33,794 nucleotides of DNA, taken from assembly GCA_016935315.1 (NCBI GenBank), contig JAFGRD010000086.1:1-33794 (forward strand), written 5' to 3'. Within the stretch, counting starts at the first letter, position 1, and every line of letters starts with the position of its first letter. Positions 1 through 33,794 of the stretch are shown here, piece by piece. Both the position numbers and the translations under genes were made by a program. The notes beneath the pieces were generated by a model, which had not been told where the DNA came from, did no database searches, and worked only from the letters and a program-made list of their open reading frames with translations. This DNA comes from Pirellulales bacterium (lineage in GTDB: Bacteria; Planctomycetota; Planctomycetia; Pirellulales; Thermoguttaceae).

Positions 1-897
1 AGCCCCCTCGACGAGGTGGCGAACGGCCGTGGTGACGTCGTGTTCACTCACATCGACGTAATCGACGAGCAGATACTTGACGGCCAGCAGCGAAACCCGC
101 CAGGCGAAATCCGGATGCGACCCGAGTGTGTCCCGCGCCGCCGTGGCGAGCGTGCTTGGGTTGACCGGTCCGCTTTCGGCACATTGCAGGGCGATGTCGT
201 ACAACTCGCACTTCCGCGCCGAGGAAAACCACGCCTGTTTGGGGCGGCCCGACTTCTCGATCAGATCCATCAGAATTTCGCTCGGCTCGAATTCCGGATA
301 TCGCCGCACCAGGGATCGAAAGTGATTGAGGTAGGTCGTGTCCGGTTGCGCCGCCAGCGAGTAGTGTTCGTAAGCCTCGCGCCGGCGCCCGGCATCGTAG
401 AGCGTTTGCTCGCAGAACCGCTTGATCTGAAGTGTATCCGGGCTGTAGGCATGGAAGCCATCTGCATCGCCTTCGTCGTCGCCAGGCAAGAGCGATTGTG
501 CATGCCGGATCGCGTCGTCGATTTGATCCTGCCGCAGTAGAGCCTCCGCCCAATACGATTCATAATGCCAAAATGGCGGATCGTCGAGGTCGAGCAGTCG
601 GCGCAGCCCATCATAATGCCCGGATTCCAACAGGCAGGACAAGCACGCCGGCGTGCCGACGAAGTAGTAGTAATCGTCCCGCCGGCTCTCCAGGGCTTTT
701 TCAGTAAGCGGCAAAAACTCCTCGGCCCAATAGCCCCGCAAGGAATCCGTAGCGCAGATTCTTCCCCATTGTTCGGTCAAACGGCCGAGGTATTCGACAC
801 CGTCGTCACACACTGCCTCGAAGAGTCGACACGTCCATTTCTTGCGGAGCGGCTCGTCGGCTGGCGCCGTGAGGCAGCTCAATTGAGCTGGTTTCAT
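1..897 (-). CDS. Uncharacterised helical-repeat protein, 3' end beyond the window
   Basis: An open frame of 299 codons runs from an ATG at 895-897 to the left edge with no stop, so the N-terminus is here and the C-terminus is missing. The product is rich in Trp, Tyr, Leu and Glu and reads like stacked helical hairpins of TPR type (segments YWAEALLRQDQIDDAIRHA and YDAGRRREAYEHYSLA). The segment GRPKQAWFSSARKCELYDIA followed by NPSTLATAARD resembles, from memory, an uncharacterised bacterial family (possibly DUF6880); I could not check this. There is no signal peptide or TM segment, so it is probably cytoplasmic. Its first 92 bases overlap the end of the upstream propeller gene in another frame, so the true start is uncertain. 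Function unknown. Confidence 0.7.
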   Translation of the reverse strand, partial: MKPAQLSCLTAPADEPLRKKWTCRLFEAVCDDGVEYLGRLTEQWGRICATDSLRGYWAEEFLPLTEKALESRRDDYYYFVGTPACLSCLLESGHYDGLRRLLDLDDPPFWHYESYWAEALLRQDQIDDAIRHAQSLLPGDDEGDADGFHAYSPDTLQIKRFCEQTLYDAGRRREAYEHYSLAAQPDTTYLNHFRSLVRRYPEFEPSEILMDLIEKSGRPKQAWFSSARKCELYDIALQCAESGPVNPSTLATAARDTLGSHPDFAWRVSLLAVKYLLVDYVDVSEHDVTTAVRHLVEGA

Positions 898-1522
898 CCG
901 TCCGGGTGTCGACGAGCGTCACGACGGGCCTGACATCGAAGCTGAAGAGCGTATTCGTCCGTTGGTTGGGCAGGTGATTGGCCACCAACAGCGCGCGGCC
1001 GTCGGGCGTGAGCGCCGCGGCGATCGGTTCGCGGACGGCCGGAAGCCGCGCCACCTCCTCGCCGGCCGACAGATCGATCACCGAAACGTCGTTGTCGAAC
1101 CGGTTGCAGACGTAGAGTCGTTTGCCGTCCGGGTGGATCACGGGGCTGATTGCCGTATGTCCGGCCGGAATCGTCTGGATCAGGTCGCCCGAGACTGCGT
1201 CGAGCACCGCCACCTGGCTCCTCGGCGCCGCACAAGTGACCAGAAGCCGCGTTCCGCCCGGCGCAAGGACCATGCCGGTCGGCTCGGCCGGGACGGCCAC
1301 TCGCCGGGCGACCTGGCCGCCGGGCAGTTCGACCCACGCCACTTGCCGTGCGTCGGCACAGGCCACGTAGAGGATTCTGGCGTCTGGCGACACCGCCAGG
1401 GCGGATGGCCCCAAATATCGTGCGGCCGCAGCGACCGAAGAAAGCACCCCGCCAGCGAGAAGAACACGGAGCGTCAGCAGACCCATCCACACGATGGCTC
1501 CCCACAGGCGCCTCGGTCTCAT
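806..1522 (-). CDS. Secreted YVTN-type beta-propeller protein, apparently C-terminally truncated
   Basis: 238 residues from the ATG at 1522, chosen because it opens with a basic stretch and a hydrophobic signal-like segment (WGAIVWMGLLTLRVLLAGG), while the upstream extension is not protein-like. It then shows propeller blades with the usual repeats: LAVSPDARILYVACADARQ, MVLAPGGTRLLVTCA, VIHPDGKRLYVCNRFDNDV and ALTPDGRALLVANH. Planctomycete relatives, as I recall them, continue after the blade ending IELPHG into a much longer protein with further blades. Here the frame leaves the family pattern right after that motif and stops about 20 residues later inside the next gene. This suggests a deletion, or that the gene is now a fragment. 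Likely location is the periplasm or cell surface; the ligand is unknown. Confidence 0.7.
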   Translation of the reverse strand: MRPRRLWGAIVWMGLLTLRVLLAGGVLSSVAAAARYLGPSALAVSPDARILYVACADARQVAWVELPGGQVARRVAVPAEPTGMVLAPGGTRLLVTCAAPRSQVAVLDAVSGDLIQTIPAGHTAISPVIHPDGKRLYVCNRFDNDVSVIDLSAGEEVARLPAVREPIAAALTPDGRALLVANHLPNQRTNTLFSFDVRPVVTLVDTRTDETSSIELPHGASRRAAPQEMDVSTLRGSV

Positions 1523-2128
1523 GTTCACGCTCCGGCCGGGTGGTTCGTCCAGGACTGCTCCGGATGTCAGATGACCGGCTTCGCTGTTGTCCGGATCTGC
1601 CGGGAATCTCAACACGACCTTCAGTGTACCCGCCGAAGCCGGGTATGAGGAATCCCAAAGCCTGCCAATATGGCAGCCCGCGGCGGCAGGATTTGGGTCA
1701 TTGTACGACAACCCGGCAGGTCGCAGGCGGCGACCGGCTGCCCATTGCACGTGCAACGGGCGGAAGATTCTTCAAAATCGCCCCAGTCTCGTCCTGTCGA
1801 TCCAGGTGGTTGCGACGCGGCGACCACGCATCCTAACTACCCGCTAGAAAAGGTGTTGCCGGGCCGGCGAAGTGTTCCGATGGGGTTTTTTTCTTCGTCC
1901 GTGCCGTTTGGGCATGACGGTTGCATTGTACCAGTCGCGACGGACGCCGGGACGTCGGAAGCTCTTCTCTACCCTCGGAAGGTGGTTCTCACACAAATTC
2001 GCCGCAAGATCTGCAGCATTTGGTAGAATACGAGTGTGAGGGAGTTTCTGAGCCCCAGCCCGTGTTGTGGCGAATTTCGGCCATGATGCGGGGCCGGACC
2101 GAACTCTTCTCCAGACAGGTGCGTATCG
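1523..2128. other. Intergenic region between divergent genes
   Basis: About 600 bases separate the minus-strand propeller gene from the plus-strand sigma-factor gene. Promoters for both must lie here. I see a short GC palindrome (GCCGGGCCGGC, 1858-1868) and a TAGAAT at 2024-2029 that could be a -10 box, but no convincing -35 element. No protein-like frame or RNA gene is apparent. Confidence 0.5.
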
Positions 2129-2779
2129 ATGGTGAACGGCACGATTGAACATATGCAGCCAGGTGCGACGTCGCCCGACTCGCCGGACAGGTGGACAGAC
2201 GAGGAATTGCTGCTGGGGTACCGCCATCGGGGGGATCGCGATGCTTTCAGCGAATTGGTCCATCGATACGAGAGGGAGCTGTACGGCTATTTGCGCCACT
2301 ATATGGGTGACGCCGAGATGGCCGAGGATGTCTTTCAACAGACGTTTTTGCAGGTCCATCTGAAGTGTGAGCAGTTCGAGCCGGGCCGCAAAGTCCGCCC
2401 GTGGCTGTACACGGTAGCCACCAACCAGGCGATCGACTTCCAGCGGCGCAACCGGCGCCACCGGATGGTTAGTCTTGACCGGCGGACCGCTTCGGGTGGG
2501 GCGGACGAAACCGGCGCGTTGATCGAGTTGCTCGACAGCCCGGAATTGGGGCCGGACGAAGAGGCCGAAGCCGCCGAGCGGCAACAACAGGTTCGACAGG
2601 CGATCGAGAACCTCCCCGAACAAACCAAGCAAGTGGTCATCCTGGTCTACTTCCAAGGGTTGAAGTATCGTGAGGCCGCTGAAGTGCTTTCCATTCCCGT
2701 AGGAACGGTCAAGAGCCGCCTACACGCCGCAATCCAAAAGCTTAGCGAAACGCTTACCGACATTCACCTTCCCAAATGA
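2129..2779 (+). CDS. ECF-family RNA polymerase sigma factor
   Basis: 216 residues from ATG 2129 (a second in-frame ATG at 2153 is also possible; neither has a strong Shine-Dalgarno). The sigma-70 region 2 spans about residues 36-115: the core-binding helix with AFSELVHRYERELYGYLRHY, then AEDVFQQTFLQVHL and the -10-recognition part with RPWLYTVATNQAIDFQRR. Region 4 is at about 160-207: NLPEQTKQVVILVYFQGL followed by a helix-turn-helix with REAAEVLSIPVGTVKSRLH. The acidic linker between them is typical of ECF factors, which redirect RNA polymerase to a small regulon. The stop codon overlaps the start of the next gene (ATGA at 2776-2779), so the two are translationally coupled. This makes the downstream membrane protein the likely cognate anti-sigma factor. 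Confidence 0.92.
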   Translation: MVNGTIEHMQPGATSPDSPDRWTDEELLLGYRHRGDRDAFSELVHRYERELYGYLRHYMGDAEMAEDVFQQTFLQVHLKCEQFEPGRKVRPWLYTVATNQAIDFQRRNRRHRMVSLDRRTASGGADETGALIELLDSPELGPDEEAEAAERQQQVRQAIENLPEQTKQVVILVYFQGLKYREAAEVLSIPVGTVKSRLHAAIQKLSETLTDIHLPK

Positions 2780-3810
2780 TTGATTCCCGGCAAGAGCAAT
2801 TGCTCGGCCATCTGCTCGGAGTGCTGGACGACTCGGAGCAGGCGGTGGTCGAGGCGCGACTGAAAAGTGATCCGCTTTGGCGCCAGGAGTTGGCCGGCAT
2901 TCGCCGCCAACTCGAACCGTTGGACGCTTGCCGGTGTCAGTTCGATCCGCCACGGGGCCTGGCCGAAAGGACCTGCCAGGCAGTGGCCTCGTACGTCCCG
3001 CGAAACGGCCACGCGGCGCAACCGGGCGACCATGCCGTGGTGCCCCGACGCGAGATCCCAAAACCGACGCGCTGGTTCGAGCCGCCTTGTTGGGTCGGGC
3101 AAATCCGTTTGGCCGACGTGGTCATGGCGGCTACGGTTTTTGTGGCCGCTGCCCTGCTGACCATCCCGGCGATCCAGCACAGCCGTTTCCGCTCGCGGGT
3201 GGTGGCCTGCCAGAACAACCTCAAGGAGCTCGGCCAGGCGATGAAACTCTACGCCACCGGGCAATACGGCTTCTTTCCGCGAATTCCCTCCCAGGGCAAA
3301 CTGGCGGCTGCCGGAATCTACGCACCGACGCTCAAGGAGGCCGGCTTGCTGACCGACGATCGTTGGGTACTCTGTCCCGGCTCGCCGCTGGCCGACCAGG
3401 GGCCATTGGACGTCCCGTCGATGGAGGAATTGGATGCGGCGTCGCCGGCGCAACTGGTCGCGTGGCGCAAGTCGATGGGCGGCAGCTACGGCTATCACCT
3501 GGGCCATGTCCGCGACGGGGTCTACCAGGGCACCAAGGACCTGAACCGGTCCCATTTTCCCCTGATGGCCGACGCTCCTGCCGGGGTGCTGATTCCTGGC
3601 TACCAGAGTGACCACCACGCCGGTCGCGGCCAGAACGTTCTGTTTGAGGACGGCCGGGTCCAGTTCCTGACCACGTCCCGGCTTGTTCCCGACAACGACG
3701 ATATCTTTGCCAACGACGACGGCGACGTCGCGGCCGGAAAGCATCCGGATGACTCGGTGATCGGCCCCAGCTACGCCGTGCCCTTGATCTACCTGGACAA
3801 CCCACACTGA
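2776..3810 (+). CDS. One-TM putative anti-sigma factor fused to a pilin-like H-X-DG domain
   Basis: 344 residues, start ATG 2776 overlapping the sigma-factor stop. Residues 1-55 are a short helical cytoplasmic region (LLGHLLGVLDDSEQAVVEAR) like those encoded next to planctomycete ECF sigma factors. A TM segment follows at about 114-134 (VVMAATVFVAAALLTIPAI). Directly after it is the pilin-like signature CQNNLKELGQAMKLYA, then a soluble domain ending in HHAGRGQNVLFEDGRVQFL. That is the DUF1559/H-X9-DG type of motif, with ten rather than nine residues between the nearer His and DG. I infer that the N-terminus holds the sigma factor and the outer domain senses something outside the membrane. No zinc-binding HxxxCxxC anti-sigma motif is present, so the anti-sigma role rests on gene coupling and topology. 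Confidence 0.75.
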   Translation: MIDSRQEQLLGHLLGVLDDSEQAVVEARLKSDPLWRQELAGIRRQLEPLDACRCQFDPPRGLAERTCQAVASYVPRNGHAAQPGDHAVVPRREIPKPTRWFEPPCWVGQIRLADVVMAATVFVAAALLTIPAIQHSRFRSRVVACQNNLKELGQAMKLYATGQYGFFPRIPSQGKLAAAGIYAPTLKEAGLLTDDRWVLCPGSPLADQGPLDVPSMEELDAASPAQLVAWRKSMGGSYGYHLGHVRDGVYQGTKDLNRSHFPLMADAPAGVLIPGYQSDHHAGRGQNVLFEDGRVQFLTTSRLVPDNDDIFANDDGDVAAGKHPDDSVIGPSYAVPLIYLDNPH

Positions 3811-4004
3811 AGCGGTTGCCGCATCTACGGACAGATGCGACGGGGTCTCCGCCTTGACCGGGCTGTTGCTTCCGCCTTCTGTGATGTCGGCACGACTCGA
3901 TCTCTTGGCCGACTCTCGGTCGTCGATTCCTTTTATGCCCCCCTGTTGGTGGCGTATAAGTCATCTTGCGGCGTTTGGCCCGCGGGCATACAATCCCGCC
4001 CGCC

Positions 4005-5450
4005 ATGAGAGGGTCGCAGAAGAGGATCGGGCTGCTGTTGCTGGCCTCGCTTGCCTTGGGGCTGCGAGTGTGGGTCGTCGGTGCGCTAACGACGGACCAT
4101 CAGCGGCCGCTGGCCTATGAGCACGGCCAGATCGCCGAGAACCTGCTGGCCGGGCGTGGCTTCTCGATCGAGTTTCTCGGGACCGAAGGCCCCACGTCGC
4201 AACAGGCCCCATTCTACCCATTGTTGCTGACGGCCGCCTGGTGGTGGTTCGGCGTGGCCACGCCCCAAGCGATTCTGGCCGTGCAGTTGCTGCAGTGTTT
4301 GGCCGGGACGGCCTTGGTGTTGGCGGTGGTGTGGCTGGGTTGGTCGCTGATGCCGGATCGGCCGAGTGTCGGCTGGGTCGCCGGCCTGGGGGCGGCCGTC
4401 TATCCGACCCATCTCTACATGGTGACCCATTTGCAGGTGGCCCTGTGGGCGGCTTTGCTGCTGACATTGTTGCTGGCCACGGTGCTTTCCGCCCGGTGGA
4501 GAGCGACTTGGGGCGGCGCAGCCCTGGCGGGGACTATGGCCGGGATGCTGCTTTTGGTGGAGCCGATCCTCGTGCTGGCGCTGCCGGTCTGTGTGATCGC
4601 CTTTTGGCTAGCCGAGGGGACGCCGAGTTGGATCGGGTGGTTCTCCAGAGCCGCGGCGGTTCGCGTGGCGCTGATGGTCGGCATTGCTGCCGCCGTGATC
4701 GCGCCTTGGATCATCCGCAACTGCCGGGTCCACGGCGAACCGGTGTTCATCAAATCGACCTTCGGCTACGCCTTCTGGCAAGCGAACAACCCGATTAGCT
4801 GGGGAACCGATAAGATCCCGAAACCGTCGGCGGAACCATTGCGACACCGGCACGACGGGAGCCTGGCGGGCATGGATCGGGCGCTCCGAGAGGCCCGGCA
4901 CGAAGCGCTCTACATCGACGATGTGCTGTTGAAGCCGCAGGGATACGGCGAGTTTACCGGCTTGAGTGAGCCACAGCGGAGCCGCCTGTTGGGCCGCCGC
5001 GCGTGGGAGTTCATTCGGGCCAACCCGTGGCAATACGCGGGGCTCTGCCTGCAACGGCTCCAGTACTTTCTGCTCTTCGACGAGACCAATCCCAAGGCCG
5101 CCAACCGGCTTTACCGCATCGCCACGGTCACTTGGCTGGTGCTGGCGTCGATCGGGCTGCTGGTCTCGTTGCCTCGCTGGCGGGCGCTTTGGCCCACCTA
5201 TGTCATTGGTGCGGCGGTGGTGGCGTTCCATACGCTGGTGATTACGTCGGTTCGATTCCGCATTCCCATCGAGCCGACGACGTTCGTCTGGGCGGCCTGC
5301 GCGGTAGCCCCGCCGGTCAGCCGGCTGATGTGGCGCCGCCAGCGGATCCGCATCTATCGTCCCGGCGAGCATCCGCACGATCCCCTGAGCCCGCCGCACA
5401 TCTTGCAGGGCCCGCACTACGACGTTCCCGCCCGGCGGCGGGTGGGGTGA
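4005..5450 (+). CDS. GT39/ArnT-like polytopic membrane glycosyltransferase
   Basis: 481 residues from ATG 4005; an in-frame TTG at 3966 would add 13 unlikely residues. The protein has about nine to eleven hydrophobic segments, beginning with RIGLLLLASLALGLRVWVV. The first large outer loop reads YEHGQIAENLLAGRGF and then QQAPFYPLLLTAAWWWFG, the layout of the dolichyl-phosphate-mannose mannosyltransferase/ArnT superfamily. That family uses a polyprenyl-phosphate sugar to glycosylate proteins or lipids outside the membrane. The acidic pair usual in the first loop appears here as Tyr-Glu. The loop with IRNCRVHGEPVFIKSTFGY also fits the family. The C-terminal tail (RIYRPGEHPHDPLSPPHIL) is soluble. 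Substrate unknown; it stands alone in its direction. Confidence 0.8.
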   Translation: MRGSQKRIGLLLLASLALGLRVWVVGALTTDHQRPLAYEHGQIAENLLAGRGFSIEFLGTEGPTSQQAPFYPLLLTAAWWWFGVATPQAILAVQLLQCLAGTALVLAVVWLGWSLMPDRPSVGWVAGLGAAVYPTHLYMVTHLQVALWAALLLTLLLATVLSARWRATWGGAALAGTMAGMLLLVEPILVLALPVCVIAFWLAEGTPSWIGWFSRAAAVRVALMVGIAAAVIAPWIIRNCRVHGEPVFIKSTFGYAFWQANNPISWGTDKIPKPSAEPLRHRHDGSLAGMDRALREARHEALYIDDVLLKPQGYGEFTGLSEPQRSRLLGRRAWEFIRANPWQYAGLCLQRLQYFLLFDETNPKAANRLYRIATVTWLVLASIGLLVSLPRWRALWPTYVIGAAVVAFHTLVITSVRFRIPIEPTTFVWAACAVAPPVSRLMWRRQRIRIYRPGEHPHDPLSPPHILQGPHYDVPARRRVG

Positions 5451-5482
5451 CCGAGCGGGGCGATGTTGACCGAGCCAGACGG

Positions 5483-5508
5483 CGCGCGTTGTCATTGGTC
5501 AACGCGCG
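5483..5508 (+). terminator. Hairpin after the glycosyltransferase gene, possible terminator
   Basis: Arms CGCGCGTTG (5483-5491) and CAACGCGCG (5500-5508) pair perfectly around the 8-base loop TCATTGGT. It lies 33 bases past the stop codon at 5450. No U-run follows, so if it ends transcription it would need a factor or act as an RNA 3' stabiliser. Confidence 0.4.
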
Positions 5509-5669
5509 ATTCGTCGATCGCTGAAGAGCGGCTTGATTCGATGGCCGTAAGTCTCTTCTTAATAAGGCTTTGCGGCAAGTGGTTCTTGCCGATTCTCGTT
5601 GCCTGGCCGGTTCGGCACCCGGTTTGCTTCCACCTGGGTCTCTCGTCGGGATATTTGCACGATGCCCGG

Positions 5670-5718
5670 CGTCGGGAGAGCCTTGGTCCCCTCGGGCTCT
5701 CCCGACGACCGGTCGTCG
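5670..5718. repeat. 13-bp-arm inverted repeat overlapping a 16-bp palindrome
   Basis: CGTCGGGAGAGCC (5670-5682) pairs exactly with 5695-5707 around a 12-base loop. The last bases of the second arm begin a second perfect palindrome, CGACGACCGGTCGTCG (5703-5718). The two structures cannot both form at once. No coding frame crosses them convincingly. Confidence 0.6.
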
Positions 5719-5861
5719 AAGCGGCTGGCGGTCGGATCGCCGTGCCGGCGTCAGAGACGCTGGAAGGTCCTTGGGCCGGGTGATGGCGACCGCAGCCGCG
5801 TGCGAGTGATCCTCAAGAGGCTTCTCGTCTGCATCGATTTCTCCAGGCTCCGTATCCAACC

Positions 5862-6734
5862 ATGCACGCACGCGAACTCGTCGAACTGGCCGCTATCATT
5901 TCCGCCCACGGCCCCACCTTGGTTCGAGGAACCCACCGCCTTTCGACCACTAGTATCGAACAATACTGGACTGCGTCGAAGTGCCGGCTGGACCGGTGGA
6001 ACCGCAACCTGAAGGCCTTCGCCAGCGAGGCCGCCGAGGCTGGCCCGAACGTGCTTACCGCGCGATGGCCGTTCGTCCGCGGCGTGCTCGAAGAAGTGCT
6101 TACCGGCGAGGTGCTCACGCGGGTGTGGACGGCCGTGCTCTGTGCCTACGATCGGCACCGCGGTACCAATGAAGCCGAGGCCGTCGCCCGCAGCGTGTTG
6201 ATCGGCCACCTGGAAGCGCGGCACCGCGTATTGACGTTGCTGGTGCGTGGCCCGGAGATCGACACGGAGGCGGCCGTGAAGCTGAACCATTTGCGGCGTC
6301 GTGTCGAGCGTTGGACCGATTTGATGATCGGTTACCTGACCGGCCTTTGCGACGTCACCGAGTTCGCCTTCGATCCCGCCCGGGCCAGGGATTCCGCCGA
6401 GGATCTGCGGTATCAGAGCGACTTGCCGGGCGGACGGCACGCCTGGCCGCTGGTGCTGGCGTCGGTCCGGTCGGCGTTTCAGCAGGGACTCTGCACGGCC
6501 AGTCCCAACGCCGATCTAAACGGCAAGATCGCCTCGGCCGTGCTCTCCTGTTTTCAGGCCGAGCTGTTCGACTCGACCGGCCTGTTCCGCTCGCTCTGGA
6601 TGGTGCGTCTTGCCAACGTGACCAACGACGCCCAGGGATTGTTGGAAGATCTACTGGCACTGGAAGGCGCGGCGACGAAGCCTCCTCTGTCCACCCGACT
6701 GGAAGACCGGCTGAAGCGTTTCGGCGAAGCGTAG
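5862..6734 (+). CDS. Uncharacterised 290-residue helical protein
   Basis: Starts at ATG 5862 with no strong Shine-Dalgarno. I do not recognise a named family. The sequence is mostly amphipathic helix, with an early segment STTSIEQYWTASKCRLDRWN and a later aromatic stretch RVERWTDLMIGYLTGLCDV. It lacks a signal peptide and TM segments and is probably cytoplasmic. The composition (balanced charged residues, few low-complexity runs, codon use like its neighbours) supports a real gene. It converges on the XylR-type regulator gene, with 80 bases between the stop codons. Function unknown. Confidence 0.65.
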   Translation: MHARELVELAAIISAHGPTLVRGTHRLSTTSIEQYWTASKCRLDRWNRNLKAFASEAAEAGPNVLTARWPFVRGVLEEVLTGEVLTRVWTAVLCAYDRHRGTNEAEAVARSVLIGHLEARHRVLTLLVRGPEIDTEAAVKLNHLRRRVERWTDLMIGYLTGLCDVTEFAFDPARARDSAEDLRYQSDLPGGRHAWPLVLASVRSAFQQGLCTASPNADLNGKIASAVLSCFQAELFDSTGLFRSLWMVRLANVTNDAQGLLEDLLALEGAATKPPLSTRLEDRLKRFGEA

Positions 6735-6814
6735 AGCTTCGGGCGGTCTCGGCGCGGGGTGAAGCCTCGAAATGTCTCGGCCCGGCAGGTGCCCGGCTGT
6801 CGACGTGCGGTGCG

Positions 6815-7987
6815 CTATCGGCTGCGAACGTGCGTGCGATACTGTGCCGGCGTCATTCCCCACCGGCGACGAAACACCAGCCCGAGGTAGCTGGCGCTGC
6901 CGAAGCCCGAGGCCTCGGCCACGTGATGCATCGGGGCGTCGGTCTCCCTCAGCAACTGCCGGGCCCGCTGGAGATGAACCCGCTCGATTTCCGTCTGGAT
7001 TGATCGGCCCAGCGCCCGCCTAAAACGAATCTCCAGGGTCCGCCGCGACAGTCCGGTCGACTGCACGATGTCGCTGACGCAGATCGGTCGGTCGGCACGA
7101 TCGCGGATGAATCGCATCGCCCGGGCCAATTCCAGATCATCCAGCGCGACGACGTCGGTCGATCGGCGCGTGGCCACGCCCAGCGGCTCGACCAGGATCC
7201 GCCGGGGACCTTCGGCTTGCCCAGCCATCAGGGCATCCAACAGCGCGGCCGCCTCGTAGCCGCCCCGTTCGGCGTTGAGCGTCACGCTCGACAACGGCGG
7301 ATCGGACAATTCGCAGAGCAGCTCGTCGTTGTCCATGCCGACCACGGCGACCTCTTCGGGCACCTGCAATCCGGCCGCCCGACAGGCCTCCAGGACTTGC
7401 CGGCCGCGGTCGTCGTTGCAGGCCATCAGGCCAACCGGCTTCGGCAGCGTTTTGAGCCACCCGGCCATGACAGCTTGCTCTCGGGCCCATTGCTGATCAC
7501 GTTTGCGGCGCGGCGCCGCGTATTGCTGCACCTGGAAGCCGGCCTCGGCGATGCGCTGGCAGAATCCGTCCTCGCGGCGCCGAGACCAGATGCGGTTGGG
7601 GATGCCGACGAACGCATAGTGCCGGAATCCCCTGTTGAAGAGATGCTCGGCAGCCATGCGGGCCGCAGCCTGGGAATCGGGAGATAACTCGGCGACGCCC
7701 GAGAGCGGGTTTTCCGGCGCGAGCTGTTCGGCCGACAGGTCCAGCGCAACTAGCGGCAGCCCGGTTGCCAGGACGGCTTGGGCCACGGCCGGGGTCTCGA
7801 TCCGCGCGATAATGCCCGTGCCCCCCCATTGCTCCATTTCGGGCACAGCCTGTTTGAAGTCGCCGGGCGAAACGTAGAAGGCCCACGGTCCGTGCAGCCG
7901 GGCATAACGCACGATTCCCCGCAGCACCCCCCGTCCGTATCCCCGGGAGGTCTCGATCAACAGAGCGACTTTCGGAATCCGGACCAC
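6815..7987 (-). CDS. XylR-type transcriptional regulator (periplasmic-binding-like sensor plus AraC HTH)
   Basis: 390 residues from the GTG at 7987, preceded by GGGGAGA six bases upstream. This start gives almost the same length as E. coli XylR and begins just before the conserved IPKVALLIETSRGYGRGVL; an in-frame ATG at 8068 would add 27 unlikely residues. Residues 1-275 form a LacI/PurR-like sugar-binding domain (VALLIETSRGYGRG, GLMACNDDRGRQVLEAC, EEVAVVGMDNDELLCE). Residues about 285-390 hold two AraC-type helix-turn-helix motifs (SDIVQSTGLSRRTLEIRFR and HHVAEASGFGSASYLGLVFR). Such proteins bind a sugar and activate catabolic genes. No sugar operon is adjacent, so the ligand and targets are unknown. 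Confidence 0.9.
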   Translation of the reverse strand: MVRIPKVALLIETSRGYGRGVLRGIVRYARLHGPWAFYVSPGDFKQAVPEMEQWGGTGIIARIETPAVAQAVLATGLPLVALDLSAEQLAPENPLSGVAELSPDSQAAARMAAEHLFNRGFRHYAFVGIPNRIWSRRREDGFCQRIAEAGFQVQQYAAPRRKRDQQWAREQAVMAGWLKTLPKPVGLMACNDDRGRQVLEACRAAGLQVPEEVAVVGMDNDELLCELSDPPLSSVTLNAERGGYEAAALLDALMAGQAEGPRRILVEPLGVATRRSTDVVALDDLELARAMRFIRDRADRPICVSDIVQSTGLSRRTLEIRFRRALGRSIQTEIERVHLQRARQLLRETDAPMHHVAEASGFGSASYLGLVFRRRWGMTPAQYRTHVRSR

Positions 7988-8321
7988 GGCTTGTCTCCCC
8001 AACGTACGCCAATTGTAGCGTTTTTCTGAGCATCGCGGAGTGTATGCTGCGCGATTTTGACGAACCATTTGAGAACCACAGAGGCTCTCGCTGCTTCTGT
8101 TCCCCCCATTGAATTGCCCGCAACGGATGCCAAAAGTCTGGATGAAACTTGCGTCCTCCGGGGGGGATCGGTCATAATGACCCTACGGGTTTTGTCACAA
8201 TTACCGCCCGCTTTGTCTTTGGAACCGGGACAACTCTCCCACGGAATCGTGGCCAGCCGCCGCGAGAGCGGGGCGGCGGCTGGGCCGGGACCGTGGAACA
8301 GACCAGCCGAAAGAGGTTGCC
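7988..8321. other. Intergenic region between xylR-like gene and the giant-protein gene
   Basis: About 330 bases between divergent genes. It holds the regulator's Shine-Dalgarno at its left edge, a candidate plus-strand promoter at 8149-8178 with an overlapping palindrome, and AAAGAGG five bases before the GTG at 8322. Nothing else is evident. Confidence 0.5.
8149..8182 (+). promoter_or_regulatory. Candidate promoter with palindromic operator upstream of the giant-protein gene
   Basis: TTGCGT (8149-8154), an 18-base spacer and CATAAT (8173-8178) resemble a sigma-70 promoter. The -10 box sits inside GGTCATAATGACC (8170-8182), a perfect 6-bp inverted repeat around one base. It would leave a leader of about 135-140 bases before the GTG at 8322. 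A protein bound to the palindrome would cover the -10 region. Confidence 0.3.
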
Positions 8322-11300
8322 GTGCGGCGCGATCCAGAAACACCGGCCAGAAAAGCACGGGTCCAGAGAACGAGTCTGCTGCCGTTGTGCCGGAGAGGGA
8401 GCAGCCGCCGGGTCGAATCGGCGCGACAGGGCCGGCTGGTGTTGGAACGGCTCGAACCGCGCCGGGTGCTTAATTCCGGGCCGCTGATCATCAGCGAGTT
8501 GATGGCGGACAACCACGACGTGTTGGCCGACGGGGACGGCGATTACTCGGATTGGATCGAGATCCACAATCGCAGCGACGCGACCGTCAGCCTCGACGGC
8601 TGGTATCTGACCGACGACGCGGCGAACCTGGCCAAGTGGCGGTTTCCGGCGGTCGCGCTGGCCGCGGGCGACTATCGCGTGGTCTTCGCGTCGCAGAAGG
8701 ATCTCGACTCCCCGCCCGGCGAACTGCACACCAGCTTCAAGCTCGACGCGGATGGCGAGTATCTGGCGCTGGTCGAGCCCGACGGCCTGACGGTTGCCCA
8801 TGAGTATGCACCGCAGTTCCCTCAGCAGTTGGAGGATGTTTCGTACGGCCCGGCCGACGTGACCACGGTCTGGGAGACGCTCGTCGATTCGGCCGCGCCG
8901 GTGAAGTACCGTGTCCCCACCGCGACCGACGACTTGCTCGGCTGGGCCGCGGCCGGATACGACGACTCTGCCTGGGTGGACGCCGTCGAGGTCGCGGCGG
9001 CCGAGTTGGTGATTGCCGAAATCAACGCCGGCGAGGTGGATTGGGTCGAGATTCAGAACGTCTCGGATCAAGCCCTCGATACGGACGGTTGGTTCGTGGC
9101 GGTCAACGACACCTCTTCCGGCGACATCCGCGACATCCATGAGGTCGTGTGGAACCTGCCCACTTCGGTTGCCGCCGGCGAAGTGCTCTACCGGACCGAC
9201 GACAGCGGCGAGCACTACTGGGGGAGCGAAATCGACTGGAGCACCGGCAACGGTTGGGCGGCGATCGTGGACGACTCCGGCGAAATCGTCGATTTCCTGG
9301 TTTGGGGCTATAGCGAGGCCGAGATCGAGTCGCTGGCGCTGAGCGTGGGCGGCTTCGACGGCATTGCCGTCGGCGACCAGTGGCGAGCCGAAGCGGCCCA
9401 AGGCGGCGCGACCGAGGCGGAGGTGGTCTCCATCGAACAGGTCTGGTCCTACGAGCAATCGAACACCGACCTGGACACGGCCTGGCGAACGGTCGGCTAC
9501 GACGATTCCCAGTGGGCCAGCGGCGCGGCCCTGCTGTACGTGGAAAGCTCCGGGTTGCCGGCGCCGAAGAACACGCCGCTGACGTTGGGGGCGACCACCT
9601 ACTATTTCCGCTCCCACTTCCAGCTCGACGCCCATCCGGCCAGCGTGACGCAGTTGGACCTGAGGACCGTGATCGACGATGGGGCCATCATTTATCTTAA
9701 CGGCGTCGAGGTGTACCGTCTCGGCATGCCCGAGGGGGCCGTCGGCCACAGCACCTTCGCCGGTCGGGGCGTCGGCGACGCGAGCTTCGAGGGGCCGTTT
9801 ACGATTCCCACCGAGCATCTGGTGCCGGGCGACAACGTGCTGGCGGTCGAGGTCCACCAGACCAGCGCCGGCAGCAGCGACGTCGTGATGGGGCTGGAGA
9901 TGACCGCCACGATCCGCGAGCCCGCGCTGCAGCGAGTCGGCGACTTCGACGCAAACCAGGCGGCCGACTTCGTCGTGCCCGCCGCCGCGACCCGAGGCAC
10001 GCAAAACCCCGGCCTGGCGCGCCCGTTCGTCAGCGGGTCGTTTCCGGCCTTGACGGGCGTAGGCTTCAGCGACGACGCCGACTTCGACGCCGCCCTGCGA
10101 ACCGACGTCGGCGCCGCGATGCTCGACGTGAACGCCTCGCTATGGAGCCGGATCGAGTTCGAGGTGGCCGACCTGACGCAGTTCGACGTGTTGACCCTGC
10201 GGATGAAATACGACGACGGGTTCGTGGCCTATCTCAACGGCACCCAGGTGGCCCAGCGACTTGCGCCGGATCCGCTGCGGTACGACTCGGCCGCCCTGGC
10301 CGCCCGGGCGGATTCCGCGGCGGTCGTCTTCGAGGAGATCGATATCAGCGACTACCTCGGCTCGCTGCGGACGGGGACCAACGTGTTGGCGATCCACGGC
10401 CTGAACGTGACGCCCTCCGACGGTGATTTGCTGATTCTGCCGGAGCTGGTCGCCACGAGCATCCTCGACGGGCCGCAATACATGACCACGCCCACACCGG
10501 GGTCCGCCAACATGGCGGGGGCCTTGGGTTGGGTGACCGATACCCGCTTCAGCGTCGATCGCGGGTTCTACGATGCCCCCTTCGATCTGGAAATCACCAC
10601 GGATACGATCGCCGCCGAGATCCGCTACACACTCGACGGCAGCCAGCCGACGGCCACCACGGGCACGGTCTTTGCGGGGCCGATTACGATCGATCGGACC
10701 ACCACGCTGCGCGCCGCGGCCTTTAAGACGGGCTACATTCCCACCGACGTCGACACACACACGTACCTCTTCCTCGACGATGTGCTCACCCAGTCGCCCG
10801 ACGGTCTGCCGCCGGAGGGCTGGCCGGCCGGGCCGGTCAACAACCAGGTGCTCGTGTACGGCATGGACCCGGATATCGTCAACCATCCGGTGTGGGGACC
10901 GCAGATGAACGACTCGTTGGCATCGCTGCCGACGCTGTCGCTGGTCACCGATCTGGACAACCTGTTCGATCCGACGACGGGGATCTTCGTCCATGCCGGC
11001 AACGATGGCGCCGATTGGGAACGGCCGACGTCGGTGGAGCTGATCTATCCCGAGGGTGCCGACGGGGCGGGCTTTCCCGACGGTGCCGGCGAGGGATTCC
11101 ACATCGACGCCGGGCTGCGGATCCGCGGCGGCTACAGCCGCAGCGGCAGCAATCCCAAGCACGCCTTCCGGCTGTTTTTCCGCGACGAATACGGGGACGC
11201 GAAGCTCGATTATCCGCTGTTCGGCGCGGAGGGCGCCGACGCGTTCGACAAGATCGATCTGCGGACTTCCCAGAACTACTCCTGGGCGTTCGGCGGCCCG

Positions 11301-14300
11301 GACAACAACACGATGGTGCGGGAAGTCTTCTCCCGCGACGCCCAGGGGGCCATGGGGCAGCCCTACACCCGCAGCCGCTACTACCATCTGTATATCAACG
11401 GCCAATACTGGGGCGTCTTCCAGACCCAGGAGCGCGCGGAGGCCCGCTACGCCGCCTCGAACATGGGGGGCGATCCGGAAGACTACGACGTGCTGAAGCC
11501 CAACGACAGCATGGAGATGTTTGCCACCGACGGCAACATGGACGCCTACACCCGGCTCTGGCAGGAGACGATCGACGGGTTCGCCAACGACGTCGACTAT
11601 TACCGCGTCCAGGGACTCAACCCCGACGGCACGCCCAACCCGGCCTACGAGCGGCTGCTGGACGTCGACAACCTGATCGACTACATGATCATCACCTACT
11701 ACACGGGCGACCGCGACGGACCGGGCTCCCGCTTCACCACGCCCCGGCCGAACAACTTCTACGCCATCTACAACCGGGCCGATCCCGATGGGTGGAAGTT
11801 TTTCGAGCACGATTCGGAGCATTCGCTGGGCACGGGCGACGACAACATGGTGACGCCGTTGCTGAGCGAGCATCCCGACCGCTCCCAACTGCGGTACTTC
11901 AACGCCCATTGGCTCCACGAGCAGCTCTGCGCGAACCAGACGTACGTGCAGCGGTTCGCGGACCGCGTCTACCAGCGTTTCTTCAACGACGGCGTGTTGC
12001 AGTACGAGAACGCCTTGGCCGCTGTCGACGGTCGGGCCGCCCAGATCGACTCGGCCATGATCGCCGAGTCGGCACGCTGGGGCGACACCAGGACGAACCC
12101 GCCCTGCGACCACAACACCTGGGCCAACGACGTGAACGAGGTCCGCAACTGGATCGTCAACCGCACCAGCACGGTGATCGGCCAGTTGCGGGCGGTGGGC
12201 TGGTATCCCAACGTGGACGCCCCGGCCCTGAATCAACCCGGCGGCCAGGTGCCCGCCGGCTTCGAGCTGCTGCTGAGCGCGCCGGCCGGCACCATCTGGT
12301 ACACGCTCGACGGCACCGATCCACAGATGGCCGACGGCGGCGTGGCGCCCGGCGCCGAAGTCTTCGTCAGCTCCACGACTACGACCACACTGGTTCCCCA
12401 AGGCGCCGTCTGGGCGTATCTCGACGACGGCTCCGATCAGAGCACGGCCTGGTACGCGACCGGCTTCGACGACAGCGGCTGGGACTCGGGCCCCGCACAG
12501 CTCGGCTACGGCGACGGCGACGAGGCCACCGTGATCGGCTACGGCACCGAGAACAACAAATTCATCACCACCTATTTCCGGCGGGCCTTCCAGGCGTCGG
12601 AGATTACGGAGATCGACGAGCTGACGGTGGAAGTGCTGCGGGACGACGGGGCCGTGGTCTATCTCAACGGGCAGGAGATCGCGCGCAGCAACATGCCGGG
12701 CGGCGAGATCAACTACCTGACGCCTTCCGGCGATGCCACCGGCTCGGAGTCGACGTTCTACGCCTACGCCGTCGATCCGGCCCTGCTGGTCGAGGGCGAG
12801 AACGTGCTGGCAGTCGAGGTCCACCAGCGTTCCGGGACCAGCTCCGATGTGAGCTTCGATCTGAGACTGCGAGCCACCTCGACGACCAGCCCCACGCCGC
12901 TGTTGCTGGGAGATTCACTCGTGGTCAAGGCCCGGGTGCAGGACGGCGGCCAGTGGTCGGCGCTGTGCCAGGCGGAATTCCTCGTCGGCGCGCAGGCCTC
13001 GGCCGAGAACCTGATCGTCAGCGAGATCCACTACAACCCACCCAATCCCACGCCCGAGGAAGAGGCGGCCGGTTTCACCGACAACGACGCCTTCGAGTTC
13101 ATCGAGTTGTACAACACCGGCGACGAGCCGATCGACTTGACCGGCGTGCGCTTCACCCGGGGCATCGCGTTCGACTTCGCCGGCGCCGCCGTGACGCAGC
13201 TCGGCCCGCACCAGTACCTCCTCGTGGTGGCCAACGAGGCGGCCTTTTCCGCGAGGTACGAGACGGCCGGGCTTCCGCTGGCCGGGCAGTATACGCTTGG
13301 GCTGGACAATGGCGGCGAGCAGATCACGCTGGCCGATTGGACCGGCCAACCGATCGTCGATTTTGCCTACGATGACGGCGGCGACTGGCCCGGTCGGCCC
13401 GACGGTAACGGGGCCTCGCTCGAGCTGATCGATCCGGCGGCGGTTCCCTGCGACACGCCGGGGCGCACCGACTACCTGGAAGACGGCGACCACTGGCGAG
13501 CGACTAGCGAGTACGGCGGCACACCGGGATCCTCGGGCAACGGCGTCATGGGCGAGGTAGTCGTCAACGAGGTCCTCTCGCACACCGACGAGCCCTGGAC
13601 CGACGTGATCGAGCTGTACAACACCACCGGCGAGCCGATCGACCTGAGCGGCTGGTACCTGAGCGATTCGAACAACGATTACCTGAAGTTCCGGATTCCC
13701 GACGGCACGACCATCGTAAGCGGCGGCTACGTGGTCTTCGACGAGGACGACTTCAACCCGACGCCGCTGGACCCGGCGCCCAGCCATTTCGCGTTGGACG
13801 GAGCCCACGGCGACGACGTGTGGCTGATGGCCGCCGACGCGGCCGGCCGGCTGACCCGATTCGTCGATCACGTCGAGTTCGGCGCGGCGGCCAACGGCGA
13901 GTCGTTCGGCCGCTGGCCCAACGGCAGCGGCGGGCTCTACCCGATGACTGCGATCACCCTGGATCCGGCGGACGGTGAGAACAGCGGTCCGCGCGTTGGG
14001 CCGGTGGTCATCAGCGAAGTGCAGTACAATCCGGGCAATTCCCCCGGCGCCGCCGATTTCGAGTTCATCGAGATCTACAATTCCGCTGCCACGGCCGTCG
14101 ATTTGACGAACTGGCGGATTCGCAAAGGCGTCGACTACGATTTTCCCGCCGAAACGGAGTTGGCCGCCCACGGCGTGATCGTGATCGTGCCGTTTGATCT
14201 GACCGACGCCGACAAGCTGGCAGCCTTCCGCACGTTCTACGGCCTGGACGCGTCGGTGCCGCTGTTGGGCGGATACTCGGGACAGTTGGACGACGGCGGC

Positions 14301-15407
14301 GAACGCGTGCAACTGCAGCGCCCCGACGAGCCGCCCCTGGGCGAGCCGGACTATTTCCCCCGGCTGTTGGAAGACGAAGTCGACTACGACGATGAAGGGG
14401 CCTGGCCGGCCGAGGCCGACGGGACCGGCAATTCGTTGAACCGGACGCAGACGGACGTCTGGGGCAGCGACGGCGCCGGGTGGGTGCCCGCGCTGCCGAC
14501 GCCCGGGACCGTGGGATTGGCGGCATCGGCGGAAGTCGCCGGCCGTTACGTCTTCTACAACCATTCGGCGTTCGACGGCAACGACGCGGCGGCCAACGCC
14601 CGGGACGACGACGCGATCGCGCCGGATAAGGTGGCCTTGCGACCGGGCGAAACGGCCACGCTGGCCAACTACACCAACTACACCCGCGGTATTAACGGAA
14701 TCATGGTCGATCTGGCCGGCCTGCCGGAGCCGCTGGCACTGGGAGCCGACAGCTTTCAGTTTCACGTCGGCAACAACAACGACCCGAGCAGTTGGGACGC
14801 TGCACCGGCGCCGAGCAGCATCAGCGTTCGACCCGGTGGCGGCGTGGCCGGCTCCGCTCGCGTGACGATCGTCTGGCCCGACTATGCCATTCAGAAGCAG
14901 TGGCTGCAGGTGACGGTGCTGGCCGGCGCCGAGACGGCGCTTTCGACGGACGACGTGTTCTACTTCGGCAACGCCGTGGGCGAAGCGGGCAACTCGACCA
15001 GCGACGCGAAGGTCAACGCCACCGACATGCTGCTGGCGCGGAACAACCCCCGCAACTTCCTCAACCCTGCACCGCTGGACTTCCACTGCGACTTCAATCG
15101 CGACGCCCGCGTCAACGCCACCGACATGCTGATCGCCCGAAACAACCAGACAAACTTCCTCAACGCCCTGCGACTGATCACGGTGCCGTTTGGAGAAACG
15201 GCGCCGAGCGGGAAGGTGGCCGCCGAGAAAGCAACTGACGAGAAGGAGGGCGGGGGCTCGGCGGCGGAGACCGAGCCGTGGACGCCGCAAGCGACAATAC
15301 CGGCGCAGTACGTGCTGGAGTTGGCCGCCGGCGAGATGTCGCGGTCAGCGAAAGCCGAGTCGATCGACGACGTCATCGACATGCTGCTGGCCGACGGCGC
15401 GCAGTAG
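8322..15407 (+). CDS. Giant secreted multidomain protein: lamin-tail, CotH kinase-like, chitobiase-like and dockerin-like domains
   Basis: 2361 residues from GTG 8322, with AAAGAGG five bases upstream. Residues 41-50 are LERLEPRRVL, a motif found near the N-terminus of large planctomycete exported proteins. Approximate layout: lamin-tail-like domains at 55-155 and 227-330; lectin-like beta-sandwich units with IYLNGVEVYRL-type motifs at 367-530 and 587-713; chitobiase/hexosaminidase C-terminal-like domain at 744-817 (IRYTLDGSQPTATTG); CotH-like domain at 867-1260 with GLRIRGGYSR, NGQYWGVFQTQE and FEHDSEHSLG; a second chitobiase-like domain from about 1297 interrupted by another lectin-like unit (1353-1517); lamin-tail-like domains at 1563-1706, 1744-1877 and 1893-2046; and a C-terminal pair of dockerin-like motifs at 2227-2282 (DAKVNATDMLLARNN, DARVNATDMLIARNN). 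CotH domains phosphorylate secreted proteins in Bacillus; activity here is inferred only. Likely on the cell surface. Confidence 0.93.
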   Translation: MRRDPETPARKARVQRTSLLPLCRRGSSRRVESARQGRLVLERLEPRRVLNSGPLIISELMADNHDVLADGDGDYSDWIEIHNRSDATVSLDGWYLTDDAANLAKWRFPAVALAAGDYRVVFASQKDLDSPPGELHTSFKLDADGEYLALVEPDGLTVAHEYAPQFPQQLEDVSYGPADVTTVWETLVDSAAPVKYRVPTATDDLLGWAAAGYDDSAWVDAVEVAAAELVIAEINAGEVDWVEIQNVSDQALDTDGWFVAVNDTSSGDIRDIHEVVWNLPTSVAAGEVLYRTDDSGEHYWGSEIDWSTGNGWAAIVDDSGEIVDFLVWGYSEAEIESLALSVGGFDGIAVGDQWRAEAAQGGATEAEVVSIEQVWSYEQSNTDLDTAWRTVGYDDSQWASGAALLYVESSGLPAPKNTPLTLGATTYYFRSHFQLDAHPASVTQLDLRTVIDDGAIIYLNGVEVYRLGMPEGAVGHSTFAGRGVGDASFEGPFTIPTEHLVPGDNVLAVEVHQTSAGSSDVVMGLEMTATIREPALQRVGDFDANQAADFVVPAAATRGTQNPGLARPFVSGSFPALTGVGFSDDADFDAALRTDVGAAMLDVNASLWSRIEFEVADLTQFDVLTLRMKYDDGFVAYLNGTQVAQRLAPDPLRYDSAALAARADSAAVVFEEIDISDYLGSLRTGTNVLAIHGLNVTPSDGDLLILPELVATSILDGPQYMTTPTPGSANMAGALGWVTDTRFSVDRGFYDAPFDLEITTDTIAAEIRYTLDGSQPTATTGTVFAGPITIDRTTTLRAAAFKTGYIPTDVDTHTYLFLDDVLTQSPDGLPPEGWPAGPVNNQVLVYGMDPDIVNHPVWGPQMNDSLASLPTLSLVTDLDNLFDPTTGIFVHAGNDGADWERPTSVELIYPEGADGAGFPDGAGEGFHIDAGLRIRGGYSRSGSNPKHAFRLFFRDEYGDAKLDYPLFGAEGADAFDKIDLRTSQNYSWAFGGPDNNTMVREVFSRDAQGAMGQPYTRSRYYHLYINGQYWGVFQTQERAEARYAASNMGGDPEDYDVLKPNDSMEMFATDGNMDAYTRLWQETIDGFANDVDYYRVQGLNPDGTPNPAYERLLDVDNLIDYMIITYYTGDRDGPGSRFTTPRPNNFYAIYNRADPDGWKFFEHDSEHSLGTGDDNMVTPLLSEHPDRSQLRYFNAHWLHEQLCANQTYVQRFADRVYQRFFNDGVLQYENALAAVDGRAAQIDSAMIAESARWGDTRTNPPCDHNTWANDVNEVRNWIVNRTSTVIGQLRAVGWYPNVDAPALNQPGGQVPAGFELLLSAPAGTIWYTLDGTDPQMADGGVAPGAEVFVSSTTTTTLVPQGAVWAYLDDGSDQSTAWYATGFDDSGWDSGPAQLGYGDGDEATVIGYGTENNKFITTYFRRAFQASEITEIDELTVEVLRDDGAVVYLNGQEIARSNMPGGEINYLTPSGDATGSESTFYAYAVDPALLVEGENVLAVEVHQRSGTSSDVSFDLRLRATSTTSPTPLLLGDSLVVKARVQDGGQWSALCQAEFLVGAQASAENLIVSEIHYNPPNPTPEEEAAGFTDNDAFEFIELYNTGDEPIDLTGVRFTRGIAFDFAGAAVTQLGPHQYLLVVANEAAFSARYETAGLPLAGQYTLGLDNGGEQITLADWTGQPIVDFAYDDGGDWPGRPDGNGASLELIDPAAVPCDTPGRTDYLEDGDHWRATSEYGGTPGSSGNGVMGEVVVNEVLSHTDEPWTDVIELYNTTGEPIDLSGWYLSDSNNDYLKFRIPDGTTIVSGGYVVFDEDDFNPTPLDPAPSHFALDGAHGDDVWLMAADAAGRLTRFVDHVEFGAAANGESFGRWPNGSGGLYPMTAITLDPADGENSGPRVGPVVISEVQYNPGNSPGAADFEFIEIYNSAATAVDLTNWRIRKGVDYDFPAETELAAHGVIVIVPFDLTDADKLAAFRTFYGLDASVPLLGGYSGQLDDGGERVQLQRPDEPPLGEPDYFPRLLEDEVDYDDEGAWPAEADGTGNSLNRTQTDVWGSDGAGWVPALPTPGTVGLAASAEVAGRYVFYNHSAFDGNDAAANARDDDAIAPDKVALRPGETATLANYTNYTRGINGIMVDLAGLPEPLALGADSFQFHVGNNNDPSSWDAAPAPSSISVRPGGGVAGSARVTIVWPDYAIQKQWLQVTVLAGAETALSTDDVFYFGNAVGEAGNSTSDAKVNATDMLLARNNPRNFLNPAPLDFHCDFNRDARVNATDMLIARNNQTNFLNALRLITVPFGETAPSGKVAAEKATDEKEGGGSAAETEPWTPQATIPAQYVLELAAGEMSRSAKAESIDDVIDMLLADGAQ

Positions 15408-15460
15408 GAGCCGCCTGCCGCGTGCAGGAAGCCACGGGCTTGCCCCTTGGTGGCCGAAGA

Positions 15461-16759
15461 TCACTCTTCGCGCGGCCGCATGCTCATCAACGGCAGTAGG
15501 GCGATGCAGAGCAGCCCCAGCACGGCATCGAGCGACAGCGTGAGCGGATAGCCCCAGTTCTTGGCGGCATATCCCGTCCAAACCGTGCTGTAGGAGATCG
15601 TCACGTTCAGCAGGGACATGTATGCCGTGAACTGCGTGGCCGCAACGGCCGGCGTCGTGATGTCCATGAACAGGGCGATGCGGGTCCCGTACATCAGCCC
15701 CTGGAACACGGCATAGACCAGCATCGCCGCCCATAAGGCGATCAACAACGATCCGCCGACGGCCGCCGCGGGATCGCCCGGAGTCTCCCACTGACTCGTC
15801 TGCAGGACGGCGGCCAGGCCGAGCGTGGGAACCGCGGTACCGACCAGATACAAGGCGAGCATCCGTTTGCGGCCGAACCGGTCGGAGAGATAGCCTCCGA
15901 CGACGCATGCCACGCCATTGACGGTTCCCACAATGCCTTCCAGCACGGCGACGGTCGACTTGTCCATGCCGAGCCGGGTGGCCAAGGTGATTCGAATCGG
16001 CAAACTTAGGGCAAAGGCCCCGTGCGGCAGCAGCGCGAAGACCATGCCCACAAAAGCGGCCCGCGTTCCGAAAAAGGCACGGGCCGCGTCGACGACGAAC
16101 TGGCGGATTTCGGCTAGCGCGGCGGCGCAAGGCGAGCCTGCGGGCTTGGGCCGCGGCGACTCCGGCTTCTCGCGCAGCGGTAAGGCCACCAGCAGCGTGA
16201 TCACCAGGATGCAGGCGGCCACGAACACGAATGCCGGCTGGAACCCGAGCCAGGCCACCACCAGCAGGGCGCCGGAGCCCCCCACAGCGGCGCCGGCAAA
16301 GGCGCCCGCGTACATCAGGCCGTTGGCCAAACCTCGCTCCTCCTCCTTCAGCACGCCGCACGCCAGCGCGTCGATCGCCACGTCCTGGGTGGCCGAGAAG
16401 AAGTTCAACAGCAGCATCAAGAAGGTGAAACACTTCAACTCGGCCGAAAGCTCCACCGGCAGGGCTACGATCAGGGTGGCCGTCATCAGACACTGGGTGC
16501 CGACGATCCACACCCGGCGCCGTCCCCACTTCTCCGAAGAGACGACGTCGACAAACGGCGCCACCGCCCACTTGCACATCCAGGGCAGAAGGATCAAAGC
16601 GGCGAAGGCACTCACGCGCGCCTCGTCGAGCCCCTGATCGCTCATCTGCTTGACCACGGCGGTCTGCGTGAAGCCATGCGGCAGGCCTTCGGCCAGATAG
16701 AGGCCGAAGAAGGCCGCCAGGCGGCCCCGTTTGGTGGCGAGCAGGTCGGGATACCGCAT
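15461..16759 (-). CDS. MFS transporter of the AmpG/PAT type
   Basis: 432 residues, start ATG 16759, with about twelve hydrophobic segments. The N-terminal half carries FFGLYLAEGLPHGFTQTA and PWMCKWAVAPFVD in the first helices, a basic loop KWGRRR at 77-82, and QDVAIDALACGVL at 125-137. This is the layout of the peptide/acetyl-CoA/drug transporter (PAT) branch that includes AmpG, the importer of muropeptides during peptidoglycan recycling. The second half has the MFS-type loop GGYLSDRFGRKRMLALYLVG. It converges on the giant-protein gene with 53 bases between stops and is divergent from the CAP-domain gene. Muropeptide transport is a family-based guess; no recycling enzymes are adjacent. Confidence 0.85.
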   Translation of the reverse strand: MRYPDLLATKRGRLAAFFGLYLAEGLPHGFTQTAVVKQMSDQGLDEARVSAFAALILLPWMCKWAVAPFVDVVSSEKWGRRRVWIVGTQCLMTATLIVALPVELSAELKCFTFLMLLLNFFSATQDVAIDALACGVLKEEERGLANGLMYAGAFAGAAVGGSGALLVVAWLGFQPAFVFVAACILVITLLVALPLREKPESPRPKPAGSPCAAALAEIRQFVVDAARAFFGTRAAFVGMVFALLPHGAFALSLPIRITLATRLGMDKSTVAVLEGIVGTVNGVACVVGGYLSDRFGRKRMLALYLVGTAVPTLGLAAVLQTSQWETPGDPAAAVGGSLLIALWAAMLVYAVFQGLMYGTRIALFMDITTPAVAATQFTAYMSLLNVTISYSTVWTGYAAKNWGYPLTLSLDAVLGLLCIALLPLMSMRPREE

Positions 16760-16888
16760 CGGCAGCGTCGGACCAGGTGGGGAGCGGGTCGGGGTAAGGC
16801 CGTGTCAAACAACAGGTTGAGTATGCATGGTAGCAGGTCGCCACGGGCACCGGAATGCTCCGGCGGGCGGTAACGTCCTTCTGGTGGT

Positions 16889-16902
16889 TTTTTGTACAAA
16901 AA
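16889..16902. promoter_or_regulatory. Palindrome TTTTTGTACAAAAA, candidate operator
   Basis: A perfect 14-bp AT-rich palindrome in GC-rich surroundings, 27 bases upstream of the candidate -35 box of the CAP gene and about 130 bases upstream of the MFS start. Its symmetry and position between divergent promoters fit a dimeric repressor site. The regulator is not identified. Confidence 0.35.
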
Positions 16903-16929
16903 GTCCCCGGCGATCCGTTGCCCCGACTC

Positions 16930-16957
16930 TTGCACTTCGCGCCGAATCGGGTATCCT
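16930..16957 (+). promoter_or_regulatory. Candidate sigma-70 promoter for the CAP-domain gene
   Basis: TTGCAC (16930-16935), a 16-base spacer and TATCCT (16952-16957). It would give a leader of about 185 bases, containing the inverted repeat at 17067-17100, before the ATG at 17151. Confidence 0.35.
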
Positions 16958-17150
16958 AAACGGCCTCACCAAAACGGTCTCCGCAGGACGCACAGCGTGG
17001 TGCAGGATGCGTAAGACGGATCCCGAGCCCAGACCCTGACCGGGGACCCCAGCCTTCGTCGAGCTTGCAGCGGCGCGACGGCCTACCTTCCGACCGCTGC
17101 GGCGACGATCCGACCGTCCGTTTACCGGAATTGACCTAGAGGAGAAGCGA

Positions 17151-17696
17151 ATGATGATCGCGAAGTTGACGATTTGCGCTTGCACGTTGCTGCTGGCCGC
17201 GGGGCCTGAAGACCAAGCGAAGTCGCCGGAAGTCAAGAAGGCGCCGAGCGTCGAGGCGACGCCGCAGGCCGAAAAGCCGAACGGCGCCCAAACTGCGGAA
17301 GCGTCGAAGGACGAGAAGTCGAAGGACGAGAAGTCGAAGGACGAGAAGTCGAAGAAGGACGAGCTGTTGGTCATCGAGGCCAACATCGTCAGCTACACGA
17401 ACGCGGCCCGGGCGAAGTACGGCCTGCCGCCGCTGAAGGTGGACCACGAACTGATGAAGACGGCCCGCAGGCACTGTGCCTGGATGACCCGCAGTCGCCG
17501 ACTGACCCACACGGGGCTGCCGGTCGCCGAGAACATTGCCATGGGCCAGCGGGACAGCAGGATGGCGGTGCGCGACTGGATGAACTCGTCGGGGCACCGG
17601 GCAAACATTCTCAACCGGGCATACCAGCGCATCGGCGTGGCCGCTTACCGGACGGCCAGCGGGACGATCTTCTGGTGCCAGCAGTTTCAGCGATAG
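17151..17696 (+). CDS. Exported CAP-domain (SCP/PR-1) protein with a DEKSK repeat linker
   Basis: 181 residues, start ATG 17151 after GAGGAGAAG. Residues 1-18 form a signal peptide (MIAKLTICACTLLLAAG). Residues 20-70 are a charged linker ending in three exact DEKSK repeats. The CAP domain occupies 74-181: YTNAARAKYGLPPLKVD, RLTHTG (His120), PVAENIAMG (Glu127), DWMNSSGHRANILN (His149) and FWCQQFQ, the conserved pocket and signature motifs. Bacterial CAP proteins are extracytoplasmic and some act in wall remodelling or adhesion; the role here is unknown. At about 105 residues the domain is near the family minimum. The gene is alone in its direction and is followed by a strong hairpin. Confidence 0.88.
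   Translation: MMIAKLTICACTLLLAAGPEDQAKSPEVKKAPSVEATPQAEKPNGAQTAEASKDEKSKDEKSKDEKSKKDELLVIEANIVSYTNAARAKYGLPPLKVDHELMKTARRHCAWMTRSRRLTHTGLPVAENIAMGQRDSRMAVRDWMNSSGHRANILNRAYQRIGVAAYRTASGTIFWCQQFQR
17310..17354 (+). repeat. Three exact tandem copies of a 15-bp unit
   Basis: GACGAGAAGTCGAAG occurs three times without a mismatch (17310-17324, 17325-17339, 17340-17354), preceded by TCGAAG. It encodes DEKSK each time, in the linker between the signal peptide and the CAP domain. Base-level identity suggests recent slippage or copying rather than old selection. Confidence 0.9.
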
Positions 17697-17751
17697 GGAT
17701 TCGAGAGGCCAGGCCAACCAGTTTTCTCACGGCCCCCGCGGCGCAGAAAAG

Positions 17752-17798
17752 TCCCCCGCCGAAGAGCGCGGCCTGCGCGGCCGGTCTTCGACGGGGGA
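17752..17798. terminator. Bidirectional hairpin terminator between convergent genes
   Basis: Arms at 17752-17765 (TCCCCCGCCGAAGA) and 17785-17798 (TCTTCGACGGGGGA) pair over 14 bases with one G-T-type mismatch, around a GC-rich loop that can itself pair. It is preceded by AAAA and followed by AAA. It lies between the stop of the CAP gene (17696) and the stop of the minus-strand TadG-like gene (17836), where a shared terminator is expected. Confidence 0.65.
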
Positions 17799-17835
17799 AA
17801 CGCACCTGTCGGAGGACGCATGATGGATCGCCGGT

Positions 17836-19362
17836 CTATTTGACCAGGACTAGCGGCCGATGGTCGGCAATCTGGCGAAACACGGTCAGCAGTTGTGCCT
17901 CGTAGTTGGTCACGGCCTCGCCGCCGGGAACGTTGAAGTGGACGCCGCCGGTGGTGTCGGCGACTTCCTGCATCAAGCTGGTATCGGCGGCGTTGCCGAG
18001 ACTGATCGTGACGATCGGCCAGTGTTCGTCGGCAACGAGCTGGGTCCGCTGGCGGACGTAGTCCTCGGCGTAGCCGGAAGGCCGGTTCGCCTGGCCGTCG
18101 GTCATCAGCACGATCATCTTGAAGGCGCCGGGGCGACCGTTGCTCAGCAACTCGTTGCGCGCGTACTCGATTCCGGCCCCGATGTTGGTGTACTGGTCGT
18201 AGTGTCCCGCCTGGCGCTGGTCGACCGTGTCGCCGATCATCTGGAAATTGTCGGTGAGACTGTGTTCCACCTTCGCCGTTTGCGTCGGGGAATTGTAGAC
18301 GACCAGGGCGACGCGATCGTCGGTGTCCACCTCGCCGATATACTGCATGAACACGCCGGTGGCGTCCTTGACCGCGGTGACGGGCTGGGCACTGACCGCC
18401 CACAGACTGGGCGTATCGTGGTTGACCGGCCTTCTCTCCAGCCAGTAGTTGACCAGGGTGAGATAGCCGTATTTCTTCTGGTATCCGGCCCGTTGGAGGT
18501 AGGTGCTGTAGTACGACTTCACGTAGTCGATGTACTCGTTCCAACTGCCGCCGGGATACGGATACGGGACGTAGGTCAGTCCCAACTGTGCCTTGATATA
18601 GTTGGTGTCGGTGGAACTGATGTACTGCGGCTCGAACTGCATGTTGCCGTAGACGGGCGATCCCAGTTCCTGGTAGATCTGCAGGAGATTTGCCTCGACG
18701 ATGGCCCGTTGGGCTTCTCCGTACTCGTAGATTCGGCGCAGTTCGCTGTCGTCGTTCATCGAGGCAGAGAAGTCGAGCACCAGCACGATGTCCCGCGGCT
18801 GGTAGCGGGCGATCGACTCGGCCGCCAGGTCGATCGGGACCCATTCCGTCCGCCACTGGCCGTCTTCGTAGACCGAGTGTTGGGCGCGCATGAAGTTCCC
18901 GAAAAACAGAGGTGCGTCGCGGTAAGCGGCGCTAACGCGCATCGCCGACGGCAGGACATCGCATTGCGAGAAGACCTTGGCAGCGGGGTCCCAGTGGCCC
19001 ATCTGGACCGCCAACTCGAGGTCCTGGGCCGCCAACAGGTTCGGCAGATCGTCCTGCCAGTCTTCCTCCCCGGTCACGTCCCGATTGCCGATCGCATTGC
19101 GGGCGAAGTACTCCAAGGCGCAATGCTCGGCCACCTGGCCGCCATCGACGAGGGTGCCGGCCCCTGCCAGGGCCGCCGCATCGGTCGAGCGTTTCAGCTC
19201 GGACCGGAGAGTCATCAGATAGCCCATGTCCACACTGAACGCGAGCAGGGCCAAAGCCACCACCATGAAGAACGCGGTCAACACAAGGACCGCTCCGGTG
19301 CGCTTTCGGCGACGTGATTGCTTGGGCACCAACCGAGCGCACGACGCTGGCACGCTGACCAT
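17836..19362 (-). CDS. TadG-like membrane protein with a von Willebrand factor A domain
   Basis: 508 residues from ATG 19362, with GGAGG six bases upstream. The N-terminus is basic (KQSRRRKRTG), then a single TM helix GAVLVLTAFFMVVALALLAFSVDMGY and the TadE/G-like stretch LMTLRSELKRSTDAAALAGA. The vWA domain starts near residue 190 (RDIVLVLDFSASMNDD); its metal-site motif DxSxS is intact, the Thr is in DQYTNIGAGI, and the Asp in FKMIVLMTDGQANR. TadG proteins are minor pseudopilin-like parts of Tad pilus systems, with the vWA domain outside. An inserted Tyr-rich region at about 225-310 lies between the first and second vWA motifs. No other tad genes are in the window. Confidence 0.88.
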   Translation of the reverse strand: MVSVPASCARLVPKQSRRRKRTGAVLVLTAFFMVVALALLAFSVDMGYLMTLRSELKRSTDAAALAGAGTLVDGGQVAEHCALEYFARNAIGNRDVTGEEDWQDDLPNLLAAQDLELAVQMGHWDPAAKVFSQCDVLPSAMRVSAAYRDAPLFFGNFMRAQHSVYEDGQWRTEWVPIDLAAESIARYQPRDIVLVLDFSASMNDDSELRRIYEYGEAQRAIVEANLLQIYQELGSPVYGNMQFEPQYISSTDTNYIKAQLGLTYVPYPYPGGSWNEYIDYVKSYYSTYLQRAGYQKKYGYLTLVNYWLERRPVNHDTPSLWAVSAQPVTAVKDATGVFMQYIGEVDTDDRVALVVYNSPTQTAKVEHSLTDNFQMIGDTVDQRQAGHYDQYTNIGAGIEYARNELLSNGRPGAFKMIVLMTDGQANRPSGYAEDYVRQRTQLVADEHWPIVTISLGNAADTSLMQEVADTTGGVHFNVPGGEAVTNYEAQLLTVFRQIADHRPLVLVK

Positions 19363-19584
19363 GACATACCTCCGCGAGTTTTCCGGGTGAGAAGAAATGT
19401 GACAAGCATGGAGGTGCGCTGAGAGCTGGATATCTCTCTAATCTAAAAGATAGCTTAGGAATCGCCGGAAGGTGTCCCAGGCCGTCATTTTTTCCGAATC
19501 ACCACGCAAGCCGACCCGGGGCAACGACTTCGGCTGGTCTGCAGCGGTCCCGGAGTGCGTCTGCCGTGGGTCATCTGCCGCGGG

Positions 19585-20352
19585 TTAATCGTCGGCAAGG
19601 CCCGGCTTGTAGAATCTGCCGGCCAACTGGGGTCGAAAATCGGGGTGACCGGCCAGTCTGGCGATTTCGAGCAGCAAGCGGCGGGTGAGGTCCTCGATCA
19701 ATTCACGATCGTTTTCTCGGCCGTAGTAGGGCGAAAGGTCGATCGGCCGGCCTACCTGCAACCGCACCTTGGCCGGCATCGTCATGCACCCCAACGGCGT
19801 GCCGTCGTAGGGTGAGCCGCTGACATAGCAGGGGATCACCGGCACCCGGGCCTTAAGAGCGATCATCGCCGCGCCGGGCCGCCCGGGCAGGAGCAACTGG
19901 TCGGTGGTGTTGATGCGTCCTTCCGGAAACAGTCCCACCAGTCCACCCTCTTGGGCGTAGCGGATGGCCAGTTTCGTCGCGGCCGTATCGACGCCGCCGC
20001 GGCCGACGGGAACGACCTCGCAGAGTTGCAGAAACCATCCGAAGAACGGATGCTCGCAATACTCCCGGGCGACCAGCCAATGGACCAGGCGATTGGCCGA
20101 GACCGCGATGAACGCGGGATCGACCGAGCTGCGGTGGTTGCAGACGATGACCGCGCCCTGGCCGGGGGCGACCGGCAAGGGGCGGCTGACATGGGCCCGC
20201 CACAGCAACCGTGCCACGCAGAAGTTGAAGGCGAAAAAGAAGGTTTGCGCCGGCGTGTACGCGGAGCGGCGCCAGTACGACGCGGCCCACCCGACCAGGG
20301 CCAGACCCGCCGCCACCAGAACGCCTGTCCCGAGCATATCGGCCGATTCCAT
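19585..20352 (-). CDS. PlsC-type lysophospholipid acyltransferase
   Basis: 255 residues from ATG 20352, with AAAGGGA about nine bases upstream. Two N-terminal hydrophobic stretches (LGTGVLVAAGLALVGWAA and TFFFAFNFCVARLLW) precede the acyltransferase core. Catalytic motif I is NHRSSVD (His73, Asp78), motif III is FPEGR (142-146), and motif IV lies in VPVIPCYVSG. These are the features of 1-acylglycerol-3-phosphate acyltransferases, which add the second acyl chain to make phosphatidic acid at the inner membrane. Some relatives act on other acyl acceptors, so the exact substrate is open. Divergent from the phosphoesterase gene, with 87 bases between starts. Confidence 0.88.
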   Translation of the reverse strand: MESADMLGTGVLVAAGLALVGWAASYWRRSAYTPAQTFFFAFNFCVARLLWRAHVSRPLPVAPGQGAVIVCNHRSSVDPAFIAVSANRLVHWLVAREYCEHPFFGWFLQLCEVVPVGRGGVDTAATKLAIRYAQEGGLVGLFPEGRINTTDQLLLPGRPGAAMIALKARVPVIPCYVSGSPYDGTPLGCMTMPAKVRLQVGRPIDLSPYYGRENDRELIEDLTRRLLLEIARLAGHPDFRPQLAGRFYKPGLADD

Positions 20353-20439
20353 CGAGACGGTTCCCTTTCATGAAACGATCGACTCTAATGTAGCTTCCGG
20401 GAAGATCGTCCGCGAGCACCGCCATCACGGGACCACCCC

Positions 20440-20919
20440 ATGCGGATCGGCATCGTCAGCGACACGCACGGAGAGGCATGGACTACCCAGCAAGCGGTTC
20501 GGATGTTCGATAGCCTTCGGGTGGGCTCGGTGATTCACTGCGGCGATATCGGCACGGCGGAGATTGTGCGGCTGTTATCGCGTTGGCCCTGTCATTTCGT
20601 GCTCGGCAACATGGACGACGCGACGACGCTTCGCGAGGCGATCAGCCTCGCCGGGCAAACGTGTTACGAGCGGTTCGGCCATCTGAAGATTCAGGGTCGC
20701 TCGGTCGCCTTTCTCCACGGCGACGACGGCACGCTGCTGAGGCAGACGATTCACAGCGGCCAGTGGGACCTGGTGTGTCACGGGCACACGCATGTGGCCG
20801 CCAACTTCTCGCTGGGGCAGACCCTGATCGTCAATCCGGGGGCCATTCAGCGAACGGGTTGTCCCTCGGTCGCCGTGATCGATCTGCCGTCGCTGAAGGT
20901 TACGCACGTGCCGCTGTAG
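20440..20919 (+). CDS. YfcE/MJ0936-type metallophosphoesterase
   Basis: 159 residues from ATG 20440. The binuclear-metal motifs are all present in order: Asp8 and His10 in GIVSDTHG, Asp36 in HCGDIG, Asn57 in LGNMD, His93 in FLHGDD, and His114/His116 in VCHGHTHVA. The C-terminal NPGAIQR is typical of the family. Members are small cytoplasmic phosphodiesterases active on model substrates; their physiological substrates are mostly unknown. The length is that of the usual stand-alone enzyme. It converges on the rimI gene with 16 bases between. Confidence 0.9.
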   Translation: MRIGIVSDTHGEAWTTQQAVRMFDSLRVGSVIHCGDIGTAEIVRLLSRWPCHFVLGNMDDATTLREAISLAGQTCYERFGHLKIQGRSVAFLHGDDGTLLRQTIHSGQWDLVCHGHTHVAANFSLGQTLIVNPGAIQRTGCPSVAVIDLPSLKVTHVPL

Positions 20920-20935
20920 CGATTCGGGCGCACAT

Positions 20936-21457
20936 TCAGCCCGCCAAACGGGAGATGCGGTTGATCGGCTCGGTCGCCGCGGAGGACTCCGTGCGATAGC
21001 GGTACTGCATGATGTAAGCGTCTTCGGGCGTGTCTTCGTAGTAGGACCGCAGCACCGAAACCGCGCGAAAACCATTTTCGCGGAAGAACAATTGGGCGGC
21101 CAGGTTGGTTTCCCGCACCTCCAGCATGATCCGGCTGCGGCGCTGGGAAGAAAGCTTGGCGACCAGCTTGGCGACCATCTGGCTGCCGACGCCCCGGCGG
21201 CGAAAATCCACGGCCACGGCGAAATTGAGCACGTGGATGCGGTTCTTGTGCAGTTCATAGATCATGAACCCCACCACGCGGTCTTCGTGCTCGGCGACCA
21301 TGCCGATGCAATTGCGCTGCCGCAGGCAGCGGATGAAATCCTCTTCCAGCCAGGGGAACTCGAAACCCTCTTGCTCGATTCCGAGGACTTCGGGCATGTC
21401 GCGCCGAATCATCCAGCGGATATGGACGCGTACTTCCTGTTTCTGATCGAAATGCAT
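20936..21457 (-). CDS. rimI: RimI-type GNAT N-acetyltransferase
   Basis: 173 residues from ATG 21457, chosen because AAGGAGG lies just upstream and the family homology begins at once (VHIRWMIRRDMPEVLGIE). The frame stays open upstream to about 22291, but that part is not protein-like. The fold shows the RimI-like FPWLEEDF near residue 34, the acetyl-CoA-binding loop RRRGVGSQM at 86-94, and LEVRETNLAAQLFFRENGF in the last third. RimI acetylates the N-terminal alanine of ribosomal protein S18; relatives acetylate other protein N-termini. The C-terminal tail (TESSAATEPINRISRL) is extra. No ribosomal or tsaB gene adjoins it, so the symbol rests on sequence alone. Confidence 0.82.
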   Translation of the reverse strand: MHFDQKQEVRVHIRWMIRRDMPEVLGIEQEGFEFPWLEEDFIRCLRQRNCIGMVAEHEDRVVGFMIYELHKNRIHVLNFAVAVDFRRRGVGSQMVAKLVAKLSSQRRSRIMLEVRETNLAAQLFFRENGFRAVSVLRSYYEDTPEDAYIMQYRYRTESSAATEPINRISRLAG

Positions 21458-21969
21458 GTCGGCCTCCTTCCTTGTCGGCCCGCCGCGTACGCGCGGCTGC
21501 TGCATGATCTCCATGACGTTCTTGACCATCGATCGGCCCGGTGGATCCTCATTCCCTGCTACCCCGGGGCCGGTCTTCGTCAGAGGGGCCAACAGCGTAC
21601 CACAACCGCCGAATTCCACCAATACGAACTCTCGGAGGTTTCCTTCCTCTATATCGTCACGGTTGCGGCCCATTGCGCCACGGGCGTGACCCACCCGGTA
21701 CGTCTCTCCCAATCCGACCATCTCGCGAGGCTGACGCGACCGGCCAGACACCGGACGGCGCGGCGGGGCGGCGCGGACGGCCAAGGCGGAATATGCTTGA
21801 CAACAAGCACTTATGTCTGATTCCCCCAACTCGCCCCAGGCGGATCTTGGCACGGGGGCTGTCTCGGATTTCCCCGATTGTCTTCCGGAGGCCGTGTTCC
21901 AGGCGACGCACGTTGGCCGAAGAATAGTACGACGTCGATACTTAGTTAGAGAACAGAAGGAGCACTCTG
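21458..21969. other. Intergenic region between rimI and the Cys/Pro-rich gene
   Basis: About 510 bases between divergent starts. It contains the rimI Shine-Dalgarno at the left edge, a small inverted repeat TGCTTG-ACAA-CAAGCA (21794-21809) with an embedded TTGACA lacking a good -10 partner, and AAGGAG ahead of the ATG at 21970. No convincing gene or RNA is seen. Confidence 0.5.
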
Positions 21970-22530
21970 ATGCGATGGATTTGTCGGGTTTCCGTTTTGC
22001 TGGCCGCCTGTGGGCTGGCATGGCCGGCGGCCGGCGCGGAGCAAGCGTCTGGCGGCGGGACCGTGTCCGCCGGCTGCGGACATTTTCACGTGCACCAAGG
22101 GCCCACCCATGCCGGATCGTTCTGTGGCATGACGCCCGGATGCTGCCGATGCGGCCCGTCGGCGTGCGACAATGCCTGGGACGGCTACTGCCATGAGAAG
22201 GCTCGCTGGCAGGCTTTCTGGTACAAGGTGGGCACGGGAACGGCGTTTGGCCACGGTGCCGCCTGCCAGAGCTGCCAGCCCACGCCCGCATGTGAGCCGG
22301 GCTGCCAGCCCAGTCCTGCCTATCGCCCGTACTACCAGCCGGCCGAAACCGAACCGGTCCTCACGCGGCCGGTGCTCACCCAACCGGTCGTCAGGCGGCT
22401 GCCGGCCCCGGTGGAACGCGTGTCGCCTGCCAGGTCTGCCCAGTCTGTAGAATCGCTGCCTCTTCCGCCAATGCCGAGACCGATGCCGGAGAAGACAACA
22501 CGGCAATCGTACGATCCGCGGTTCCGCTGA
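21970..22530 (+). CDS. Secreted Cys-rich protein with a Pro-rich tail
   Basis: 186 residues from ATG 21970, with AAGGAG upstream. The N-terminus is a signal peptide, with either a signal peptidase I site after PAAGA (about residue 23) or a lipobox LAAC at 11-14. Residues 35-110 hold around a dozen cysteines in short motifs (SAGCGHFHVH, TPGCCRCGPSACDNAW, QSCQPTPACEPGCQP) with several His, so metal binding or disulfide cross-linking is plausible. Residues 112-180 are rich in Pro, with repeats of the type RPVLTQPV. I do not recognise a characterised family; similar small secreted proteins are common in planctomycetes. Possibly part of the cell envelope; function unknown. Confidence 0.72.
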   Translation: MRWICRVSVLLAACGLAWPAAGAEQASGGGTVSAGCGHFHVHQGPTHAGSFCGMTPGCCRCGPSACDNAWDGYCHEKARWQAFWYKVGTGTAFGHGAACQSCQPTPACEPGCQPSPAYRPYYQPAETEPVLTRPVLTQPVVRRLPAPVERVSPARSAQSVESLPLPPMPRPMPEKTTRQSYDPRFR

Positions 22531-22668
22531 TCCAACGCTCGGACCACGGCTTTGGCTTCCCGACGACGGCCCCCAGGGGCCGAGGCAGCAATGCCGGTCC
22601 TTATGGGGCCAGGTCAGCGGGGACACTGTTGCCGGCCAGCTTCAAGTCCTGCCCAACTCATCGGCAGT

Positions 22669-23655
22669 CTACGAGGGGGGATCGACCGGGCTGACGGCAT
22701 CATCCGGTGGCGGGGTCGAGTCCGGTATGGGCTCGATTGGCGGCCCCGTCTCGTTTCCCGGCTCGGGCGCGGTCTCCGGCGCCGGCTGGGATTCTGGCCC
22801 CGAGGCGGGGCGGCCTTTGGGTGTGCGGCCCGTGGGATCGACCGGCGGCGTCTCCGGCTGGGCTGGGCGACCCTCGCCCGTGAGCGGCCGGGGCGACGCC
22901 GGCCGCCGGGTCGTTGGGCCCGGCTCGGCGGAATCGCCCGTCCTCGGTCTCTTGGTGGCGTCATCCAACGGCTGCACGTCAGCGTCTTTCGCCGCAGGCC
23001 AATACTGATACGTGTGCGGCACACCCGGCAGATAAACGTTCAGGAAGTCGAAGCGCTGTCCGCCAAACCAGTTCAGAAGATAGTAGCCGATGGCCAGCCC
23101 CAGCAGTCCACCGAAGACTGCACCGAGCAGCTCTTTGGCCACACTCTTCTGTTTTCTCTGGGTCGGCCTCCGATGTCTCGCGGGGGTTTCGCCGGCCGGC
23201 TGGTCTGGCGGCTCGTCGCCTTCGATGCGCAGACCGGCCAAGGCCTCGGAATCCACCGGGATCTGCCCGGTGTCGATGGCCGGCGAGCCTTCGCCGGCCC
23301 CGGTCGTGTTGATTTGCGGCGCCGCGTCGACCTTCTCGGCAGAGCCGAAGCGAGGGCCTTCTTCCTCGGTCGATGGACCTTTTCCCACAACCGATTCCGT
23401 GGCCGCTTTGGGCGACCGGTCGACGTGGAAGGGCTCGCAGACGAGGCCCGAACCCGATGTCGCGTCCGATCCCCCAGGTTGTCCCGTGGTCCCTTCGGTT
23501 TTGACGGGAATCAGTGCGGGTGGAACCCCGGCCATGGCTTCGCCCAGCGGATAGACGTCCGCACACAAAGGGCAACGGACTTCGATGTCGCAACCGATCC
23601 CATCGGGGATGGTCACCGGCTGCCGGCACTTTGGGCACTGGGAAATAACGGCCAT
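22669..23655 (-). CDS. Zinc-ribbon protein with one TM segment and disordered flanks
   Basis: 328 residues from ATG 23655, with GGAG six bases upstream. Residues 1-35 are a zinc ribbon (Cys7, Cys10, Cys28, Cys31 in CPKC and CPLC), like the MJ0042/zf-ribbon domains. A low-complexity acidic and Ser/Gly/Pro stretch follows to about 165, then a basic patch (RRPTQRKQK) and a TM helix (LLGAVFGGLLGLAIGYYLL, about 177-196). Past a short conserved piece with NWFGGQRFDFLNVYLPG, the tail from 225 is Pro/Glu/Thr-rich and probably disordered. The ribbon is likely cytoplasmic and the tail outside. Planctomycetes encode many such proteins of unknown role. Confidence 0.78.
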   Translation of the reverse strand: MAVISQCPKCRQPVTIPDGIGCDIEVRCPLCADVYPLGEAMAGVPPALIPVKTEGTTGQPGGSDATSGSGLVCEPFHVDRSPKAATESVVGKGPSTEEEGPRFGSAEKVDAAPQINTTGAGEGSPAIDTGQIPVDSEALAGLRIEGDEPPDQPAGETPARHRRPTQRKQKSVAKELLGAVFGGLLGLAIGYYLLNWFGGQRFDFLNVYLPGVPHTYQYWPAAKDADVQPLDDATKRPRTGDSAEPGPTTRRPASPRPLTGEGRPAQPETPPVDPTGRTPKGRPASGPESQPAPETAPEPGNETGPPIEPIPDSTPPPDDAVSPVDPPS

Positions 23656-23778
23656 GGCGGCTCCTGCACACGTGGGGGATGCCCGCTTCGTCTAGTCTAG
23701 CCTCAGAATCGGTCGTCAACTACCGTCCGGCCGGGCAGAATGCCGTCCTCCAGTTCCTGCGACCGATCTCGAACGGTA

Positions 23779-25299
23779 TCAGGAGATCCCGTACAGCGGG
23801 CCCAGCTTCGCCCGCAAGTGCTCGACCAGCGGCATCGGCGAGAGCGGCCGGCCGGTGATCCGCTCGATGAGCTCGGCCGCCGAGTAGCGTTGGCCCTGCC
23901 GGTGGATCTTCTCGCGAAGCCAATCGCGAAGCGGACGGAACTGCCCCCCGGCGAACTGCGCGGCCAGTCCGCCCAGATCGGCGTCGGCCTGGGCGAAGAG
24001 CTGTGCCGCGTAGAGATTTCCCAAGGTGTAGGTGGGGAAGTAGCCGATCAGCCCGGCGCTCCAATGGACGTCCTGCAGCACGCCTTGGGCGTCGTCGGGC
24101 GGCTCGATGCCCAGGTATTGCCGATACTTCTCGTTCCAGGCACCGGGCAAATCGGCCACCGGCAGGTCGCCGTCGAGCAGGGCTTGCTCCAACTCGAAGC
24201 GGACCAGGATGTGCAGGTTATAAGTGGCTTCATCGGCCTCGACGCGGATCAGCGACGGGCGGACCTCGTTGACGGCGAAATAGAACGCCTCGGGCGAGAC
24301 GTCGCCGAGGGCTTGTGGGAACTGTCGTCTTGCCCGGGGATAGAAGTGCTCCCAGAATGATCGGCTGCGTCCGACGAAGTTCTCCCAGAGCCGCGACTGA
24401 GACTCGTGGATGCCCAGCGACACGGCCTCGCCCAGCGGCAGCCGGTAGTGGCCACCGGGCAGCCCCTGGTCGTAAATCCCATGGCCGGCCTCGTGCAGGA
24501 TGCCGAAAAAGGCCCCGCTGAAGTAGTCTTCGTCGTACCGCGTGGTGATGCGGCAGTCGTGTGGCCCGAGACTGTCGCAGAACGGATGGGCGGTTACGTC
24601 GAGCCGGCCTCGGTCGAAATCGAATCCGATCTTCGCGCCGACCTCGCGCCCGAACGCCTCCTGCACATCGACCGGATAGCTGCGTGTGAGGATTGCGACG
24701 TCCGGCCGGCGTCCGCTCTGCGAAACCTCGGCCACCAGGGGCACCAACCGCTCGCGTAGCCCGGCCAGCACGGCGGCCACGTTGGCGGTCAGCTCGTCCG
24801 GCTCGTAGTCGTCGAGCAACGCGTCGTACGGGCACTGTGGATAGCCCAAGGCTTCGGCCTCTTGTCGCTTCAACTGGACTGTCTTCTCCAACAGTGGCCG
24901 GAACGAGGCGAAGTCGTCGCGTCGCCGGGCGTCCTCCCAGGACTGTTGGCCCAGCACGGCCGTCCGGGCGAGTTCTTCGACTAACGCGGTGGGCAGCCTG
25001 ACCTTCCGATCGTGAAGTCGTTTCAGCCGACGAATCGTCACGGCCGTGTCGCCGTGCGGGGGCTCGGCCAGCGGGCTGTCGGACAGCTCGGCGAGCCAGC
25101 GGCCGAATGCCGGATCCGTCCAACGCCCGTGAATCATGCCCGCCAGCAGGGTGGTCTGCTCGGCCCGGTACTCGGCCCCGGCGGTAGGCATCATCGTCCG
25201 TTCGTCCCAGCCGAGGACCGATTCGATCGATTCGAGCATCGCCGTCTGGGCCGCGTGGCGGCAAACCCGGTCGTGAAGTGTTTGGGGGTCGTCGGCCAT
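23779..25299 (-). CDS. M32-family carboxypeptidase (Taq carboxypeptidase type)
   Basis: 506 residues from ATG 25299, the usual length for the family. The zinc site is HEAGH (His269, Glu270, His273), with the third ligand Glu299 in GIHESQSRLWEN. Other family marks are LGWDERTMMPTAGAEYRA near the N-terminus, DVTAHPFCDSLGPHDCRITTR before the metal site (split here for brevity: the DxRITTR pattern), and VHWSAGLIGYFPTYTLGNLY in the C-terminal half. These cytoplasmic enzymes remove C-terminal residues from peptides with broad specificity except proline. The gene is alone; nothing indicates regulation. Confidence 0.95.
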   Translation of the reverse strand: MADDPQTLHDRVCRHAAQTAMLESIESVLGWDERTMMPTAGAEYRAEQTTLLAGMIHGRWTDPAFGRWLAELSDSPLAEPPHGDTAVTIRRLKRLHDRKVRLPTALVEELARTAVLGQQSWEDARRRDDFASFRPLLEKTVQLKRQEAEALGYPQCPYDALLDDYEPDELTANVAAVLAGLRERLVPLVAEVSQSGRRPDVAILTRSYPVDVQEAFGREVGAKIGFDFDRGRLDVTAHPFCDSLGPHDCRITTRYDEDYFSGAFFGILHEAGHGIYDQGLPGGHYRLPLGEAVSLGIHESQSRLWENFVGRSRSFWEHFYPRARRQFPQALGDVSPEAFYFAVNEVRPSLIRVEADEATYNLHILVRFELEQALLDGDLPVADLPGAWNEKYRQYLGIEPPDDAQGVLQDVHWSAGLIGYFPTYTLGNLYAAQLFAQADADLGGLAAQFAGGQFRPLRDWLREKIHRQGQRYSAAELIERITGRPLSPMPLVEHLRAKLGPLYGIS

Positions 25300-25476
25300 G
25301 GCGGAATCTCGGCGCTGGTGGTCTGTGGGGCCGGGTCACGGGCTACGAGAATGCCCGACTGGCTTTCTTCTGCGGCCCAGAGGCGAATCGACCGATAGAG
25401 CCTAGCGACTTGACGCCACGCGGACAAGCCGCCCGCCGGTTCACGGAAGCGAGTGCCGGGCGCGTGAGAAACCGTG

Positions 25477-25716
25477 CTACCGCATACAGTCTCTTTCGAT
25501 TTCTCGGGCCTTATTGCTGACCCCAAAGAACTCGCCTCTGATGTCGGGCGGGCTGGGGGATGCGAACAGGCCGGACGAGGAATCGTCGCCAAGACTTGCG
25601 CAATTGAGATCGAGGTTCGCGCAACCCGACAGGGCTAGGCAGACGACAGCCGCCACGCCACCGACACGGCGGCCGAACGGAAAGCCTCTGCCAGAAAGCG
25701 ATCTGCAACGGAACAT
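25477..25716 (-). CDS. Small putative lipoprotein
   Basis: 79 residues from ATG 25716. The frame is open further upstream, but the part before this Met is not signal-like. The N-terminus is basic (MFRCRSLSGRGFPFGRR), then hydrophobic (VGGVAAVVCLALSGC), with lipobox LSGC giving an acylated Cys. The mature part is about 45 residues with a Ser/Asp-rich stretch and a closing segment FFGVSNKAREIERDC, which recalls conserved C-terminal tails of small planctomycete lipoproteins. No strong Shine-Dalgarno is visible. It could be a chance frame, but the signal and the tail together make a real gene more likely than not. Confidence 0.5.
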   Translation of the reverse strand: MFRCRSLSGRGFPFGRRVGGVAAVVCLALSGCANLDLNCASLGDDSSSGLFASPSPPDIRGEFFGVSNKAREIERDCMR

Positions 25717-25978
25717 AATCCAACCCGCCCTGATCGTGCCAAGAAAAGTGGCGGGAGTCTCCCAGATTCCGCATACTGAGTCCAGGCCAATTAGGTGGGT
25801 CAAAGCGAATAATTCTCTTTCCTGGGCTTCCCGATTCATCCATCTTGCCGGGTCCGGCCGGCAACCGATCGGAATCAGGCCGATTCCCGCATACAATGGC
25901 TGCAACATCTCAGGCTCGTGAGCTCAGCTACGATCTGGCCGAAGCCTCACGAAGACCGCACAACCGGAGAGCGACCCA

Positions 25979-26668
25979 ATGCTCGATATCTTGGTGGTTG
26001 CCCCACATCCAGACGACGCCGAACTGGGGATGGCCGGGGCGATGCTGAAGTTCAAGGCCGAGGGGTTTTCGGTCGGCGTTCTCGATCTGACCGACGGCGA
26101 GCCGACGCCGTTGGGGTCTGCGGAGATCCGCGCTCGGGAAACGGCGGCGGCCACCGAGATCCTCGGGCTGGACTGGCGCGAGAACCTTGGGCTTCCCAAC
26201 CGGAGGCTGGAGCCGACGCTGGAGGCCCGGTCGCAGTTGGCCGGCGTGTTCCGCCGCACGCGGCCCCGCTGGATCTTCGCGCCGTACTGGGTCGATGCCC
26301 ATCCCGATCACGTGGCCGCCACGCAACTGATCGAGGCCGCCCGGTTCTGGTCCAAGTTGAGCAAGACCGACATGCCGGGCGAGCCACACCATCCCGAGCG
26401 GATCTTCTACTACTACTGCATCCACCTCCACCAGATTCCGCGACCGGCGTTCGTGCTGGACATCAGCGACCTTTGGGACCGCAAGCAGGCGGCGATCGAG
26501 TGTTACCGCAGCCAGTTCGTCGACAACCAACCTGCCGACCCGCCGCGGTTGATTGATCGGCTTTGCGCGCAGGCCGCCACGTGGGGATGGTCGATCGGCG
26601 CCCGCTACGGCGAGCCGTTTGCCAGCCGCGAGCCGATCGGGTTGTTCAGCTTCCACGGACTGATCTGA
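25979..26668 (+). CDS. bshB1: BshB1-type LmbE-family deacetylase
   Basis: 229 residues from ATG 25979. The zinc-binding motif APHPDDAELG is at residues 8-17 and the second conserved motif DAHPDHVAA is near 105. Between them LDLTDGEPTPLGSAEIRA matches the bacillithiol-biosynthesis branch of the LmbE/PIG-L family closely, as do YYYCIHL and the C-terminal ARYGEPF. BshB1 removes the acetyl group from GlcNAc-malate, giving GlcN-malate, to which BshC adds cysteine. No bshA or bshC is nearby, so whether the cell makes bacillithiol is not shown. The enzyme is cytoplasmic. Its stop lies only four bases from the stop of the convergent gene. Confidence 0.88.
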   Translation: MLDILVVAPHPDDAELGMAGAMLKFKAEGFSVGVLDLTDGEPTPLGSAEIRARETAAATEILGLDWRENLGLPNRRLEPTLEARSQLAGVFRRTRPRWIFAPYWVDAHPDHVAATQLIEAARFWSKLSKTDMPGEPHHPERIFYYYCIHLHQIPRPAFVLDISDLWDRKQAAIECYRSQFVDNQPADPPRLIDRLCAQAATWGWSIGARYGEPFASREPIGLFSFHGLI

Positions 26669-26672
26669 TGCG

Positions 26673-29393
26673 TCACGGGGCCCGGCGCCGGCCGGCCTGC
26701 ACGGCGGCCAGTTGGGCTTGGTAGAACTGGGCCAATTCGGGCCGGCCGCCTTCGCGGAAGCGGGTGATCCCGCGCTCGTACATCTCGACGCAGTACTCGC
26801 TGAGTCGATCCCCGCGCATCCGCGGGATCTTCGGCAGAAACGCCTGATAGAAATCCAGCAGGTCGTTGCCTTGCCCTGCGGCCAGCCGGCAGATCTCTTC
26901 CAGCTTATCCAGCATCTGCGGGACGTATCGGCCCTCTTCGGGAAACTGCATGATGGTCAGGCCCAGCCCGTCGACGGCTTCGGCATATTGCTTGTCCTCG
27001 ACGAGGTATTCCGTGTACCTCAGCCTGGCCTTGCACGCCAAATCGGGGCGCCCGGCCTGCTCGTAGAGCAGCACCAGCCGGCCGAACAGCCTGGCCCGCT
27101 GCTTGCGAACGTCCTGATAGGCCACCAGATCGTCGAAGACTTCCCAAGTGAAATCGGGGAAGGCGGCAAACGTCTGAAACAGCTTCTCCAGCGCCACCAT
27201 CATGGCCCGATCGTGCTTCTTGGTTACGGTTCCGTTGCGCGACATCTGCGCGATGGCGCTCCAGGCGTCTTCGTTTCCCGGGCAGCGGTTGATCACGTTG
27301 TTGAGGAATCCCAGTTGTTCCGCGACGTCCATGTCGAGGCTGTCGCGGAGCATCGGGAAGGCCTTCATGATCAGTGCGGCGTGCCGCTTCGCCCGGGGAC
27401 TCATGCCCACCGTGTGCAGCCGCAGCTCCAATTGCCGATCGGAGATTTTTTCGCCGGTTTGCGGGTCGACGAGGTTTCCGACGTAGTACTGGTCCAGCCG
27501 GTATCGACCGTGCGACTGCAAGGAAAACTGGATGCTGTTTCGCGTCACGTTCTGCAGCTCGACCCACATCACCCAGGCGTGCAACTCCCCGAACCTCGAC
27601 TCCCCCCCCACGTAGGCTGCGGGGAGGCCAATGCTTTTTCCGACGCGTGCGGCGAAGTCGGCCTGCATGGCACAAACGCCGCCGAATCGCCGGATGTTCT
27701 CCAGCGTGTACGGCTTGCCGCCCAACGCCGTGGTGGCGCCCTGCGAATCGAGCATTCGCTCGTCGTAGGGGACATCCTGATAGCACTTCCCGTACATCAC
27801 GATCTTGGCGTCGCTGCCGTAGTTCTGCATCGCCCACTGCCGCTCTTGCTGGGGCGTGGGGTGATTGACGACGTGGATCAGAAACTCCCAAGGCAGGAAC
27901 TGCGCACGCATTTGCAGCGACTGGTGGCCGCCGGCCAGGTAGGCGAAGTTCTCGACCGACCCCAGCAAGCCGCCGGGTATCGTGCTCTTCGTCCTCCGCT
28001 GGTGGCGTGCGTAGTCGTAGACGCCCTGGTCTGGCCGGTCCCAGGTGACCGCCGTGGCCATTGCCAGTTCGGCGTACGTTTCGAGTTGATCGGGAAACCG
28101 CTTTCGCAACTCGTTGAACACGGCAAGGGCCCCGCCCACGTCGTCGCGATCCGGCCGAATCGCCGTGTAAAGCTCTTCCTGGATCTCCGTGTGGGCATCG
28201 AACCACTCGGCCATCGCCTCGGCGTCGGCTCCGAGCCCCAAACGGATCGAGTCGCGCTGCTGTTGCTCGAACCGCTCGGCGAAGATGCGTCGCAAGGTCG
28301 GGTACTGCTTGTCGGGGAACAGCCGGTTCCGTTTGTAGAGACCGAGGATCATCTTGTCGCTTTCGGCGGTCAGCGCCTCCGCTGGCGGCACTTCCGGTGA
28401 GACCGGCTGTTGCGATGCCCCGGAACTTCCGGTCGACGGTTCCCCACCCGCCGCCGAGGGATCGATCGGGACCCGTGACCGATCGTCACCCGCCGTAGCC
28501 GCAAGATCGGCAACGCTCGGCGCAGCTTCGGCGGCGACAAGCCGGACCGAAAAGCCCTGCTCGGCCTGCAAACCGTCGTCCCCGGTTTCTTCAACGCACA
28601 CCTTGAATCGATGGGTCTTCCCAGGATCGGCTCCCGTCGGATCCCAGTGGAATTGTCCCGTCTTGGCGTCGATCCTGGCGCCCGGGGGGACTTCTCCCAG
28701 AAGGCGGAAGGTCAGGCCTCGCGAGGGACTGTCTGGATCCTCCGCCGTTGCCGTCAGTGTCAGCTCACTTCTGGCATCGATGATCCGATCGGCGATGGGC
28801 TGCAATACGGGAGGCCGATGCACCTCGGCGACGCGGACCGTGAATCGCCGCTGGATGCTCAGGGCGTTCGTCCCGGAGGTGGCAACACGGACTGTGACCT
28901 GATGCGTCCCCGGACCTTGCCGCTCGCTGGGACGCCACGAGAACCGGCCGGTTCGCGCGTCGATCTGGGCCCCCTCGGGGGCCTCGGGGAGCGAGTAGTG
29001 CAACCGGTCGGGGGACATGCCCGTTGCCTCCACCTCGACATCGAATCGCAGCCAACTCAACTCGTCGACTTCTCGATCGTCAATCGGTTTGACGGCCAAG
29101 GTTTCCGCATTGCCCAGCATCGAAAGTGCCAGGATCGCCAGGGCAAGACACCCCATGGCGGCCAGTCCGCCGGCAACCGGCAACGGTATCCCCTTGCGGC
29201 GCTTTCGGATACGCTGCGAATCGGTAGTCCTTTCGGAGAGAGCACCGAAATCGAACGGTTCGGCCGCCTCGGGCGCGGTCGCCGGCGGGGGCGGACGGGG
29301 CTCGCTACGGACTGGCGGCCTTCTCGCCGTGTGTTCGCCACGGCGCGGAGCGGGCGACGGAGGCTTTTTGCTATCTCCCGGCAATTCAGCCAT
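26673..29393 (-). CDS. One-TM protein with two Ig-like domains and a transglutaminase-like core
   Basis: 906 residues from ATG 29393, preferred over 29438 because GGGAGG lies eight bases upstream. The N-terminal 70 residues are Pro/Arg-rich, followed by a TM helix at about 71-93 (VAGGLAAMGCLALAILALSM). Two cadherin/He_PIG-like Ig domains follow (about 98-290), each with the pattern GAxIDAxTGxFxWxP (GAQIDARTGRFSWRP, GARIDAKTGQFHWDP). After a Ser/Pro linker comes a helical region and then a transglutaminase-like core: Cys574 in RRFGGVCAMQADFA, His605 in GELHAWVMW and Asp634 in GRYRLDQYY form a plausible catalytic triad. The last 250 residues look TPR-like. Probably acts outside the inner membrane as a peptidase or cross-linker. 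It is divergent from the Ser/Thr kinase gene. Confidence 0.8.
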   Translation of the reverse strand: MAELPGDSKKPPSPAPRRGEHTARRPPVRSEPRPPPPATAPEAAEPFDFGALSERTTDSQRIRKRRKGIPLPVAGGLAAMGCLALAILALSMLGNAETLAVKPIDDREVDELSWLRFDVEVEATGMSPDRLHYSLPEAPEGAQIDARTGRFSWRPSERQGPGTHQVTVRVATSGTNALSIQRRFTVRVAEVHRPPVLQPIADRIIDARSELTLTATAEDPDSPSRGLTFRLLGEVPPGARIDAKTGQFHWDPTGADPGKTHRFKVCVEETGDDGLQAEQGFSVRLVAAEAAPSVADLAATAGDDRSRVPIDPSAAGGEPSTGSSGASQQPVSPEVPPAEALTAESDKMILGLYKRNRLFPDKQYPTLRRIFAERFEQQQRDSIRLGLGADAEAMAEWFDAHTEIQEELYTAIRPDRDDVGGALAVFNELRKRFPDQLETYAELAMATAVTWDRPDQGVYDYARHQRRTKSTIPGGLLGSVENFAYLAGGHQSLQMRAQFLPWEFLIHVVNHPTPQQERQWAMQNYGSDAKIVMYGKCYQDVPYDERMLDSQGATTALGGKPYTLENIRRFGGVCAMQADFAARVGKSIGLPAAYVGGESRFGELHAWVMWVELQNVTRNSIQFSLQSHGRYRLDQYYVGNLVDPQTGEKISDRQLELRLHTVGMSPRAKRHAALIMKAFPMLRDSLDMDVAEQLGFLNNVINRCPGNEDAWSAIAQMSRNGTVTKKHDRAMMVALEKLFQTFAAFPDFTWEVFDDLVAYQDVRKQRARLFGRLVLLYEQAGRPDLACKARLRYTEYLVEDKQYAEAVDGLGLTIMQFPEEGRYVPQMLDKLEEICRLAAGQGNDLLDFYQAFLPKIPRMRGDRLSEYCVEMYERGITRFREGGRPELAQFYQAQLAAVQAGRRRAP

Positions 29394-29454
29394 GGACGAA
29401 CCTCCCTCGAAACCCGTCTCCCCCCACGTGGATGACACGTGTTACAATACCCAT

Positions 29455-29481
29455 ATTATACCCACTATGGGCCGATGTCAC
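29455..29481 (-). promoter_or_regulatory. Candidate promoter of the transglutaminase-like gene
   Basis: On the minus strand GTGACA (29481-29476), a 15-base spacer and a perfect TATAAT (29460-29455) lie about 60 bases before the ATG at 29393. The spacer is shorter than ideal. A near-palindrome TGACACGTGTTA (29433-29444) sits between the -10 box and the start codon. Confidence 0.4.
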
Positions 29482-29633
29482 GGGCCGAAGGCGAGAACAC
29501 CGGCGACCAGGAATCGGGGTGAAGGCGGTTGGCGTGTTGCCATCGCGGGTCGCCGCGCCCATACTGGTATTGGGTTTGCCTACTTGCTGTGCGAATCGCC
29601 TTCCTGCCGGGTCTAGTGCGACCCACGAACGCC

Positions 29634-31211
29634 ATGAGCGACGCAACCGACAAGCCGACCAAGACCACCCCTCGGGTCGATCTCTCCGGAAGACATTTCG
29701 GAGATTTCCGCCTGCTGCGACGGTTGGGCCGTGGGGCCATGGCCGACGTGTATCTGGCCGAGCAGAGCGGGTTGCGGCGGCGGGTCGCCGTGAAGATCCT
29801 CCGGCCCGAGTTGGCCAACGACCAAACCTACTTGAAGCGGTTTGAAATCGAGGCCCAGGCGGCCGCTTCCTTGGTCCACGCCAATATCGTGCAGATCTAC
29901 GAAGTGGGATACCTCGAAGGCCTGCGGTTCATTGTCCAAGAGTACGTGCAGGGTCAGAACCTTCAGGATTGGGTCACCAGACACGGTCCCCCCGATTTGC
30001 CCCATGCGCTGTCGATCATGCGTCAAGGTGCCGCCGCACTGGCCAAAGCGGCCGAGCAGGGCGTGGTCCATCGGGACATCAAGCCCGAAAACATCCTGCT
30101 TACGCAAACCGGCGAAGTGAAAGTAGCCGATTTCGGGTTGGCCCGAGTCGCCCGTGAAGGCGAGGCGGTCGATTTGACCCAGGTCGGCGTGACGCTGGGC
30201 ACACCCTTGTACATGAGCCCCGAACAGGTCGAAGGCAAGCCCCTGGACCCCCGCAGCGACATCTATTCGTTCGGCGTGACTTGCTATCAGATGTTGGCCG
30301 GTACCCCGCCGTTTAGCAGCGAGACGGCCCTCGGCGTGGCGGTCCAGCACCTAAACAGACAGCCCGAGGTCTTGGAGAACCTCCGACCGGACCTGCCGCC
30401 CGCCTTGTGCCGAATAGTCCACAAGATGCTGGCCAAGCCCCCCGAAAAGCGTTTCCAATCGGCCCGGGATCTGCTCCGGGAGTTGCGGCGACTGCATCTG
30501 GAACACTTCGGGGACGATTGGCCCGAAGAGCTGCCGGGCTGGGAGACAACTGGGGTCGAGCTGCCCGCCGATTCGCGGGCGGCCACGACCCAACATCTCG
30601 GTGCGTTGATGAAGACCATGGCACTGCAGAGGCCGTCCCGCCGCACGCGATGGGCCCTTTGGGGAGGCGCGGCCGGCTCGTTTCTGCTGGGGGGCGTGTT
30701 CGCCTGGTTTGCCGCCGCGGAGCCTTCTCTGCTGGCGGGCGCCAAGGCCCCGCCGCCCAAAATCCCGCGGCAGGAATCCGCGCTGCAGCAGTATCTGGAC
30801 GCTAGCCGGATTGGCACCGAAGAGGCCTGGCAGTGTGTGCTCGACTACTTCCCGGACAAGCAGTATTTCACCCGCCGCGCAAAGCAGCAGTTGGCCCGCA
30901 TCCATCTCCGCGAGGGCGACTACGACCAGGCGCTGATCCTATTCAATGGTTTCGCCGACCCCGGCGAGCCGGACGTGGGGCTGCGCGCGTTTGGACTGGC
31001 CGGGAAATGCGGGGTGCTGACGCTGCTGGGTAAGTACGGCGAGTCGGCCCTGGTCCTCGACGAACTCTGGCCAATCCGTTCCGAGCTGCGCGACGAGCAG
31101 ATGCGGAAGTTGCTCGACTCCGTGGTCAAGACGAACCAGTCGAACCTGGGTGCCCATTCAACCCGCCAATGGGATGAGTGGCTTGCCGAGAAATTCCCGG
31201 AGGATGGTTGA
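29634..31211 (+). CDS. Membrane-anchored Ser/Thr protein kinase (PknB-like) with a C-terminal repeat region
   Basis: 525 residues from ATG 29634; in-frame upstream codons to 29529 add a non-conserved stretch and were left out. The Hanks-type kinase domain spans about 20-290: glycine loop LGRGAMADVYLAE, catalytic Lys in VAVKIL (about 53), HRDIKPEN (146-153), DFGLA (166-170), the activation segment GTPLYMSPEQV and SDIYSFGVTCYQMLAG. All catalytic residues are present. A TM helix lies at about 341-362 (LWGGAAGSFLLGGVFAWFA), and the outer part has TPR-like helices (QQLARIHLREGDYDQALILF). Such kinases phosphorylate regulators in response to envelope signals. No cognate phosphatase is nearby; the divergent transglutaminase-like protein is a possible partner. 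Confidence 0.93.
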   Translation: MSDATDKPTKTTPRVDLSGRHFGDFRLLRRLGRGAMADVYLAEQSGLRRRVAVKILRPELANDQTYLKRFEIEAQAAASLVHANIVQIYEVGYLEGLRFIVQEYVQGQNLQDWVTRHGPPDLPHALSIMRQGAAALAKAAEQGVVHRDIKPENILLTQTGEVKVADFGLARVAREGEAVDLTQVGVTLGTPLYMSPEQVEGKPLDPRSDIYSFGVTCYQMLAGTPPFSSETALGVAVQHLNRQPEVLENLRPDLPPALCRIVHKMLAKPPEKRFQSARDLLRELRRLHLEHFGDDWPEELPGWETTGVELPADSRAATTQHLGALMKTMALQRPSRRTRWALWGGAAGSFLLGGVFAWFAAAEPSLLAGAKAPPPKIPRQESALQQYLDASRIGTEEAWQCVLDYFPDKQYFTRRAKQQLARIHLREGDYDQALILFNGFADPGEPDVGLRAFGLAGKCGVLTLLGKYGESALVLDELWPIRSELRDEQMRKLLDSVVKTNQSNLGAHSTRQWDEWLAEKFPEDG

Positions 31212-31237
31212 CGGTCAGTGCCGCCGCTGGTAGATGT

Positions 31238-32725
31238 TTAAGTGAAGTGGCGACCGACGTCGATAGGAGCCGTTGAGCTTTGCCCCCTTCGTCTAGTGGC
31301 CCAGGACATCGGATTCTCAGTCCGAAGACAGGGGTTCGACTCCCCTAGGGGGTACTGGTGTAACTCCACGGGGTTACACTCAGTCTTACTGGATCGCTCT
31401 AAGCCCTTGTCAACAAGGGCTTTCTGAGTTTCTTGGGACTCAGTGGGATTCGGTAAGGCAGGGTAGCGCGCCGGGTTTTGCGCCGCCTTTTCGTCTTCTC
31501 GCGCGCCGGATTTTGCGCCGCCCGGCCGGTGGTCACGGGTATCATCGCGACCGGGGTGCGTGCGATCGGTTGGCTCCTCACGGTGCGCGGCAGCGTTGCC
31601 CGGGGTGGGTGCGTCTGCCGGCTTCCCATCCACCCCGATCGCCTTTTGGAAATGGTCCTCGGTCACCTGGCGGTAGTGCCGGTTGGCGATGGCTTCGCTG
31701 TGGCCGAACCACGCCTCGCAGACGTGGCCGGGGAACTTGTCCGCCGCGTCGGTGACCGCCGAGGCCCGCATGTTCACCCACGGCTTCTCCCAAAGCTCCA
31801 CCCCGGCCCGGGCAGCCAGCTTGCCGAGCCAGGTTCGGCGATTGCTCTTCGGGGTGATGTTCGGAAATATCCGGTCCTTGCCCTCCGGGGCCGCTACCCA
31901 CGCTTCACGGAGAAACGGTGCCAGTTCTGGAAAGATGGGCACGATCCGCGTACCCTTGCCATACCGCTCGTTCTTGGGGGCGTGGACGATAAACCGGTCC
32001 CGCTCCCAGTTCACCTCCGACCAGAGCAGGCCGACCAACTCGGACGGAATCCGTAAGCCGGCATACCGCGCCAGTGCGACGATGAGTCGCTGCAATGGGC
32101 TGCGGCACTCGTCGAGCAAGAGCTGTGTGTTTTCCAGGGTGACATAGTGCTGTCGGTCCGGATTGACTTGCGCCGGAGTCGCGATGCCGGCAAACGGGTT
32201 TTCCGATACGAGTTTCCGCCGACTTGCAACCCGAAAGAACTGCCTGGCCCGCTTGACTTCCCGCGATACGGTCGATTCGCTCAGTTCCTGATTGACCATC
32301 CATTGCCGAAACCGGTCGGCCTCTCCCGGCGTTACGTCGCGTAGGTCCATTTCCTCGCCGAAGAACTCGATCAGGTGGTCGATCGGCGATTGCCAATTTC
32401 GGCGGGTGTTTGGCTTCAAGTCCTTTCGCTCGTCAAGAATCGACCGCAAGAACGATCCCAACCTGGCCACGCCGCGCCGCTCGAACAGCCCGGTGTCAGC
32501 CAGTTTGTTGTGCATGTCATCAGGGAGGCTCGCCACCCAAGCTGTCGTATCCGGATCGAGCGGCTGGCAGGCGATGCGAGCCGACACGATGGCCTCAACC
32601 CGCGATCGAATCAACCCAGCCGCCTTCTTGCTGATCTTTCCAAGACGTATCGTTCGCCGCCGACCATCCGGGGCCTTGAAAATCAACCTTCGTCGTCCAT
32701 TCGGATCGTTTGCAATGGAGGCCAT
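31238..32725 (-). CDS. Tyrosine recombinase (phage-type integrase), frame running antisense through tRNA-Glu
   Basis: 495 residues from ATG 32725. The N-terminal part holds an SAM-like core-binding domain (residues about 85-175). Catalytic residues: Arg225 in RYAGLRIPSEL, Lys in APKNERYGKGTRI (about 251-257), Arg320 in PWVNMRAS, His342 in WFGHSEAIANRHY and Tyr351 as nucleophile. The canonical His of the HxxR box is Val here; from memory, planctomycete integrases often vary at this box. Conserved sequence ends near 366. The remaining 130 residues are charged and low in complexity, and residues about 458-482 are simply the antisense translation of the tRNA gene. This is the first gene of an element inserted at that tRNA. 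The start lies 16 bases after the XRE gene stop, so they may be co-transcribed. Confidence 0.92.
   Translation of the reverse strand: MASIANDPNGRRRLIFKAPDGRRRTIRLGKISKKAAGLIRSRVEAIVSARIACQPLDPDTTAWVASLPDDMHNKLADTGLFERRGVARLGSFLRSILDERKDLKPNTRRNWQSPIDHLIEFFGEEMDLRDVTPGEADRFRQWMVNQELSESTVSREVKRARQFFRVASRRKLVSENPFAGIATPAQVNPDRQHYVTLENTQLLLDECRSPLQRLIVALARYAGLRIPSELVGLLWSEVNWERDRFIVHAPKNERYGKGTRIVPIFPELAPFLREAWVAAPEGKDRIFPNITPKSNRRTWLGKLAARAGVELWEKPWVNMRASAVTDAADKFPGHVCEAWFGHSEAIANRHYRQVTEDHFQKAIGVDGKPADAPTPGNAAAHREEPTDRTHPGRDDTRDHRPGGAKSGAREDEKAAQNPARYPALPNPTESQETQKALVDKGLERSSKTECNPVELHQYPLGESNPCLRTENPMSWATRRRGQSSTAPIDVGRHFT
31282..31354 (+). tRNA. tRNA-Glu (anticodon CTC)
   Basis: A full cloverleaf can be drawn. 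The acceptor stem is GCCCCCT (31282-31288) with AGGGGGT (31347-31353) and discriminator A31354; the first pair is G-U. The anticodon stem TCGGA/TCCGA encloses the loop TTCTCAG, so the anticodon is CTC (reads GAG). The T arm is AGGGG-TTCGACT-CCCCT, and the D arm begins GTCTAGTGGCC. CCA is not encoded. It lies 70 bases after the kinase gene. The minus-strand integrase frame covers it completely. Confidence 0.95.
31358..31379. repeat. Inverted repeat with 8-base spacer just after the tRNA, candidate recombinase core site
   Basis: GTGTAAC (31358-31364) and GTTACAC (31373-31379) are perfect inverted arms around TCCACGGG. The geometry (7-bp arms, 8-bp centre) matches core sites of tyrosine recombinases. 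It starts four bases after the tRNA discriminator base. It could instead be a minor hairpin in the tRNA trailer. Confidence 0.45.
31401..31426 (+). terminator. Rho-independent-like terminator downstream of tRNA-Glu
   Basis: AAGCCCTTGT (31401-31410) and ACAAGGGCTT (31413-31422) are perfect 10-bp arms around CA, followed by TTCTGAGTTTCTT. It ends 68 bases past the tRNA and would stop plus-strand transcription before it enters the antisense of int. It lies within the 3' part of the integrase frame. Confidence 0.65.
31466..31522. repeat. Direct repeat of 22 bp with one mismatch inside the integrase 3' extension
   Basis: 31466-31487 and 31501-31522 share GCGCGCCGG(G/A)TTTTGCGCCGCC (22 bases, one difference), with 13 bases between the copies. 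They lie in the non-conserved tail of the integrase frame, about 110-170 bases from the tRNA end. Arm-type recombinase sites often sit at such distances from the core, but slippage in low-complexity coding DNA is an alternative. Confidence 0.7.
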
Positions 32726-32741
32726 GCTTCACCCTCGTAGT

Positions 32742-32960
32742 CTATGTCCGCCTGGTTTTCCGACAGACTTCCAAGTCAAAATAGTCCATAAGTATGTCCG
32801 CCAAATCCAGTCGTAGTGACTGCTCGCCTCTGGCGAACTTGGCGATGGCTTGCCGTTTCAGCCCCGTATCCCGCTCCAGTTGACGCAAGCTGGCATCACA
32901 AACCTTTATTTCCTGAAGGAGAGCTTCAGTCAAGGACTTGTACCGCCTATTTCGCCGCAT
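32742..32960 (-). CDS. XRE-family helix-turn-helix regulator
   Basis: 72 residues from ATG 32960, with GAGGGA four bases upstream; an in-frame TTG at 33014 would add 18 residues with no support. After a short basic N-terminus, residues 23-65 form a Cro/XRE HTH: DASLRQLERDTGLKRQAIAK is the helix-turn-helix and FARGEQSLRLDLADILMDYF the following helices. Such small proteins act as repressors or directionality factors in integrative elements. It lies between the HTH/excisionase gene and the integrase, on the same strand. Confidence 0.8.
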   Translation of the reverse strand: MRRNRRYKSLTEALLQEIKVCDASLRQLERDTGLKRQAIAKFARGEQSLRLDLADILMDYFDLEVCRKTRRT

Positions 32961-33045
32961 CACGTCCCTCGCATCCCGGCTTGGTGGGTTGCGTCCAACA
33001 GACTGGGCATCCAAGGTAATTATTATTACCTACCTCGCCCCGCAG

Positions 33046-33297
33046 TCAAGGGGCTGCCTCCGAGTTGTCCTCCGCCTTCTCACTTGCTTCGAGCAGCCAT
33101 TTCCGCAGCCGTTCAACCGGGAATAGCCGGACTCGTCCGACCTTCACTGACGGTATTTCACCACTATTGGCCATGTTATGCAAGAAACTCTCGGACAGAC
33201 CGCAGGCAAGAGCGGCCTCGGGAAACCGAAGCGCCAGACGCGGTACGGGATCGGTTTCGATTGGATGAAAGACATCGTTCTGTTTCGGCACGGACAT
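33046..33297 (-). CDS. Excisionase-like helix-turn-helix protein
   Basis: 83 residues from ATG 33297, with AAAGG about ten bases upstream; the frame is open to 33411, but that leader is not conserved-looking. Residues 23-70 read as a MerR/excisionase-type winged helix: RFPEAALACGLSESFLHNM, then SGEIPSVKVGRVRLFPVERL, with the Gly-Arg-Val wing that contacts DNA. The C-terminus is an acidic tail. Such proteins bind near att sites and favour excision, or act as general regulators of the element. 85 bases separate it from the XRE gene. Confidence 0.78.
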   Translation of the reverse strand: MSVPKQNDVFHPIETDPVPRLALRFPEAALACGLSESFLHNMANSGEIPSVKVGRVRLFPVERLRKWLLEASEKAEDNSEAAP

Positions 33298-33407
33298 TGG
33301 CGAGCGCCTTTCGTCACGAGTAGCTTCAAATTGGCACGGGAGGAGAAAGCCGGTGGTCATAAGGAATGGAGATCTCAACAACCGGCAGTGACGGTAGTAG
33401 CGAATGG

Positions 33408-33722
33408 TCAACCCGCCAGCACTGCATCGTCTGGCACAAGCGGCCGGCAGTTGTCGATAGCGCGGCGGATCAGGAGCGCGACGACGCGGGCGTCCTCTAC
33501 GGCCGTGTGGGCAACCTCGCCGGGGATGTCGGCTCGTTCCATGCAGGTCTTTGTGTCAGGCAGTTCGACGCCATCGGTCTCCGGCTGCCAGTACAGAGCG
33601 GCCGGGTCCAGGATGCGGTGGTGGACCTGGATGTGCTTGTCCCAACTGGTGATTTTGCTCAGGAAACGAGCGTCGAAGCTGGCGTAGTTCTTGCCGGCCA
33701 CCACGGAGGGCAATGGGGTCAA
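33408..33722 (-). CDS. 3'-5' exonuclease (DEDDh/DnaQ type) fragment lacking the first catalytic motif
   Basis: 104 residues; the only start is a TTG at 33722 with no ribosome-binding site. The family match begins at once with motif II (VVAGKNYASFDARFL) and includes motif III, EVAHTAVEDARVVALLIRR, with the H-x4-D pair. Motif I (the DxE that binds metal) should lie about 60-80 residues before motif II, but an in-frame stop is only about 45 bases upstream of the TTG. The N-terminus is therefore lost or in another frame past the window. An imperfect inverted repeat begins right at the break (33715). Probably a pseudogene or an element-disrupted gene; functional activity is unlikely. Confidence 0.6.
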   Translation of the reverse strand: MTPLPSVVAGKNYASFDARFLSKITSWDKHIQVHHRILDPAALYWQPETDGVELPDTKTCMERADIPGEVAHTAVEDARVVALLIRRAIDNCRPLVPDDAVLAG

Positions 33723-33781
33723 CTCTTGACATTTGACATATCCGCCTAGACGGCGACGAAAACATCATCAGTTGTGACCCC
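33715..33781. repeat. Short inverted repeat flanking 53 bases at the broken exonuclease end
   Basis: GGGGTCA (33715-33721) and TGACCCC (33775-33781) are perfect inverted arms; the next bases (ACTCTTGACA and AGTTG) are only loosely related. TTGACA-like units recur between them (33726-33731, 33733-33738 TTGACA). It may be the end of a small inserted element. Confidence 0.35.
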
Positions 33782-33794
33782 TCTTCCCGACGCG

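Follow-up and report, generated by a model that had tools for sequence, protein, structure and literature searches.

In a large natural family of planctomycete tyrosine-recombinase integrases, the integrase gene (int) is in our judgment probably built around the element's own attP, such that integration severs a C-terminal domain of the protein, host DNA ends the gene, and the recombination state sets the form of the enzyme. The layout, the continuity of the reading frame, the conservation of the domain and the existence of natural unsplit genes were established computationally among the family members described below.

The window, 33,794 nt in length, is the whole of one contig (G000:C128) in an assembly of 172 contigs and 7.1 Mb, and its features are collected in Table 1. 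Its integrase matches Pfam Phage_int_SAM_5 above the cut-off (E 7.6e-12) and the PHROG 1 integrase (E 1.7e-37), with a match to Pfam Phage_integrase (E 1.1e-5, 25.7 bits) that lies slightly under the cut-off of 27.1. R, H, and Y columns are invariant in the family alignment, window included (R228, R325, H355, and Y356 of the first row among them), and we take these columns to be the Arg/His/Arg/His/Tyr active site of tyrosine recombinases. As an earlier note on this DNA had described, the integrase frame runs antisense through the entire tRNA-Glu gene and stays open throughout; the tRNA bases supply residues 457-482 (about 458-482 in that note). The integrase stop codon (31238-31240) lies 5′ of the tRNA gene, and the frame takes in 41-44 nt of host flank as well. 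Three close relatives of the window integrase (L042, L056, and L347) are frameshifted or decayed.

Table 1. Features of the window around the integrase gene and its tRNA target
Feature	Coordinates	Strand	Basis or detail
Tyrosine-recombinase integrase ORF, integrated state	31238..32725	-	495 aa, ATG start
Residues 1-362: N-terminal, SAM-like and catalytic domains; end just past the HYR catalytic-tyrosine region	31640..32725	-	Alignment
Residues 363-456: coding tail of low complexity that shares its DNA with the P arm of the attachment site	31356..31639	-	dN/dS
tRNA-Glu(CTC), integration target	31282..31355	+	ARAGORN
Predicted attL core, 22 bp, equal to the tRNA-Glu 3′ end up to the T loop	31334..31355	.	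Encodes residues 457-464
Residues 465-495 and stop: predicted host-encoded (remaining antisense tRNA and 5′ flank)	31238..31333	-	
First copy of the arm-type direct repeat, a proposed arm-binding site for the integrase	31501..31522	-	Spaced 35 bp from the second copy
Second copy of the arm-type direct repeat, likewise a proposed arm-binding site	31466..31487	-	Repeat motif
Perfect 10-bp inverted repeat (31401-31410 / 31413-31422), 3′ of tRNA-Glu, within the integrase tail	31401..31422	+	
HTH_17 protein beside the integrase, 121 aa	33046..33411	-	Pfam HTH_17 E 2.3e-9
Serine/threonine protein kinase gene, host flank upstream of the tRNA	29529..31211	+	Pfam Pkinase E 3.4e-50

The predicted 22-bp core of the window is identical to the 22-mer core between attL and attR of a relative (L095), and the sequences of the window and of its nearest intact relative (L009) are unrelated once past the tRNA. 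The inverted repeat just 3′ of the tRNA is possibly a tRNA terminator supplied by the element, or else part of the attachment site. The HTH_17 protein is a candidate for the element's excisionase. Close to the end of the contig, a 104-aa frame (33408-33722) has the look of an exonuclease fragment, although it gave no Pfam match.

Reading of the integrase into its target is a property of the whole family. Integrase homologues occur at E <= 1e-20 in 97 of 147 related genomes. Our survey took 29 plus 60 loci from the homologue search, 7 of a further 57 loci (those with a catalytic-core match), and the window, giving 97 rows; the lower-scoring matches listed by the homologue search were left out, and removal of L038, which has the same sequence as L009, left 96 loci. 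Of these, 82 have a convergent tRNA or tmRNA gene, nine have none that we found, three run off the contig end, and two have an incomplete catalytic end. The integrase frame enters the tRNA or tmRNA in 79 of the 82 sampled members with such a gene, and the targets read into are 74 tRNAs of 11 types and 5 tmRNAs. The stop codon falls inside the tRNA or tmRNA in 70 of the 82, after passage of the whole gene in 9, and before it in 3. Counted for tRNAs only over the 97 rows, 65 stop within the antisense tRNA, 10 cross it fully, and 3 end before it. The three exceptions (L036, L105, and L122), in which the stop comes 43-159 nt ahead of the tRNA, may represent a variant that abandoned the shared-frame design.

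Between the aligned catalytic end (residue 362) and the tRNA 3′ end, 74 of 77 members have no stop in the real frame, as compared with 21 and 17 of 77 in the other two frames; of base shuffles, 11.6% are open. An early stop near residue 370, which the earlier note had named as a possible end of the mature protein, was therefore rejected. Passage through the whole tRNA, by contrast with entry into it, is incidental and a minority outcome in the family: other tRNA-Glu members that use the window's frame (L120 and L144) stop inside the tRNA, and the window's full crossing is a side effect of its frame and of the particular tRNA sequence.

What the integrated gene acquires from the host is mostly short. 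The stop lies past the 22-nt core, taken as the first 22 nt from the tRNA 3′ end, in 78 of the 79 members, at a median position of 27 nt past it, and the host-encoded peptide, mostly a few residues, differs by tRNA and by frame. The core is entered in three frames across the family (56, 15, and 5 of 79, with 3 lacking the motif). These data bear on the idea, which goes back to the earlier note, that the host-encoded antisense-tRNA tail, through its length or as a degradation signal, controls the integrated enzyme. A host-encoded end in nearly every member is what that idea calls for; yet a peptide signal shared by the family is unlikely, because the end varies with tRNA and frame and seldom amounts to more than a few residues, and the use of three frames ruled out the antisense-tRNA tail peptide as a conserved function. 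The conserved part of the protein is instead the part that is lost on integration, as described next, and we regard control by the tail as very improbable.

In 50 members, we looked on the integrase side for a further occurrence of the tRNA 3′ end. A copy of at least 15 bp was found in 22, and for these the circle was joined in silico; the other 28 had no usable repeat within the DNA examined. Twenty of the 22 have cores of 18-24 bp, and the repeat mostly ends at the T loop (...TCGAAC). The remaining two, L137 (G014:C272) and L136 (G096:C1), have repeats of 61 and 63 bp, respectively, that extend over the last part of the integrase tail, as would be seen with another copy of the element close by. 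In all 22 cases the stop of the integrated form lies 11-92 nt beyond the repeat, and therefore it is host DNA that gives the stop codon. The integrated and circular forms end at different stops in 22 of 22 reconstructions, and the circular form is the longer in 21. Thus, dependence of the gene's 3′ end on integration, which the earlier note had proposed for the window, is supported for the family, with an identical 3′ end in none of the circles, even though the crossing of an entire tRNA that had suggested it is incidental.

Continuing past the core, 17 of the 22 circles encode a conserved C-terminal domain in frame (leave-one-out profile, E<1e-3), whereas the other two frames encode it in 0 of 22. 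The domain is in the matching frame whichever core frame is used, for example in L120, which has the window's frame in tRNA-Glu. Of the five circles without the domain at this threshold, L010 is marginal (E 0.0015) and L019, L132, L126, and L136 clearly lack it; two alternative repeats were tried for L132, and the domain was reached with neither. In L015 and L120, the second repeat sits at the end of another, partial integrase, and these are therefore natural junctions; in the L015 case, the open frame (L323) is 556 aa, with a start unlike that of an integrase. Where the earlier note had placed weight on the host-encoded tail, it was right about the origin of that tail, but the important part is the domain that the integrated protein lacks.

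The severed domain has about 30-35 residues, with a Trp invariant in 53 of 53 aligned sequences, a figure partly ensured by profile selection; 17 of the 53 overlap training rows of the profile. Within unsplit proteins, the domain region had no match in Pfam or NCBIfam (four scanned) or among PHROGs (three scanned), and one isolated domain peptide had no match in Pfam. In an AlphaFold2 model of an unsplit relative (L245), residues 377-461 are disordered (pLDDT < 50), and the helices that follow (463-472 and 477-492) form a predicted two-helix hairpin. A fold search with the whole L245 model returned the integrase fold only, matching the Tn1549 and lambda integrases. The helix part appears to be constrained at the protein level: pN is below pS in 1322 of 1378 sequence pairs, as compared with 899 and 178 in the shifted frames (the pairs are not independent), and in 42 of 42 closer pairs.

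The domain also occurs apart from any integrase, as expected if it is left at the far end of an integrated element. With a T-arm pattern that was written after viewing the sequences, the antisense T-arm motif was found at most 260 nt upstream of the domain in 19 of 29 such loci, training loci excluded, as compared with 2 for the reverse-strand control and 5 for the downstream control. Over all 40 domain-only loci, 10 of which contain a training row, the motif was found in 26 (controls 2 and 5). The domain is present in at least 67 of 146 genomes of the order (E <= 1e-8) and at least 19 of 294 genomes of the phylum (E <= 1e-9); these counts are lower bounds obtained with unequal E limits from a scored part of the candidates.

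Unsplit genes exist in nature. On viral contigs, 8 of 64 related-integrase loci (6 of them distinct) hold a single uninterrupted frame in which the catalytic domain is followed by a core-like stretch, where no tRNA is present, and then by the two-helix domain. In 4 of the 6 distinct genes the 22-mer of that stretch differs from a known tRNA 3′ end at 1-3 positions, as compared with 7-8 for control segments; the other two (L248 and L257) have no core near any tRNA 3′ end in the family set. Neighbors of L248 match exonuclease PHROGs, and those of L256 gave no match. Unsplit genes would arise from two adjacent elements as well as from a circle. Also on viral contigs, L273, L276, L279, and L289-L292 end about 11 residues or less past the aligned catalytic end, with neither tail nor domain. 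A scan of viral contigs with the window integrase alone retrieved no relative, and searches of phage and plasmid collections retrieved 9 and 1 remote records, respectively, none covering 80% of the query.

The natural unsplit genes, together with the frame specificity in the circles (17 of 22 against none in either other frame), speak against the domain beside attR being a separate small gene whose in-frame position after the core is coincidental. That account takes its appeal from the integrated state, in which the domain does sit alone next to attR, and we find it hardly credible.

Searches for the window element's own attR covered its assembly and the genomes of its closest relatives. The 26-bp tRNA 3′ end has no second copy in the assembly at up to three mismatches, and a 171-bp query gave no match there longer than 18 bp. 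A domain search of the same assembly gave three strong matches, none of them this element's attR: a relic of a fused, unsplit tail (L235, G000:C160), an isolated domain preceded by a different tRNA-like core, which represents attR of another element (L236, G000:C19), and a domain match at which no core was seen (L237, G000:C23). The genome of the closest relative (G005) and those of four other close relatives contain domain matches, none beside the tRNA-Glu core. A relic of the window's lineage in genome G035 (L347) joins core-like sequence to the domain, with a tail 58% identical to that of the window over 48 residues; because it is decayed and its core is one base longer than the window's, it does not fix the frame of the window. 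From the relatives we infer that the window's element behaves as they do, its circular 3′ end included.

The DNA of the linker between catalytic and C-terminal domains appears to be attP itself. With a consensus for the arm-type repeat, GGCGCARAAYCCGGCGCA (at most three mismatches, and likewise written after viewing the sequences), we found that 57 of 77 loci carry the repeat in the 330 nt preceding the tRNA end, with all 81 sites on one strand, as compared with 0 of 77 control segments from the coding region. Past the core it recurs in 37 of 53 sequences, as compared with 0 of 53 controls, and all 38 of these sites are again on one strand; its distance from the T motif, measurable in 31 cases, is 54 nt in 21 and 66 nt in 5 more. 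By analogy with lambda Int, we would expect the arm repeats to be bound by the N-terminal beta-sheet of the integrase. Taken together, the sequence data place attP within int, over a predicted disordered linker that carries arm-type repeats, with integration predicted to cut off the domain; the stretch of L245 that matches window residues 363-456 falls in the part of its model predicted to be disordered (377-461).

Comparison of the window with L009 separates the parts of the protein by constraint: dN/dS is 0.04 over residues 150-362 and 0.74 in residues 363-456, and in residues 410-457 dS is only 0.14, with a dN/dS of 1.68 on few sites. The low dS in this last stretch suggests constraint at the DNA level, and it speaks in favor of a passive overlap, in which attP and the 3′ end of int adjoin or overlap to save space and the post-catalytic residues are a by-product of DNA constraint, without effect. 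The repeat itself fits such an overlap, since across the family its DNA spells GAESGA or AQNPAQ depending on the frame, and these peptides may simply be DNA motifs. So does the fact that many viral-contig relatives, some of them integrated at a tRNA or tmRNA, end about 30 residues or less after the catalytic domain. What makes a purely passive overlap unlikely, in our estimation, lies on the other side of the core: the helix part past the arm repeat is conserved as protein, is predicted to form an ordered hairpin, and is found in the matching frame for each core frame.

We therefore favor a gene organized around its attP, with the following course of events. In the circular or free phage form, a single frame would encode the N-terminal and catalytic domains, the linker, and the two-helix C-terminal domain, the linker DNA being attP, with arm-type repeats, an antisense tRNA-3′-end core, and one further arm-type repeat. 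Recombination of the core with the host tRNA or tmRNA 3′ end would split int. The catalytic part would retain its start and promoter and read into the regenerated tRNA, where host DNA would add a short end and a stop, and the C-terminal domain would be left at the other end of the element without an enzyme. Excision would rebuild the long int. The window's long passage through tRNA-Glu would then be an integrated form whose frame meets no stop in the tRNA.

A gene split by its own attP recalls the SSV-type integrases (PMC8371274), and integration might likewise be suicidal here, destroying the enzyme and making excision depend on an intact copy from elsewhere. In this family, however, all recombinase Pfam domains and the catalytic-tyrosine region stay on the promoter-bearing side of the split, and destruction of the enzyme seems quite improbable to us. 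In our preferred reading of a gene organized around attP, integration would be the task of the long protein, and an integrated form deprived of the C-terminal domain may, by analogy with Mx8, integrate less or have altered activity. With help from the HTH protein, the short form may still excise, because it keeps the catalytic domains. A more specific extension, that the gene architecture is itself a control of directionality in which a circle-only C-terminal module gives competence for integration, integration removes it, and the host tRNA supplies the terminus of the off state, we advance tentatively, as a possibility that falls somewhat short of even.

Phage integrases normally use a separate excisionase or another factor to choose between insertion and exit. 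Here int itself may hold that choice, and would do so across a large natural family instead of in one phage; the family thereby offers a ready test set for the effect of a C-terminal module on a tyrosine integrase. The layout also accounts for odd ends of many planctomycete integrases, such as PPRGVEP and GESNPCL, which are antisense tRNA, and it should aid the mapping of element ends, where an orphan domain behind an antisense tRNA 3′ end marks attR. If the tentative extension to directionality is true, a whole bacterial lineage of mobile elements records its recombination state in the integrase protein and hides attP in the codons of a disordered linker.

The closest known system is the Myxococcus phage Mx8, in which attP likewise lies inside a tyrosine-integrase gene. 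According to PMC4701971, Mx8 Int loses a 112-residue C-terminus on integration, gains 13 residues in its place and becomes less active; PMC6070905 adds that integration does not inactivate Int and works, through this change, as a switch. Searching the Mx8 record, we find the antisense T-arm motif in int at codon 417 (of 533), which leaves 117 residues to the end, near the published 112, and Mx8 therefore serves as a positive control for the motif search. As in Mx8, the core of the planctomycete genes lies within an uninterrupted int frame (for the window, by extension from its relatives), and the integrated form is predicted to be shorter, with a host-encoded C-terminus and complete catalytic domains. 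The two are nonetheless distinct: Mx8 Int is 22% identical to the family over 209 columns (E 0.003) and scores 1.9 bits with the family profile, it lacks the two-helix domain (1.1 bits), and the planctomycete family lacks the Mx8 C-terminal region. Moreover, Mx8 is a single described case, whereas the planctomycete family comprises dozens of elements at many tRNAs.

Among other systems, the archaeal SSV-type integrases, as described in PMC8371274, share an attP inside int, tRNA targets, and a gene split by integration; there the catalytic domain is parted from the start of the gene, while here the only loss is an accessory domain at the C terminus. The same review states that self-disrupting recombinases are exclusive to archaea, a statement that neither Mx8 nor the planctomycete family fits. 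Mycobacteriophage BPs also has attP inside a gene, and integration shortens the product by 33 residues and alters its behavior (PMC4557955); BPs differs in that the gene is a repressor and the lost end a degradation tag. Streptococcal rumA ICEs with serine integrases and IME_Spy2096_SNF2 carry the attachment site in the integrase gene and have a different C terminus in the excised form, but they use serine recombinases and protein-coding targets (PMC4701971 and PMC5357655). In the open-access PMC text that we searched, we found no description of the planctomycete integrase family or its domain. The principle is thus already known, with Mx8, the SSV-type integrases, and the BPs repressor as precedents, and what is new here is the conserved severed domain, the scale of the family, and the anatomy of attP.
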